Shown here: positions 1 to 52,807 of the stretch, one piece after another
Layout of the letters: the number at the start of each line of letters is the position of its first letter
Position numbering within the stretch: the stretch's first letter is position 1
Assembly (NCBI GenBank): GCA_035939775.1
Contig: DASZFO010000124.1
Span: 1-52,807, forward strand
Direction: 5' to 3'
From: Pirellulales bacterium
GTDB lineage: Bacteria; Planctomycetota; Planctomycetia; Pirellulales; DATAWG01
Length of the DNA: 52,807 bases
Program-made: the position numbers and the translations under genes
The notes under the pieces: model-generated
The model's database searches: none
The model's input: only the letters and a program-made list of their open reading frames with translations
Told to the model about the DNA's origin: nothing

Positions 1-162
1 CGGGTGGGAGCGCTCCACGACGGGCTGCGGGCGATCGAAGACGGCCTGAAGCCGGGCGAGCGGGTGATCGTCACCGGCCTGCAACTGGTTCGGCCGGGCA
101 TCACCGTCGAGCCGAAGCTCGTGGACATGCCGAACGGAAGTCAGAGGTCAGAGGTCAGATGA
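1..162 (+). CDS. RND efflux periplasmic adaptor (MFP/HlyD family), C-terminal end only
   Basis: The first 53 codons of the window read in frame from base 1 and stop at TGA 160-162. The motif GERVIVTGLQLVRPG followed by a valine-rich stretch is typical of the membrane-proximal C-terminal domain of AcrA/MexA-type adaptors, which link an inner-membrane RND pump to an outer-membrane channel. The RND pump gene follows 63 bases downstream on the same strand, the usual adaptor-pump order, so an operon is likely. The last residues (GSQRSEVR) are encoded by a short tandem repeat and look like a repeat-derived tail. The start and most of the gene lie outside the window. Confidence 0.85.
   Translation, partial: RVGALHDGLRAIEDGLKPGERVIVTGLQLVRPGITVEPKLVDMPNGSQRSEVR
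139..158 (+). repeat. Short tandem repeat at the adaptor gene 3' end
   Basis: AGTCAGAGGTCAGAGGTCAG is a tandem of the heptamer AGAGGTC. It supplies the last codons of the adaptor gene just before its stop. Similar GACCTCCGA repeats occur near 26050 and 26125. This is a small solo repeat, not an array. Confidence 0.6.
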
Positions 163-225
163 TTTTCGCTGGATTACCGGCGAGACGCTGCACTGACGGG
201 CGGGTACCACTAACAGGAGATTATC

Positions 226-3200
226 ATGCTGGCACGCTTCTTCATCGACCGCCCCGTCCTGGCTTGGGTGATCTCGATCGTCATCATCCTGCTCGGGGGC
301 ATCTCCGCCGTTCTGCTGCCGATCGCCGAGTATCCGGAGATTACGCCTCCGAATGTTCAGGTGACGGCCACGTACCCTGGCGCAGTCGCGCAGGTTGTTG
401 CCGACACGGTGGCCGCGCCGATCGAGCAGCAGGTCGTTGGAGTCGAGGGCATGCTCTACATGTCGTCCCAGAGCAACAACGACGGCTCGTACACCCTGGA
501 TGTGACGTTCGCGCTGGGGACCGATGTCAATATGGCGCAGGTGTTGGTGCAGAACCGCGTCGCCATCGCCGAGCCGACGCTCCCGGACGTGGTTCGAGCC
601 ATCGGCGTGACTGTCAAGAAGCGGTCTCCGGACATCCTTCTGGCAGTCGGACTCTATTCGGAGATCAACCCGGAGACCGGACGTCCTTATTACGACCAGC
701 TCTATATGAGCAATTACGCCACCATCCAGCTCAAGGATGCGCTGGCGCGGGTGGAGGGCGTTGGCGACGTTCTCATATTCGGCCAGCAGGACTACAGCAT
801 GCGCATCTGGCTCGACCCGGACAAGCTCCAGTCGAGGAACCTGACGGCCGACGACGTGATCCGCGTCTTGCGCGAGCAGAACGTGCAGGTGGCGGCCGGA
901 CAGATCGGCCAGCCGCCGGTCCCTCGCGGTCAGGACTTCCAGTATACCGTGAGCACTCTCGGTCGGCTTGTCGAGGCCGACCAGTTCGCCGACATCGTCC
1001 TCAAGACCGGCGCCGATGGGGAGGTCACCTATCTGAAGGACGTCGCCCGGACCGAGTTGGGCGCCCGGAGCCAGGACACGTTGCTGCGATGGGACGGCAA
1101 GCAGTCGGCGGGCATTGGCATCTTTCAGTTGCCCGGCTCGAACGCGCTGGACACGGGCGATCGAATCAAGGCCAAGATGCGAGAACTGGGAACCCGCTTC
1201 CCCAAGGGGCTCGGCTATGCCATCGTTTACGACACCACGCCGTTCATTCGCGAATCCGTGAACGAGGTGCTCCGCACGCTGCGCGACGCGGTCATCCTAG
1301 TGGCCATCGTCATCCTATTGTTCCTACAAGATTGGAGAGCACTGCTCTTGCCCGTCATCGACGTGGCCGTGTCGCTAGTCGGCACCTTCGCCGTCATGAA
1401 GCTGATGGGGTTCTCGCTGAACAACCTGACATTGTTCGGGTTAGTTCTTGCGATTGGCATCGTCGTCGACGACGCCATCGTCGTTCTGGAGAACATCGAG
1501 CGCTGGCTGGATAAGGGCCTACCGGTGCGCGAGGCCACGATCCGGGCGATGAACGAAATCACCGGGCCGATCCTCGCCATCACGTTAGTGCTCAGCTCGG
1601 TGCTCCTGCCCAGCGCATTTCTTGGCGGTCTCACCGGCCAGTTCTTTCGCCAGTTCGCCCTGACCATCTCGGTGTCGATGCTCATCTCCGCCATAAACGC
1701 CATGACCATGACGCCGGCTCGGGCGGCCTGGATTTTCGGTGGACGAAAGCCCGTCAAGGCTGTGGGACAAACTGTCCAGCCTGACTCTTCGAAGCGTCAG
1801 GCTGGAAGGTTTGACATACAGGGCAAGGAGGCTCTGCCGTGGTGGAGCTTCGCCCTATTCGGCGGATTGGCAACCGTCTGGCTACTGGCGCCGAATCTTG
1901 GCGCTTGGCTCGGCCTGCCGATTGGCGCAGAGGGCAGTGAGCCAGCGCCCGGCGGCCCGCTAGCAACGCTGCGATCATTGGGGGTGTATTTCGTCCTGTT
2001 CTTACCCGGCGCCGTCGCCGGAGGGGTGCTTGGCAGGCTCATAATCCGGCCGGTCAACTGGGCCTTGGACCGCTTTTTCCGGGGCTTCAACTGGGTATTC
2101 GAGCGGGTGACACAAGCTTACGGCAAGACGGTGGGCTGGTTCCTCCGCCTCAGCGCGATCGTGCTGCTAGTCTACGTCGGCCTGATCGGCATGACCGGTT
2201 TCGGCTTCGCTCGTGTCCCCGGCGGCTTCGTCCCTAATCAGGACAAGGGTTACCTGCTGGCCAACATCCAATTGCCCGATTCGGCCTCACTGGAGCGCAC
2301 AACCGAAGTGACGCAGGCGGTCGAAAGGATTGCCCTCGAAGTGCCCGGAGTTGCACATACGGTGGCCATCCCGGGGCAGTCGTTCGTCCTCAACGCGCTC
2401 AGCTCGAATTACGGTTCGATGTTCATCATCCTCAAACCGTTCCCCGAACGCCGCGCCGCGGAGTTATCCGGCGAGGCCATCCTCAGCCATCTCCGCGGAA
2501 GGCTGCAGAGGGAAGTTCCGGAGGCACGCGTATTGGTCTTTGGGGCGCCGGCGGTGCAGGGTCTCGGCAACGCCGGCGGTTTCAAGCTGATGGTGGAGGC
2601 CACCGGCGACGTGAACTTCGACGCGCTCCAGGGCCAAGCGGACAATCTGGCCGCCAAGGGGAACCAACAGCCCGGCCTCGTCGGCCTGTTCAACGGCTTC
2701 CGCTCCAGAACGCCTCAGCTCTACGCCGACATCGATCGGACTAAGGTCAAGACGATGGGGGTGCAACTGACCGACGTCTTCGACGCGCTGCAAGCGTATT
2801 TGGGCAGCTATTACGTCAACGACTTCAACCGTTTCGGTCGCACCTGGCAGGTCAATATCCAGGCCGACGCCTCATTTCGCGAGGACGCGGACACCGTCCG
2901 GCAGCTCAAGATCCGAAATGCCGACGGCGACATGGTGCCACTGGGGGCGGTGGCCGACGTGCGTGACTCCGCCGGGCCAGTGCAGATCACTCGATACAAC
3001 ATGTTCCCCGCGGCGGCGATCAATGGCGCTTCGTTGCCCGGGATGAGCACCGGCGATGTGCTGGCGACGATGGAGAAGTTGTCGCAAGAGCTGCCGCGCA
3101 ACATGACCACCGAGTGGAGCGAGTTGAGTTACTTGCAAAAGCAGTCCAGCAAGATCGAGCAGTTCCGGGACCTGCAGCAGAACCCGTTCAGCGCCTTCGC

Positions 3201-3729
3201 TCTGGGAGTCGTGCTCGTGTTCTTTGTGCTCGCCGGCTTATACGAGAGTTGGTCGCTGCCATGGGCGGTGATCTTGGTCGTGCCGATGTGTCTGCTGAGC
3301 GCACTGGCGGGCATCGCCCTGGCGGGGATGGATGTGAACATCTTCGTGCAGGTTGGGTTCGTGGTGCTGGTCGGACTGGCAGCCAAGAACGCCATCCTCA
3401 TCGTCGAGTTCGCCCGCGACCGGCAGCAGGAGGGTGCATCCCGATTCGACGCCGCCGTGGAGGCCGGCCGGGTGCGGCTGCGGCCGATCTTGATGACATC
3501 GTTCGCGTTTATCCTCGGCGTATTTCCGCTGGTGATCGCTCAGGGGGCCGGCGCCGAAATGCGCCGCACGCTGGGCACGGCGGTCTTCGCCGGCATGGTC
3601 GGGGTGACCTTGTTCGGCATCTTTCTGACGCCGGTGTTTTACTATGTCGTCCGCCGGTTCAGCGGCTTGCGACAGGAGCCGCTACTGTCCGCCGGGCAAG
3701 GAGACGCGCCGCCGAGGGCCGGGGGGTGA
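226..3729 (+). CDS. RND-family multidrug efflux permease (AcrB/MexB-like, HAE1)
   Basis: 1167-aa inner-membrane proton-drug antiporter. The N-terminus MLARFFIDRPVLAWV is the standard first transmembrane entry of the family. The TM4 proton-relay pair is visible as GIVVDDAIVVLENIER (D415/D416), and the TM10 lysine in GLAAKNAILIVEFA (K1054). The start is fixed by AGGAGA upstream of ATG 226. It is longer than the usual 1030-1050 aa because about 115 extra residues (roughly 506-620) sit between TM6 and the second half; they contain two added hydrophobic segments (about 538-562 and 583-606). Part of this insert (about residues 517-527) is encoded by a 30-bp palindrome. It follows the adaptor gene; no outer-membrane channel gene lies downstream. 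Substrate cannot be told from sequence. Confidence 0.95.
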   Translation: MLARFFIDRPVLAWVISIVIILLGGISAVLLPIAEYPEITPPNVQVTATYPGAVAQVVADTVAAPIEQQVVGVEGMLYMSSQSNNDGSYTLDVTFALGTDVNMAQVLVQNRVAIAEPTLPDVVRAIGVTVKKRSPDILLAVGLYSEINPETGRPYYDQLYMSNYATIQLKDALARVEGVGDVLIFGQQDYSMRIWLDPDKLQSRNLTADDVIRVLREQNVQVAAGQIGQPPVPRGQDFQYTVSTLGRLVEADQFADIVLKTGADGEVTYLKDVARTELGARSQDTLLRWDGKQSAGIGIFQLPGSNALDTGDRIKAKMRELGTRFPKGLGYAIVYDTTPFIRESVNEVLRTLRDAVILVAIVILLFLQDWRALLLPVIDVAVSLVGTFAVMKLMGFSLNNLTLFGLVLAIGIVVDDAIVVLENIERWLDKGLPVREATIRAMNEITGPILAITLVLSSVLLPSAFLGGLTGQFFRQFALTISVSMLISAINAMTMTPARAAWIFGGRKPVKAVGQTVQPDSSKRQAGRFDIQGKEALPWWSFALFGGLATVWLLAPNLGAWLGLPIGAEGSEPAPGGPLATLRSLGVYFVLFLPGAVAGGVLGRLIIRPVNWALDRFFRGFNWVFERVTQAYGKTVGWFLRLSAIVLLVYVGLIGMTGFGFARVPGGFVPNQDKGYLLANIQLPDSASLERTTEVTQAVERIALEVPGVAHTVAIPGQSFVLNALSSNYGSMFIILKPFPERRAAELSGEAILSHLRGRLQREVPEARVLVFGAPAVQGLGNAGGFKLMVEATGDVNFDALQGQADNLAAKGNQQPGLVGLFNGFRSRTPQLYADIDRTKVKTMGVQLTDVFDALQAYLGSYYVNDFNRFGRTWQVNIQADASFREDADTVRQLKIRNADGDMVPLGAVADVRDSAGPVQITRYNMFPAAAINGASLPGMSTGDVLATMEKLSQELPRNMTTEWSELSYLQKQSSKIEQFRDLQQNPFSAFALGVVLVFFVLAGLYESWSLPWAVILVVPMCLLSALAGIALAGMDVNIFVQVGFVVLVGLAAKNAILIVEFARDRQQEGASRFDAAVEAGRVRLRPILMTSFAFILGVFPLVIAQGAGAEMRRTLGTAVFAGMVGVTLFGIFLTPVFYYVVRRFSGLRQEPLLSAGQGDAPPRAGG
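1776..1805. repeat. 30-bp palindrome inside the RND pump gene
   Basis: CCAGCCTGAC and GTCAGGCTGG form perfect 10-bp arms around a centre that is itself palindromic (CTTCGAAG, 1787-1794); only the pair at 1786/1795 mismatches. It lies in the extra region between the two halves of the pump and is translated in frame. Confidence 0.85.
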
Positions 3730-3763
3730 TTGTCCCGAGCGGCGGCAACGAACGCGCCTAGCG

Positions 3764-4576
3764 TCACGGCAATTTCGACGGCTCAACGGCTCGAGCCGCC
3801 AATGCTATTGGGAAGTGTGGGCCGCTGAGAATGCGGCTGGCAGGCAAGCGCGCGCAGGCATTCTTCCATTGATTGCCGATCGTGCCGTCAGCGAATTGCC
3901 AGATGAATAGCCAGTGCTGAAACGAACCGATCAGCAGGATAACATGAAACGTTTCGTGGGCGTGAATCACGCCGGGAATGAGGGTTGGCCAGCCGAATTC
4001 CTGACATAAGGCGGCGAGCGAGGTCATCGCACTGCCGGCCAACAGGGGCCAGATAAACGCAAATCCGTAACGCCGCCAGAGATCGATCATCGCCACGATG
4101 CCGGACCATCCGAGGCCAAGATAAAGTCCGAGCCGCAGTCCCTCGCCGACGTCGATTGCGAAAAACGTCGTGAATAGAATGCCCGCGACGGCAGCAGTCC
4201 AAACCGCGATCAACAACGCCCGGCGCAATCGACCTTGATACAGCAGGCCATAAACCGGAGTGAAGGTGCCGGCAATCAACAGGTAGACCGCGGCGTGGTC
4301 GAGCTTTCCCATCAATTGATGTGCCGCGCTGCCGCGAATCATCATGTGATAAAGACCGCTCATCGAAAACTGGAAGACATTCGCCGCAACGTAGACACTC
4401 AACAGCGTCACGCGGAGTCTGCCTCCCGAACCATGGCGCAGCAGAATAAGGCCCAGCACCACGAACAACGCCGCCCCGCAGAGATGGCTAATCGCGGCAA
4501 ACGGCTCGTAAAAGCCCGGCAGATGATAGAGTTGCAGGAGGCTGCTCGATGCGGCGGTCGTAACCGTTGACAACAT
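3764..4576 (-). CDS. Hemolysin III / PAQR-family seven-TM membrane protein
   Basis: 270-aa integral membrane protein of the HlyIII (YqfA/TrhA) family. Seen in order: SHLCGAALFVVLG early in TM1, the signature SGLYHMM with its conserved serine and histidine, KLDHAAVYLLIAGTFTPV, and near the C-terminus HAHETFHVILLIGSFQH with the histidines that in PAQR relatives bind a metal. Seven hydrophobic segments fit the family. ATG 4576 is preferred because the family normally begins shortly before the LYHLPGFYEPFAAISH segment; a longer frame opens at 4666 but its first 30 residues are arginine-rich and lack family features. Its role in bacteria is not settled; membrane-energy homeostasis is one proposal, and 'hemolysin' is a historical name. 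Confidence 0.88.
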   Translation of the reverse strand: MLSTVTTAASSSLLQLYHLPGFYEPFAAISHLCGAALFVVLGLILLRHGSGGRLRVTLLSVYVAANVFQFSMSGLYHMMIRGSAAHQLMGKLDHAAVYLLIAGTFTPVYGLLYQGRLRRALLIAVWTAAVAGILFTTFFAIDVGEGLRLGLYLGLGWSGIVAMIDLWRRYGFAFIWPLLAGSAMTSLAALCQEFGWPTLIPGVIHAHETFHVILLIGSFQHWLFIWQFADGTIGNQWKNACARLPASRILSGPHFPIALAARAVEPSKLP

Positions 4577-4714
4577 GCTTTGTCGATTCGCTGAGTTCCG
4601 TCGGCGCCTGGGATGCACGCATAGCACGTCCGTGCTTGGGCGAGGAAGTCTACCCGCGGACTGCAAGGGCGTCGAGGTGAGAGTGCGAGAGATGATCGGT
4701 CCGTTGGTTCCGCG

Positions 4715-4879
4715 TCAGGCCTTCTTCTTGCGGAACAGCGAGTGCAACTTGCACGCACATTGCGGGTGCACGCCGGACAGGGAGTACGTCCGCTCGCCGC
4801 AGACCGGACAAATCGACCGCTCTTCCGGTGGCAGCAATGGCGGCGGTTTCCGATTCTTTGGCGTTTTATGGTCGGTCAT
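4715..4879 (-). CDS. Small zinc-ribbon-like protein (54 aa)
   Basis: A short gene read on the minus strand from ATG 4879 to TGA 4717-4715. The product starts MTDHKTPKNRKPPPLLPPEE, then has a CPVCG knuckle and, about 15 residues later, HPQCAC, followed by a lysine-rich end (FRKKKA). The Cys/His arrangement (CxxC ... HxxCxC) suggests one zinc site. The proline-rich lead-in followed by a zinc knuckle resembles small conserved planctomycete proteins, but I cannot name a family with certainty. It lies in line with the two next minus-strand small genes and may be cotranscribed with them. Function unknown. Confidence 0.65.
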   Translation of the reverse strand: MTDHKTPKNRKPPPLLPPEERSICPVCGERTYSLSGVHPQCACKLHSLFRKKKA

Positions 4880-4944
4880 GACGGAACTTGGAGCACGTTG
4901 GTAGCGAGGACATTGCCCTTCCGCCCACCTTCACCGTTCCGGTT

Positions 4945-5169
4945 CTACGGGTGTCGCCATCGCTCCCAGAGTTCCGCGTAGGAGTTTGCATCGCGAATTC
5001 CGGCCAGCAGAGCGTCTCGGGTGCCCTCGGCGGCGTGCTGGTCGTCGCGCACGGCGATCGTCTTTTCGCCGGCGAGCACGTACAACGCCTCAAGATTTTC
5101 GTTCCGCCCGAATTTTTCCACGATCGCCTTTTTGACGGCTGTCGCGGCGTAATCAATGTCTCGCGCCAT
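4945..5169 (-). CDS. Conserved small hypothetical protein (74 aa)
   Basis: Starts MARDIDYAATAVKKAIVEKFG and ends AELWERWRHP. It is acidic/mixed, predicted soluble alpha/beta, with no signal peptide and no motif that I can assign. ATG 5169 is chosen; an in-frame TTG at 5187 would add six residues and has GAGGAA upstream, so the start is uncertain. It lies 25 bases downstream of the next minus-strand gene and 65 bases before the zinc-ribbon gene, so the three small genes are probably one transcript. Confidence 0.65.
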   Translation of the reverse strand: MARDIDYAATAVKKAIVEKFGRNENLEALYVLAGEKTIAVRDDQHAAEGTRDALLAGIRDANSYAELWERWRHP

Positions 5170-5194
5170 GCTTATCCAATCTGTCAACAGACTT

Positions 5195-5497
5195 TCATTC
5201 CTCTGCCGTCACTGGGAGCCGAACTTCGTAGCGCGTCATGCGGTTGACCTTTTGCGGCAATTCTTTAACCAGGCATTCTCGCCGGCATTCGGCGATGCTC
5301 ATTGAATAGGGAATCCAGGCCCCTTTTTCATATTCGAACGTGCCCTTGGCTTCATCTTCGAGCACGATGAAAGCCTTTCCATACACGACCGGCGCCTTCT
5401 TCTCGTACACGGCCCGCGGCTCGCTCGGCGGCGCTGCCCGCGATGGCCGCACGGGCCGCCTGTTGCGCTGGTTGTGGAAGCGATGTTTCTGAGCCAT
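5195..5497 (-). CDS. Conserved hypothetical protein (100 aa)
   Basis: Begins MAQKHRFHNQRNRRPVRPSR, a strongly basic N-terminal 25 residues, followed by a compact domain containing KKAPVVYGKAFIVLEDEAKG and a Cys-containing CRRECLV segment. The start at 5497 is well supported by GGAGGAA eight bases upstream; the upstream in-frame extension to 5587 lacks such a site. No membrane segment or known catalytic motif. First gene of the minus-strand run of small genes. The basic tail could contact nucleic acid, but that is only inference from composition. Confidence 0.7.
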   Translation of the reverse strand: MAQKHRFHNQRNRRPVRPSRAAPPSEPRAVYEKKAPVVYGKAFIVLEDEAKGTFEYEKGAWIPYSMSIAECRRECLVKELPQKVNRMTRYEVRLPVTAEE

Positions 5498-5879
5498 AAG
5501 TGGTTCCTCCATCAACTCATCGAAAAAGAGGCCGCGACCTAACAGACTTCCGAGAGGTTCGGAAGGGCAAACATGGCGGCCGGCCAAGCAGGCAAGGCGA
5601 AAGAGGCGCCGCGGGCGACAAAAGAGCTACGCCACGGACCGCGTCGTCAAACCGACTGCGTTTCATTGTACCAGCCCCGCTGGCGAAAGATAGGGCGATT
5701 CGGACCTGCGCCATCTCCGCAAAACCGCCGGGTCGCACGTCCGCCGTGGCGGAGACAGTCCCGTTCGCCCTGGATGTTTTGCGAGGGGTTCTTACGGCTT
5801 GCGACGATGTCGAAAAACTCGGGTTGACGCGGCTTGGTGAGTAAGCATAAACTCACCGCCGCAACGACGCGAGCAAGCT
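5498..5879. other. Divergent intergenic region, 382 bp
   Basis: Separates the minus-strand small genes from the plus-strand TetR gene and so must hold both promoters. I see no convincing -35/-10 pair, no long inverted repeat and no RNA gene. The short frames in it have no family features. Confidence 0.5.
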
Positions 5880-6614
5880 ATGAAGACCATCGTCAAACCG
5901 AAATCGACGAGCCGAGCGGCAACCCGATCCGCGGCAAAGCTCACCAGCGAAGAGCGCCGCGCCGCGATCGTCGTGGCCGTGCGGCAGGTATTTGCCGAGA
6001 AGGGGTTTCACGGCACCACCACCCGCGAATTGGCTGTCGACGCGGGAGTCTCCGAAGCCTTGCTCTTCAAGCATTTTCCAAATAAAGAGGCCCTCTACGC
6101 GGCGATGCAGATCTCGTGCAGCCAGCAGTTGGGGGAATTAGTGATGCAGCGGCTCGAGGCCCTCGAGCCATCGGCTTCGACGCTCGTGATCCTGATTCAC
6201 TTGTTGGTATCGCACATGCTGTCGGTGAAGGCACCGGGTGAGGACGACACATCGATCCAAGTTCGGTTGATGCTGCACAGCATCTTGGAGGACGGGGAGT
6301 TTGCCCGGCTCAGACTCCAGAAGCTAGCGTCTTGCTGGATTCCGAAGATTGAAGAATGCTTGCAAGCGGCGATCGCCGCCGAGGAGGCAGTGGTAGGCCC
6401 GGTGCGGCCGAACGTGCGCGGTTGGTTCGTGCACCAATTGGCGGCCGGCGTGAAGATCCATCTGCTGCCGACCGTGCAGGTCGTCGATTATGGCCTTTCG
6501 CGCGAACAACTGGCCGAACAGGTTGTCTGGTTCGCGCTGCGCGGCATCGGGCTGACCGACGCGGCGATCAAGCGCTATTACAACCCGGCGGCCCTAGCAT
6601 TGTTTGCCGGATGA
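5880..6614 (+). CDS. TetR/AcrR-family transcriptional regulator
   Basis: 244 aa. After a basic 20-residue lead, a TetR_N helix-turn-helix occupies about residues 25-75: ERRAAIVVAVRQVFAEKGF, then GTTTRELAVDAGVSEALLFK and HFPNKEALYAAM, all standard landmarks of the family. The remaining 170 residues are the alpha-helical ligand-binding and dimer domain, whose sequence does not identify a ligand. Such proteins usually repress nearby transporter or metabolic genes. The RND pump genes lie 2 kb upstream but not adjacent, so a link to them is only a guess. No Shine-Dalgarno is visible before ATG 5880. Confidence 0.92.
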   Translation: MKTIVKPKSTSRAATRSAAKLTSEERRAAIVVAVRQVFAEKGFHGTTTRELAVDAGVSEALLFKHFPNKEALYAAMQISCSQQLGELVMQRLEALEPSASTLVILIHLLVSHMLSVKAPGEDDTSIQVRLMLHSILEDGEFARLRLQKLASCWIPKIEECLQAAIAAEEAVVGPVRPNVRGWFVHQLAAGVKIHLLPTVQVVDYGLSREQLAEQVVWFALRGIGLTDAAIKRYYNPAALALFAG

Positions 6615-6668
6615 TTTTTTTGACCCAACGGTGAGTGAGTGCAAACTAAACGGCGGGAGACAATTTGC

Positions 6669-6783
6669 AGCCTATCCAAGAACCGCCGGGGACTGTCCCC
6701 TTTTGTGGAGCGGGCACCATCGTCCGATGGTCGGGAACAAAAGGGGACTGTCCCCTTCTCCGCAGGCGGTTCTTGGATAGGCT
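6669..6783. repeat. 115-bp nested palindromic element (GGGGACWGTCCCC family) upstream of csrA
   Basis: Outer arms AGCCTATCCAAGAACCGCC (6669-6687) and its exact reverse complement (6765-6783) enclose two GGGGACTGTCCCC cores, an inner TTTTG/CAAAA pair and a central ACCATCG-TC-CGATGGT hairpin. The right edge lies 27 bases before the csrA start codon, so it will be in the csrA leader or promoter region. Related elements occur at 11456, 26612, 27867 and 51431. Confidence 0.92.
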
Positions 6784-6810
6784 CGTAGAGAGACCCAAGG
6801 AGGGACAGTC

Positions 6811-7017
6811 ATGCTCGTACTTAGTCGCAAAGTCGGTGAACAGATCGTCATGCCCGATCAAGAGGTGGTCGTTACGGTCGTGGCGATCCAAGGAAATCGA
6901 GTCCGGATCGGAATTACCGCCCCGTCGGGCGTGAGTGTCTTTCGAGAGGAGATCTGCCCAGCGGCGAGCGCCAACATGGGCTGCGCGGTCCAAACCGCGC
7001 CACTTCAGGAGTCTTAA
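6811..7017 (+). CDS. csrA: Carbon storage regulator CsrA (translational regulator)
   Basis: 68-aa RNA-binding protein that dimerises through swapped beta strands and binds GGA motifs in mRNA leaders. MLVLSRKVGEQIVM is the invariant first strand with the RNA-contacting L4/R6, and SVFREEI carries the second RNA-binding arginine region. Start fixed by AAGGAGG upstream of ATG 6811. The last 18 residues (PAASANMGCAVQTAPLQE region) do not resemble the usual helical tail and may be lineage-specific. It sits alone on the plus strand, directly below a palindromic element, and converges with the BBP7 gene nine bases downstream. Confidence 0.95.
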   Translation: MLVLSRKVGEQIVMPDQEVVVTVVAIQGNRVRIGITAPSGVSVFREEICPAASANMGCAVQTAPLQES

Positions 7018-7025
7018 CCGGCGTC

Positions 7026-8318
7026 CTACCAAGCGGCTTCGAGACCCAGCGAGGGGCCGTCGAGGCTGATGCCGCCGTTGTGGCTGAAGCCGCCGAGCTG
7101 CCGTGGGCCGAGGGCCAGGCCGGCGAGGAAGTAGTTGCTCCAACCGCCGCGAATCCAGAGGTGCTGCGTGAGTTGGTAGCGCCCGATGATCGAGATTTCG
7201 AAGACTCCGGCGACGCCCGTGCTGGAATTCCTCTGATTGATGGGCACGAAGCCCGGCGGATTGCCGCTGATCGCGCCGCTCGAATTCAAGTTCGAATAGC
7301 TTTCACTATTGAAGTTGGCAAAGATGCCGGCCTTCAATTCGCTGTTCAATTGGAACCGCCGCCAATCGCGGATGATTTGGAATCCGACTTGCGGGCCGAG
7401 TAGATTGTTGGCCGTCTTGATGTCGATGTTCTCGAAATCTCCGGTGGCCGTGTCGGCGCCGCTGAGGTTGAATTTGTCGGAGACCTGCACGTAGCGCAGG
7501 CCCCACAGTCCGGCGACCGACCAGGTCATGCCGCCGCTGCCGCCGAAGCGCTCGTTAATTTCGACATTATTCAGGCGGCTGCCGTAGGTGTAGCCGAGGC
7601 TATTGTCGAAGCCGCCGATCAGCCCGTCGGTTTGGGTCCAGGGGGAAAACGCCAGGACGCTGTCGCCGATGGGATCGCCATTGATCGTGCGGCCGACGGA
7701 CCATTGCTGGAGGCCGAAATAGGTCAGCTCGATGGCATCGCGATCGTTGATGCGATAGCCAAGCTGGAATTTGACGCCCGTGGCCAGTGGAAACAGCTCA
7801 TCGCCACTGGTGAGTTGGTCGACAACGAAGCTGGGACCGCCGTTGTTGGTCACCGTTTGGCCCAGAATTACATCGCGGTCGTCGGAGCGTTCGAGCCACA
7901 GCGCTTCGGCGCTCACCATCCAGTGCGGCGCGTCGGCCGGTAGGCAGATCGTCGAATCCGGCGCGGCTTCTTGCGGCTGCACATAAGCCGGTGGCGGGGC
8001 GTACACGGGTTGGCCATAAACCGGCGGGCCGTAGACCGGCGGCTGCACATAGACGGGTTGCTGTGGATAGGTCGGCGGCGTTTGGTAGACTGGCCCTATC
8101 GGCGGCGCGGCGGCCGGGCCTTGCGAGATCGGCGGCGCAGCCGGCTGGGTCGTGCCGGGATAAGGCACCGGCGGCATGTTGGCAGGCGAAGCTGGCGCGG
8201 CGACCGGCACGGGATCCGGCGGCGGCAGCGAACCGCCGCCTTGCGCCCAGCTAATTGCTGGGATCAAGAGACCGATCGCGACGAACGTCAGGTGGAAAGC
8301 GCGGGAATTCGCAGGCAT
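7026..8318 (-). CDS. BBP7-family outer-membrane beta-barrel protein
   Basis: 430 aa. A signal peptide (MPANSRAFHLTFVAIGLL...SWA) is followed by about 90 residues of proline/glutamine/tyrosine-rich repeats (VYGPPVYGQPVYAPPPAY and similar), then a barrel-like domain starting PADAPHWMVSAEALWLER, a hallmark of the planctomycete BBP7 family. Alternating strands include QLGYRINDRDAIELTYFGLQ, GLWGLRYVQ and a C-terminal strand run ending GPSLGLEAAW with a terminal aromatic, as in outer-membrane barrels. Location is inferred as outer membrane. No ligand is suggested by sequence. It is followed by nothing co-directional until the S41 protease 52 bases upstream, which may share its transcript. Confidence 0.88.
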   Translation of the reverse strand: MPANSRAFHLTFVAIGLLIPAISWAQGGGSLPPPDPVPVAAPASPANMPPVPYPGTTQPAAPPISQGPAAAPPIGPVYQTPPTYPQQPVYVQPPVYGPPVYGQPVYAPPPAYVQPQEAAPDSTICLPADAPHWMVSAEALWLERSDDRDVILGQTVTNNGGPSFVVDQLTSGDELFPLATGVKFQLGYRINDRDAIELTYFGLQQWSVGRTINGDPIGDSVLAFSPWTQTDGLIGGFDNSLGYTYGSRLNNVEINERFGGSGGMTWSVAGLWGLRYVQVSDKFNLSGADTATGDFENIDIKTANNLLGPQVGFQIIRDWRRFQLNSELKAGIFANFNSESYSNLNSSGAISGNPPGFVPINQRNSSTGVAGVFEISIIGRYQLTQHLWIRGGWSNYFLAGLALGPRQLGGFSHNGGISLDGPSLGLEAAW

Positions 8319-8370
8319 GGGGCGGCAATTGAAGCAAAAACTGCCGCTCGAATCAATGCAGATTTATGCT

Positions 8371-10083
8371 TCATTGCTGCGCAAGCTGCTGCCGCGCCGC
8401 TCGCAGGCCGGCGGAAAGGATCGCGTCACTGCTGTTGCCGCCGGCAATAGTGGCGACCTCGCCGGTGATCGGCTTGGCCGTTTGACGCACCACGATGTCC
8501 GGCAGCACGCCGACGTGGACGAACGGCAGGCCGTTTGGCGAGTAGAATTTCGCCGTCGTCAGGCGGATGCCCGCGCCCGCGATATTGAGAGGGAATATGC
8601 CTTGTACCGAGCCTTTGCCGTAACTTTTCACCCCGACGATCACGCCCCGATGATGATCGCGGATCGCGCCGGCGAAGATCTCGCTGGCGCTGGCGCTATC
8701 GCCGTCGATCAGCACCACCAGCGGCATCCGCCAGGCGCCGGCCGCGCGGGCCGTGTACACATAGTTCTCTTGCGGGCTGCGTCCCTTCGTGGAAACGATG
8801 TTTCCTTGGTCGATGAATTTATCTCCCACGTCAACGGCGGCGGTCAACAGCCCACCCGGATTCCCTCGGAGATCCATCACCAGGCTCTTCATCCCCTGGC
8901 GATAGAGCTTCCAGAGGGCCGCGTCCATGTCGCGGCTGGTGGTTTTTTGGAAGCAAGTGAGCTTGAGGTAACCGATTCCCGATTCTTGATCGAGCATCTT
9001 CACGTCATCGACGCTGGGCACGTCGACGTGCTCGCGGCGGACGACGACGCGGCGTGCCGGTTCGCCGCCGCTGACATCCAGCAGCTCGACCGAAGAGCCC
9101 TCCTCGCCCTGCAAAAGTTCGGCGGCTTGATCCGTGGTTAGTTCGCGGGTCGATTTGCCGGCCACCGCGGTCAGCCGATCGCCGGCCTTGATGCCGGCCC
9201 GTTCCGCCGGGCTGCCGTGGATCACGTTGACGATCAAGAGCGCGTTTTCAGCCGCCTTCAGCTCGACTCCGAGGCCCACGAAGTTGCCTTCGATTTGCGA
9301 ATAGAGGTCATTCAGTTGGTCGGCGGTGAGAAAGGTGGTGTACTCGTCTAATCCGCCCGCGGCGCCGGCCGTGTATTCGAGAATCACTGACGTCGGGCTG
9401 AGGCCGAGTTCCGCGCGAGCCAGATGAGCGGCCGAGGCGACTACGTCGCGCAGCTCGTCGCGGTCGCGGACCGCATGGTTGTCGGTCAGGTTGTGCAACC
9501 TGCGGCGGAAATCATTGACCGTCTCGGACGGAACCTGAATCGGATTGCTGGAAGCGAACGTCGGCTCGTTCAAGGCGATGTCGAGATCGAGCGTCCCCCG
9601 GTCGAGCAGGTGCTTCCAATCGGGTTCTTGAACGTAGTGCGCGTAAACCTTCGACAGCACTTCGGCATAGAGGTCGAGCGCTTGGGCCTCGTCGAGCTGA
9701 GCGATGCTGCGGCGGAAGCTGCCATCCGCATATCGGCGGCCGAGATCGTAGTGAATCTTGGCTAGATCGATCCGTTGGGCCAGTTGTGTGATCGATGGAT
9801 TGGTGCGGACGGCATCTTCGTAGAGCGAAAGCGCTTCACCCCAGCGGCGCTGGTCTTCGAGCTTCGCGCCGCTCGATACGATGTTGTTCACATCGGTCGT
9901 CAGCGTAGGCGCCGCTTGCGAAGGAGCGACCTCCAATGGCGCCGATTGGGCGGGCGCCACGCGCACCGCGGGCTCCCGAATTTGAATCGGTCCCTGCGCC
10001 CGAGCCGAAATAAAGGAGAAAGAAAAGCCAACCGCCGCCAAAACCAAGGCAGAGGTACGAAGCCAGACCCGGGATCGCATCAT
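8371..10083 (-). CDS. S41-family C-terminal processing protease (CtpA/Prc-type)
   Basis: 570 aa, exported (signal peptide 1-30 ending SFISARAQ). Residues about 60-150 are helical and TPR-like (QRRWGEALSLYEDAVRTNPS). A PDZ domain spans about 265-350 (GNFVGLGVELK, GSPAERAGIKAGDRL). The S41 core follows: GYLKLTCFQ, LVMDLRGNPGGLL, then GDSASASEIFAGAI with the probable nucleophile S465 and SYGKGSVQ with the general base K490, 25 residues apart as in Prc. The catalytic dyad is intact. It probably cleaves C-terminal tails of periplasmic proteins. Lies just upstream of the BBP7 gene on the same strand. Confidence 0.93.
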   Translation of the reverse strand: MMRSRVWLRTSALVLAAVGFSFSFISARAQGPIQIREPAVRVAPAQSAPLEVAPSQAAPTLTTDVNNIVSSGAKLEDQRRWGEALSLYEDAVRTNPSITQLAQRIDLAKIHYDLGRRYADGSFRRSIAQLDEAQALDLYAEVLSKVYAHYVQEPDWKHLLDRGTLDLDIALNEPTFASSNPIQVPSETVNDFRRRLHNLTDNHAVRDRDELRDVVASAAHLARAELGLSPTSVILEYTAGAAGGLDEYTTFLTADQLNDLYSQIEGNFVGLGVELKAAENALLIVNVIHGSPAERAGIKAGDRLTAVAGKSTRELTTDQAAELLQGEEGSSVELLDVSGGEPARRVVVRREHVDVPSVDDVKMLDQESGIGYLKLTCFQKTTSRDMDAALWKLYRQGMKSLVMDLRGNPGGLLTAAVDVGDKFIDQGNIVSTKGRSPQENYVYTARAAGAWRMPLVVLIDGDSASASEIFAGAIRDHHRGVIVGVKSYGKGSVQGIFPLNIAGAGIRLTTAKFYSPNGLPFVHVGVLPDIVVRQTAKPITGEVATIAGGNSSDAILSAGLRAARQQLAQQ

Positions 10084-10817
10084 AGTAAGATTACCTGCGG
10101 AGGGAGGGCGCCGTCAGGCCATAAACTGGCCGTCGCATGGGCGTGCATCCGGTCGATAGGCATCGCAAGCAACTGCGATGCCCATGCACTCGCCAGGCAT
10201 TTCAATGGGGTGGGTAGAAGGCCGATGCGCCATGCCGAGCACCGCAACTTTTGCCGAAGCAATTGCGAAACCGAACATCTCGCGAGCCTTCCGTTGCAAA
10301 ACTTGTCCTACATGGGAAGCCGAGCGAGGATGGTCTAGCCCGTCGGCCAGATTGAATATAAGACATGTTTCGATGCCTGTCAAAAAGGTTCGTCGAAAGA
10401 TTTTTTCCGCACGACTGCTACCATTGCTACGACGATTGCCTGAGGTCCGCCAGAGCGCCCCGTTGTGCGAATCGGCTTTGAAAGAAGGTAAAAAAGCTTT
10501 GCACGACTTACACGTTCTGGCGCGAAAGAAGCTAGTCTATGGATAAGAAGGGCCGGGTCGGCATAATGCGGGAAACCGCAACAGGTGGCAGAACCGTCGC
10601 CGTGCGAAATCCGATGGCTTGAACCATGAAGTGCACGAAGGCCACGAAGGGGGATTCGGAGCAGGATCAAACAGAGGAGACAGAGGGTAAAAGATTGGGC
10701 AAATTGCCTCCGTTATCTCGGTTTGCTACTGTTCGAAGTGTCTCTCTTTTGTGGCCACCGTGATCTTCGTGGTAATAATTGTAACTGCCGCAAATCCATT
10801 GGAGGTCGTCCCTCAAG
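10084..10817. other. Divergent intergenic region before metH, 734 bp
   Basis: No supported gene. It holds nested, imperfect inverted repeats: CACGAAGGCCACGAAGG (10634-10650) against TGTGGCCACCGTGATCTTCGTGG (about 10750-10772), and inside them a CAAACAGAGG.../...GGTTTG pair (about 10667-10728). Such CACGAAGG repeats recur as a dispersed family in related genomes. I looked for a cobalamin riboswitch ahead of metH and did not find the conserved B12 box or core. A GGAGGT lies 12 bases before the metH start. Confidence 0.5.
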
Positions 10818-13800
10818 ATGTCCGTCGTTCAGCCCCCTGCAATCCGAGACGTACTCGATCGCCTGCTCGCCGAGCGGATTCTCGTGCTCGACGGCGCGAT
10901 GGGGACGATGGTGCATGCTCTCAAGTTTGACGAGCGCGATTTCCGCGGCGAGGTGTTCGCCAATCATCCGAAGGATCTGAAGAACTTCATCGACGTGCTG
11001 GTGCTCACTCAGCCTGAGGCGATCAAAAACATCCACCGCCAGTATCTCGAGGCTGGGGCCGACATCATCGAGACGAACACTTTCGGGGCGACCTCGGTGG
11101 CGATGGCCGATTTTCAGCTTGAAGGTTCCGTGCGGGAATTGAATCTGGCGGCCTGCCGACTGGCCCGCGAGGCGGTCGATGAGATGAACCTCCGAACGCC
11201 CGACCGGCCGCGGTTCGTGGCCGGTTCGATCGGCCCGACCAACCGGCAGCTCTCGATCGCCGGCAACGTGAACGATCCGGGCTACCGCGCCGTAACGTTC
11301 GACCAGATGGTTGAGACATATTACGAGCAAGTGGCCGCGCTCGTCGAGGGTGGGGTCGACATTCTGCTCGCCGAGACGGCATTCGATACGCTGGTGCTGA
11401 AGGCCTGCCTATTCGCGATCGACAAGTTCTTTGAAGATCGGCGATGTACCGCGCGGGGGAAGGGGACAGTCCCCTTTTCCTCCGAAGACTCCGAAAAAGG
11501 GGACAGTCCCCGGCTTCCCGTAATGGCATCGTTCACCGTATTCGAAGGGGGGCGCACGCTTTCGGCGCAGACGGTCGAAGCCTGTTGGAATTCGATCGCC
11601 CATGCCGATCTCTTGAGCGTCGGGATCAATTGCTCGCTCGGCCCGGAAATGCTTAGGCCGTATGTCGAGGAACTGTCGCGGATCGCGCCGATTTATGTGA
11701 GCTGCTATCCCAACGCGGGACTGCCAAATGCTTTTGGCGGCTTTGACGAAACGCCCGCGATGATGGCCGGCACGCTCGGCGAGTTCGCGGCCAACGGTTG
11801 GCTGAATATCGTCGGGGGCTGCTGCGGGACGACCCCAGCGCATATCCGCGCGATCGCCGCCGCGGTAGCTGGCAAGCCGCCGCGCGAGCCGGCCCATCCC
11901 GAACCGCTCACTCGCCTCAGCGGCCTCGAGCCGCTGGTAATCCGTCCCGACAGCAATTTCATTATGATCGGCGAGCGGACGAACGTGACCGGTTCGAAGA
12001 AGTTCTCCAAGCTGGTGCTGGCGGGCAAATTCGAGGAAGCGGTGGCCGTCGCCCGCGAGCAGGTCGAAGCTGGGGCGAATGTGATCGACGTGAACATGGA
12101 TGAGGCCCTGCTCGATGGCGAGGCGGCCATGACGCGGTTCCTCAATTTGGTCGCCGCCGAGCCGGAGGTTTGCCGGGTGCCGATCATGGTCGATAGCTCG
12201 AAATGGTCGGTGATCGAGGCGGGCTTGAAATGCGTGCAAGGCAAAGCGATCGTCAATTCGATCAGCCTCAAGGAAGGGGAAGAAGTCTTTCTGCACCACG
12301 CTCGGCTCGTGAACCGCTATGGCGCGGCGGCCGTTGTGATGGCCTTCGACGAGCTGGGGCAGGCCGTCACCGTCGAAGACAAGGTGCGCATCTGCCGCCG
12401 GGCTTATCGCCTATTGACGGAACAGGTCGGCATGGCTCCGACCGATGTGATCTTCGATCCGAACATCCTGACGGTCGCCACCGGGATCGAGGAGCACAAC
12501 CGCTACGCGATCAACTTCATCGAGGCCACGCGCGAGATCAAACGGCTGCTTCCGTTGGCCAAGGTCTCCGGAGGCGTAAGCAACATCTCGTTCTCCTTTC
12601 GCGGCAATGACGTGGTCCGCGAGGCGATGCACTCAGCCTTTCTCTATCACGCCATCCGTGCCGGGATGGACATGGGGATCGTCAACGCCGGCCAACTCGC
12701 GGTTTACGAGCAGATTCCCAAGGACTTGCTCGAACGGGTCGAGGACGTGCTCTTCGATCGCCGGCCGGACGCCACCGAGCGGCTGGTCGAATTCGCCGAA
12801 TCCGTAAAGCGGCAAGGGGGCAAGACTGCCGAGGCCGAATCGGCATGGCGGAGCGGCACGGTCGACGAGCGGCTGAGCCACGCTCTGGTCAGGGGGATCG
12901 TGGATTACATCGACCGCGATGTCGAAGAAGCCCGCGGCAAGTATCCCACCGGCTTGGCGATCATCGAAGGGCCGCTCATGGCCGGGATGCAAGTGGTCGG
13001 CGATCTCTTCGGCTCGGGAAAGATGTTTTTGCCACAGGTGGTCAAAAGCGCCCGCGTGATGAAGAAGGCAGTGGCCTATCTGCTGCCGTTCATGGAGCGG
13101 GAAAAAGCCCTGGCCGGCACCGCGGACAAACCGCGCGGAAAAGTGCTGATGGCGACCGTCAAGGGCGACGTTCACGACATCGGCAAGAACATTGTCGGCG
13201 TCGTGCTCGGCTGCAACAGCTACCAAGTGATCGACTTGGGGGTGATGGTTCACTGCGAGACGATCCTCGACACGGCCATCAAGGAAGGTGTCGACATGAT
13301 CGGGCTGAGCGGCCTGATCACGCCAAGCTTGGACGAAATGGTCCACGTCGCCCGCGAGATGGAGCGTCGCGGTTTCGCGCTGCCGCTTCTGATCGGCGGG
13401 GCGACCACCAGCGCCAAACATACGGCCGTCAAGATCGCCCCGGCCTATGGCAAGGAGACGATTCACGTGCTCGACGCTTCGCGGGCGGCCGGGGTCGTCG
13501 ATCAATTGCTGAATCCCGACGCGAAGCCGCTCTTGGATCGCCGCAATCGCGAGCAGCAGCGGCAGTTGGTCGAATCGTATCGGCAGCGGCAATCGGTGCA
13601 TTTGGTTCCTTACGAGCAGGCGGTGGCCAATCGGTTTCACACCGACTGGGAGACCGTGCGCATCGACACGCCGGCTTTTCTCGGCCGCCGGGTGCTCGAT
13701 GATTTTCCGCTCGAGCGGCTGGTGGAATTCATCGATTGGTCTCCGTTCTTCCTCACGTGGGAGCTAAAAGGCAAATACCCCAAGATCCTCTCCGACCCGA

Positions 13801-14579
13801 AATTCGGCGAAGCGGCCACGCGGCTATACGACGACGCCCGACGGCTTTTGGATCGGATCATTCGCGAGAAGCTACTCACAGCTCGTGGCGTTTACGGCTT
13901 TTGGCCTGCCGCGGCGGTTGGCGACGACATCGCACTTTACGCTGACGAGAACCGCGCCGCGGAGCTAATGCGCTTTCACACGCTACGCCAGCAATGGGAG
14001 CGCAAGGGACAGAGCGAGTTTTTTGCGCTGGCCGATTTCATCGCTCCGATCGAAAGCGGGCGGCGCGATTATCTGGGGGCATTCGCCGTTACGGCGGGGA
14101 TCGGTTGCGACGAGCTGGCCCGTGCGTTCGAGGCCGATCACGACGACTACAATTCGATCATGGCGAAGGCGCTCGCCGATCGGTTGGCCGAGGCGTTCGC
14201 CGAATTCTTGCATCGGCAGGCCCGGATTGATTGGGGGTACGGCCGCGAAGAGAAGCTTTCGAGCGAAGATCTGATGGAAGAAAAGTATCGCGGCATCCGC
14301 CCGGCCCCCGGCTACCCGGCCTGTCCCGACCACACCGAGAAGCGCATCCTTTTCGATCTGCTACAAGCTGAAACCGGCGCCGGCATTCACCTCACCGAAA
14401 ACTTCGCCATGCTCCCGGCCGCGAGCGTCAGCGGCCTGTACTTCGCCCATCCGCAGTCGCGCTATTTCGCCGTCGATCGCATCGCCCGCGACCAGGCCGA
14501 ATCCTACGCCCGCCGCAAAGGCCTGCCGCTCTCCGAAATCGAGCGCTGGCTCACGCCGAATTTGGGGTATGAGCCGTGA
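10818..14579 (+). CDS. metH: Cobalamin-dependent methionine synthase
   Basis: 1253 aa, complete four-module enzyme transferring methyl from 5-methyltetrahydrofolate via cobalamin to homocysteine. Homocysteine domain (about 10-345) with the zinc ligands GINCS (C272) and [10 protein letters not shown] (C335/C336). Pterin domain (about 370-640) starting [19 protein letters not shown]12 cap and B12-binding domains (about 680-910) with [12 protein letters not shown]786 being the cobalt ligand. AdoMet activation domain (about 940-1250) with [16 protein letters not shown]. Hence self-reactivation is expected. The E. coli enzyme is 1227 aa; about 20 of the extra residues (about 211-232, [20 protein letters not shown]) are encoded by a palindromic element inserted in frame in a loop of the homocysteine domain. 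Zinc and cobalt ligands are all intact, so the product is probably active. Confidence 0.97.
11456..11513. repeat. Palindromic element (GGGGACWGTCCCC family) inside metH
   Basis: Two GGGGACAGTCCCC cores (11463-11475 and about 11500-11512) flank TTTTCCTCCGAAGACTCCGAAAAA, the same plan as the copies near csrA and upstream of the fusA-type gene. The outer arms are degenerate here. It is read in frame within the homocysteine-binding domain, between the segments FFEDRRC and [17 protein letters not shown], which are contiguous in ordinary MetH. Confidence 0.92.
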
Positions 14580-14585
14580 GTCGCG

Positions 14586-17500
14586 CTACTTCGCCTCGAT
14601 CGCCGTCAGGCTCTTCGCGGTTTCAGCGCCGCCGGCGGCCTCGCGCCACGGCGTCGCCAGCCAGAGGATGGCCCGGCCGTCGCGGCTGGCAGTGAGGACG
14701 TAGCGACCGTTCGGGGAGAAGGAGACCGCGGTCACTTCCTGCGAATGGGCCTTGAGAGACAGGATTTCCTTGCCGGTGGTGGCGTCCCACAGCTTGGCGA
14801 GGTCATCTTGGCTGCCGGTCATCACGCGCAGGCCGTCCGGAGAGAAGGCCACCGATGCGACGGCCGCCGTGTGCCCGGAGAGCGTCTGGAGCACCTTCTC
14901 GGAATCCACGTCCCAGATGCAGGCGGTGTCGTCGGCGCTGCCAGTGATGAGCCGTTTCTGCTTACCATCTTTGCTCTGCCAATAGGCCAGCGACAACACT
15001 CCCCATTGATGACCAAAGAATCGCTTGTCCTGTTCGTAGCGCTGGAATACATGGAGTTGCTTCGCGGTCGCGGCGTCCCACATTCGGGCAGTTTTGTCGC
15101 CGGAGCCGGTGAAGACAACCTTGCCGTCGGGCGAAAAAATGGCCGAGGTGACGCGACTCTCGTGGCCGACAAACGTGCGAATCACCTTGCCGGTCTTGGC
15201 GTCCCAAAGTTTCGCAGTCTTGTCTTCGCTGGCGGTGAGCACTTGAGTGCCATCAGGCGAAAAGCAAGCGCTGTTCACGAAGTCGTCGTGACCGATCAAC
15301 TTCAGCTCGGCCACTCCGGTCTCGGCGTTCCAGATTCGGGCCGAATCGTCCCAACTTCCGGTGACGATCCGCTTGCGATCGGGCGAGAAATTGGCCGAGG
15401 CAACGACCCCGTTGGGCGTGAGCGACATCCGCTCGGCGCCGGTGGCCGCGTCCCAAACGTGGGCGCCGTTGCCGCCGACGGTGACGAAGTTCGCTCCATC
15501 CGGCGAGAACGTCGCCGACCAGACCTGCCCGCTTTTGAGCGTTAGAAACGCGTCGCGACTGTCTTTACTGCCCGGGCCGAGAATCTCGCGATCGGCTTGC
15601 AGATCCCAGATCCGGACCGTGCCGTGCTCGTAGTCGGCCCAGAGCGCCCGCCGCCCGTCAGCCGAGACGGCAAGCTGGCTCGGCGCGGGCGGTGAATCCT
15701 TCGCGGTTCCGGACGAGCCGATCGTTTTGATCAATTGAGCCTTATCGACATCCCAGAGCGAAATTATATGGTCGTCGCCTAATAGCAGCGCTTGCCGCCG
15801 CTGGGGAATGAATGCCATCGACATTACCGCCGTGAGCGGCTTGAGGTTCAATTCGATCGGCTCGGCGCCGGTGGCGACGTCCCATTGCCCGACCGTATTG
15901 TCGGTGCTTGCGGTGAGTACTCGTTTGCCGTCGGGGAGGAAAGCTAGGGCGGTGATCTTCCCACTATGACTGTTGCTTCGCTTGATTAACTCGTTGGTGG
16001 TTGCGTTCCAGAGTGCGCAGCCGCCGCGGCCGTCGCCGGTGGCAAAGAGCTGGTCGTCCGGAGAGAAGGCCACCGCGGTGACCTCCGCGTCGAGCGGCTT
16101 CGTGGCGCCGAGCAGCTTGCCGGTTGCTGCGTCCCATATCTTGGCAGTGTTCCCATCGCTGCCGGTGGCGATCAGCTTGCCGTCGTGCGAAATCGTCGCG
16201 GCGGACGCCCGTCCCGTGCGATCGAGCCGCAATGTCTGCGTGCCGGTCGTCAGGTCCCAGACGCGGGCCGTGTTGTCGGCCGCGGCGGTGAGCAGCAGCT
16301 TGCCGTTGGGGAAAAAGACGGCGGTCGAAGTGAGGTAATCGTGCCCTTCCTCGAAGTTCTTGAGCGGCTCGCCGGTCTCAAAGTCCCACGTTTTGGCAGT
16401 CCGATCGCGGCTGGCGGTGACCACGCGCTGGCCGTCGGTCGAGAAGGCAGCCGAGAGCACGGCGTCGGCGTGCCCTTGCAGCACCCTTTCCTGAAAGTAG
16501 CGCATCTCCTCGTAACCGGCGATACTCCACAACTTGGCCTCGTGGTCATGGCTGCCGGAGAGCACCTGATGACCATCTGGCGAAAAGACCGCGGCTCGAA
16601 CCCAACTGGCATGTCCGCGCAGCGATTTCACGAGATGCCCAGTCTTGAAGTCCCAAAGCTTGATCGTATTGTCGTGCCCCGCGCTCAAAACCATGTTGCC
16701 GTCCGGGGAGAATTCCACGGCGCGGACCGGCGCCGTGTGGTCTTCAAGCGCGCGATATTTCGCCGGGGGAATTGGGCGACCAGCGACGGCGTCCAGATAA
16801 TTGAACGGCTGCACGTCCTCGGGACGCCAAATCAGAACACGGTTGTCGTATCCCCCAGAAACAACGTATTTGCCATTCGGAGAAAACGCCGCGGCGTAGA
16901 CCGGGCCATTATGTCCCGTAAATGGCGGGCCTTGCTCGCCCGTGTCGGTGTTCCAAACAATCACGGTGCCATCCTGGCTGGCGGTGACGATCCGCGATTC
17001 ATCGGCGGAAAACGCGGCGGACCAAACCCACCAGTTGTGCCCGCGATACGTATGCAGCACGTGTCCGCTTTCGACATCCCAGAGTCGGGCCGTCTTGTCG
17101 TACGAACTGGTCAGGAGCCGCCGGCCATTGCGCGAGAAGGCGACCGAGAGCACGTCGTCTTGATGGCCGGAGGCCGGATCGCCGGGATTTCCCGCCAGCT
17201 TTCGCACGAGCGCGCCGGTCTCGGCGTTGAAGATCTGCACGTAGCCGTCTTTCTTGTTGTTGCCACCCAGCGCCACGTACTTTCCATCCGACGAGAGATC
17301 GACCGAGTGAACGTAAAGGCTGCCGTAGGGGATTTCGACCAGCACCTGGCCAGTTTTCACGTCCCAAATCCGGGCCATGCCGTCCCAACTTCCGGAGACG
17401 AAACGATTGCCGTCGTGCGAGAACGCGACCGATTCGACCGGGGCCTGGGCGTTCTTTTCGTTCGCGCCCACCGGTTTTAGCGAATAGCTGCGGACGCTTT

Positions 17501-19826
17501 GCGTCGAGAGATAGCGCAAGCGGCCCCATTCCCAATTGCGAAACTGATTCGGCGACTCATTCAAGAGCTGCTCGGCGGTGTCGAAGGAGTTTTCGTCGAT
17601 CTTGGCGGCCGCCAGACCGATGCCGGCGATGTAGCTTTGGTACTGCGCGTTGTCGCGTTCCTCGGTTGCCCGCTGTTTCGCTTCCGTCGCCACTTTTTCA
17701 GCGGCGGTCGCCTCCATTTCTTTTTTCGTTGCCAGTTCTGCATTCGCGACCGCTTCTTGCTTCGCCTTCGTGGCGACTTCGGCCGATCGCTTTTCGGCCG
17801 CGGCCGAAGCAAGGGCGCCCTTTTCAGCCTCCTTGGCGCGGCCTTCGGCGATCACCGCATTATTCTTTTCCTCGATAGCAATCTTTCGATCCGCGCTGAC
17901 CTGCAAGAAGGCAACGCCCACGACCACAAGCATCGCCGCGGCCAAGCCGACCGCCACGCGCTTGATGGTCTTCAGCCGCTGCTGCCGCGTGTCGCGTTCG
18001 CGCTGCGCGGCGACGATCTGCAGCCGCAGCTCCGCATGCGTCGGATCGTCAGCATCCAACAGCGAGGCGCCCAGATCGTAGTCCTCTTTCTTCATCGCCT
18101 GCTTGGCATACGCCAGCTTGGCGACGGAGACGCCGGTCTTGGCCTTCGAGTTCCCATCCCAAAGGGCGAAGGCCTCTTGAAAGGCAAATAGAGCGCGAGA
18201 GAAGACCTGATAATCTCCTGTGCGCTCCGCTTTGGCCAGATCCTCCTCGGCACGGCTGGAGAGCACGACGCTTTCCGAATGCGATTGATACTCGCGGATC
18301 AGATTCTGGAAATCCTGCACCGTCGCCGGGCGATCGGCCGGAGCGGTCGACATCGCCCTCATCGCGATCTCGAGCAGCTCGCCCGAATGCTCGGTCGGCT
18401 GGATCTCGTTCTTCGCCGCCGCGAATAGGCAGTTCATCACGTTCTTGCCGGTGTGCGGCGGCTTGCCCGTGATGACCTCATATAGAATCGCGCCGAGCAG
18501 ATAGACGTCGGCGGCAGGTCCGATCCGATCGACCGGGCCGGTGGCCATCTCGGGGGCCATATAGGCCGGCGTGCCACCCATGCTGCTCGTCTGCGTGATG
18601 GTCTCGGCCTTGCGGAACAGGGCCGTGGACATCGCCAGCCCCCAGTCCATCACCAGCACCTCGCCGAAATCGCCGAGCATGATGTTCTCGGGCTTAAGAT
18701 CGCGATGGATCACGCCGCGCGAATGGGCAAACGCCACCGCATCGGCCACCTTCATCAGAATTTCGGTGTTCTCGGCGAGCGACTTCTCCTCGATCACCGA
18801 CATCCAGGGCGTGCCCTGCACCCGCTTCATCGAGTAAAACAGCGACCCGGCCTCGTTCGATCCAAGATCGTAGATTGGCACGATGTTCGGGTGGTCGAGA
18901 TCGCCGGTGACGACCGCTTCCGAGAGAAACTTCTCGCGCTGCTCGGCTTGATTGGCGATGTCGGGCTTGAGCATCTTGACGGCGACCGTGCGGTCGATCG
19001 AGGCCTGGCGGGCGGCGTAGACTACGCCCATGCCGCCTTCTCCGATCGTGTTCAGCAGCTCGTAGTCGGACCCCTTTTGGGTCACCGCGGTCACTTCGCG
19101 CAGAGCGCGCTTCTTAATGACCAGCTTCGAGTCGCGCGCCTGCACGCCCGATTCGCTCTTAAGGCTGGTGCGCGGCGTGCACGTAGGAGAGTAGGTTCCC
19201 TTCCAGAGCCGGGCGACCCGCTCGGTATCTTCGGCCGGGATGTTGCCCGAATCCATCGTCGCGGCGAACCGGCGTTCATCGAACGTGCTCGGCCTTTTTG
19301 TCGGCGGGGAAAGCGGAAAGGATCCCGAATCAATCGTGGGAGTGACCGAGCCGCGCCCCGTTTTCTTCGACGAGTCCTTTTCGGCGGTTTCACTGGTGAC
19401 GTGCGTATCGCTGATCGTCGGATTCGCCGGCGGAGGACTCGCGGCGGATTCATCCGCCGACGGGCCGAGAGCTGCCAGATTGGGTGGCGTAGTCGTGTAT
19501 TCGACCGTGCCGCTTTCGTGTGGCTGGCGGCCGGTGAACCCCGGCGGCACGAGGGGCGCGATCGGCTTCGCTGGCTCGTCACTCGATTCGGCCGCGCGGC
19601 TAACGATTCGCGCCAGCGTCGCTTTGAGCAAGGCCACCGGATCGTCCGTGGCAGGCGGAGTCCATGGCGCCAGCTTCGGTTGGCCGACGCTCGGCGGCAC
19701 TTCGACAGTCGAAGTCGGCGGCGGCTCTTCTTGATTCCAGTTCAATAAATTGCCGCAGACCGGGCAGCAACCCGCGTTGAGCGGCGTGTCGGACAGATTC
19801 GCTTGACAAAAGGGGCAAGTAGACAT
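14586..19826 (-). CDS. Membrane-anchored Ser/Thr protein kinase with 21 WD40 repeats
   Basis: 1746 aa. Order: N-terminal zinc ribbon with two CxxC pairs (C4/C7, C21/C24); low-complexity Pro/Ser/Thr linker to about 250; Pkinase domain about 255-510 with GEGGMG loop (262-267), K284, catalytic HRDLKPEN (D376) and DWG (394-396) in place of DFG; MAPE of the activation segment; a transmembrane helix about 622-642; an alanine/lysine/glutamate-rich coiled coil about 645-735; then WD40 repeats to the end. I count 21 repeat ends of the xxWDxxTG type, which fits three seven-bladed propellers. Kinase active residues are all present. The propellers lie on the opposite side of the membrane from the kinase and would be the sensor. 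It converges with metH, six bases apart. Substrates unknown. Confidence 0.95.
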   Translation of the reverse strand: MSTCPFCQANLSDTPLNAGCCPVCGNLLNWNQEEPPPTSTVEVPPSVGQPKLAPWTPPATDDPVALLKATLARIVSRAAESSDEPAKPIAPLVPPGFTGRQPHESGTVEYTTTPPNLAALGPSADESAASPPPANPTISDTHVTSETAEKDSSKKTGRGSVTPTIDSGSFPLSPPTKRPSTFDERRFAATMDSGNIPAEDTERVARLWKGTYSPTCTPRTSLKSESGVQARDSKLVIKKRALREVTAVTQKGSDYELLNTIGEGGMGVVYAARQASIDRTVAVKMLKPDIANQAEQREKFLSEAVVTGDLDHPNIVPIYDLGSNEAGSLFYSMKRVQGTPWMSVIEEKSLAENTEILMKVADAVAFAHSRGVIHRDLKPENIMLGDFGEVLVMDWGLAMSTALFRKAETITQTSSMGGTPAYMAPEMATGPVDRIGPAADVYLLGAILYEVITGKPPHTGKNVMNCLFAAAKNEIQPTEHSGELLEIAMRAMSTAPADRPATVQDFQNLIREYQSHSESVVLSSRAEEDLAKAERTGDYQVFSRALFAFQEAFALWDGNSKAKTGVSVAKLAYAKQAMKKEDYDLGASLLDADDPTHAELRLQIVAAQRERDTRQQRLKTIKRVAVGLAAAMLVVVGVAFLQVSADRKIAIEEKNNAVIAEGRAKEAEKGALASAAAEKRSAEVATKAKQEAVANAELATKKEMEATAAEKVATEAKQRATEERDNAQYQSYIAGIGLAAAKIDENSFDTAEQLLNESPNQFRNWEWGRLRYLSTQSVRSYSLKPVGANEKNAQAPVESVAFSHDGNRFVSGSWDGMARIWDVKTGQVLVEIPYGSLYVHSVDLSSDGKYVALGGNNKKDGYVQIFNAETGALVRKLAGNPGDPASGHQDDVLSVAFSRNGRRLLTSSYDKTARLWDVESGHVLHTYRGHNWWVWSAAFSADESRIVTASQDGTVIVWNTDTGEQGPPFTGHNGPVYAAAFSPNGKYVVSGGYDNRVLIWRPEDVQPFNYLDAVAGRPIPPAKYRALEDHTAPVRAVEFSPDGNMVLSAGHDNTIKLWDFKTGHLVKSLRGHASWVRAAVFSPDGHQVLSGSHDHEAKLWSIAGYEEMRYFQERVLQGHADAVLSAAFSTDGQRVVTASRDRTAKTWDFETGEPLKNFEEGHDYLTSTAVFFPNGKLLLTAAADNTARVWDLTTGTQTLRLDRTGRASAATISHDGKLIATGSDGNTAKIWDAATGKLLGATKPLDAEVTAVAFSPDDQLFATGDGRGGCALWNATTNELIKRSNSHSGKITALAFLPDGKRVLTASTDNTVGQWDVATGAEPIELNLKPLTAVMSMAFIPQRRQALLLGDDHIISLWDVDKAQLIKTIGSSGTAKDSPPAPSQLAVSADGRRALWADYEHGTVRIWDLQADREILGPGSKDSRDAFLTLKSGQVWSATFSPDGANFVTVGGNGAHVWDAATGAERMSLTPNGVVASANFSPDRKRIVTGSWDDSARIWNAETGVAELKLIGHDDFVNSACFSPDGTQVLTASEDKTAKLWDAKTGKVIRTFVGHESRVTSAIFSPDGKVVFTGSGDKTARMWDAATAKQLHVFQRYEQDKRFFGHQWGVLSLAYWQSKDGKQKRLITGSADDTACIWDVDSEKVLQTLSGHTAAVASVAFSPDGLRVMTGSQDDLAKLWDATTGKEILSLKAHSQEVTAVSFSPNGRYVLTASRDGRAILWLATPWREAAGGAETAKSLTAIEAK

Positions 19827-19872
19827 GGCAGACCGTCACAATCTAGATGACAAGAGGTGCGAACGTTCTTGG

Positions 19873-22800
19873 TTATTGGGGCTTCCGCAGCCATCGCGCC
19901 AGGCGTGCCGCCTTCGAGAGCGATCGCGGATCGAGTTGTTGCATTGCCTGATCGACTCGCTCTTCGCGCGACAGGCCCTTGCCGACGGCAACAGCGGCGC
20001 CGGCGGCGGCAATCGCCGCGCCCCAGCGGCTCTTCTCTGTCATATCGGCAGTCGGAGCTTTTGCCGGACCGACGCCCACCGCGGGGCGCTGGAGTTTCGC
20101 GGACGGCATGGATATCGCCGGCTTGACGGAAGACACCTGCACCGGACCGACTGGCGCCTCTGGTGACGCAGCCTGGCCGGATTCATTCGACGCATTGGGT
20201 GACTCGTTGTCGTTGAACTGCGGCAGATCGTTTTTCGCGGCGCGGTCGTCGCCGCCTGCCGCGTCAATTCGAGATCTCGCCTCGCTCGTGGCCACGGGAT
20301 TGGGATGCCCCAATTCGATCTGGCCGGTCGGTGGGCGATCCTGGCCGCCGGAATCATCGGTCGGATCGACGGCCCGGCCTTGTCGCACCACCACTTCGAT
20401 CACGAGCCGCTCGTGCCCTCCCTCGGACAAGAAGAGCTTATAGTGCCCGTCCGGGAGCTTCTTGAATAATCCCGGCAGGTCGGCCAATTCTTGCTCGGGC
20501 ACAAGGAGCCTTTGCGCCACGTCTCCGGAAGGCGAAATGACCTGTAAGGTTACAATCCGTTCGTCGGCGTTCGTCGCCTCGCTCGAGGCCACGCCCCCTT
20601 CCGATGCCTGTGCAATGCTTGCCAGCGGCACCGTCGTCTGGATAGGCACTTCGACGAATGTTGCAACGGCCACGTCGACAAAACCTCCGCTCGTCGTCTG
20701 CACGACGTGCGGGGCGTGTATACCTTCGCCCGGCACCGACGCGGTGGATGATGCCGTGGCGGGAAGAGCGCCCGGATCGCCCGATGGCGCCGCAACCACG
20801 CTGATCGGGATCGGGTTCGCCCCGTTCGCCGTAAAGAAGTTGAACGGGAACATATGCACTATCGAAACCGGCTGATTCGGCCTGATCGTGCCGGTGCCGC
20901 TGGTGCTGCCGTCACCCCAGTGGATGATCCCGCTGAACGTTTGCGTCGGCGCCGCGGACTGCAAGTTGATCGTCAACGTGGTCGAGAACACGTTGTCGAC
21001 CTGGGTGGCCGACGTTGTGATCATCCAGGGCACGATCGTCAGCGGTTGAGTGCCGGTCGCCGGCGGTGAGGTAGCGTTGAATTGGTTCTCCGTGGCGGCC
21101 ACGGTCAGCATGTACGGCGTCGTCGAGAATGTGTACAGCGAGGTTTTGAAGACCGAGACCGCGCCGGTCGTGGGATTGATCGCGAACGCGCCGTTGTTCC
21201 CCGACGTGATCGCCCAGGCGAACGGCGCCGCGGGGAGATCCACGTCGGTTGACGGGAGTGTGCCGACCGGGGTGCCGTCCACCGCGCCGGTTGAGCCAGG
21301 AACTGTCGCGGGCAAGAAATACGTCTGGGGAGTCAAAACTGGCGGGTCGTTCACGTCCTGAACGGTGATCGCGCCCGTCGCTGTCGCGAGGCTGAAGGGG
21401 CTCGTGCCGCCGTTGACCGATGCGTTGAACTTCGTCCCCTGCGAGCCGAAACTGGCACCTGTCTGGTCCCAGGCACGATACGTGATCGCGGCGACATTGC
21501 CGTTTTTGGCGTCGGGGAGGAATCGAACCAGGTCGGTCGCCCGCAACAGCAGGGCCGAACTGTCAGAGACCGCTCCGAAGGCGGTACCGGTTCCGAAGGC
21601 CGTCCAAGTCGCGCCGCCGTTTACCGAGAACTGCCATTGCCCGAGACCATAGCCGGTGATCGTCGTGCCGGTGATGGCGATCCCTTGCAGCGGGGCGAAG
21701 TCGACGTCAGTCACTGCCAAGCCGAGTATCGAGGCCACCGTATTGCCGGGGTTCGCGAGGTCGGTGATGTTCTTCTCGGTGATCGTGGTCAACGACTGAC
21801 CGAGCGACGGATTGAGCACCGGGGCATCGTTGATCGCGGTGGCGACGACGGTGGTTTTGCTGTCGCTCGCCAAATTCACAGGGCCGTCCATGTCTAAAAT
21901 CGTGAATGTGGTCGTCACGGTTGAACCGGCGGCGGTTTGATGGATCGTGGGGACGAACACCAGGGCCTGCAGCGCGGCCTGCGCCTGCGCCCGCGTGCCG
22001 CTGAAGCTGTAGGTTCCCAGAAGCACGTTTGCAGTCCAGCCGACCGTCGAAGCGGCGCTGAATTGGCCGTTCACGGCCGCGCTGAGCGTGACCGTGATCG
22101 TGGCCGGTTCGGCAGAGTTGTCGGGATCGGAGATCGTCACGCCGCTGAAGGGCTGAAGCGTGGCGTTGTCGTTCACCGCCTGATTGGCGACGGTCCCCAA
22201 GATGGTCGGCGGATTATTGATCGCCGTGGCGACAACCGACGTGTTGGTGTCGCTGGCTGAATTCGATCCGTCGGCCAATTGGATCGTGAAGTGGGTCGTG
22301 ACCGTCGCTCCGGGAACAACTTGATGATCCGTTGGAGCGAACACCAGCGCCTGCAGCGCGGCTTGCACCTGCGCCCGGGTGCCGCTGAAGCTATAAGTGC
22401 CCGCGGCAACGTCGACCGTCCAGCCGACCGTCGAAGCGGACGTGAATTGTCCGTTGGACGCCTGATCCAGCGTGATCGTGATCGACGCCGGTTCGGCCGA
22501 GTTGTCGGGATCCGAAATCGTCACGCCGCTAAAGGGCTGGATGGTCGCGTTGTCGTTGACGGCCTGATTTGCGAGCGTGCCCAAGATCGTGGGGGGATTG
22601 TTGATCGCCGTGGCGACGACCGTCGTTTGGTTGTCGGTCGCCGAATTCGCGCCGTCCGTCAATTGAATTGTGAATTTGGTCGTCACCGTATTGCCCGGGA
22701 TGACCTGATGATTGGTTGGAGCGAAGACGAGTCCTTGCAGGGCGGCTTGCACTTGGGCGCGGGTGCCGCTGAATGTGTAAGTTCCCGCTCCCACGTTCAC

Positions 22801-25800
22801 GGTCCAGCCGGTGGTGGACGCCGCGGTAAACTGGCCGTTGGCGGCTTGGTCGAGCGTGACCGTCACTGAAGCCGGTTCGGTTGAGAGGTCGGGATCGGAG
22901 ATCGTCACGCCGGCAAATGGAGCGATCGTGGCATTGTCGTTGACCGCCTGATTGGCCACCGTCCCCAGAATCGTGGGCGGATTGTTGATCGCCGTCGCGA
23001 TAACCGAAGTCTTGGAATCGCTGGCCGAATTTGCGCCGTCGGTCAATTGGATCGTGAAATGCGTCGTGACGGTCGTGCCGGGGTTTACCTGATGCTCGGT
23101 CGGCACGAACACGAGCGCTTGCAAGGCCGACTCCGTTGCAGCGCGCGTGCCGCTGAACGAATAGGTCCCGGCCCCCACGTTCACCGTCCAGCCAACCGTC
23201 GAAGCGGCGGAGAACTGGCCGTTCGCCGCGTTATCGAGCGTGACCGTGATCGAGGCCGGCTCGGCGGGATTGTCCGGATCGGAGATCGTCACGCCGCTGA
23301 AGGGGGCGATCGTTGCATTGTCGTTGACAGGCTGATTGGCGAGTGTGCCCAGAATCGTCGGGGGATTGTTGATCGCCGTGGCGACGACGGACGTGGTGTT
23401 GTCGCTCGCTGAATTGGCGCCGTCGGTCAACTGGATCGTGAAATTGGTCGTCACCGTGTTGCCGGGAACGACTTGATGGTTAGTCGGCGCGAACACCAAC
23501 GCTTCCAGGGCCGCTTGCGCCGCCGCTCGGGTGCCGCTGAACGTATACGTTCCGGTCCCCACGTTCACGACCCAGCCGACGGTCGAGGTTGCCGTGAACT
23601 GGCCGTTGGCCGCGTTGTCCAGCGTCACCGTGATGACGGCTGGCTCGGTGGAAATGTCTGCATCTGCGATCGTTACGCCACTGAAGGGCTGAATCGTCGC
23701 ATTGTCGTTGACCGCCTGATTGGCTACCGTGCCCAGAATCGTGGGCGGATTGTTGATTGCCGTGGCAATGACGGTTGTCTTATTGTCGCTGGCCGAATTT
23801 GTGCCGTCCGTCAGTTGGATCGTGAACTTGGTCGTCACCGTGTTTCCGGGGATCACCTGATGGTTGGTCGGCGCGAAAACCAGGGCTTGCAGGGCCGCTT
23901 CGACTTGTGCTCGCGTGCCGCTGAACGAATACGTTCCCGCTCCCACGTTCACCGTCCAACCAACCGTTGAGGCAGCCGTGAACTGGCCGTCAGCCGGATG
24001 ATCAAGGCTGACGGTCGCGGAGGCCGGTTCGGTCGATAGGTCCGGATCGGAGATCGTCACGCCGCTAAATGGCTGGATCGTGGCATTGTCGTTGACCGCC
24101 TGATTCGCCACGGTGCCATTGATCGTCGGCGGGTTGTTGAATGCCGTGGCGATGACCGACGTGTTGGTATCATTTGCCGAATTCGCGCCGTCGGTCAACT
24201 GGATCGTAAAATGGGTGGTGAATGTCGAGCCGGGGATGCCTTCGTGGTTCGTCGGCGCGAAGACCAACGCCACGAGGGCCGATGCCACTTGGGCTCGCGT
24301 GCCGCTAAATGTATAGGTGCCCGCTGGGACATTCACGGTCCAACCGACCGTCGAACTCGCGGTGAATTGGCCGTTAGCGGGCGCATCGAGCGTGACCGTG
24401 ACGGAAGCCGGCTCGCTCGATAGGTCGGGATCGGAAATCGTCACTCCGCTGAAGGGAGCGATGGTGGCGTTGTCGTTGACCGCCTGATTGGCGACGGTCC
24501 CGTTGATCGTCGGCGGATTGTTGATCGCCGTCGCGACCACCGTCGTGGTGTTGTCGCTGGCCGAATTCGCGCCGTCGGTCAACTGAATCGTAAACGTGGT
24601 CGTCACGGTATTGCCGGGGATCACCTGATGGTTCGTCGGCGCGAAGACCAAGCCTTGCAGCGCCGCTTCGACTTGCGCCCGCGTGCCGCTGAATGAGTAC
24701 GTGCCGGCGCCGACGTTCACGCTCCACCCCGCCGTCGAGCCGGCCGTGAATCTTCCGTCGGCCGCATTGTCGAGAGTTACGGTTACCGAGGCCGGCTCGC
24801 TCGACAAGTCGGGATCGGAGATCGTCACGCCGCTGAACGGCGAGATGGTCGAATTGTCGTTGACAGCTTGATTGGCCACGGCCCCGTTGATCGTCGGCGG
24901 ATTGTTGACCGCCGTGACGTGAACCGAACTGCTCGAATCCGTCGTCGACGTGACCGAGTCGGCCGCGAGAATCGTGAACGATGTGACCACCGTGTTGCCG
25001 GGCGTCACTTGATGCGCCGTCGGAGTGAACACCAGCCCTTGGAGCGCGGTGGAGGCAGCCGCCGCGGTGCCCGTGAACGAAAAAGTGCCGTCGAGGTTGT
25101 TCGTGAACGCGCCGAGATTCGAGAACGCGCCGTTGGCGGTGCTGCTCTCGGAAAGCGTGACGTTGATGTTTTCGGCGGCAGAGATTGAATCGCCGATTGT
25201 TACTCCGCTAAAAGGATTGGCCGTCTGGTTGTCGTTGATCGACGTCGTAGTGGCGCCGGATATCGTGATCGGTTGGTCGATCGAGATGTTGGAGTGCGCG
25301 GTCAAGACGCTGAAGGCCGTGGTGCCGCCGTTCGTCGAAGTGTTGGCTGTGTTGCCGGCGGTGCCGCTGGTTTGGTCCCATGCGCGAAAAGTGATCCCCG
25401 GCGAGACCGTGCCGTTGAAATCGGCCGCGGGGATGAAGCGAACATAAGTGTTCGCATCGGCCGCGAGTAGCCTCGCGCTCGTATTGCTCGGACTGTTGAA
25501 ATCGCTCCAATTGGTTCCACTGTTGGTCGAATACTGCCACTTACCATTCGTATTGTCGACCGCCGTCACGGCGATGCCCGAAAGCGCGCCTGGATCGGGG
25601 TCGGTTACGTGGCCGGCAATCAAATCGGACACCTTCGTGCCCGAATTGCTTGCGTTAGGCTCGTTTTGATGGATCGAGGCCAGATTGTTCGCGCCGCTCA
25701 GCACGGGCGCGACATTGAGAACTCGCCGCTCTTCGAGGCGGCTAACTTCCATCGGCACATACCAATCGTCGCGCTCGCGCCGTGGGCGCGCGGACGAAGC

Positions 25801-25848
25801 GCGCCGTCCAGAGCCGAAAACCGTTTCAATCCAACTTGGCGATGCCAT
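19873..25848 (-). CDS. Giant cadherin-like tandem-repeat surface protein
   Basis: 1991 aa from ATG 25848, which has GGAGTGA just upstream; a GTG at 25893 would add 15 residues. Near the N-terminus is LEERRVLNVAPVL, the tag found on many very large planctomycete surface proteins. Then come a cadherin-like unit, one diverged repeat and eight close repeats of 128 residues, each beginning NNPPTI and containing VANQAVNDNATI.PFSGVTI, SDPDLSSEPASVTVTLD, GTYSFSGTRAQVQAALQ and FTIQLTDGANSA. DPD/DND motifs suggest calcium binding between domains. After residue about 1450 there is another cadherin-like pair and a Ser/Pro-rich tail ending in a basic helix (SLSKAARLARWLRKPQ). Likely an extracellular or cell-surface structural or adhesive protein. 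Confidence 0.9.
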   Translation of the reverse strand: MASPSWIETVFGSGRRASSARPRRERDDWYVPMEVSRLEERRVLNVAPVLSGANNLASIHQNEPNASNSGTKVSDLIAGHVTDPDPGALSGIAVTAVDNTNGKWQYSTNSGTNWSDFNSPSNTSARLLAADANTYVRFIPAADFNGTVSPGITFRAWDQTSGTAGNTANTSTNGGTTAFSVLTAHSNISIDQPITISGATTTSINDNQTANPFSGVTIGDSISAAENINVTLSESSTANGAFSNLGAFTNNLDGTFSFTGTAAAASTALQGLVFTPTAHQVTPGNTVVTSFTILAADSVTSTTDSSSSVHVTAVNNPPTINGAVANQAVNDNSTISPFSGVTISDPDLSSEPASVTVTLDNAADGRFTAGSTAGWSVNVGAGTYSFSGTRAQVEAALQGLVFAPTNHQVIPGNTVTTTFTIQLTDGANSASDNTTTVVATAINNPPTINGTVANQAVNDNATIAPFSGVTISDPDLSSEPASVTVTLDAPANGQFTASSTVGWTVNVPAGTYTFSGTRAQVASALVALVFAPTNHEGIPGSTFTTHFTIQLTDGANSANDTNTSVIATAFNNPPTINGTVANQAVNDNATIQPFSGVTISDPDLSTEPASATVSLDHPADGQFTAASTVGWTVNVGAGTYSFSGTRAQVEAALQALVFAPTNHQVIPGNTVTTKFTIQLTDGTNSASDNKTTVIATAINNPPTILGTVANQAVNDNATIQPFSGVTIADADISTEPAVITVTLDNAANGQFTATSTVGWVVNVGTGTYTFSGTRAAAQAALEALVFAPTNHQVVPGNTVTTNFTIQLTDGANSASDNTTSVVATAINNPPTILGTLANQPVNDNATIAPFSGVTISDPDNPAEPASITVTLDNAANGQFSAASTVGWTVNVGAGTYSFSGTRAATESALQALVFVPTEHQVNPGTTVTTHFTIQLTDGANSASDSKTSVIATAINNPPTILGTVANQAVNDNATIAPFAGVTISDPDLSTEPASVTVTLDQAANGQFTAASTTGWTVNVGAGTYTFSGTRAQVQAALQGLVFAPTNHQVIPGNTVTTKFTIQLTDGANSATDNQTTVVATAINNPPTILGTLANQAVNDNATIQPFSGVTISDPDNSAEPASITITLDQASNGQFTSASTVGWTVDVAAGTYSFSGTRAQVQAALQALVFAPTDHQVVPGATVTTHFTIQLADGSNSASDTNTSVVATAINNPPTILGTVANQAVNDNATLQPFSGVTISDPDNSAEPATITVTLSAAVNGQFSAASTVGWTANVLLGTYSFSGTRAQAQAALQALVFVPTIHQTAAGSTVTTTFTILDMDGPVNLASDSKTTVVATAINDAPVLNPSLGQSLTTITEKNITDLANPGNTVASILGLAVTDVDFAPLQGIAITGTTITGYGLGQWQFSVNGGATWTAFGTGTAFGAVSDSSALLLRATDLVRFLPDAKNGNVAAITYRAWDQTGASFGSQGTKFNASVNGGTSPFSLATATGAITVQDVNDPPVLTPQTYFLPATVPGSTGAVDGTPVGTLPSTDVDLPAAPFAWAITSGNNGAFAINPTTGAVSVFKTSLYTFSTTPYMLTVAATENQFNATSPPATGTQPLTIVPWMITTSATQVDNVFSTTLTINLQSAAPTQTFSGIIHWGDGSTSGTGTIRPNQPVSIVHMFPFNFFTANGANPIPISVVAAPSGDPGALPATASSTASVPGEGIHAPHVVQTTSGGFVDVAVATFVEVPIQTTVPLASIAQASEGGVASSEATNADERIVTLQVISPSGDVAQRLLVPEQELADLPGLFKKLPDGHYKLFLSEGGHERLVIEVVVRQGRAVDPTDDSGGQDRPPTGQIELGHPNPVATSEARSRIDAAGGDDRAAKNDLPQFNDNESPNASNESGQAASPEAPVGPVQVSSVKPAISMPSAKLQRPAVGVGPAKAPTADMTEKSRWGAAIAAAGAAVAVGKGLSREERVDQAMQQLDPRSLSKAARLARWLRKPQ
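21832..24906 (-). repeat. Eight in-frame tandem repeats of 384 bp
   Basis: The NNPPT-encoding sites run from 24906 to 22218 on the minus strand, exactly 7 x 384 bases apart in total, and the eighth unit ends at 21832. Protein identity between units is high, with scattered substitutions, and nucleotide similarity is clear by eye. A ninth, diverged unit precedes them. Equal length with no indels points to duplication by recombination and later drift. Confidence 0.93.
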
Positions 25849-26068
25849 CAGGCTCACTCCGTCCCGGGACTTGCCGACCGCACGAGGGTTCACGGAAGGG
25901 TGTCAAACTCTGCCGTTCGGCGAATGTTTGATTATCCCGTAGATGGTCCGACCATGTCAAACCGCGGGCACGTCGATTTGTCGTCTCGATTCCAGCACCG
26001 ACTCCGTTTCTGCGGGCAACCGCAATCGCCTTCCCGTTCCCTCCGGCGTTCGACCTCCGATCGATTTG

Positions 26069-26119
26069 TTGGAGTTCAGGCTCTAGCCTGCGATTCCCAG
26101 CCTAAAGGTTGAACTCCAA
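26069..26119. repeat. 51-bp inverted-repeat element
   Basis: TTGGAGTTCA (26069-26078) pairs with TGAACTCCAA (26110-26119), and AGGCT..AGCCTG / CAGCCT form further stem pairs inside. GACCTCCGA occurs on both sides (about 26052-26060 and 26125-26133) as a possible target duplication or shared family flank. It overlaps the 3' end of the doubtful frame 26076-26402. Confidence 0.75.
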
Positions 26120-26402
26120 TAACCCGACCTCCGACCTCTCCGTATCTGATCGTCGCCGAGGCGGCAGTTGCGTCAGACAACTCACCGGTGGCATTGGTAT
26201 AAACCGAGTTATTGGCCGCGAGATTTAGCGGATCGGAATAGTTGGCGGCGCGCGGCGTGACGACGGCCAGGTTCCGAACGGGCCGCTTATGACGGCTGTA
26301 CAACGTATACCGGCGGTTCGGAAAAAAGGGCCGACGCGGCGGGCCGCCTTTGCGGGTTATCCGCGTGGCGCGGGAGTCTTGCAGAGCGTTGTATGACTTC
26401 AT
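26076..26402 (-). CDS. Doubtful small basic protein (108 aa)
   Basis: From ATG 26402 the frame reads MKSYNALQDSRATRITRKGG then a very basic middle and a threonine/alanine-rich end. The final residues (GVQPLGWESQARA) are encoded by the inverted-repeat element, so the natural C-terminus is unclear. No domain or motif recognised, and the start lacks a ribosome binding site. It may be a chance frame. Confidence 0.25.
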   Translation of the reverse strand: MKSYNALQDSRATRITRKGGPPRRPFFPNRRYTLYSRHKRPVRNLAVVTPRAANYSDPLNLAANNSVYTNATGELSDATAASATIRYGEVGGRVIGVQPLGWESQARA

Positions 26403-26497
26403 CCTGATAGACCGATTATGGCTCTGGTGAGGGATGAACTCAACGTTCGTGCGGTGTCGAATCGACCGGCCGAATTGAATAACGGGGAAATGCGGCC

Positions 26498-27370
26498 ATG
26501 CTGCGAATTTTACGAAACTCCGCTTTGCTGGTCTGGGCGACTTCGCTGGCGGTTGCCGTTTTGACGGCGACAAGCGTCAACGCCGACGAACCATCGGCAT
26601 CAGCAGTTAACAGCCTATCCGAGAACCGCCGGGGACTGTCCCCTTTTGTGGAGTCTTCGGAACAAAAGGGGACTGTCCCCCTCTCCTCAGTCGACTCCCG
26701 GATAGGCTCTGAACCGTCTGCGCCCCGACGGCAGTTCCGCCTAACTGCAAGTGAATTGAAGCTGATCGAGCCGGGCGATTTGCCCACCGACAGCCGCGTC
26801 TATCCCACGGCCCAGCCGGAGCCCATTGGCGCCGGCGCCGCGTCGGCGCCAAACGGGACTGAATCTCCGCCGATGCGCGTCCTGCCGCCGACCGCCAAGG
26901 ATTCCCAGGAGATCGACCCGAGTTGGAAGCCGATCGGCGCGGTAACCGCGACGATCACGAATCCAGCCGGCGATTTGCCGGCCGACTTGGCCGCGCCGCG
27001 ATTCACCAAGGCGGGAGTAACTTATGCCCCCGCCAACGAAAGCCGCAACTGGATGGCCTACACCTATTTCTGGGAGGCCTCGGGAAGCGTGAGCAACCCG
27101 CTTTACTTCGAAGAGCCGAACTTGGAGCGGTATGGTTACCAATTCGGCTGCTTGCAGCCGGCCGTCTCGGCGGCCCACTTCTTCGCCACCATTCCGCTCA
27201 TGCCATACAAGATGGTGGTCCACCCGCCGCACGAATGCGTCTATTCGCTGGGCTACTATCGCCCCGGTGATTGCGCTCCGCTCCAGCACGAGCGGTTCCA
27301 CTTCCAACCCGACGCCGCGGCAGCCGAAACCGGCGCGGTCATCGGCCTAATCTTGCTGTTCGCCCGGTAG
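26498..27370 (+). CDS. Exported hypothetical protein with an in-frame palindromic insertion
   Basis: 290 aa. Signal peptide about 1-29 (LRNSALLVWATSLAVAVLTA, cleavage near NADE). Residues about 39-70 (ENRRGLSPFVESSEQKGTVP and following) come from a repeat element read in frame. A disordered proline-rich section follows, then a conserved-looking C-terminal domain from about 175: NWMAYTYFWEASGSVSNPLYFEEPNLERYG, with HECVYSLGYYRPGDCAP containing two cysteines, and a short hydrophobic end. The C-terminal domain resembles uncharacterised planctomycete exported proteins. I do not recognise a function. Confidence 0.8.
   Translation: MLRILRNSALLVWATSLAVAVLTATSVNADEPSASAVNSLSENRRGLSPFVESSEQKGTVPLSSVDSRIGSEPSAPRRQFRLTASELKLIEPGDLPTDSRVYPTAQPEPIGAGAASAPNGTESPPMRVLPPTAKDSQEIDPSWKPIGAVTATITNPAGDLPADLAAPRFTKAGVTYAPANESRNWMAYTYFWEASGSVSNPLYFEEPNLERYGYQFGCLQPAVSAAHFFATIPLMPYKMVVHPPHECVYSLGYYRPGDCAPLQHERFHFQPDAAAAETGAVIGLILLFAR
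26612..26708. repeat. 97-bp palindromic element (GGGGACWGTCCCC family) inside an exported-protein gene
   Basis: AGCCTATCCGAGAACCGCC on the left and ...GGATAGGCT on the right echo the arms of the csrA-upstream copy. Between them are GGGGACTGTCCCC, TTTTGTGGAGTCTTCGGAACAAAA and a second GGGGACTGTCCCC. The whole element is translated without a stop just after the signal peptide. Confidence 0.92.
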
Positions 27371-27433
27371 TCGTGTGTGATTCGTCTCGGGGTGGTCGCG
27401 ACGCGACGTTCGTGGGCACTTCGATCGACTTGA

Positions 27434-27835
27434 TTAACCTTGTTTTCCATAAACGTTTGCCGGATCGAAAACGCGCTCGGCGACGATGTGAGTTCCTTCG
27501 GGAGTGATTTGGCGGAAGAAGCAGCTTCGGTAGCCTTCGTGGCAGGCGGCGGCGCCGATTTGACGGATTTTGAGGAGGATCGTGTCGGCGTCGCAATCAA
27601 TAAGAATGGCCTGCACCTCCTGCACATGCCCGCTCTCTTCGCCTTTGCGCCAAAGTCGCCCGCGGCTGCGGCTATAGTAGACGGCCCGGCCGGTTGCCAG
27701 GGTCTCCTGGTAGCTCTCGGGGCTCATGTAGGCCAGCATCAGGACTTCGCCCGTCTCGGCGTCCTGGGCAATTGCCGGCAAGAGGCCGTCGCCCGCGGCG
27801 AAATCGGGCACGGGGTTCGATGGTAGGGAAGACAA
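27434..27835 (-). CDS. hisI: Phosphoribosyl-AMP cyclohydrolase
   Basis: 133 aa; opens the purine ring of phosphoribosyl-AMP in histidine biosynthesis, cytoplasmic, zinc and magnesium dependent. Family marks: [35 protein letters not shown], the metal-binding [11 protein letters not shown] and [15 protein letters not shown] start at 27835 is chosen: it has GGAGGA seven bases upstream and gives the family's normal length. The open frame continues to 27901, but that extension runs into a repeat element and has no family similarity. No other his gene is adjacent, so it is a scattered his gene as in many planctomycetes. Confidence 0.92.
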
Positions 27836-28304
27836 CGAGGGTTCCTCCGAATGAGAAAGAATGCACAGGGACAGTCCCCTTTTGTTCCGCGACACCCTCA
27901 CCCCCGTTCGGCAAGCTCACGGCAGGCAGGCCCTCTCCCGTCAAGGGAGAAGGAGAGGACGAGGGGGACAGTCCCCGTTTGTTCCGAAGACTCCGCAAAA
28001 GGGGACAATTCCCGACGGTTTTCGCGGCCAGATTATCAATATAACCGATTCCCCTCGATTCTTCGCGTGGCACGGCGGCCACGGAATGGTCAGGCCGAAT
28101 CGGCGTCCACGGAATGATCCGTGCCCGAAGCCTTCTTGCGCTAAAGCTGAACTTGGCCCCGCGGTTCCAGCAGTCGCTCGGGCCCGCCCGATGATGAAGA
28201 TGCGCGCAATACGGTCTGGCGATACTGCCGCGCCCGGCCGGATTTCGCTCTGCTCGCGACGCGGACGCGAGCCGTCGTCAGTCACCGAACGTAAGGACCG
28301 TCCT
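27836..28304. other. Divergent region between hisI and the GT2-like gene
   Basis: 469 bp. Dominated by a compound of palindromic repeats (27867-28020). The rest (28021-28304) is open in the plus frame of the GT2-like gene but has no recognisable protein similarity. It must contain promoters for both genes; none is clear by eye. Confidence 0.5.
27867..28020. repeat. Compound palindromic repeat cluster upstream of hisI
   Basis: A partial GGGACAGTCCCCTTTTGTTCC unit (from 27867) is followed by a CCCTCACCCCC...TCTCCC-GTCAA-GGGAGA hairpin element (about 27894-27955), then a nearly full unit GGGGGACAGTCCCC...TTCCGAAGACTCCGCAAAA...GGGGAC (about 27963-28013). It reads as one element of the csrA/metH family split by a second family. 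Its left edge is 32 bases upstream of the hisI TTG start. Confidence 0.85.
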
Positions 28305-28868
28305 TTGAATCGCTCGCTCAGCGTCCTGTTGCCGGTCCACAACGCCCAGGCAACTTTGGGGACCGACGTCGGCAGGATGCTCGATCTGCTCCCCGATCTG
28401 ACTCATCAATTCGATCTATTGATCATCGACGACGGCTCGACCGACGCCACGTGCGAAGTGGCCGATGAATTGGCCACGCAATACCCGCAGGTCAAATTGC
28501 TCCGCAGCGAGCGGCGCCGCGGCGTGGAAGCGGCCCTGCGCGAAGGGCTCGCGCGCACCGAATCGCACGTCGTGCTCGCGCACAACGGCCAGCCGCGGAT
28601 CGACACGGCCGAGATCGCGCGCCTTTGGCATCGCGAGGACCAGGTTGCCCACCGGATGCCGGAATTCTCCGACGCGACGGCCCGGCAGGTTACGATGAGC
28701 AGTTTCCACCTTCTGCGCCGCGACGCCGGCCAACCAGCCGGGCCGTTCCGGTCCGTCCGGCGGATTGAACCGCAGCACGCCGACAACCCCGCGGCCGCGC
28801 AATCGCCGCCCTCGTCGCGGCGGCCGAATTTCTTGCGCAGGCTAAAGGATTTCGCGCTAGGCGAATAG
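28305..28868 (+). CDS. Short GT2-like glycosyltransferase-fold protein
   Basis: 187 aa from a TTG start at 28305, preceded by AAGGA; a longer open frame upstream is repeat-derived. Residues 3-95 match the nucleotide-sugar-binding half of family 2 glycosyltransferases: SLSVLLPVHNAQATLGTDVG, LLIIDDGSTDATCEVADELA, and RRRGVEAALREGLARTESHVV. The DXD-type metal site expected near the end of this half is replaced by AHNGQPRID, and the acceptor-binding half is missing; the rest is a basic Pro-rich tail. Either a diverged non-catalytic family or a truncated enzyme. No polysaccharide genes are adjacent. Confidence 0.6.
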   Translation: MNRSLSVLLPVHNAQATLGTDVGRMLDLLPDLTHQFDLLIIDDGSTDATCEVADELATQYPQVKLLRSERRRGVEAALREGLARTESHVVLAHNGQPRIDTAEIARLWHREDQVAHRMPEFSDATARQVTMSSFHLLRRDAGQPAGPFRSVRRIEPQHADNPAAAQSPPSSRRPNFLRRLKDFALGE

Positions 28869-29019
28869 CAACGACCGTGGTCCCTTAGCCGGCTGCCAAT
28901 TTGCGATTCCGGGTAGGCTGCCTTGGCCACTTGCAAGCGCTGCCAGACGGGCATAAAACGGATGCGTTGCCCGGTCGGTCGTCGATCGCTCTCATCTCCG
29001 TCCATCGCGATACCTTCCC

Positions 29020-30273
29020 ATGAAATCTTCGCGCCTCGCCTCCAAAGACAACGTCGGTTCGCTCCTCTCCCGCGCTCTCGACGCCGGCAACGGCCTGCTG
29101 CGGCTCACGCCCACCTGGGTGCCCCGCAGCTTCTTGCATCCCGGCAAGCGGATCAAGCTCGCCCCGACCGATTGGTATGCCTTCGGCGCACATCGCGGCG
29201 GGATCGACGAACGCTGGTTCGGCAGCACGACCGAGGCCGCCAATGAGAATCGCACTCCGGACGAAGGGCTGAGCTACGTGGCGTTCGAGGGACAGCGGTT
29301 CACTCTGCGCGATGCCGTTGCCGAGGCCGGGCCGCGACTCATCGGCCAGCGGATGTTCGACCGCTACAAGCGCTGGCCGGTTTATTCCAAATTCTTCGAC
29401 AACATGGGCCCGATCCCGCATCACATGCACCAGACGTTCGCCGACGCCAAGCTCGTCGGCTTGGAGGGAAAGCCCGAGAGCTACTATTTCCCGCCGCAAT
29501 ACAACAATGTCGACAATAACTTCGCTTACACGTTTATGGGCTTGGAGCCGGGCACGACGAAGGCCCAGGTCCGAAACTGCCTCGAAGATTGGGACCAAGG
29601 GGACAACGGCATCCTCGATCTGGCTCGGGCGTATCGACTCAAACGCGGCACCGGCTGGCTCATTCCGCCCGGCGTGCTCCACGCCCCTGGCTCGCTCTGC
29701 ACCTACGAGCCGCAGTGGGGCTCGGATGTGTTCGGCATGTTTCAATCGCTCGTCGAGGGGCGCGAAGTGCCTTGGTCGCTGTTAGTTAAAGACATGCCGA
29801 AGGAAAAGCACCGCGATCTCGATTTCATCGTCGGCCAGCTCGATTGGGAAAAGAACGTCGACACGCACTTCAAAGAGCACAATTATCTGGAGCCGATTGT
29901 CGACGCCAGCCGCTCGGCTCCGGGCTGCACCGATCGCTGGATCGTCTACGGCACGATCGACGGGCAGCAGCTCTTTAGCGCCAAGGAATTGACGATCGAA
30001 CCCGGCGCGAAATGCAAGCTGCAAGACCCCGGCGCCAGCGGCTGGATTACGGTGCAAGGCCGCGGCCGGATGGGCCGACTCGATCTGCAAACGCCGGCAA
30101 TGATTCGGTTCGGGGAAGAGACCGAAGACGAAGTCTTCATCACCGCTGACGCAGCCGCGGCGGGGGTCAAAATCGAGAACACCGGCAGCGAGCCGCTCGT
30201 CGGCCTTCGCTATTTCGGACCGGATGCGCACGCGAATCTGCCAAAGTTGGGCGATTACAAAAAGGGATCATAA
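29020..30273 (+). CDS. Cupin-fold protein, mannose-6-phosphate-isomerase-like
   Basis: 417 aa, no signal peptide. Contains metal-binding-type cupin patterns: HHMHQTF (about 143-149) followed by KPESYYFPPQYN and later IPPGVLHAPGS, the usual two motif spacing of class I phosphomannose isomerase-like cupins; a second beta domain lies at the C-terminus (GAKCKLQDPGASGWITVQG). It is directly followed (TAA-ATG abutting) by a TIM-barrel isomerase gene, and a Gfo/Idh/MocA dehydrogenase comes next, so a role in an inositol- or sugar-acid-type catabolic route is inferred. The exact substrate cannot be read from the sequence. Confidence 0.75.
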   Translation: MKSSRLASKDNVGSLLSRALDAGNGLLRLTPTWVPRSFLHPGKRIKLAPTDWYAFGAHRGGIDERWFGSTTEAANENRTPDEGLSYVAFEGQRFTLRDAVAEAGPRLIGQRMFDRYKRWPVYSKFFDNMGPIPHHMHQTFADAKLVGLEGKPESYYFPPQYNNVDNNFAYTFMGLEPGTTKAQVRNCLEDWDQGDNGILDLARAYRLKRGTGWLIPPGVLHAPGSLCTYEPQWGSDVFGMFQSLVEGREVPWSLLVKDMPKEKHRDLDFIVGQLDWEKNVDTHFKEHNYLEPIVDASRSAPGCTDRWIVYGTIDGQQLFSAKELTIEPGAKCKLQDPGASGWITVQGRGRMGRLDLQTPAMIRFGEETEDEVFITADAAAAGVKIENTGSEPLVGLRYFGPDAHANLPKLGDYKKGS

Positions 30274-31329
30274 ATGCCACACGCGAACAATTATCCGAAG
30301 CTGCACAACGCCGCCTGGCCCGGCGTCGTTGGCAAGGGCCCTGATTCCGAGCCGCCCATCGATCTCGATACGATGCTCGATCTCACGGCTGCGGCCGAGA
30401 TCGATGGTCAGAGATTCGACGGATTCGATTTGTTCCTGTTCGACCCGCACGTCAGCATCGATTCGTCGGACGACGACCTGAAGCGCTTGGCCGACAAGGC
30501 GCGAAAGCGCAACCTCGTGATCGGCTCGGTTGTCGCGCCGGTCTGGCCGCCGACGGGAGGCGGCTCGGCGATGGGGAGCGACGAGGATCGCAAGAAGTTC
30601 CTCGACTCGGTCCGCAAGGGATGCCGGATCGCCAAGACCCTCCGCGAGATTGGGGTCCGTTCCTACGGCGTCGTGCGAATCGATTCGGCCTGCGGCGTGA
30701 GCGATTGGCGCACCGACGATCCCGAGGCCAATACTCGGCGGATCGCCGACACGTTCCGCCAGGCCTGCGGCATCGCCGAGGATTTCGGCGAACGGCTGGC
30801 GGCCGAGGGGGAAATCTGCTGGGGCGGCATGCACAGTTGGCGGCGCATGATTCAGCTTTTGGAACTAGTCGGCCGGCCGCAGACGCTCGGTTTCCAGGCC
30901 GACATGGCCCACACGCTGCTCTACCTGCTCGGCTACAACGCCCCGGAAGACGCCATTCTGCCGCAAGATTTCGACTGGAAAGACGCATCCAAACTCGACG
31001 CGGCACTCAAGCAACTCACCGCCGCGCTTCGCCCCTGGACGATCGACTTCCACGTCGCCCAGAACGACGCGACGGTCCACGGCACCGGCTCGCACGACAA
31101 GACCGGCCGCCACTGCCTGCCGAAAGATCCGAATGGAAAGCTCGACATCGTGAAAGTGGCCGGTATGTGGCTCCGCGACGAGAAAGGCGCCCTTACCAAG
31201 AAGTGCCGCCACATCTGCTGGGACGGGTGCATGTTCCCCAACGCCACGATGATTAATCCCCAGACGTGGCGCGACATCCTGGCGGCGATGGTCGCCGTAC
31301 GAGATGCCCACGGCTGGCGCGAGCAATGA
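30274..31329 (+). CDS. Sugar phosphate isomerase/epimerase (xylose isomerase-like TIM barrel)
   Basis: 351 aa. Beta-strand ends of an AP-endonuclease-2/xylose-isomerase barrel can be followed: [56 protein letters not shown] (metal-type Asp/His), and [10 protein letters not shown]...[12 protein letters not shown] with histidines suited to a metal site. Start codon abuts the stop of the cupin gene, showing translational coupling. The following gene in the presumed operon, an oxidoreductase, is separated by an inserted inverted-repeat unit whose left arm begins three bases after this gene's stop codon. Confidence 0.85.
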
Positions 31330-31331
31330 CT

Positions 31332-31865
31332 AATGTCGAATGACGAATGTCTAATGAATGACGAAGCACGAATGACGAATGGTCGCCGCGCGGGTCGAAC
31401 CGGTATGGCAAACGATAGTGGAGGCAGGCAATTCGATCTGGAGGAGCGGGCGGCGCGATTTGGTGAAGCGGTCATTGCGTTCGCAAAGCGGATCGCGCTA
31501 AGCGCGATAACGGAGCCGCTCGTGAGGCAACTTGTGAAATCCGCGACGAGCATTGGCGCCAACTATTGCGAAGCTGATGACGCCGGCTCAAAGAAGGAGT
31601 TTCGCTACCGCATCAGCGTTTGCAAGCGCGAATCGCGGGAAACGAAACATTGGCTGAGAATGTTGGCGGCCGCCGCACCGGACCAAAAGGCGGACGGCCG
31701 CGTCCTATGGCAGGAAGCGAAAGAACTGCATTTGATCTTCGCCGCAATTTTTCGCGGCCGCCCCCGCCAGTAAGTCTTGAGGGCGATATACCACATGCCG
31801 TTCATTTCAAGAGATCATTCGTCATTCGTGCTTCGTCATTCATTAGACATTCGTCATTAGACATT
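31332..31865. mobile_element. 534-bp inverted-repeat unit carrying a four-helix-bundle (IVP/S23) gene
   Basis: Left arm 31332-31381 and right arm 31816-31865 are reverse complements over 50 bases with a single mismatch (position 31338). The arms are built of AATGACGAA/AATGTCT-type short repeats. The unit lies precisely between the isomerase stop codon (31329) and the dehydrogenase start (31891) and carries one gene. The form suggests a hitchhiking mobile unit; no transposase is inside and no clear target duplication is seen. Confidence 0.85.
31333..31773 (+). CDS. Four-helix-bundle protein (23S rRNA intervening-sequence/S23 family)
   Basis: 146 aa. The core from about residue 32 matches the family: DLEERAARFGEAVIAFAKRI, LVRQLVKSATSIGANYCEAD, EFRYRISVCKRESRETKHWLRM and LHLIFAAIFR at the end, giving four amphipathic helices. 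The family was named from proteins encoded in 23S rRNA intervening sequences, but here it is free-standing within a long inverted repeat. The first 16 codons lie in the left arm; an alternative ATG at 31405 would start nearer the conserved core. Molecular function unknown; distant kin include the Avd accessory proteins of diversity-generating retroelements, though no reverse transcriptase is present here. Confidence 0.88.
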   Translation: MSNDECLMNDEARMTNGRRAGRTGMANDSGGRQFDLEERAARFGEAVIAFAKRIALSAITEPLVRQLVKSATSIGANYCEADDAGSKKEFRYRISVCKRESRETKHWLRMLAAAAPDQKADGRVLWQEAKELHLIFAAIFRGRPRQ

Positions 31866-31890
31866 TCATCTAGACGGCACGGAGATCCAA

Positions 31891-33048
31891 ATGTCAAAGC
31901 CCCTCAACATCGGCATGATCGGATACGGCTTCATGGGCCGGGCGCATTCGAATGCGTATCGGCAGGTCAATCAATTCTTCAAGCTCGAGCATCGGCCGGT
32001 GCTTAAGGCTTGTTGCGCCCGCAAGGCCGACAAGATCAAAGCCTTCGCCGAGAATTGGGGCTACGAATCGTTCGAGACCGATTGGCGACGGCTCGTCGAG
32101 CGTAAAGACATCGATGTGATCGATATCGGCTCGCCGAATAACACGCACAAAGAGATCGTGCTCGCCGCTGCCGCCGCGGGCAAAATGATCCTCTGCGAGA
32201 AGCCGCTGGCGATGAACGTCAAGGAAGCGGAAGGGATGGTCGCGGCAGTCGAGAAGGCCAAAGTGCCGAACATGGTCTGGTTCAACTATCGCCGCGTGCC
32301 GGCCATCTCGCTCGCCAAGCAGGTCGTCGATGAAGGGCGGATCGGCCGGCCGTTCCACTATCGGGCAACCTATCTCCAGGATTGGACGATTGCGACCGAC
32401 GTGCCGCAGGGGGGCGCGGCGCTCTGGCGGCTCGATATCGACGTGGCCGGCTCAGGCGTGACGGGCGACCTGCTGGCTCATTCGATCGACACTGCCGAAT
32501 GGCTAAACGGCCCGATCCGCAGCGTCACCGCGTGCACCGAGACCTTCGTCAAGGAGCGGATGCACGCCGAGACGGGCAAAGTGCAACCGGTGGGAATCGA
32601 CGATGCCTGCATGTTCCTGGCCGTCTTCGCTAACGGCTCGATGGGCACCTTCGAGAGCACCCGCTACGCCCGCGGCCGGAAGAATTTCAATACCTTCGAG
32701 CTGAACGGCGAGGCGGGGAGCGTCTATTTCGATCTCGAAGACCCGCAGTATTTGCAGTATTTCAAATACGCCGATCCGAAGACGGGCCAGAAGATCGAAT
32801 CGCACCTCACAGGCTGGCAAAAGATTCACGTCACCAACCCCGAGCACCCGTACATGAAGCAATGGTGGGTGCCGGGCTGCACGATCGGCTACGAGCACAC
32901 CTTCATCAACGCCCTGGCCGATTTTCTCAAGAGCCTGGAGACGAGCGAAAAAGTGCAGCCCGACTTCCTGTCCGCCCTGCACACCCAAAAAGTCTGCGAC
33001 GCCGTGCTCGCGAGCGCGAAGAGCGGAAAGTGGGTAGAGATCAACTGA
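31891..33048 (+). CDS. Gfo/Idh/MocA-family NAD(P)-dependent oxidoreductase
   Basis: 385 aa. Rossmann start [18 protein letters not shown] binds the dinucleotide; the family's CEKPLAMN (active-site lysine) is present, followed by [21 protein letters not shown] and the C-terminal alpha/beta domain with [13 protein letters not shown], carrying the aspartate/histidine typical of the catalytic site. GGAGA precedes the ATG. Probably oxidises a sugar or inositol-type substrate together with the cupin and isomerase encoded upstream; before insertion of the inverted-repeat unit the three genes would have been contiguous. Confidence 0.93.
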
Positions 33049-33053
33049 GTGGA

Positions 33054-33473
33054 CTACCGCTTCGAGAACTGCGTCCCTCTCCGGGCGCCGCGGAGGCCGT
33101 ATTTCTTGCGCTCTTTCATGCGGCCGTCGCGCGTTAAAAAGCCGGAGTGGCGGAGAGTTTCTTCCAGCGTCGTGTCGTAGAGCTTGAGCGCTCGGGCGAT
33201 CCCGAGCTTGCAAGCGCCGGCTTGGCCGGCAGGGCCGCCGCCGTTGATGCGAATCACGATGTCAACCGACTCCCGTCGCTCCGTAAGTTTGAGCGGGTCG
33301 AGCACTTGATTCCGCTCTTTCACGTTCGGAAAATATTGCTCCAACTCACGGCCGTTGATCGTGATCTGGCCCTTGCCCGGCCTGAGGCGGACCCGTGCGA
33401 CCGAGGTTTTGCGGCGGCCGGTGCCAAGAGTGTCTCCAGATTGAATCGTCGGGGCGGCAGCGTCGGTGGACAT
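33054..33473 (-). CDS. rpsI: 30S ribosomal protein S9
   Basis: 139 aa. Clear S9: TGRRKTSVARVRLRPGKG, ITINGRELEQYF, VRINGGGPAGQAGA (here IRINGGGPAGQAGA), and the C-terminal basic tail RRGTQFSKR that reaches the P-site tRNA. The N-terminal 18 residues (MSTDAAAPTIQS...) are an extension relative to short S9 proteins. Follows rplM by 109 bases on the same strand, the conserved rplM-rpsI pair. Confidence 0.98.
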   Translation of the reverse strand: MSTDAAAPTIQSGDTLGTGRRKTSVARVRLRPGKGQITINGRELEQYFPNVKERNQVLDPLKLTERRESVDIVIRINGGGPAGQAGACKLGIARALKLYDTTLEETLRHSGFLTRDGRMKERKKYGLRGARRGTQFSKR

Positions 33474-33582
33474 GAGTGATTTGGTTCGGTGGCTGGGAAA
33501 GTTAGGCTGAATTGCCGACGGCCTGGGCGGCCACTGGCGCGCTCCCCTGTGGGTCGCGGTTAAACGATTTGGTTCTACGGCG

Positions 33583-34074
33583 TTACTTCGCGGCGGCCGT
33601 CTCCCGTTTGCCCATCATTCGGCTCCCCGATCCGCGGCCGGTTTTCAATTCGAGCGGCTCGGGCTGCTGGGCCTGATGTGGATGTTCATCGCCGACGTAA
33701 ATCTTGAGCTTCGAGAGCATGACAGTGGCCAGCTTGTTCTTGGGCAACATCCGCCGCACGGCCTCCTGGATAATCAACTCAGGATGCCGGGCCATCCGCT
33801 TCTCGGCCGTTTCCGAACGAAGCTGCGTGTAGCCCGTGTACCAAGTGTATTTCTTCTGCTGCCACTTCTTGCCGGTGAACTTGACCTTCTCGGCATTCAC
33901 CAACACGATGAAATCGCCCGTATCGACGTGCGGTGTGTAGCTCGGGCGATGCTTACCCATCAGGATCATGGCAAGCTGGCTGGCCAGCCTGCCGACCACT
34001 TTGTCGGAGCCGTCGACGAGCCACCATTTCTGCTGCACCTCGCCCGGCTTGGCCATGTAACTCTTGATTGTCAT
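33583..34074 (-). CDS. rplM: 50S ribosomal protein L13
   Basis: 163 aa. KWWLVDGSDKVVGRLASQLA, MGKHRPSYTPHVDTGDFIVL, KKYTWYTGYTQLR and the AVRRMLPKNKLATVMLSKLKIY block are diagnostic for L13. The C-terminus is extended beyond the usual 142-150 residues by QQPEPLELKTGRGSGSRMMG. First gene of the rplM-rpsI operon. In many bacteria the operon leader is autoregulated; nothing in the 116 bases upstream lets me claim that here. Confidence 0.98.
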   Translation of the reverse strand: MTIKSYMAKPGEVQQKWWLVDGSDKVVGRLASQLAMILMGKHRPSYTPHVDTGDFIVLVNAEKVKFTGKKWQQKKYTWYTGYTQLRSETAEKRMARHPELIIQEAVRRMLPKNKLATVMLSKLKIYVGDEHPHQAQQPEPLELKTGRGSGSRMMGKRETAAAK

Positions 34075-34190
34075 CGTCGTATCGTCGTCCGCTTTTGTTG
34101 CGTCTCGAAAAGTTGGGAATTCGGTAGCATACCGGGAACGCCGCCGCCGGGCAAGGTGCTCTCGAAATTCGGTGCTGGGTCAGTTTGAAA

Positions 34191-34550
34191 TCAGGAGTTT
34201 TTCTGGAGGCGGATTGCCATATCGCGTGAGATAGCCTCAATCTTAGGCCAATCGAGCAAATCCTTTTGAATCTTCCATAATCGAACCGATTTCCGTGCGG
34301 TGGCCACCTCCCGCACGGCGACACCGAGCAGCATTCCCGCCGCGATTGAGATGGAATCCGCTGGAAGATTCAAAAAAAACATCAGGGGAATCGCACCCGC
34401 TGCAAATATGGCTAACGGGGGCAGCACCCGCATTTGTCGCAGACAGATGGCGGTAGGAGACGCTGTCTTGTATTCGAGAAGCCGTTCGATTGTCAGACGG
34501 AAGAGCCGGTCATCGTGATCGGCTGGCGATGAGTAGGGATTGTCGTTCAT
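34191..34550 (-). CDS. Small membrane protein with NPYSSP motif
   Basis: 119 aa. N-terminus MNDNPYSSPADHD carries the NPYxSP tag common on small planctomycete membrane proteins. Two hydrophobic segments (VLPPLAIFAAGAIPLMFFLN and SISIAAGMLLGVAV) suggest a hairpin in the inner membrane, followed by a charged cytoplasmic-type tail. No catalytic motif. Divergent from the pntAA gene; 116 bases upstream of rplM on the same strand. Function unknown. Confidence 0.7.
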   Translation of the reverse strand: MNDNPYSSPADHDDRLFRLTIERLLEYKTASPTAICLRQMRVLPPLAIFAAGAIPLMFFLNLPADSISIAAGMLLGVAVREVATARKSVRLWKIQKDLLDWPKIEAISRDMAIRLQKNS

Positions 34551-34722
34551 GCACCCATCATATCCGACCGCTCATGCAATTCCAGAAATTCGGCGGATTG
34601 GCGAGTGATCTCGTGGCCGATGCTGGCAGCGTCGGCCACGGAGACTTTCGCTCATCTGACGGATATGCCACAATCTGGCCTGGAAATCGTGGATAAAAGT
34701 CCCCATTCTGGCAATTGTTCAC

Positions 34723-35883
34723 ATGAAACTTGCCGTCATCAAGGAGACACTTCCGGGTGAGCGCCGTGTGGCGCTCGTACCAGCGTCCGTGCCGCCGCTG
34801 CTAAAGGTCGGGCTGGATGTCGCGGTCGAAACCGGGGCCGGCGATGCAGCAGGATTCTTGGACGCCCAATATGCCGATAAGGGTGCCAAAGTCGTCGGTC
34901 GAACGGATGCCTTCACCGCCGATTGTCTTCTCCAAATCCGCTCGCTCGGGGCGAATCCCGAGGCCGGGCGAGCCGATCTGCCGCTCTTTCGCCCCGGCCA
35001 AGTGGTGATCGGCATGTGTGAACCGATTTGGAACCCGACCGGCGCGAGAGACCTCGCCGAGCGCGGCGTGACGCTCTTTGCGATGGAACTCACCCCCCGC
35101 ATCACGCGAGCGCAGAGCATGGACGTGCTCTCGTCGATGGCCACGGTGGCGGGCTATCGGGCCGTGCTGCTCGCCGCCACGACCTTGGGCAAAATGTTTC
35201 CGATGATGACCACCGCCGCCGGCACGATCAAGCCGGCGAAGGTGTTTATCGTCGGCGCCGGCGTGGCCGGGCTGCAAGCGATCGCCACCTCGCGGCGGCT
35301 CGGAGCTGTGGTTTCGGCTTACGATGTCCGCCCCGTCGTGAAAGAGCAGGTGCAAAGCCTGGGGGCGAAATTCGTCGAAATGGCCCTCGACACGAAATCA
35401 GCCGAAGGGGCCGGCGGCTATGCCCAAGTGATGGACGAAGATTTCTACCGCCGCCAGCGCGAGCTGATGACCCGCGTTGTCGCGGAGCACGACGTGGTCA
35501 TCACGACAGCCGCGGTGCCCGGCAAGAAAGCCCCGGTGCTCATCACGCGAGAGATGGTCGAAGGGATGGCCGCCGGCTCGGTGGTGGTCGATATGGCCGA
35601 GCGCGGCGGCAATTGCGAGCTGACCAAGCCGGATGGAACGGTCAATCACGGTGGCGTAACTATTCTCGGCCCTACCAATCTAGCTTCCGACGCCCCGTAT
35701 CATGCCAGCCAGATGTACGCCAAAAACATGACTACATTCCTCACGCATCTCGTGAAGGACGGCAAAATCCAATTCGACATGGCCGACGAAATCACGCGCG
35801 AAACGCTTGTCGCGCGCAACGGGCAAGTGGTTCACCCGCGAGTGCGCGCGGCGCTGGGGATGGAAGAAGTGGCGAAGACTTGA
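34723..35883 (+). CDS. pntA: NAD(P) transhydrogenase alpha subunit, NAD-binding domain I (PntAA)
   Basis: 386 aa, soluble domain I of proton-translocating transhydrogenase. Diagnostic: MKLAVIKETLPGERRVALVP, AQSMDVLSSMATVAGYRAVL, the nucleotide fold VFIVGAGVAGLQAIATSRRLGA (continuing AYDVRPVVKEQVQSLGAKF), TTAAVPGKKAPVLIT, and VVDMAERGGNCELT. These separate it from alanine dehydrogenase. In split-gene organisms this is followed by membrane subunits pntAB and pntB; here the next gene, 26 bases away, is an unrelated hypothetical. The missing partners must lie elsewhere or this subunit acts alone. No frameshift or truncation seen. Confidence 0.9.
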   Translation: MKLAVIKETLPGERRVALVPASVPPLLKVGLDVAVETGAGDAAGFLDAQYADKGAKVVGRTDAFTADCLLQIRSLGANPEAGRADLPLFRPGQVVIGMCEPIWNPTGARDLAERGVTLFAMELTPRITRAQSMDVLSSMATVAGYRAVLLAATTLGKMFPMMTTAAGTIKPAKVFIVGAGVAGLQAIATSRRLGAVVSAYDVRPVVKEQVQSLGAKFVEMALDTKSAEGAGGYAQVMDEDFYRRQRELMTRVVAEHDVVITTAAVPGKKAPVLITREMVEGMAAGSVVVDMAERGGNCELTKPDGTVNHGGVTILGPTNLASDAPYHASQMYAKNMTTFLTHLVKDGKIQFDMADEITRETLVARNGQVVHPRVRAALGMEEVAKT

Positions 35884-35909
35884 GCCGTTGAGCGCGCTAT
35901 ACTCATGGG

Positions 35910-36398
35910 ATGGGAAGCTCGTCTGACGATCCACAAACGTCGCCGCCGCGAAAAAAACGCCGCCGGTGGTTTCAATACCGCTTGCGGACGCTGTTTCTGG
36001 TGATGACAGCGATTTGCGTTTGGCTCGGCTGGGAATCGCATGTCGTTCGCCAGCGGAAGGCGGCGCTTGAGGAAATCAAACGGAGTGACGGTATTGTTTT
36101 GTCAGCAGCAGACACGCGCGAATTGTCCGCCGCGTTGATTGCATTGAACGCAGGAAAGGTACAGTCGGGCAAAGACCGGGCGGTCGCCTCGGCGTTTTTG
36201 TGGGTGACGAATCAGTCAGCGATCAACACTTCGATTCCCTTCATCCGGGAATGGCTCGGCGACGAGGCGATCGCGTCGATCGCGCTTGCCAGCAAGACTT
36301 CCGAGGATGACGTGAGCCGAATCGCGACCTTGTTTCCCGAAGCACACGTGGGCAAACCGCAGTACTCGTCCCCCATCGACAGTCCTCAAGTTCGGTGA
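35910..36398 (+). CDS. Single-pass membrane protein of the planctomycete FxLRTLF type
   Basis: 162 aa. A basic N-terminus (PPRKKRRRW) leads into FQYRLRTLFLVMTAICVWLG, a membrane helix with a sequence pattern that recurs at the N-terminus of many planctomycete hypotheticals. The following region (SHVVRQRKAALEEIKRSDG...) is an extracytoplasmic domain without recognisable fold. It begins 26 bases after pntAA and could be cotranscribed. Function unknown. Confidence 0.75.
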   Translation: MGSSSDDPQTSPPRKKRRRWFQYRLRTLFLVMTAICVWLGWESHVVRQRKAALEEIKRSDGIVLSAADTRELSAALIALNAGKVQSGKDRAVASAFLWVTNQSAINTSIPFIREWLGDEAIASIALASKTSEDDVSRIATLFPEAHVGKPQYSSPIDSPQVR

Positions 36399-36531
36399 GT
36401 GACATATTCGTACTGAGTCGGCAACGCCCAGGTCCGTCTGCGGTCGCGCGGCGTTGAGCTGTTAATGATCGCCGATCCCACCGGTTAGTGCCTCGCTGAA
36501 ACCGAACGCCATCCGTCAGCGAGGCATTGCG

Positions 36532-37311
36532 ATGCTCCGTCCCGCCGCGTCTGGTCCGCGCGTGTTTTTGACCGCCGAGTGGCGGAATTTGGCGATGCTG
36601 AACTACGAAGTGGACCCGCACGTGCTGGAGCCTTATCTGCCGCGGCAGTTGGAATTGGATTTTTGGAACGGCAAGACCTATGTGAGCCTGGTCGGCTTCT
36701 TGTTCCGCGACACGCGGGTGATGGGCGTGCCGATCCCGTTTCATCGCAACTTCGCCGAATTGAATCTGCGGTTCTACGTCCGCCGCCGCGACACTTTCGA
36801 GGAGCGACGCGGAGTGATCTTCATCCGCGAGATCGTGCCGCGGTGGGCGGTCAGCTTCGTCGCCCGCAAGGTCTATCAAGAGAACTATCTGACGCTGCCG
36901 ATGCGGCATTCGATCGAGTCGGGCCGGCAAGCGGATGGCGGCGTGGCCGTTGAATATGCGTGGCGATTCCGGCGGCGTTGGAATCGGATGCGAATCGAGG
37001 CCGCTGGAATCGCGGAACTGCCCGCGACTGGATCGTTCGATGAATTCATCATCGATCATTTCTGGGGCTATAGCGGGCAGCGCAACGGCGATTGCTTGGA
37101 GTATGAGGTCGAGCACCGGCCATGGCCAATCCGTGTGGCGACGCAGGTTGAACTGGATTGTGATGCCGCTGGCCTCTATGGAGCCGAATTGGCAGAAGCT
37201 CTAGCGTGCCCGCCGCGATCGGCGTTTCTAGTCGATGGCTCAGCGGTGGCGCTGCACTGCGGTGTGCGATTGGCCGCGCGGCTTGAGGCGCCTGCCGTCG
37301 CGCCGCGTTAG
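36532..37311 (+). CDS. DUF2071 (YqjF-like) protein
   Basis: 259 aa. Matches the family along its length: VFLTAEWRNLAMLNYEVDP, LEPYLPRQLELDFWNGKTYV, SLVGFLFRDTRVMGVPIPFH, FAELNLRFYVRR, GVIFIREIVPRWAVSFVARK and IDHFWGYSGQRNG. No signal peptide or membrane helix. The family has a tubby/acetoacetate-decarboxylase-like beta fold and no established function. It stands alone with 133 bases before and 126 bases after to its neighbours. Confidence 0.85.
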   Translation: MLRPAASGPRVFLTAEWRNLAMLNYEVDPHVLEPYLPRQLELDFWNGKTYVSLVGFLFRDTRVMGVPIPFHRNFAELNLRFYVRRRDTFEERRGVIFIREIVPRWAVSFVARKVYQENYLTLPMRHSIESGRQADGGVAVEYAWRFRRRWNRMRIEAAGIAELPATGSFDEFIIDHFWGYSGQRNGDCLEYEVEHRPWPIRVATQVELDCDAAGLYGAELAEALACPPRSAFLVDGSAVALHCGVRLAARLEAPAVAPR

Positions 37312-37364
37312 CCCGAAGCTGTAGCTAAATCCGCAAGAATTCAGATTCATCGTCTTCGCCAATC

Positions 37365-37406
37365 GGAATTCTGGCGAATTCCGCTTCGTGCCCCGGCGGC
37401 TATAAT
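37365..37406 (+). promoter_or_regulatory. Candidate promoter with operator-like palindrome
   Basis: TATAAT at 37401-37406 lies 31 bases before the methyltransferase start. Directly upstream, GGAATTC (37365-37371) and GAATTCC (37376-37382) form a perfect 7-bp inverted repeat with a 4-base spacer that would cover the -35 region. The -35 hexamer itself is poor, which fits a regulated promoter but is not proof. Confidence 0.4.
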
Positions 37407-37437
37407 GAGGTCGTCCATTTTTCTCGGAGGACCCATC

Positions 37438-38190
37438 ATGTCGCGCGATCTGCGAATTAATCTCCTGCGCCTCGCGATCGCTCTGTCGATTTGTTGCGCG
37501 AACGCGCCGCCGCTCTCACTCGCCGACGAGCCAGTCACGTCGAATGCCGGCGCGACGGCAACCGCCGAAAAGGCGCCGCCGCCGCTCAAGTATTACAAAG
37601 GCCGCGAGATCGCCGACGCGATGCACTATTCCGGCGCGTCGTGGCTCGTGCGCGAATCGCGCGAGCGAGAGGAAGAATGCACCACGATGCTCAAGGCGCT
37701 GCACCTCAAGCCGGGGCAAACCGTCTGCGACATGGGCTGCGGCAACGGCTTTTACACGCTCAAGCTTTCGTCGCTCGTGGGCAAGGAAGGGCAAGTGCTC
37801 GCCGTCGATATCCAGCCCGAGATGCTGAGCCTGCTGAACGAGCGGGCGAAGGAGCACCATCTCGACAACATCAAGCCGGTTTTAGGAACGCCGTCCGACC
37901 CGAACCTGCCCGAGGGAAAGATCGATCTCATTCTCTGCGTCGACGTCTATCATGAATTTTCGAATCCGGAGGAGATGCTCGCTGCGATGCGGAAGAGCCT
38001 CAAGCCGAGGGGACGCATCGCGCTGGTGGAATTCCGCGCCGAGGACCCCAAAGTGCCGATCAAACCGCTCCACAAGATGACCGAGAAGCAGATTCTCAAA
38101 GAATGGCCCGCCAATGGCTTTAAGCTCGTCGAGCAATTCGACAAGCTTCCCTGGCAGCATCTGATGTTCTTCGAGGCGGAAGCAAAATAG
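37438..38190 (+). CDS. Exported class I SAM-dependent methyltransferase
   Basis: 250 aa. ATG 37438 is chosen: GGAGGA lies seven bases upstream. Residues 1-30 form a signal peptide (LLRLAIALSICCANAPPLSLA). The methyltransferase core begins about residue 90: GQTVCDMGCGNGFYTLKL (motif I, SAM binding), VLAVDIQPEMLSLL (motif II), DLILCVDVYHEFSNPEEML (motif IV) and GRIALVEFR (motif V); YHE aligns with the arsenite/menaquinone-type methyltransferase group. An exported enzyme that needs SAM is unusual; such proteins recur in planctomycetes. Substrate unknown. Confidence 0.85.
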   Translation: MSRDLRINLLRLAIALSICCANAPPLSLADEPVTSNAGATATAEKAPPPLKYYKGREIADAMHYSGASWLVRESREREEECTTMLKALHLKPGQTVCDMGCGNGFYTLKLSSLVGKEGQVLAVDIQPEMLSLLNERAKEHHLDNIKPVLGTPSDPNLPEGKIDLILCVDVYHEFSNPEEMLAAMRKSLKPRGRIALVEFRAEDPKVPIKPLHKMTEKQILKEWPANGFKLVEQFDKLPWQHLMFFEAEAK

Positions 38191-38583
38191 CCGCGAAGCC
38201 CATTTTTCCCGTCCGATTCCGTCGACCGTGGCTGCCTAGGATACCGGCGTGACCTGGCGGGGTTTTTCGGTTCCGGCTAAATCGGCACGATCCTGCGGCG
38301 CGAATTCATCCCGTTGCCAAGGAGGATTCGACGCAAACGGAAAAATCCGGAATCTTGCGAAACCCAACCCAGTTTTCTTGTGTTTACATTTGTTGTGTTT
38401 ATAATGAAGTCCTAATGTGGGAGTTTAGCACGCCGTCGTAGTCTTGCAGGATTCGCAGACTCTTTCCGGGATTGATCCGCTTATGAAATCAGCTCGGGGC
38501 TCATTCTCAGGGTTTGGACTGAGCCTTTAGTCGATCGGAACCACCCTCGACTCGTTTGAGGGTCAGTGTTTGGAACGGGGCTC
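38191..38583. other. Intergenic region before the sigma-54 activator gene, 393 bp
   Basis: Holds the candidate promoter at 38378-38405, in an AT-rich patch that contrasts with the GC-rich surroundings. Otherwise no gene, strong hairpin or RNA gene is visible. Confidence 0.5.
38378..38405 (+). promoter_or_regulatory. Candidate vegetative promoter for the sigma-54 activator gene
   Basis: TATAAT at 38400-38405 with TTGTGT at 38378-38383, 16 bases apart, in a locally AT-rich stretch. The -35 box matches only its first three bases of consensus. It would give a leader of about 170 bases before ATG 38584. Confidence 0.35.
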
Positions 38584-39600
38584 ATGCACAAACCTTCTGA
38601 ACAAACCCAAGTCGCCTCGGGCGCGAGGTCGGCGTTCTCGTCTTCCTGCCCAGAAGATTGGGTGCCCGGTCGAAGCCTGTCGATGCGGCGCGTGGCGCAG
38701 CATGCCGGCCGGGCGGCGGAAGTCGAATGCACGGTTCTCATCTCAGGCGAAACGGGGACCGGCAAAGAGGTGTGGGCTCGGGCCTTGCATCGCAGCGGCC
38801 CGCGGGCGGGCAAGCCGTTTGTACCCGTCAATTGCGCCGCCTTGACCACGACCTTGGCCGAGAGCCAATTGTTTGGCCACGAGAAAGGGGCCTTCACTGG
38901 CGCCTTGGGCAGCTCGCTGGGCATCTTTCGCGCAGCCCAGGCCGGCGTCGTGTTTCTCGACGAAGTGGGAGAAATGCCGCTGGAACTCCAGCCGAAGCTG
39001 CTGCGCGTCTTGCAGCAGCGCGAGGTGACACCGGTGGGAGCCGCCCATCCGGTGCCGATCGACGTGCAGGTGGTGGCGGCAACGAATCGGGATTTGGAGG
39101 CGGAGGTCTCGGTCGGGCGGTTCCGAGAAGACCTGTTCTACCGGCTGAACATGGTGGAACTGCGAGTCCCGCCCCTGCGCGAGCGAGTGGAAGATATTCC
39201 CGAGTTGATCGAGTTCTTCACCAGCCGCTTTGCGGCCAAGTATCAGCGGCCCTTATGGCGGCCCGACGCCGATACCTTGCGGGAATTCGTCGAGTTTGAA
39301 TGGCCGGGCAACGTCCGCCAGTTGTCGCACGTAATCGAGCAATCTTACGTGCTCGATTCCCAGCCCTGCTTGCCGCGGGGCAGTTCGTCGAATCGCGGAG
39401 CCCAAACGATGCTGCCGAGTTTCAATCTGGCTCGGCTGCGGAGCGAAGCGATCCGGCAGGCGCTCGACGTGACTCGCGGTCACAAAGGCCGGGCAGCCAA
39501 GTTGCTCGGCGTGCATCCCAATACGCTCACGCGCCTGCTTGCGCAAGCAGAATCGGATGATAACGGAACCGATTCTTCCGATCCTGACAGGGCCTACTGA
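38584..39600 (+). CDS. Sigma-54-dependent transcriptional activator (AAA+ enhancer-binding protein)
   Basis: 338 aa. AAA+ core about 25-245: Walker A GETGTGKE (55-62), the sigma-54 contact loop GAFTGA (102-107), Walker [11 protein letters not shown] (about 121-130), and [10 protein letters not shown] with the arginine fingers. C-terminal Fis-type helix-turn-helix about 285-320 ([20 protein letters not shown] then HPNTLTRLL). There is no receiver or sensor domain: only about 25 residues precede the AAA+ module, so activity is probably controlled by expression or a partner protein. ATG 38584 chosen over GTG 38566. Downstream are enhancer-like palindromes and a sigma-54 promoter, a likely target. 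Confidence 0.93.
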
Positions 39601-39729
39601 GCTTCAGTCTGCGGGCATTTGGCGGCACAGAGCGGCCGATTTCCAGATGCGGCTGACTGCCCGATTTCCTCGCTGACCGCTCGGCGATCGAGGAGCGTCA
39701 AGGACATCCATTCGGCCCGTTCGTAGTTG

Positions 39730-39763
39730 TCACCATTTTGGTGAGGCATCACTAATTTGGTGA
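39730..39763. promoter_or_regulatory. Tandem enhancer-like palindromes (NtrC-like UAS)
   Basis: TCACCATTTTGGTGA (39730-39744) and TCACTAATTTGGTGA (39749-39763), start-to-start distance 19 bases. The inner part CACCATTTTGGTG closely resembles known NtrC enhancer sites of the type GCACC-N5-GGTGC. They lie about 170-200 bases upstream of the sigma-54 promoter at 39932, the normal range for looping, and 130 bases after the activator gene. Confidence 0.6.
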
Positions 39764-39931
39764 ATCGGCGCAACGTTCTCAGCCTTTGAAACTTACTCCG
39801 ATTCTATGGACGAGTTTTCAACATCCTCCGTTGAAATCATGGAAGTCTCGCTCTTTTTCTCGTGGTCCTAACACTCGCAATCGACCCGCAGGCAAGCGGT
39901 TAATGCGATCCGCGAGAAAAATGGAGACGGA

Positions 39932-39946
39932 TGGAACGCTTGTTGC
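39932..39946 (+). promoter_or_regulatory. Sigma-54 (-24/-12) promoter
   Basis: TGGAACG-N4-TTGC, against the consensus TGGCACG-N4-TTGCW: 10 of 11 defined positions match, with exact GG/GC spacing. Predicted transcription start near 39958, giving a 42-base leader before ATG 40000. Confidence 0.65.
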
Positions 39947-39999
39947 GGCGGATGAGCGGGCTAATTTGTGCTTCAGGGGGACAGAGAAAGGGATTTTCG

Positions 40000-40176
40000 A
40001 TGAACGCAGCCCAAGAGAATCTGTATCAAGATGATCCCGATCCTGACCATCAAGTCGGGATCCGCCGCGAGACGGCGCGGCAGCCGCGCGTGCGCCGCCC
40101 GCAACACATCCGTACGAGCCGGCCGGCTGGCTTCAACGGCAAGCATCGCCGCCGCAACAAACGTTATCTCTTTTGA
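40000..40176 (+). CDS. Small basic protein of unknown function (58 aa)
   Basis: Begins MNAAQENLYQDDPDPDHQVG, acidic for about 20 residues, then strongly basic: RRETARQPRVRRPQHIRTSR and a tail GKHRRRNKRYLF. The ATG at 40000 follows AAAGGGA at a fitting distance; an earlier in-frame ATG at 39931 overlaps the sigma-54 promoter and is rejected. No family recognised. The charge profile suggests nucleic-acid or ribosome contact, but that is inference from composition. Its placement directly below the -24/-12 promoter makes it the probable product of the adjacent activator's regulon. Confidence 0.55.
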   Translation: MNAAQENLYQDDPDPDHQVGIRRETARQPRVRRPQHIRTSRPAGFNGKHRRRNKRYLF

Positions 40177-40210
40177 TCGTCGGCGTGCATGCCAGCACGG
40201 CTCGCGCGAC

Positions 40211-41293
40211 TCATCGCCCGGCAGAGTTTTCAATTGTCAATTGGAAACGACTGGGGTTGATCGTCAGATGGTAGCCGGGAAGCGAGTTAGGGCTGATTCG
40301 GGCCCCGACGTCCGCCGCTTCGGGCGGAAGAATGTAGAACTCGACGTTCTTCCATACTCTTCGGCCGATGCGTAGTTGGGCAATCTTCGCAATCTGGGCC
40401 ATGACGTCGCGTCCCTCGGCAATGTGGTATTTGACTTTCCGCGCGTCGGGCCCAACCGCGAGCCCAGCCGTCTCGGCTAGGTTCTGCGCGATCACCGTCG
40501 ATTCGCCGGCGTTGCCGAAGGTGAACGTCAACGGACGGCGGTCGTCGACGATGGCCGTCAGCCGGATGGCGCGACCCTCGCGGTAGATCGGCAAGGTATT
40601 GCCGAGCAAATTCGAGTCGAGCTTGTCGACGAACAGCCGCCAAGTGTCCTTCAATCCCTTGAGCGGCCCCAGTTGGCCGGGCGTCGGCAACGCGGCCAAC
40701 GCCGCTGCGATGGCCGGGTCTTTGCCGAGCCGCTCATATCGTTGGGGCAAGTCGTCGGGCGTGTCGCGATACGCGAGAAGCTTTAACGTGGCATCGGTGC
40801 GGGCGTTGACCAGATCCATCAGCGCCGTCTTGAGTGGCGGCCCCATTCCCAATTTTTCCGGGGGAATGTAAACCTTTCTCAGTTGCTCGACAGCGGCGTC
40901 GGCGTTTTTCTGCTCTGCGTCGAGTTGTTTTCTTTGCGCAGTGCCGGCCTTGGCCGCCGCGGCCAATTCGCGAGTTTTCTCGGCAGACTCTTCGAGCTTG
41001 CTGAGTCGCGCGAAAGTGGCCTCGTTCGCGTCCAATAATTGTTCGACACTGGCTCGTGCCTCGCGATGCCGTTTCTCGAAGCGCTCGAGCGTCGCCAGCC
41101 GATCGCGAAGCTCCTGTTCTTCGGGCAGGATCCAGAGCTTTCCGACCTTCGATAGACCATGCTCTTGCAGCACGGCCTCCGGTGATGGCTCGCCGCTATC
41201 CGCCGATCGACCAACTGAAGTCCAGACCGTCAAGCACGCGACAACGCGGCAGCAGATCGCAATCGCCAGCCATCGATGCTTCGGGGCTTTCAT
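40211..41293 (-). CDS. Exported coiled-coil protein with a retropepsin-like domain lacking the catalytic Asp
   Basis: 360 aa. Signal peptide about 1-30 (LAIAICCRVVACLTVWTSV). Residues about 55-150 are a coiled coil (LEESAEKTRELAAAAKAG, QLDAEQKNADAAVEQLRKV). From about 235 a retropepsin-like beta domain: IRLTAIVDDRRPLTFTFGNA, TVIAQNLAETAGL and RIGRRVWKNVEFYILP. In active relatives the TFGNAGES position carries LDTGA; here the aspartate is absent and the later LLG-type flap/loop is also changed to ISPNSLPGY. So the fold is retained and protease activity is not expected. Probably periplasmic. No related gene adjacent. Confidence 0.7.
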   Translation of the reverse strand: MKAPKHRWLAIAICCRVVACLTVWTSVGRSADSGEPSPEAVLQEHGLSKVGKLWILPEEQELRDRLATLERFEKRHREARASVEQLLDANEATFARLSKLEESAEKTRELAAAAKAGTAQRKQLDAEQKNADAAVEQLRKVYIPPEKLGMGPPLKTALMDLVNARTDATLKLLAYRDTPDDLPQRYERLGKDPAIAAALAALPTPGQLGPLKGLKDTWRLFVDKLDSNLLGNTLPIYREGRAIRLTAIVDDRRPLTFTFGNAGESTVIAQNLAETAGLAVGPDARKVKYHIAEGRDVMAQIAKIAQLRIGRRVWKNVEFYILPPEAADVGARISPNSLPGYHLTINPSRFQLTIENSAGR

Positions 41294-41516
41294 GCGCGAA
41301 TTATGACGCCCAACAACCGGGAAAGTCCAGCCACGAGGAAGCGGGCGGTCGGCGGGAGGCAGGCGATAGGAGGTGCTGAAGCTCTACCGGCGGAAGAACC
41401 GGCACTGGCGGCAGAACCGGCGTAAGTCGGCCGCCATTCTAGTCGCCGAACAAAACCCGCCGATCATGGATGGTGGCGACAAGGGATTTGCGCGGGATCA
41501 GGATCGGAGGTGCAGG

Positions 41517-41735
41517 ATGTGGAAGTCGCTGTTCTTAGCATTGGGCATCTTCACGCTCGTGCTCGGGCTGGAAGCACTCGTGGTCGACAGCGCCACGTTC
41601 GCCAATCATGGCGATCCGGCCATCAAAGGAGATCTCGTGCCGGCCGAATGGGCTCCCTGGAGCCTGCTCTCGGCCGGGACCGTGGTGATCCTCTATTCGT
41701 TCACCCTGCCGCAGAAGCTCAAAGGAGGCGGCTAG
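41517..41735 (+). CDS. Small two-TM membrane protein (72 aa)
   Basis: ATG 41517 follows GGAGGTGCAGG, so the upstream in-frame extension to 41373 is discarded. Sequence: MWKSLFLALGIFTLVLGLEA (TM1), a short loop with AEWAPW, and SLLSAGTVVILYSFTLPQKL (TM2), ending KLKGGG. A conserved-looking planctomycete small membrane protein with no known role. An inverted repeat begins 11 bases after its stop. Confidence 0.7.
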   Translation: MWKSLFLALGIFTLVLGLEALVVDSATFANHGDPAIKGDLVPAEWAPWSLLSAGTVVILYSFTLPQKLKGGG

Positions 41736-41746
41736 CGCCAAGGGTG

Positions 41747-41827
41747 AAGTACGAAGGGCGAAGCGTGAGAACATCGCCATCACTCGGCATTTCGTACTTT
41801 GTACTTTGTACTTCGCACTTCGTACTT
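41747..41827. repeat. 81-bp inverted repeat between convergent genes
   Basis: AAGTACGAAGGGCGAAG (41747-41763) pairs with CTTCGCACTTCGTACTT (41811-41827), 16 of 17 bases. The right part also has tandem GTACTTT/GTACTTC units. It overlaps the stop codon (41826-41828) of the MORN-type gene and begins just after the stop of the small membrane protein gene, so it may also act as a bidirectional terminator. In style it matches the arms of the 31332-31865 unit but carries no gene. Confidence 0.75.
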
Positions 41828-42968
41828 ACTTCCCTTCCTTCTTCGCCGCCTCTTCCTTGGCCTTCGCGAGCTGATCGAGAACCAAGACGCCGTCGCTGTA
41901 GTATTGATCTCGGGTGTAGTTCCCATCTTTATCGACTTCCGCCCAGCGGCCGTCGCGAATCCCCTTCTTGTAGCAATTCAATGCCGACTGTTTGCCATCT
42001 TCATAATAGAACCAGACGGGGCCGTCGAGCTTGTCGTCTTTGTAAGTTCGCTTCGTCTTGATTTGGCCGTTTTCGTACCATTCGGTCTCGGCGCCTTCAT
42101 GCTTGCCGGCCTTGAAGTTCACTTGCAATTGCTTCTTCCCGTTCTCGTACCATAGAGTTTGCACCCCTTCGGGCTGGCCGTGATCGTATGTGGCCAGCAT
42201 GGCGGTCGGCTGTTCGGGAGTATCGTGCCACTTGGTAAACGTGCCTTGGAGTTGCCCCTTGACGTAGGTCGCTTCGCTGAGCTTCATTCCGTCGGGATAC
42301 CAGCGCATCTCCTTACCGTCTTGAAGGCCGTCTTTGTAATGCGCCGACAGGCTCTTGGCCCCATCCTGATACCATTCCCGATCGGGGCCGTTCTTTTTTC
42401 CTTCGTGGAATTCGGCCTCGCTGGACATATGGCCGTTTTCGTACCAGCGTTGATCGAGCCCCTCTTGGTCGCCGTGAATGTAGTGAACCAGGAACCGCGG
42501 CCGGCCCGCGGAATACCAGCGGGCGAGTGTTCCCTCGACCACGTCTCGATCGTACGTGGCTTCGAGGGTTTTCTTCCCGTCCGCGCCCCACTCGATGTGC
42601 TTGCCTTGCCGCTTTCCGTCCTTGAATACGGTCTGCTCGATCTTGTCGCCGCTGGAGAGATAGCGAGTCTCGGTGCCGTCTTTCAGGCCGTGCCGGTAAG
42701 TCCCTTCCGCTTTGACTTTACCCGACGGATACAACTCAACCCAGGGTCCGTCGAGAACGTCGTTTTGGTATCGATAGCGCGAGGCTTCCGCGCCATCGCC
42801 AAAATAGCTGATCTCCCAGCCATGCTTGATCGGTTCGCCATGGCCAAGATCTTTCACTTCGGTCCGAAGGCGCAGCTTTCCATCGGCATCACGTTTTTCA
42901 ATTGCCTTGACGTCGCCGATCGCAAAGCTGACGGCGAGGATTCCGAGCGTTTTGAACAGCAAGAGCAT
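41826..42968 (-). CDS. Exported MORN_2 (YwqK-type) repeat protein
   Basis: 380 aa. A hydrophobic N-terminus (MLLLFKTLGILAVSFAIGDV) is a weak signal peptide. The body is about 12 repeats of roughly 23 residues of the type WYENGxxxxExxYKDGKxxG, for example HGWEISYFGDGAEASRYRYQ, PWVELYPSGKVKAEGTYRHG and WYENGQIKTKRTYKDDK. MORN_2 repeats form beta hairpins and are known from YwqK-like proteins; they are presumed binding modules. A Lys/Glu/Ala tail ends the protein. The name 'antitoxin' given to such repeats in some databases is not supported by context here. Confidence 0.85.
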   Translation of the reverse strand: MLLLFKTLGILAVSFAIGDVKAIEKRDADGKLRLRTEVKDLGHGEPIKHGWEISYFGDGAEASRYRYQNDVLDGPWVELYPSGKVKAEGTYRHGLKDGTETRYLSSGDKIEQTVFKDGKRQGKHIEWGADGKKTLEATYDRDVVEGTLARWYSAGRPRFLVHYIHGDQEGLDQRWYENGHMSSEAEFHEGKKNGPDREWYQDGAKSLSAHYKDGLQDGKEMRWYPDGMKLSEATYVKGQLQGTFTKWHDTPEQPTAMLATYDHGQPEGVQTLWYENGKKQLQVNFKAGKHEGAETEWYENGQIKTKRTYKDDKLDGPVWFYYEDGKQSALNCYKKGIRDGRWAEVDKDGNYTRDQYYSDGVLVLDQLAKAKEEAAKKEGK

Positions 42969-43117
42969 GGCAATCGGATCGATGTTTTCGGGAGGTTCTG
43001 GGGACGAACGAAGAAGGGATCGGCGGCGCGCCGGCCCAATTCAGCAGTGGCGTCTGCCCCTACGACCGCTACCTCAATGATAAGTCAGAAAACCGGGAAT
43101 AGAAGGCGAAAAAACCG

Positions 43118-44746
43118 CTATTTCCCGTCCCGCAGGGCGTCGAAGTATTCCTTGGCATGCTCGCGCTGACTGCGCGGGAGGCGCTGGCCGGTGAGCGGAT
43201 CGGCCGAGTCGTGCTTGGCGCTCTCGATTTGGGCCTTGATCTCTTCTTGGACCCGTCCTTTGATATTCGGGCCCTCGGCCTCGCCGACGGAGACTGCCGC
43301 CCCCTTGGTCATTTTCTGTTTCACGCTCGAGTCGTAGAACTTGGTGTCGGTGGGCTGCTCGGGGCGATGGCCGGAGGCGCGAGCTTTGCCGCCGCCGTTG
43401 GTCTCGCCAACCAAACGGTCTGAATCGATGTTGCAATTCCCTTGTCCATCGCATTTGCACATACCGGCTTTGCAGTCTGAAATCTGATCGAGCGTGAGGT
43501 CGAGCATCGCCAACTCGTCGCTTTGCTGCTTGAGATCGCTCAGTTGCCCCCGTAATTGGTCGAGCGCGTACTTAGCAGCCCCGGCCTTGCCGCTCTGGAG
43601 CGCTCCAGCGCACTGCTTGCACTGGCCGGCAAGCTGCTTGAGCTGGTTCATCTGGGAACTCTGCTGCTGCAGCTTGTCGAGCTGCTGTTGAAGTTTCTGG
43701 GCCTCGGCCGACTTGCCGGCGGCCGTCATCTGTTGAATCTGGCGTTCGAGTTCCTTTTTCGCCTGCTCGTGCTTCTCGACCATCTTCTCGAGGCTCTTGC
43801 GCATGGCGTCGAGTTGCTCAGCAAGCTGCTTTTGCTTCTCGGGGTCGAGCTTGTCGTTGTTCAGCGCGTCCTTGAGTTTGTCGAGTTCCTTGATGGCCTT
43901 TTGAAAATCGCCGTTCTTAAGGGCGTCGGCCAGTTTTTCGGCCGGGCCATTCTTGAGGTCCTTCATTTGCCCGAGTTGTTGCTTGAGCTTGTCGTCGCCG
44001 CCGAGCTTCTCGCGGCGCGCTTCGAGTTCCTTGGCAAAATCGTTCAACTTCACCAGCGCCTGCTTTTGATCGAGACCGTCCTTCTTGGCTAGGTCTTTGA
44101 TGCCTTGTTCGATCTTCTTGAACAAGTCGCCGCCGTCCTTCAATCCTTGCTCGGCCGCTTCCTTCTGCCGCTCGGCCAGTTTCTTGCGCAGGGCCTCGGC
44201 CGACTGCTGGAGTTGCTGCGAGTTGGGGGGTTGGATGGCCGCGTTGGCTTCCGGTTCCTGGCCTCGATCCGAGATAAAGGTCAAGCTGAAGGCGAGCAGC
44301 GCCGGCAGCAAAGGGACCAAGTTTCTCCTTCCCAGGGGCACATGGAACCGCGAGCCGACGTCGATCCGCTCGATGCGGCGAATGGCGTCGTTCACCAGCG
44401 CCTGCCCCACGTCGCTCTGCAACTCGGACTGCGGCAGCGCCAGCGCGCTCGACACTCGCTCCTTCAAGCCGAAGCGGTGATCGATTTCAATCGCCGCCGC
44501 CAGCGAGTCATCGCGATGCAGCCAAGTCCACAGGCCGGCGCTCAGCAACCCCGCCAGAACCGCCCCGCCAATCCAGCCGGCCGACCACGCCCAACCGTCG
44601 ATGCCGAGCGGCCAGATCTTTGCCACGGCGATTGCGATCGCCGCGACGAAGAGGGCCGCAGTCCAGCTCCAGGCTAGCGCGGCAAGGAATCGTCCAAGGA
44701 TCAGCCGCCGCCGCGCCCGAGCAACCTGTTTGCGAAGCGTGTCCAT
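43118..44746 (-). CDS. Membrane-anchored long coiled-coil protein with Cys cluster
   Basis: 542 aa. Two membrane segments at about 18-43 and 51-76, a third hydrophobic stretch about 142-160, then a Gln/Lys/Glu/Leu-rich coiled coil from about 175 to 410 (KLKQQLGQMKDLKNGPAEKL, LEKMVEKHEQAKKELERQIQ). Two cysteine groups follow: CKQCAG and DCKAGMCKCDGQGNC, a possible metal or disulphide site. The C-terminal 90 residues are hydrophilic (SVGEAEGPNIKGRVQEEIKA). Similar proteins in planctomycetes lie near BatA/DUF58 genes; no such gene is next to this one. Function unknown; an envelope-spanning role is plausible from the layout. Confidence 0.75.
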   Translation of the reverse strand: MDTLRKQVARARRRLILGRFLAALAWSWTAALFVAAIAIAVAKIWPLGIDGWAWSAGWIGGAVLAGLLSAGLWTWLHRDDSLAAAIEIDHRFGLKERVSSALALPQSELQSDVGQALVNDAIRRIERIDVGSRFHVPLGRRNLVPLLPALLAFSLTFISDRGQEPEANAAIQPPNSQQLQQSAEALRKKLAERQKEAAEQGLKDGGDLFKKIEQGIKDLAKKDGLDQKQALVKLNDFAKELEARREKLGGDDKLKQQLGQMKDLKNGPAEKLADALKNGDFQKAIKELDKLKDALNNDKLDPEKQKQLAEQLDAMRKSLEKMVEKHEQAKKELERQIQQMTAAGKSAEAQKLQQQLDKLQQQSSQMNQLKQLAGQCKQCAGALQSGKAGAAKYALDQLRGQLSDLKQQSDELAMLDLTLDQISDCKAGMCKCDGQGNCNIDSDRLVGETNGGGKARASGHRPEQPTDTKFYDSSVKQKMTKGAAVSVGEAEGPNIKGRVQEEIKAQIESAKHDSADPLTGQRLPRSQREHAKEYFDALRDGK

Positions 44747-44749
44747 GGG

Positions 44750-44782
44750 GTTTTGGATTTCCGATTTTGGATTTTGGATTGT
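44750..44782. repeat. GGATTTT tandem repeat upstream of the coiled-coil gene
   Basis: GGATTTCCGATTTTGGATTT and onward repeat GGATTTTGGATTG units immediately upstream of the minus-strand start at 44746. It is AT-rich against a GC-rich background and belongs to the short dispersed repeats seen through the window. Confidence 0.6.
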
Positions 44783-44958
44783 CGGTTTCGGCCGATTGAC
44801 TATCGCGCATAATTAGACGGCATTTCCGGCTGGTTCATTATAGGCGTTTTCACGTGTCCAAGTCGCTAGTGGCCCGAAAAATCATTGTCGTCGTGGGCAG
44901 GAGCGATTCGTCCGAATGCACGATCGGACGACCAGTGAATCCGCGCGTCGAAATGCGG

Positions 44959-44964
44959 TATAAT
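44959..44964 (+). promoter_or_regulatory. Candidate -10 box for the DCC-fumC genes
   Basis: TATAAT in the sequence ATGCGGTATAATGCTCGGG, 77 bases before ATG 45041. No good -35 hexamer is found 15-18 bases upstream, so this rests on the -10 match and position only. Confidence 0.3.
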
Positions 44965-45040
44965 GCTCGGGCGGCGGGCCTCGATCACCCGTCGCGGCTG
45001 AACAGAACAAACGGCGCGACTGAAATGTCGCGATCAACCA

Positions 45041-45538
45041 ATGACTTCGGCAACTCCCCGGCCCTCAGTCCCCAGCGCCAAACCCCCGTCGTCCAGCCCC
45101 CAGCCCCCAGTCCCCAGCCCCCGGTCGCTGCCGACCCCCGACGAGCGGCCGGGCGCCGACGTGGTCATCTACGACGGCCATTGCCGGATTTGCACCGCGC
45201 AGATAAAAAAACTCACCTGGTGGGACTGCCAGGGAAAGCTGGCCTATCTGTCGCTGCACGATCCTGAGGTGCCGCGCCGCTATCCCGACTTGACGCACGA
45301 GCAATTGATGCAGGAGATGGTGATCGTGGATCGCCACGGTGATCGACATCGAGGAGCGGAAGCGATCCGCTATCTCTCGCGGCGCCTGCGCCGGCTGTGG
45401 TGGCTGGCCCCGATCTTGCACATCCCATTCAGCTTGCCACTGTGGAGCTGGCTCTATCGGCAAGTTGCGAACCGGCGCTACCGCTTCGGCCGAACCGCGG
45501 AATGCGACGGCGGGACTTGCCATTTGCATCAGAGATAG
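45041..45538 (+). CDS. Thiol-disulfide oxidoreductase DCC (DUF393) family protein
   Basis: 165 aa. After a Pro/Ser-rich head of about 45 residues, the DCC domain starts DVVIYDGHCRICTAQIKKL: the family's D-x-x-C-x-x-C is present (DGHCRIC). Later segments GKLAYLSLHDPEVPRRYPDL, HRGAEAIRYLSRRL and the hydrophobic WWLAPILHIPFSLPLWSWLY are standard. The final Cys (CDGGTCHL) is extra. Family members are thioredoxin-like with unproven activity. The head (residues 8-30) is encoded by CCCCAG-type repeats, so it may be added sequence. Ends six bases before fumC; translational coupling likely. Confidence 0.85.
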   Translation: MTSATPRPSVPSAKPPSSSPQPPVPSPRSLPTPDERPGADVVIYDGHCRICTAQIKKLTWWDCQGKLAYLSLHDPEVPRRYPDLTHEQLMQEMVIVDRHGDRHRGAEAIRYLSRRLRRLWWLAPILHIPFSLPLWSWLYRQVANRRYRFGRTAECDGGTCHLHQR

Positions 45539-45544
45539 CATTTT

Positions 45545-46969
45545 ATGACTGAATATCGGATCGAGCACGACTCGATGGGGGATGTCCGAGTGTCGGCGGC
45601 GGCGTATTACGGCGCGCAGACGCAGCGGGCCGTCGAGAATTTTCCGATTTCCGGCTGGCCGCTGCCGCCGGATTTGATTCATGCCCTGGGGCTCGTGAAG
45701 TTTGCCGCCGGCGTGGCAAATCACGATCTAAAGAAGCTGACAGCCAGCGGCAAGAACCCGATCACGTACGAGCAGGTCGAGGCAATGCTCGCCGCCTGCC
45801 GTGAGGTGTACGAAGGGAAGTTCGACGACCAATTCCCGATCGACGTCTTTCAAACGGGCTCCGGCACGTCGAGCAACATGAACGCCAACGAGGTGATCGC
45901 CAGCCGCGCGACCGAGTTGACCGGCGGCGATCGCTTCGCCCCGAAGAAAGCGATCCATGCCAACGACCATGTGAACATGGGGCAGTCCACCAACGACATG
46001 TTCCCCACGGCCATCCACGTCGCCGTGGCGCTGGCGATCAAGAATCGGTTGCTCCCGGCCCTGCGACGGTTTCACGAAACGCTTGCCGAAAAGTCGCGGG
46101 CGTGGGACCGAATCATCAAGATCGGCCGGACGCATCTGGCCGACGCCACTCCGCTGCGGCTCGGCCAGGAAATCGGCGGCCTCGCGCGGCAATTGGGGCT
46201 ATCGCTCGAACGGGCCGAGCGGGCGATCGCGGCCGTCTTGGAATTGCCCGCCGGCGGAACGGCCGTCGGCTCGGGTATCAACACGCACGCGGAATTCGGC
46301 CGCCGCGTGGCCGCCGTGCTCGCCACGGAGACCGGCATCCCGTTCGTCGAGGCGAAAAACCACTTCGAGGCCAACGCCCAGCGCGACGGGCTGGTCGAAT
46401 GCCACGGCCAACTTCGCGCGATCGCCGTCACGCTCTTCAACGTGGCGAACAACATCCGCTGGCTCGGCTCTGGGCCGCGCTGCGGGTTCTATGAAGTGAT
46501 GCTACCCGATCGCCAGCCGGGCAGCTCGATCATGCCGGGCAAGGTGAACCCCGTGATGTGCGAGAGCATGATGCAAGTCACCGCCCGCGTGATGGGGAAC
46601 GATCAGGTGGTGGCCTTCTCCGGCGCGACCGGCGGGCAATTCCAGCTCAATATCATGATGCCGGTGATGGGCCACTCGACGCTCGAGAGCATCCGCCTCC
46701 TGGCTTCCGCGACCGAGGCCTTCGTCGATTTCTGCGCCGTGGAAATGGAAGCCAACGCCGCGGCCTGCGAAGCCGCGGTCGAAAAGAGTCTCTCGATGGT
46801 CACGAGCTTGAACCCTTATATCGGCTACGAACGCGCCGCCGCGCTGGCCAAGGAAGCCTTCAAGACCGGCAAAACGATCCGCGAACTCTGCCGAGAACAA
46901 AGAATCCTCTCCGACGACGAACTGGCCAAAGCCCTCGACCCCTGGAGCATGACCGAGCCGCACGGCTAG
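45545..46969 (+). CDS. fumC: Class II fumarate hydratase
   Basis: 474 aa; interconverts fumarate and malate in the TCA cycle, cytoplasmic homotetramer, no iron-sulfur cluster. Family marks: YYGAQTQRAVENFPISG, FQTGSGTSSNMNANEVIASR, HANDHVNMGQSTNDMFPTA, the catalytic-His segment KIGRTHLADATPLRLGQEI and the mobile loop with catalytic serine GSSIMPGKVNPV. These agree with fumarase rather than aspartase or argininosuccinate lyase. Length is normal (about 465). Follows the DCC gene; the transcript probably ends in or near the inverted repeat at 47003-47099. Confidence 0.95.
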   Translation: MTEYRIEHDSMGDVRVSAAAYYGAQTQRAVENFPISGWPLPPDLIHALGLVKFAAGVANHDLKKLTASGKNPITYEQVEAMLAACREVYEGKFDDQFPIDVFQTGSGTSSNMNANEVIASRATELTGGDRFAPKKAIHANDHVNMGQSTNDMFPTAIHVAVALAIKNRLLPALRRFHETLAEKSRAWDRIIKIGRTHLADATPLRLGQEIGGLARQLGLSLERAERAIAAVLELPAGGTAVGSGINTHAEFGRRVAAVLATETGIPFVEAKNHFEANAQRDGLVECHGQLRAIAVTLFNVANNIRWLGSGPRCGFYEVMLPDRQPGSSIMPGKVNPVMCESMMQVTARVMGNDQVVAFSGATGGQFQLNIMMPVMGHSTLESIRLLASATEAFVDFCAVEMEANAAACEAAVEKSLSMVTSLNPYIGYERAAALAKEAFKTGKTIRELCREQRILSDDELAKALDPWSMTEPHG

Positions 46970-47002
46970 CACATTCCGCGGATTTTTTGAAAGAGGTCTT
47001 TA

Positions 47003-47099
47003 ATCCACAGATTACACAGATTTACACAACTTTTTGAACCCTCTTCGGACTCAGATTCCGACTTCGTCCAATCTGTGAGAATCTGCGTAATCTGTGGAT
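47003..47099. repeat. Inverted repeat of the ATCCACAGATTACACAGATT family
   Basis: Left arm ATCCACAGATTACACAGATT (47003-47022) and right arm AATCTGCGTAATCTGTGGAT (47080-47099) pair at 19 of 20 bases. This sequence family is dispersed in many bacterial genomes. It starts 33 bases after the fumC stop and may serve as a transcription end. Confidence 0.8.
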
Positions 47100-47249
47100 G
47101 AAAATCTTTGATGGAATGGTTCTGATGCCCAGGCAATGTTTGTCATTTGACAAACGGGGAATTAAGCTGTGGCTTGTTGTTGATTTCGCCGTCTGTAGCG
47201 AGCTGGCCCGGGAGACGGAGCGGCAACCCTTTCCGTTCGGAACAATCTA

Positions 47250-48343
47250 ATGAGAATAACTGCACTGCTGATTACACTCTACATATTGTTGAATGTCGCG
47301 CCGACAGTTTACTCAGCAACCACCTACTCCATTACTGACCTTGGAACGATTGGTCGATCCCTCAGCACAGGCTGGAGCATCAACGCCAGCGGCTGGATTG
47401 CCGGTGAGTCGACTACAACTGGTAATGCGGTGGATCACGGGTTTCTTTATGACGGCACGATTCACGACCTGGGAACTCTCGGCGGAGCGTATAGCGAAGC
47501 CTTCGGCATCAATGCCGTCGGCCAAGTGACTGGCGAGGCCGACGTATTCGACAGCGGATTTCATGCGTTTCTTTACGATGGAACGATGCACGATTTGGGG
47601 ACGCTCGGGGGAAGCAACAGTCGCGGTCGCAGCATTAACGCTAGCGGCGAACTGACAGGTTGGGCCGAAACGACTGTCGACGTCGCGACTCGCACAGCCG
47701 CGACTCACGCATTTCTCCATGACGGCTCGATGCACGACCTTGGTACGTTCGGTGGACAGTACAGCGAAGGCTGGGGAATTAACGACAGGGGCCAGATTGC
47801 AGGCGGTGCCAATACAGCCGGCAATGCTTCGAGTCACGCGTTCCTCTATGATGGCACGATGCACGATCTGGGAACGCTTGGTGGAGTCAATAGTGACGGC
47901 TTCGGCATCAACGCAAGCGGCAAGGTGACGGGCGAGGCGGACACTTCCAGTGGTGCAACTCACGCGTTTCTCTATGACGGCACGATGCACGACCTGGGAA
48001 CCCTCGGCGGAGACTCGAGCGAAGGTTTCGGCATCAACGTCAGCGGCCAGGTGACGGGCTGGGCATATACAATCGGCGACGCCGCGCAGCATGCGTTTCT
48101 CTATGTTACCCCCGACGGAATGGTCGATCTCAATTCACTCATCAGTCCCGCCTCTGGATGGATCTTGGTCGATGCCTACGCCATCAACGACCGCGGCCAA
48201 ATCACGGGAGAAGGGGCGATTTGTGGCGCGACGCATGCGTTCCTGCCACCCCGACGCCCGAGCCGAGCACATTTGTGCTCGCCGGATTGGGAATGCTGGG
48301 CGCCCTCGGCTATATTCGTCGCGCACGAAGAGCATCCCGATAG
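47250..48343 (+). pseudogene. HAF-repeat PEP-CTERM protein, frameshifted before the sorting signal
   Basis: Frame one runs from ATG 47250 with a signal peptide (ALLITLYILLNVAPTVYSA) and about six HAF repeats of the kind HAFLYDGTMHDLGTLGG, alternating with GxGINxxGQVTGxA segments, a beta-propeller-like arrangement. Near 48240 the frame continues as unrelated, charged sequence to a stop at 48359. A -1 frame picks up exactly there with TPTPEPSTFVLAGLGMLGA and ends RRARRASR at TAG 48341-48343: a complete PEP-CTERM signal (PEP motif, hydrophobic helix, basic tail). One missing base in the run CTGCCACCCCGACG explains it. Either a real mutation, programmed slippage or a sequencing error. Intact, it would be exosortase-sorted and exported. 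Confidence 0.85.
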
Positions 48344-48359
48344 GGATGACAGCGATTAG

Positions 48360-48602
48360 CCGGCGGTTGAGGCCGTTAGGCCGACACCGCCGGAAACTGT
48401 GCGATAAGCGGCGCCGACCCCGGCGGCGTCGCAGCGCTCGCATCCCTCCGGGATGCAAATCTCATTTTGAATTCTCGTGACCGGGGGTATCGGCCTGCCG
48501 GCCTCGACCCCCGGCTAATGGCTGGGAACCCTCTCGGGTTCCATTCTTGCGGTTGGCTCCTTATGCGGTTCGCGGCGCCCACGCACTTTGAGCCTTCACC
48601 GA
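48360..48602. repeat. Intergenic region with several hairpin repeats
   Basis: About 240 bases between the HAF gene and the PQQ-propeller gene. It contains GCATCCCTCCGGGATGC, ACCGGGGGT...ACCCCCGGCT with an inner GGC/GGC stem, and GGGAACCC-TCTC-GGGTTCC hairpins. These look like REP-style repeats and may also act as terminators for the two converging genes. Confidence 0.65.
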
Positions 48603-49862
48603 CTAATTCCCCGCGGCCGCGGCTTTCACGTCGTAGCAGTTGAGCGTGCCTTGGTCGCGGAGCAGGAGGTGACCGTTGGCGATCACCGGGTGGGGCCAGC
48701 TTGTCTTGGGGCTGCTCCCTTCGGGAGTGAAGCGGCCGAGTTCTTTGTAGGCGGCTGGGCTGGCTTCGACCAGCGCCACCGGGCCGTTCTCGCTGCGGAC
48801 GCAGAGGCGGCCGTCGGCGGCGGAGATCGAGCCCTTGCCTACCGAGCGGTCTTCCCACTGCACTTTGCCGGTGGCGAAATCGACGCACATCAGGGCCGCG
48901 CTGGAGGTGCCGTAGACGCTATCGCCGACGAGAACCAGGCCGCCGTGGTGAGTTTGTAGCTTGGCAAGAAAATACACTTCGGTCGGCGTGATTTTGTCAC
49001 CGTCCGCGGCGAGCTTCGCCAGGCCTGCGCCTTTGCGGGTCGCTGCGCTGAACACGGAGTTGTTGCTGAAGATCGGCGTCACGGCGTTCATGCTCCCCTG
49101 CGACGTGTTGTCATAACGCCAGAGGAAGCGACCGGTCTTGGCCTCGATTCCCACGAGGCCCTTGCCCAAGAATTGGATGTATTGGCGTATGCCCCCGACC
49201 TCGCCGATCACGATCGATGCGAACCCCGCCGGATCGCCGCCGGGCACGGCGCACTGCCAGACGCCGCTGCCATCGTTCTTATTTAGCGCCACCACGGTGG
49301 CCTTACTGCCGCCGGGGGAGCAAATCACATTTTCTCCGTCAACCAACACTGACTCGGCATAAGCCCAATTGCCAGGCTTGCCGTCGAATTCCTTGCGGAT
49401 GTTTTTTGTCCAAACGATCTTGCCGTCCTTTGTGTCGACGCAAGCCAAGTCGCCGTCGGAGGAAAGCACATACGCCCGGTCGCCGTCGATGGTGGGCGTG
49501 GAGCGCGGGCCCGGATAGTTCGGCCGTTGCATCGGCATACCTACGTCGCCAAGGCTTGTGGACCAGAGCTTCTTCCCATCCGACTCGCTCAAGGCGATAA
49601 GCTGCTCGATCTTGCCATCCGGCGTGCCGACGAGGTAGATCTGCCCTTTCGCCACAGAGGGCGTGGAATACCCTTTGCCGAGGTCGGTTGCCTTCCACGC
49701 AAGCTTCGGCCCGCCTTCCGGCCACTCTTTGAGCAGGCCGGTCTCTTTCGACACGCCATCGCGATTCGGCCCGCGCCATTGGGGCCAATCCTCCGCCCTC
49801 GCGGAGACGACGCAAAGGCCAAACCAACCGACGCACATGGTCAAAAGCAGTCGCGGTTTCAT
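48603..49862 (-). CDS. Exported PQQ-like beta-propeller protein
   Basis: 419 aa. Signal peptide 1-23 (LLTMCVGWFGLCVVSARAE), then DWPQWRGPNRDGVSKETGLL, the opening seen in many planctomycete PQQ-like propellers. WD-type/PQQ repeats follow: GKGYSTPSVAKGQIYLVGTP, GDRAYVLSSDGDLACVDTKD, GENVICSPGGSKATVVALNK, GLVGIEAKTGRFLWRYDNTS. No PQQ-enzyme calcium or quinone ligand pattern is clear, so this is probably a binding or scaffold propeller and not a dehydrogenase. GGAG precedes the ATG. Neighbours give no substrate. Confidence 0.88.
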   Translation of the reverse strand: MKPRLLLTMCVGWFGLCVVSARAEDWPQWRGPNRDGVSKETGLLKEWPEGGPKLAWKATDLGKGYSTPSVAKGQIYLVGTPDGKIEQLIALSESDGKKLWSTSLGDVGMPMQRPNYPGPRSTPTIDGDRAYVLSSDGDLACVDTKDGKIVWTKNIRKEFDGKPGNWAYAESVLVDGENVICSPGGSKATVVALNKNDGSGVWQCAVPGGDPAGFASIVIGEVGGIRQYIQFLGKGLVGIEAKTGRFLWRYDNTSQGSMNAVTPIFSNNSVFSAATRKGAGLAKLAADGDKITPTEVYFLAKLQTHHGGLVLVGDSVYGTSSAALMCVDFATGKVQWEDRSVGKGSISAADGRLCVRSENGPVALVEASPAAYKELGRFTPEGSSPKTSWPHPVIANGHLLLRDQGTLNCYDVKAAAAGN

Positions 49863-49906
49863 GGATCAATCTCCGGTCAATGGGTTGAGAAGCGAGCTGT
49901 GCGAAT

Positions 49907-49939
49907 GGGTGGCACGGGCCAGCGAAGTCGGCCCGTGCC
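49907..49939. repeat. Hairpin repeat, copy 1 (GGCAC-G-GGCC stem)
   Basis: GGCACGGGCC (49911-49920) and GGCCCGTGCC (49930-49939) form a perfect 10-bp stem around AGCGAAGTC, preceded by GGGT. A second copy in the opposite orientation is at 50057-50088. Confidence 0.85.
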
Positions 49940-50056
49940 GGAGAGCAGAGTTTTCGCCACGATGCAATCCAACTGACGAAACCCAGACTGCCCGGCGTCG
50001 ATTCGCCATTTACGTTTAGCAGAAGCGCGCCAAGTGCAGTCGCAAATCGCCGGTCA

Positions 50057-50088
50057 GCACTGGCCGACTTCGCTGGCCAGTGCCACCC
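50057..50088. repeat. Hairpin repeat, copy 2 (inverted, compensatory change)
   Basis: GCACTGGCC (50057-50065) and GGCCAGTGC (50075-50083) form a perfect 9-bp stem around GACTTCGCT, with ACCC after it. Read on the minus strand it is the same element as copy 1, with the G:C pair changed to T:A on both arms. Confidence 0.85.
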
Positions 50089-50099
50089 GGCACCACGAG

Positions 50100-50483
50100 C
50101 TAATCCTTGGATCGCTTGGCTTCCCAATCTCGGCTTGAGTCCTGACCGTCGCGATCGATGTCCGTCTTTCCCTTGATCGTGTCGCCGCTGACCTTGCCTT
50201 TGTACTTGAAGGTCATCTTCTGCCCGTTCCCTTCACGGACAACGGTGAACGAGAGGTCGCCGTCCTTGTACTTTCCGTCTTGGATATCGGTGTCGCCGGC
50301 GGGTCCAGTCAGAGTGCCGGTGAGCTTGTCGCCGTCCTGCTTCAATTTCAGCGATAGGTCGAAGGTCTGATCGTTGAATTTCACTTCCCACTTCCAAGTG
50401 CCGGTCGGGTTTTCCGCCGCGCGAACCATTCCCGCCACCGCGACGATTGCAAAAACGAGCGGCACCACAAGAAGTCGTTTCAT
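50100..50483 (-). CDS. Small exported hypothetical protein (127 aa)
   Basis: Signal peptide 1-22 (LLVVPLVFAIVAVAGMVRA). The mature part is a small beta-rich domain: GTWKWEVKFNDQTFDLSLKL, GDKLTGTLTGPAGDTDIQDG, DGDLSFTVVREGNG and FKYKGKVSGDTIKGK, a pattern resembling small lipocalin-like or immunoglobulin-like exported proteins found in planctomycetes, without a ligand motif. Strong ribosome site GGAGGAG before the ATG. Lies upstream of the PQQ-propeller gene on the same strand, separated by the two hairpin repeats. Confidence 0.75.
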   Translation of the reverse strand: MKRLLVVPLVFAIVAVAGMVRAAENPTGTWKWEVKFNDQTFDLSLKLKQDGDKLTGTLTGPAGDTDIQDGKYKDGDLSFTVVREGNGQKMTFKYKGKVSGDTIKGKTDIDRDGQDSSRDWEAKRSKD

Positions 50484-50664
50484 CGCATCTCCTCCCCGAG
50501 AAAAGAATTACAGAGAAAAGGATTCAAGAACCCGCCGACGTGTCACTGCCCGCTTGAATTCAGATCCACTAACCCCGAACCGGCCGCGGGGTTCCGAGGA
50601 TTCCTCGGCGAATCACCGCAATCCGCATAATCTGCGGACGAACGCTTTTGATTGTAATCCTCGG

Positions 50665-51405
50665 CTACATCAGCCACCAGTTGCCGCTGACGACGACGTA
50701 GATGCCCAGCAGCAGGTTGGTGACGGCGTGGGCGGCGATGCAATCCCAGACATTGCGAGTGCGGAGCATCAGCCAGGTGACGGCGGAGAACCAGACCGCG
50801 GCGGCCAGCGCTTCTCCGGGGTGCATGAGCACGGGCAACGCCGTGCCCGCGATGATGGCGAGCCGATTGACGCGGCCGAATGGCACTGTCCACCATTCGG
50901 GGGCGACGAAATATCGCGTCAGAAACCCGCGCAGAAAGAACTCTTCGATCACTGGCACGACGAGCGCCAGGCCGACGAAGCGGATCGCGAGAAAACCATA
51001 CGCCCACGCCGGCGAGCTGGCCAGTTCGTGCTGCGGATTGAACGCGCTCCGCGCGCCGACGCCGGGAGTCCAACCGAGATGCGATTGAATGGTTCGTTGA
51101 GTCCAAGCCAGCGCGATCCAGACGACGGCACCAACGACCCCCACCATGATCGCTAGCAGACTGGCCCGGCAAGGAAATTGCCGATACCCAGGATAAACGT
51201 ACGCGATCGCCGCCACGGTCAGCAAAATCTTGACCGTGTAAATCAGCGGGTAATGGCGATATTCGATGCCCAGATCGAGCCACGCCGCGGATTTTGCGCC
51301 CGGCTCGGCGGGGGGCCCCGGCTCGAAGCTGCCCGCTAGCATGTAGACGACAAACGGCAGCAGAAAGACCAGCCAGGGATTGGATCGGGCGGCGCGAAAA
51401 CTCAT
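50665..51405 (-). CDS. CPBP-family intramembrane protease (PEP-CTERM-associated CAAX-protease type)
   Basis: 246 aa, about seven hydrophobic segments. Catalytic motifs of the CPBP/Abi family are intact: EEFFLRGF (E154/E155, R159), LMHPGEAL (H195) and DCIAAHAVTNLLLG (H226, N230). The N-terminal part, PFVVYMLAGSF with a Tyr/Pro-rich HYPLIYTVKILLTV and YPGYR, resembles the 'CAAX prenyl protease-related' group that is found near exosortase systems. A PEP-CTERM protein gene lies 2.3 kb away in this window, which fits but does not prove a link; no exosortase gene is in the window. Confidence 0.87.
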   Translation of the reverse strand: MSFRAARSNPWLVFLLPFVVYMLAGSFEPGPPAEPGAKSAAWLDLGIEYRHYPLIYTVKILLTVAAIAYVYPGYRQFPCRASLLAIMVGVVGAVVWIALAWTQRTIQSHLGWTPGVGARSAFNPQHELASSPAWAYGFLAIRFVGLALVVPVIEEFFLRGFLTRYFVAPEWWTVPFGRVNRLAIIAGTALPVLMHPGEALAAAVWFSAVTWLMLRTRNVWDCIAAHAVTNLLLGIYVVVSGNWWLM

Positions 51406-51430
51406 TAGTCGTTCGTTAGCAACTGGTAAC

Positions 51431-51528
51431 GAGCGCCTAACAAACCCGGCTGGGAGAAGGGGACAGTCTCCTTTTGTTCCGACGACTCCACAAAAGGGGA
51501 CAGTCCCCGCCGGGTTTGTTAGACGCTC
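51431..51528. repeat. 98-bp palindromic element (GGGGACWGTCCCC family)
   Basis: Outer arms GAGCGCCTAACAAACCCGGC (51431-51450) and GCCGGGTTTGTTAGACGCTC (51509-51528) pair at 19 of 20 bases. Between them: GGGGACAGTCTCC, TTTTGTTCCGACGACTCCAC, AAAA and GGGGACAGTCCCC. Same core as the csrA, metH and hisI copies but with different outer arms. Confidence 0.92.
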
Positions 51529-51889
51529 TATGCCGAAGAATTGCCCTTTTCCTTCTACGGAATCCGAGTAATATAGATACCTAGAGCGATTCCTACCACG
51601 TGTGCCAGGCCGTCGCGCTCAATTGGGCTTGGTGCTGCCGCGGGCCGGCAATGTTGGCCGGTTCGGGTTTGGTTGGCGGAACCAGCGGTTTTGATCCTCG
51701 GAATTCAGATGACCAGCGATGCCACAATTTGTCCGGGAAATCGGCCTCCCGCGGGCCGATCGGCAGCGCTGATTTGCTGCCGGTAGGCAGCGGGGGCCTG
51801 CTGCGGTAACGCAGCGGCGGTCTGAGGACCAGCGGTTTCACCGGCCATTTTCCACTTTCCCCCTTTCCAGGGTGTCTGAGACTCTATCT
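51529..51889. other. Leader region of the fusA-type gene
   Basis: 361 bases, no gene supported. Around 51770-51830 there are repeated GCAGCGG/GGTAACGCAGCGG units. TAATAT near 51570 is a weak -10 candidate without a partner. No Shine-Dalgarno is obvious just before ATG 51890 and no ribosomal-protein leader structure is recognised. Confidence 0.45.
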
Positions 51890-52807
51890 ATGGACCTCGC
51901 AAAACTACGAAACATCGGAATTTCGGCCCACATCGACTCGGGCAAGACCACCTTGAGCGAGCGCATCTTGTACTACGCCGGCCGAATCCATCGCATCCAA
52001 GAGGTCAAGGGCGAGGGCGGGGCTACCATGGACTACATGGACCTCGAACGCGAACGCGGGATCACCATCACCAGCGCCGCCACGACCGTCGAATGGGAAG
52101 ATCATTCGATCAATTTGATCGACACGCCGGGACACGTCGATTTCACAGTCGAAGTCGAGCGCAGCCTGCGCGTTCTGGACGGGGCGATCCTCGTGCTCTG
52201 CGCGGTCGGCGGCGTGCAATCGCAGTCGCTCACGGTCGATCGCCAGATGAAGCGCTATCATGTGCCCCGGCTGGCGTTCATCAACAAGATGGACCGCACC
52301 GGCTCGAACCCCGACCGCGTGGTCGCTCAGGTCAAGGAGAAGATGGATTGCGACGCGATCCTCATGCAATGGCCGATCGGCAAGGAAGACGGCTTCCTAG
52401 GGGTCATCGACCTGGTGACGATGAAGGCCCTTTATTTCGACGGCGACAACGGCGAGAAGGTCCGCGAGGAAGCGATTCCGGCCGAATTGCTCGACGCGGC
52501 CAAGCTGGCCCGGCATCACATGCTCGAAAGCCTTGCCATGTATAGCGACGAGCTGATGGAGCGGCTGCTCTCCGAGGAAGCGGTGCCCGAGGAATTGATC
52601 CACGCGACGATCAAGAACGCGGTGCAGACCCAGGACGCCACGCCGGTCTACATGGGGTCGGCCTACAAGAACAAAGGGGTTCAGCCGCTCTTGGATGCGA
52701 TCGTGCGCTATCTCCCGTCGCCGCTGGAGCGGAAGATCGCCGCCAAGTCGTATGCCAATCCCGACGAGCAATTCCCGCTCGAACCCGATCCGGCCAAGCC
52801 GCTCGTG
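51890..52807 (+). CDS. fusA: Elongation factor G, N-terminal part (spdEFG1/mitochondrial-type)
   Basis: 306 codons, cut by the window end. GTPase domain: G1 [17 protein letters not shown] (Ser where typical bacterial EF-G has Ala), switch region [20 protein letters not shown]3 [20 protein letters not shown] and G4 NKMDRTG. The phrase [14 protein letters not shown] following G1 matches the mitochondrial EFG1/spdEFG1 lineage found in spirochaetes, planctomycetes and delta-proteobacteria. The G2 threonine and the P-loop lysine are present, so it is expected to be functional. It should promote tRNA-mRNA translocation. It stands apart from ribosomal protein genes, unlike the str-operon fusA. Confidence 0.92.

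Follow-up and report, generated by a model that had tools for sequence, protein, structure and literature searches.

The PEP-CTERM/exosortase system was described by Haft et al. (2006, PMC1569441). In their proposal EpsH/exosortase recognises the tag, and they count PEP-CTERM sets as some of the fastest-evolving of a genome, the genes being often duplicated and lost. The genome examined here includes 74 PEP-CTERM places, detected with a six-frame search, and a single exosortase locus (C28), identified from a PF09721 match of 141 bits made up of two stretches in one frame. The HAF-repeat PEP-CTERM proteins of Planctomycetes (TIGR02913 together with PF07589/TIGR02595) have a signal peptide, tandem HAF repeats, a junction of the HAFL-LTPVPEP type and, downstream of this, a hydrophobic segment and a basic end. 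These elements recur, with a signal peptide that is probable, in the gene described here, located in a window of 52,807 nucleotides (the whole stretch of DNA analysed), but its PEP-CTERM signal lies one base out of frame, and unlike the proteins served by the PEP-CTERM/exosortase system the protein as assembled is no longer a predicted client. The best reading of the locus, and one considered rather probable, is a recent loss of a single base that cost the protein its anchor. The features of the locus are the following:

47250–48359, plus strand: HAF-repeat open reading frame (0 frame), ATG at 47250, TAG at 48357–48359, 369 amino acids
47250–47318, plus strand: probable Sec signal peptide MRITALLITLYILLNVAPTVYSA, judged by eye and hydropathy
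47379–48143, plus strand: six HAF repeats scoring over the cut-off of TIGR02913
48174–48245, plus strand: partial final HAF repeat ending ...THAFL, 16.6 bits, below the cut-off
48246–48251, plus strand: frame break, one base short in comparison to the HAFL-LTPxPEP junction of the relatives
48251–48322, plus strand: PEP-CTERM sorting signal (PF07589), -1 frame
48323–48343, plus strand: basic C-terminal end (ARRASR) and TAG stop (48341–48343), -1 frame
PPRRPSRAHLCSPDWE: peptide stretch specific to the truncated form, if this is made

The TIGR02913 model matched seven HAF stretches in the 0-frame protein (E 3.9e-61), and the protein score of 202.7 bits against the curated cut-off of 22.65 places it among the HAF-repeat proteins. 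The only Pfam family detected from the same protein was DUF3466. The hydrophobic core of the putative signal peptide reached a hydropathy of 2.63 over 12 residues. The 0 frame makes good sense as far as ...GEGAICGATHAFL, which ends at 48245, while the last 37 codons, which after HAFL read PPRRPSRAHLCSPDWECWAPSAIFVAHEEHPDRDDSD, represent an out-of-frame reading. The best 17-residue hydropathy was 0.71 in this 0-frame tail and 1.64 in the PEP frame.

The first-pass annotation had placed a PEP-CTERM signal in the -1 frame of the HAF gene and the end of that frame at 48343, and both were borne out by the PF07589 match, the frame arithmetic and the position of the stop codon. The open reading frame including the tag covers positions 48158–48343 and belongs to the -1 frame (48158 mod 3 = 2, while 47250 mod 3 = 0), and its peptide is ATPTPEPSTFVLAGLGMLGALGYIRRARRASR. 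PF07589 matched at 48251–48322 with 30.1 bits (E 5.5e-6) in the six-frame search of the whole genome and with 30.0 bits (E 5e-7; cut-off 20.7) in a second search, ranking 21st among the 74 genome matches listed. TIGR02595 gave 13.9 bits on the -1 frame, below its cut-off of 16. The motif is thus present, but in the -1 frame and not in the C-terminal part of the HAF protein. A chance match is excluded by the E-value together with the location of the tag, which is exactly where the relatives have it in frame. A near-perfect hairpin, GCCGAGCACATTTGTGCTCGCC, is present at 48262–48283, inside the PEP-CTERM coding sequence shortly past the break.

Of the 57 genomes searched, 20 had HAF genes, the genome of the window itself being one of them. 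A PEP-CTERM-like tail was present in the HAF frame in 23 of the 24 loci of the relatives (L010–L033), 16 of these being recognised with a purpose-built profile (above 10 bits; constructed from 37 tags of the window's own genome) and seven by eye (L017, L020, L023, L025, L026, L027 and L032). The tail was absent only from L024, and none of the 24 loci had an out-of-frame tail. The HAFL-LTPxPEP junction is common to many of the relatives and was present in all 15 loci given to a pattern search, which used a fixed-length in-frame pattern and included 14 of the 24 relatives and a remnant HAF gene of the window's genome, the ten loci with deviating tails being omitted; the 21-nt spacing of the junction was preset by this pattern and is not an independent measure of spacing. 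As the relatives carry the tail in frame and the window is one base short at the junction, we infer that the window gene was originally a single-frame gene and that the overlap of the two frames is not an ancestral design. The junction of the relatives also supports the earlier suggestion that one base is missing near CCACCCC. The missing base would be best placed between CTG at 48243–48245 and ACC at 48248–48250, at the 5' border of CCACCCC and not necessarily within the run of C.

The closest loci found were L010 and L029 of the genome G051, with 54 and 58% identity, respectively. The window genome was the only one of its genus found, and a family search of two genomes for a closer one matched only the window's own. 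A scan of genome contigs for closer relatives produced ten loci with 33–55% identity, of which L039 and L040 appear to represent the same contigs as L010 and L029 and have the same tails. Three of the other eight (L041, L043 and L048) have an in-frame tail, and no tail was found in L042, L044, L045 and L046. In the remaining one, L047 (164–1471, from a Deltaproteobacteria draft contig), the HAF frame stops at codon 257 of the 436 matched and no tail was found; broken HAF genes may thus exist elsewhere too. A pattern scan of viral contigs gave no match.

The first-pass annotation had also noted that two forms of the protein would be made if slippage occurs. Programmed or stochastic -1 slippage, either ribosomal or transcriptional, would yield a soluble and an anchored form, and the -1 frame is indeed open from 47978 to 48343, so that a shift anywhere within 47978–48253 would join the frames; there is also a GC-rich hairpin approximately 15 nt downstream. 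However, no slippery heptamer of the form X-XXY-YYZ was present in 47978–48262, the longest homopolymer of the gene has five bases, and the fold of 48246–48345 was within the spread of shuffled sequences (z -1.72, 14 of the 200 shuffles being as good). Neither was the overlap conserved as would be expected of programmed -1 frameshifting, being kept in none of the 24 loci of the relatives. The two-form proposal was hence not supported, and slippage is considered very improbable. Switching of surface proteins through small indels is known in other bacteria, which counts in favour of reversible phase variation through slipped-strand change of a short repeat, but there is no simple repeat at the site, where the longest run is CCCC, whereas a phase-variable gene would be expected to have one at the switch; this explanation appears more improbable still. 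With heptamer, homopolymer, fold and conservation all negative, neither programmed frameshifting nor phase variation driven by a repeat is likely.

In the preferred reading, loss of the anchor through a recent mutation, an ordinary gene for a HAF-repeat PEP-CTERM surface protein would have lost one base between the last HAF repeat and the sorting signal. The loss is taken to be a real and recent mutation, and the break would be young since both the upstream frame and the tag are intact. The HAF protein would still be exported with its signal peptide, but the parts on which the exosortase system depends (PEP motif, membrane helix and basic end) would be missing, and the protein would thus be unanchored and either released or degraded. 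With neither the helix nor the basic end present in the exported product, the C28 exosortase would find nothing to act on. The loss of the anchor, also anticipated in the first-pass annotation, is in this way supported as a prediction, the tag being one base out of frame. Gene callers would assign a false end of 37 residues to such a gene and miss the sorting signal. No printed report of a PEP-CTERM frame break of this kind was found in the literature searched.

The main rival explanation is an assembly or sequencing error, in which case the consensus lost one base while the gene in the cell is intact and its protein normally anchored. This is possible, though not the probable case. The genome is a draft, probably assembled from a metagenome, with 384 contigs and 6.39 Mb, 96.05% complete and 2.72% contaminated; the break is just one base wide and both its flanks look like a working gene. 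According to Cooley & Wright (2024, PMC11017572), many putative pseudogenes are assembly errors. On the other hand, the longest run at the site is only four C, and frame breaks are rare in the assembly, with no strong event elsewhere in the window and two clear ones in 1.56 Mb at approximately 42% sensitivity. Other PEP-CTERM genes of the genome also bear several lesions each, beyond what one error makes. The evidence leans towards real decay, yet the single lesion of the window has just the appearance expected of an assembly error. In either case the cause is ordinary, whether the gene is a broken representative of a known family or the assembly has slipped. That the break is real and also selected, with HAF-repeat proteins released instead of anchored because the lineage loses its PEP-CTERM tags repeatedly and possibly reversibly, is considered improbable.

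The survey of frame breaks was made with a dicodon (codon) model and included 80 stretches and the window, altogether 81 with 1,556,087 nt. Six strong events were detected, of which two were judged by eye to be true breaks, one was unclear and three represented neighbouring genes. The true breaks were located on C245, in a SUMF1-like PEP-CTERM gene, and on C238, in a gene resembling a GTPase; SUMF1-like, GTPase-like and NHL-repeat are names given from reading the translations and do not come from family searches. Of 600 simulated indels the model detected 251, with a weak performance towards the ends of genes (18 of 74 for the last tenth), and the break of the window itself went uncalled. From the two true breaks and the sensitivity of the model, the background can be set at a few breaks per Mb. 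Four broken PEP-CTERM genes were seen against 0.3–0.9 expected at this background in approximately 145 kb of PEP-CTERM coding sequence, although the comparison is uneven, the PEP-CTERM breaks being found from the tag and the background by the codon model, with C245 itself found by the latter. For the two single-indel events alone (window and C118) the excess is weak (P 0.04–0.22). PEP-CTERM genes thus seem to be broken more often than others, the numbers being small and the groups detected by different methods. Among the control families, internal stops were present in none of the 51 matches of DUF1559, which is little different from a few per cent, and in one of the 12 matches of PSD1, and because of the latter the decay is not confined to PEP-CTERM genes. 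The only clear break of the survey outside PEP-CTERM genes, near 17741 of C238 (G000, L193), splits the GTPase-like gene by one frame change.

Five of the 74 PEP-CTERM places had a short upstream frame without running off the contig: the window, a HAF remnant on C323, an NHL-repeat gene on C118, and the tails C238:38527 and C268:55437, the last two being tags without a clear gene attached. Apart from the window gene, the genome has one clear HAF gene, the C323 locus (C323:26316–26704; G000, L035 1440–1915), which resembles the window in that HAF repeats are followed by an out-of-frame PEP-CTERM signal, but while the window gene has one lesion, this is a short and multiply broken remnant, plainly dead. 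Its signal-peptide frame is shifted, an in-frame TAA occurs early in the repeats, a large internal deletion is present, and the PEP-CTERM signal, still strong with 35 bits, is in another frame. The NHL-repeat PEP-CTERM gene (C118:956–1030, minus strand; G000, L083 and L171) has one frame change in the middle of the gene, and the frame of its tag runs without a stop into the apparent signal peptide of the next gene. The SUMF1-like gene (C245 near 18471, minus strand; G000, L136) has both a frame break and an apparent internal deletion, and its tag, VPEPSTGLLAVLACGIMWWCRKRSK, is absent from the 74 matches. In two of the four broken PEP-CTERM genes, those of the window and C118, the break consists of a single indel, as could equally arise from an error. 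The break of the window is in keeping with a broader decay among the PEP-CTERM genes of the genome. A six-frame PEP-CTERM scan is a cheap route to decayed exosortase clients, and here it suggests a high turnover of these surface proteins.

Short frames were present also in other genomes. Among the matches listed, those of the single-contig genomes G007 and G024 included none below 150 amino acids, and G001 had two short-framed PEP-CTERM matches, both at contig ends. In G051, likewise a draft genome from this order, at least eight of the PEP-CTERM matches listed had frames below 130 amino acids; three of these eight were at contig ends and five were tails without an intact gene in frame. The matches of G051 and of the two single-contig genomes fit decay, although they do not amount to a controlled count, and the gene-less tails are perhaps remnants of gene turnover or recombination. 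The tails of G051 on C43, C125, C71, C13 and C17 (L216 and L219–L222) are well conserved and very alike within that genome.
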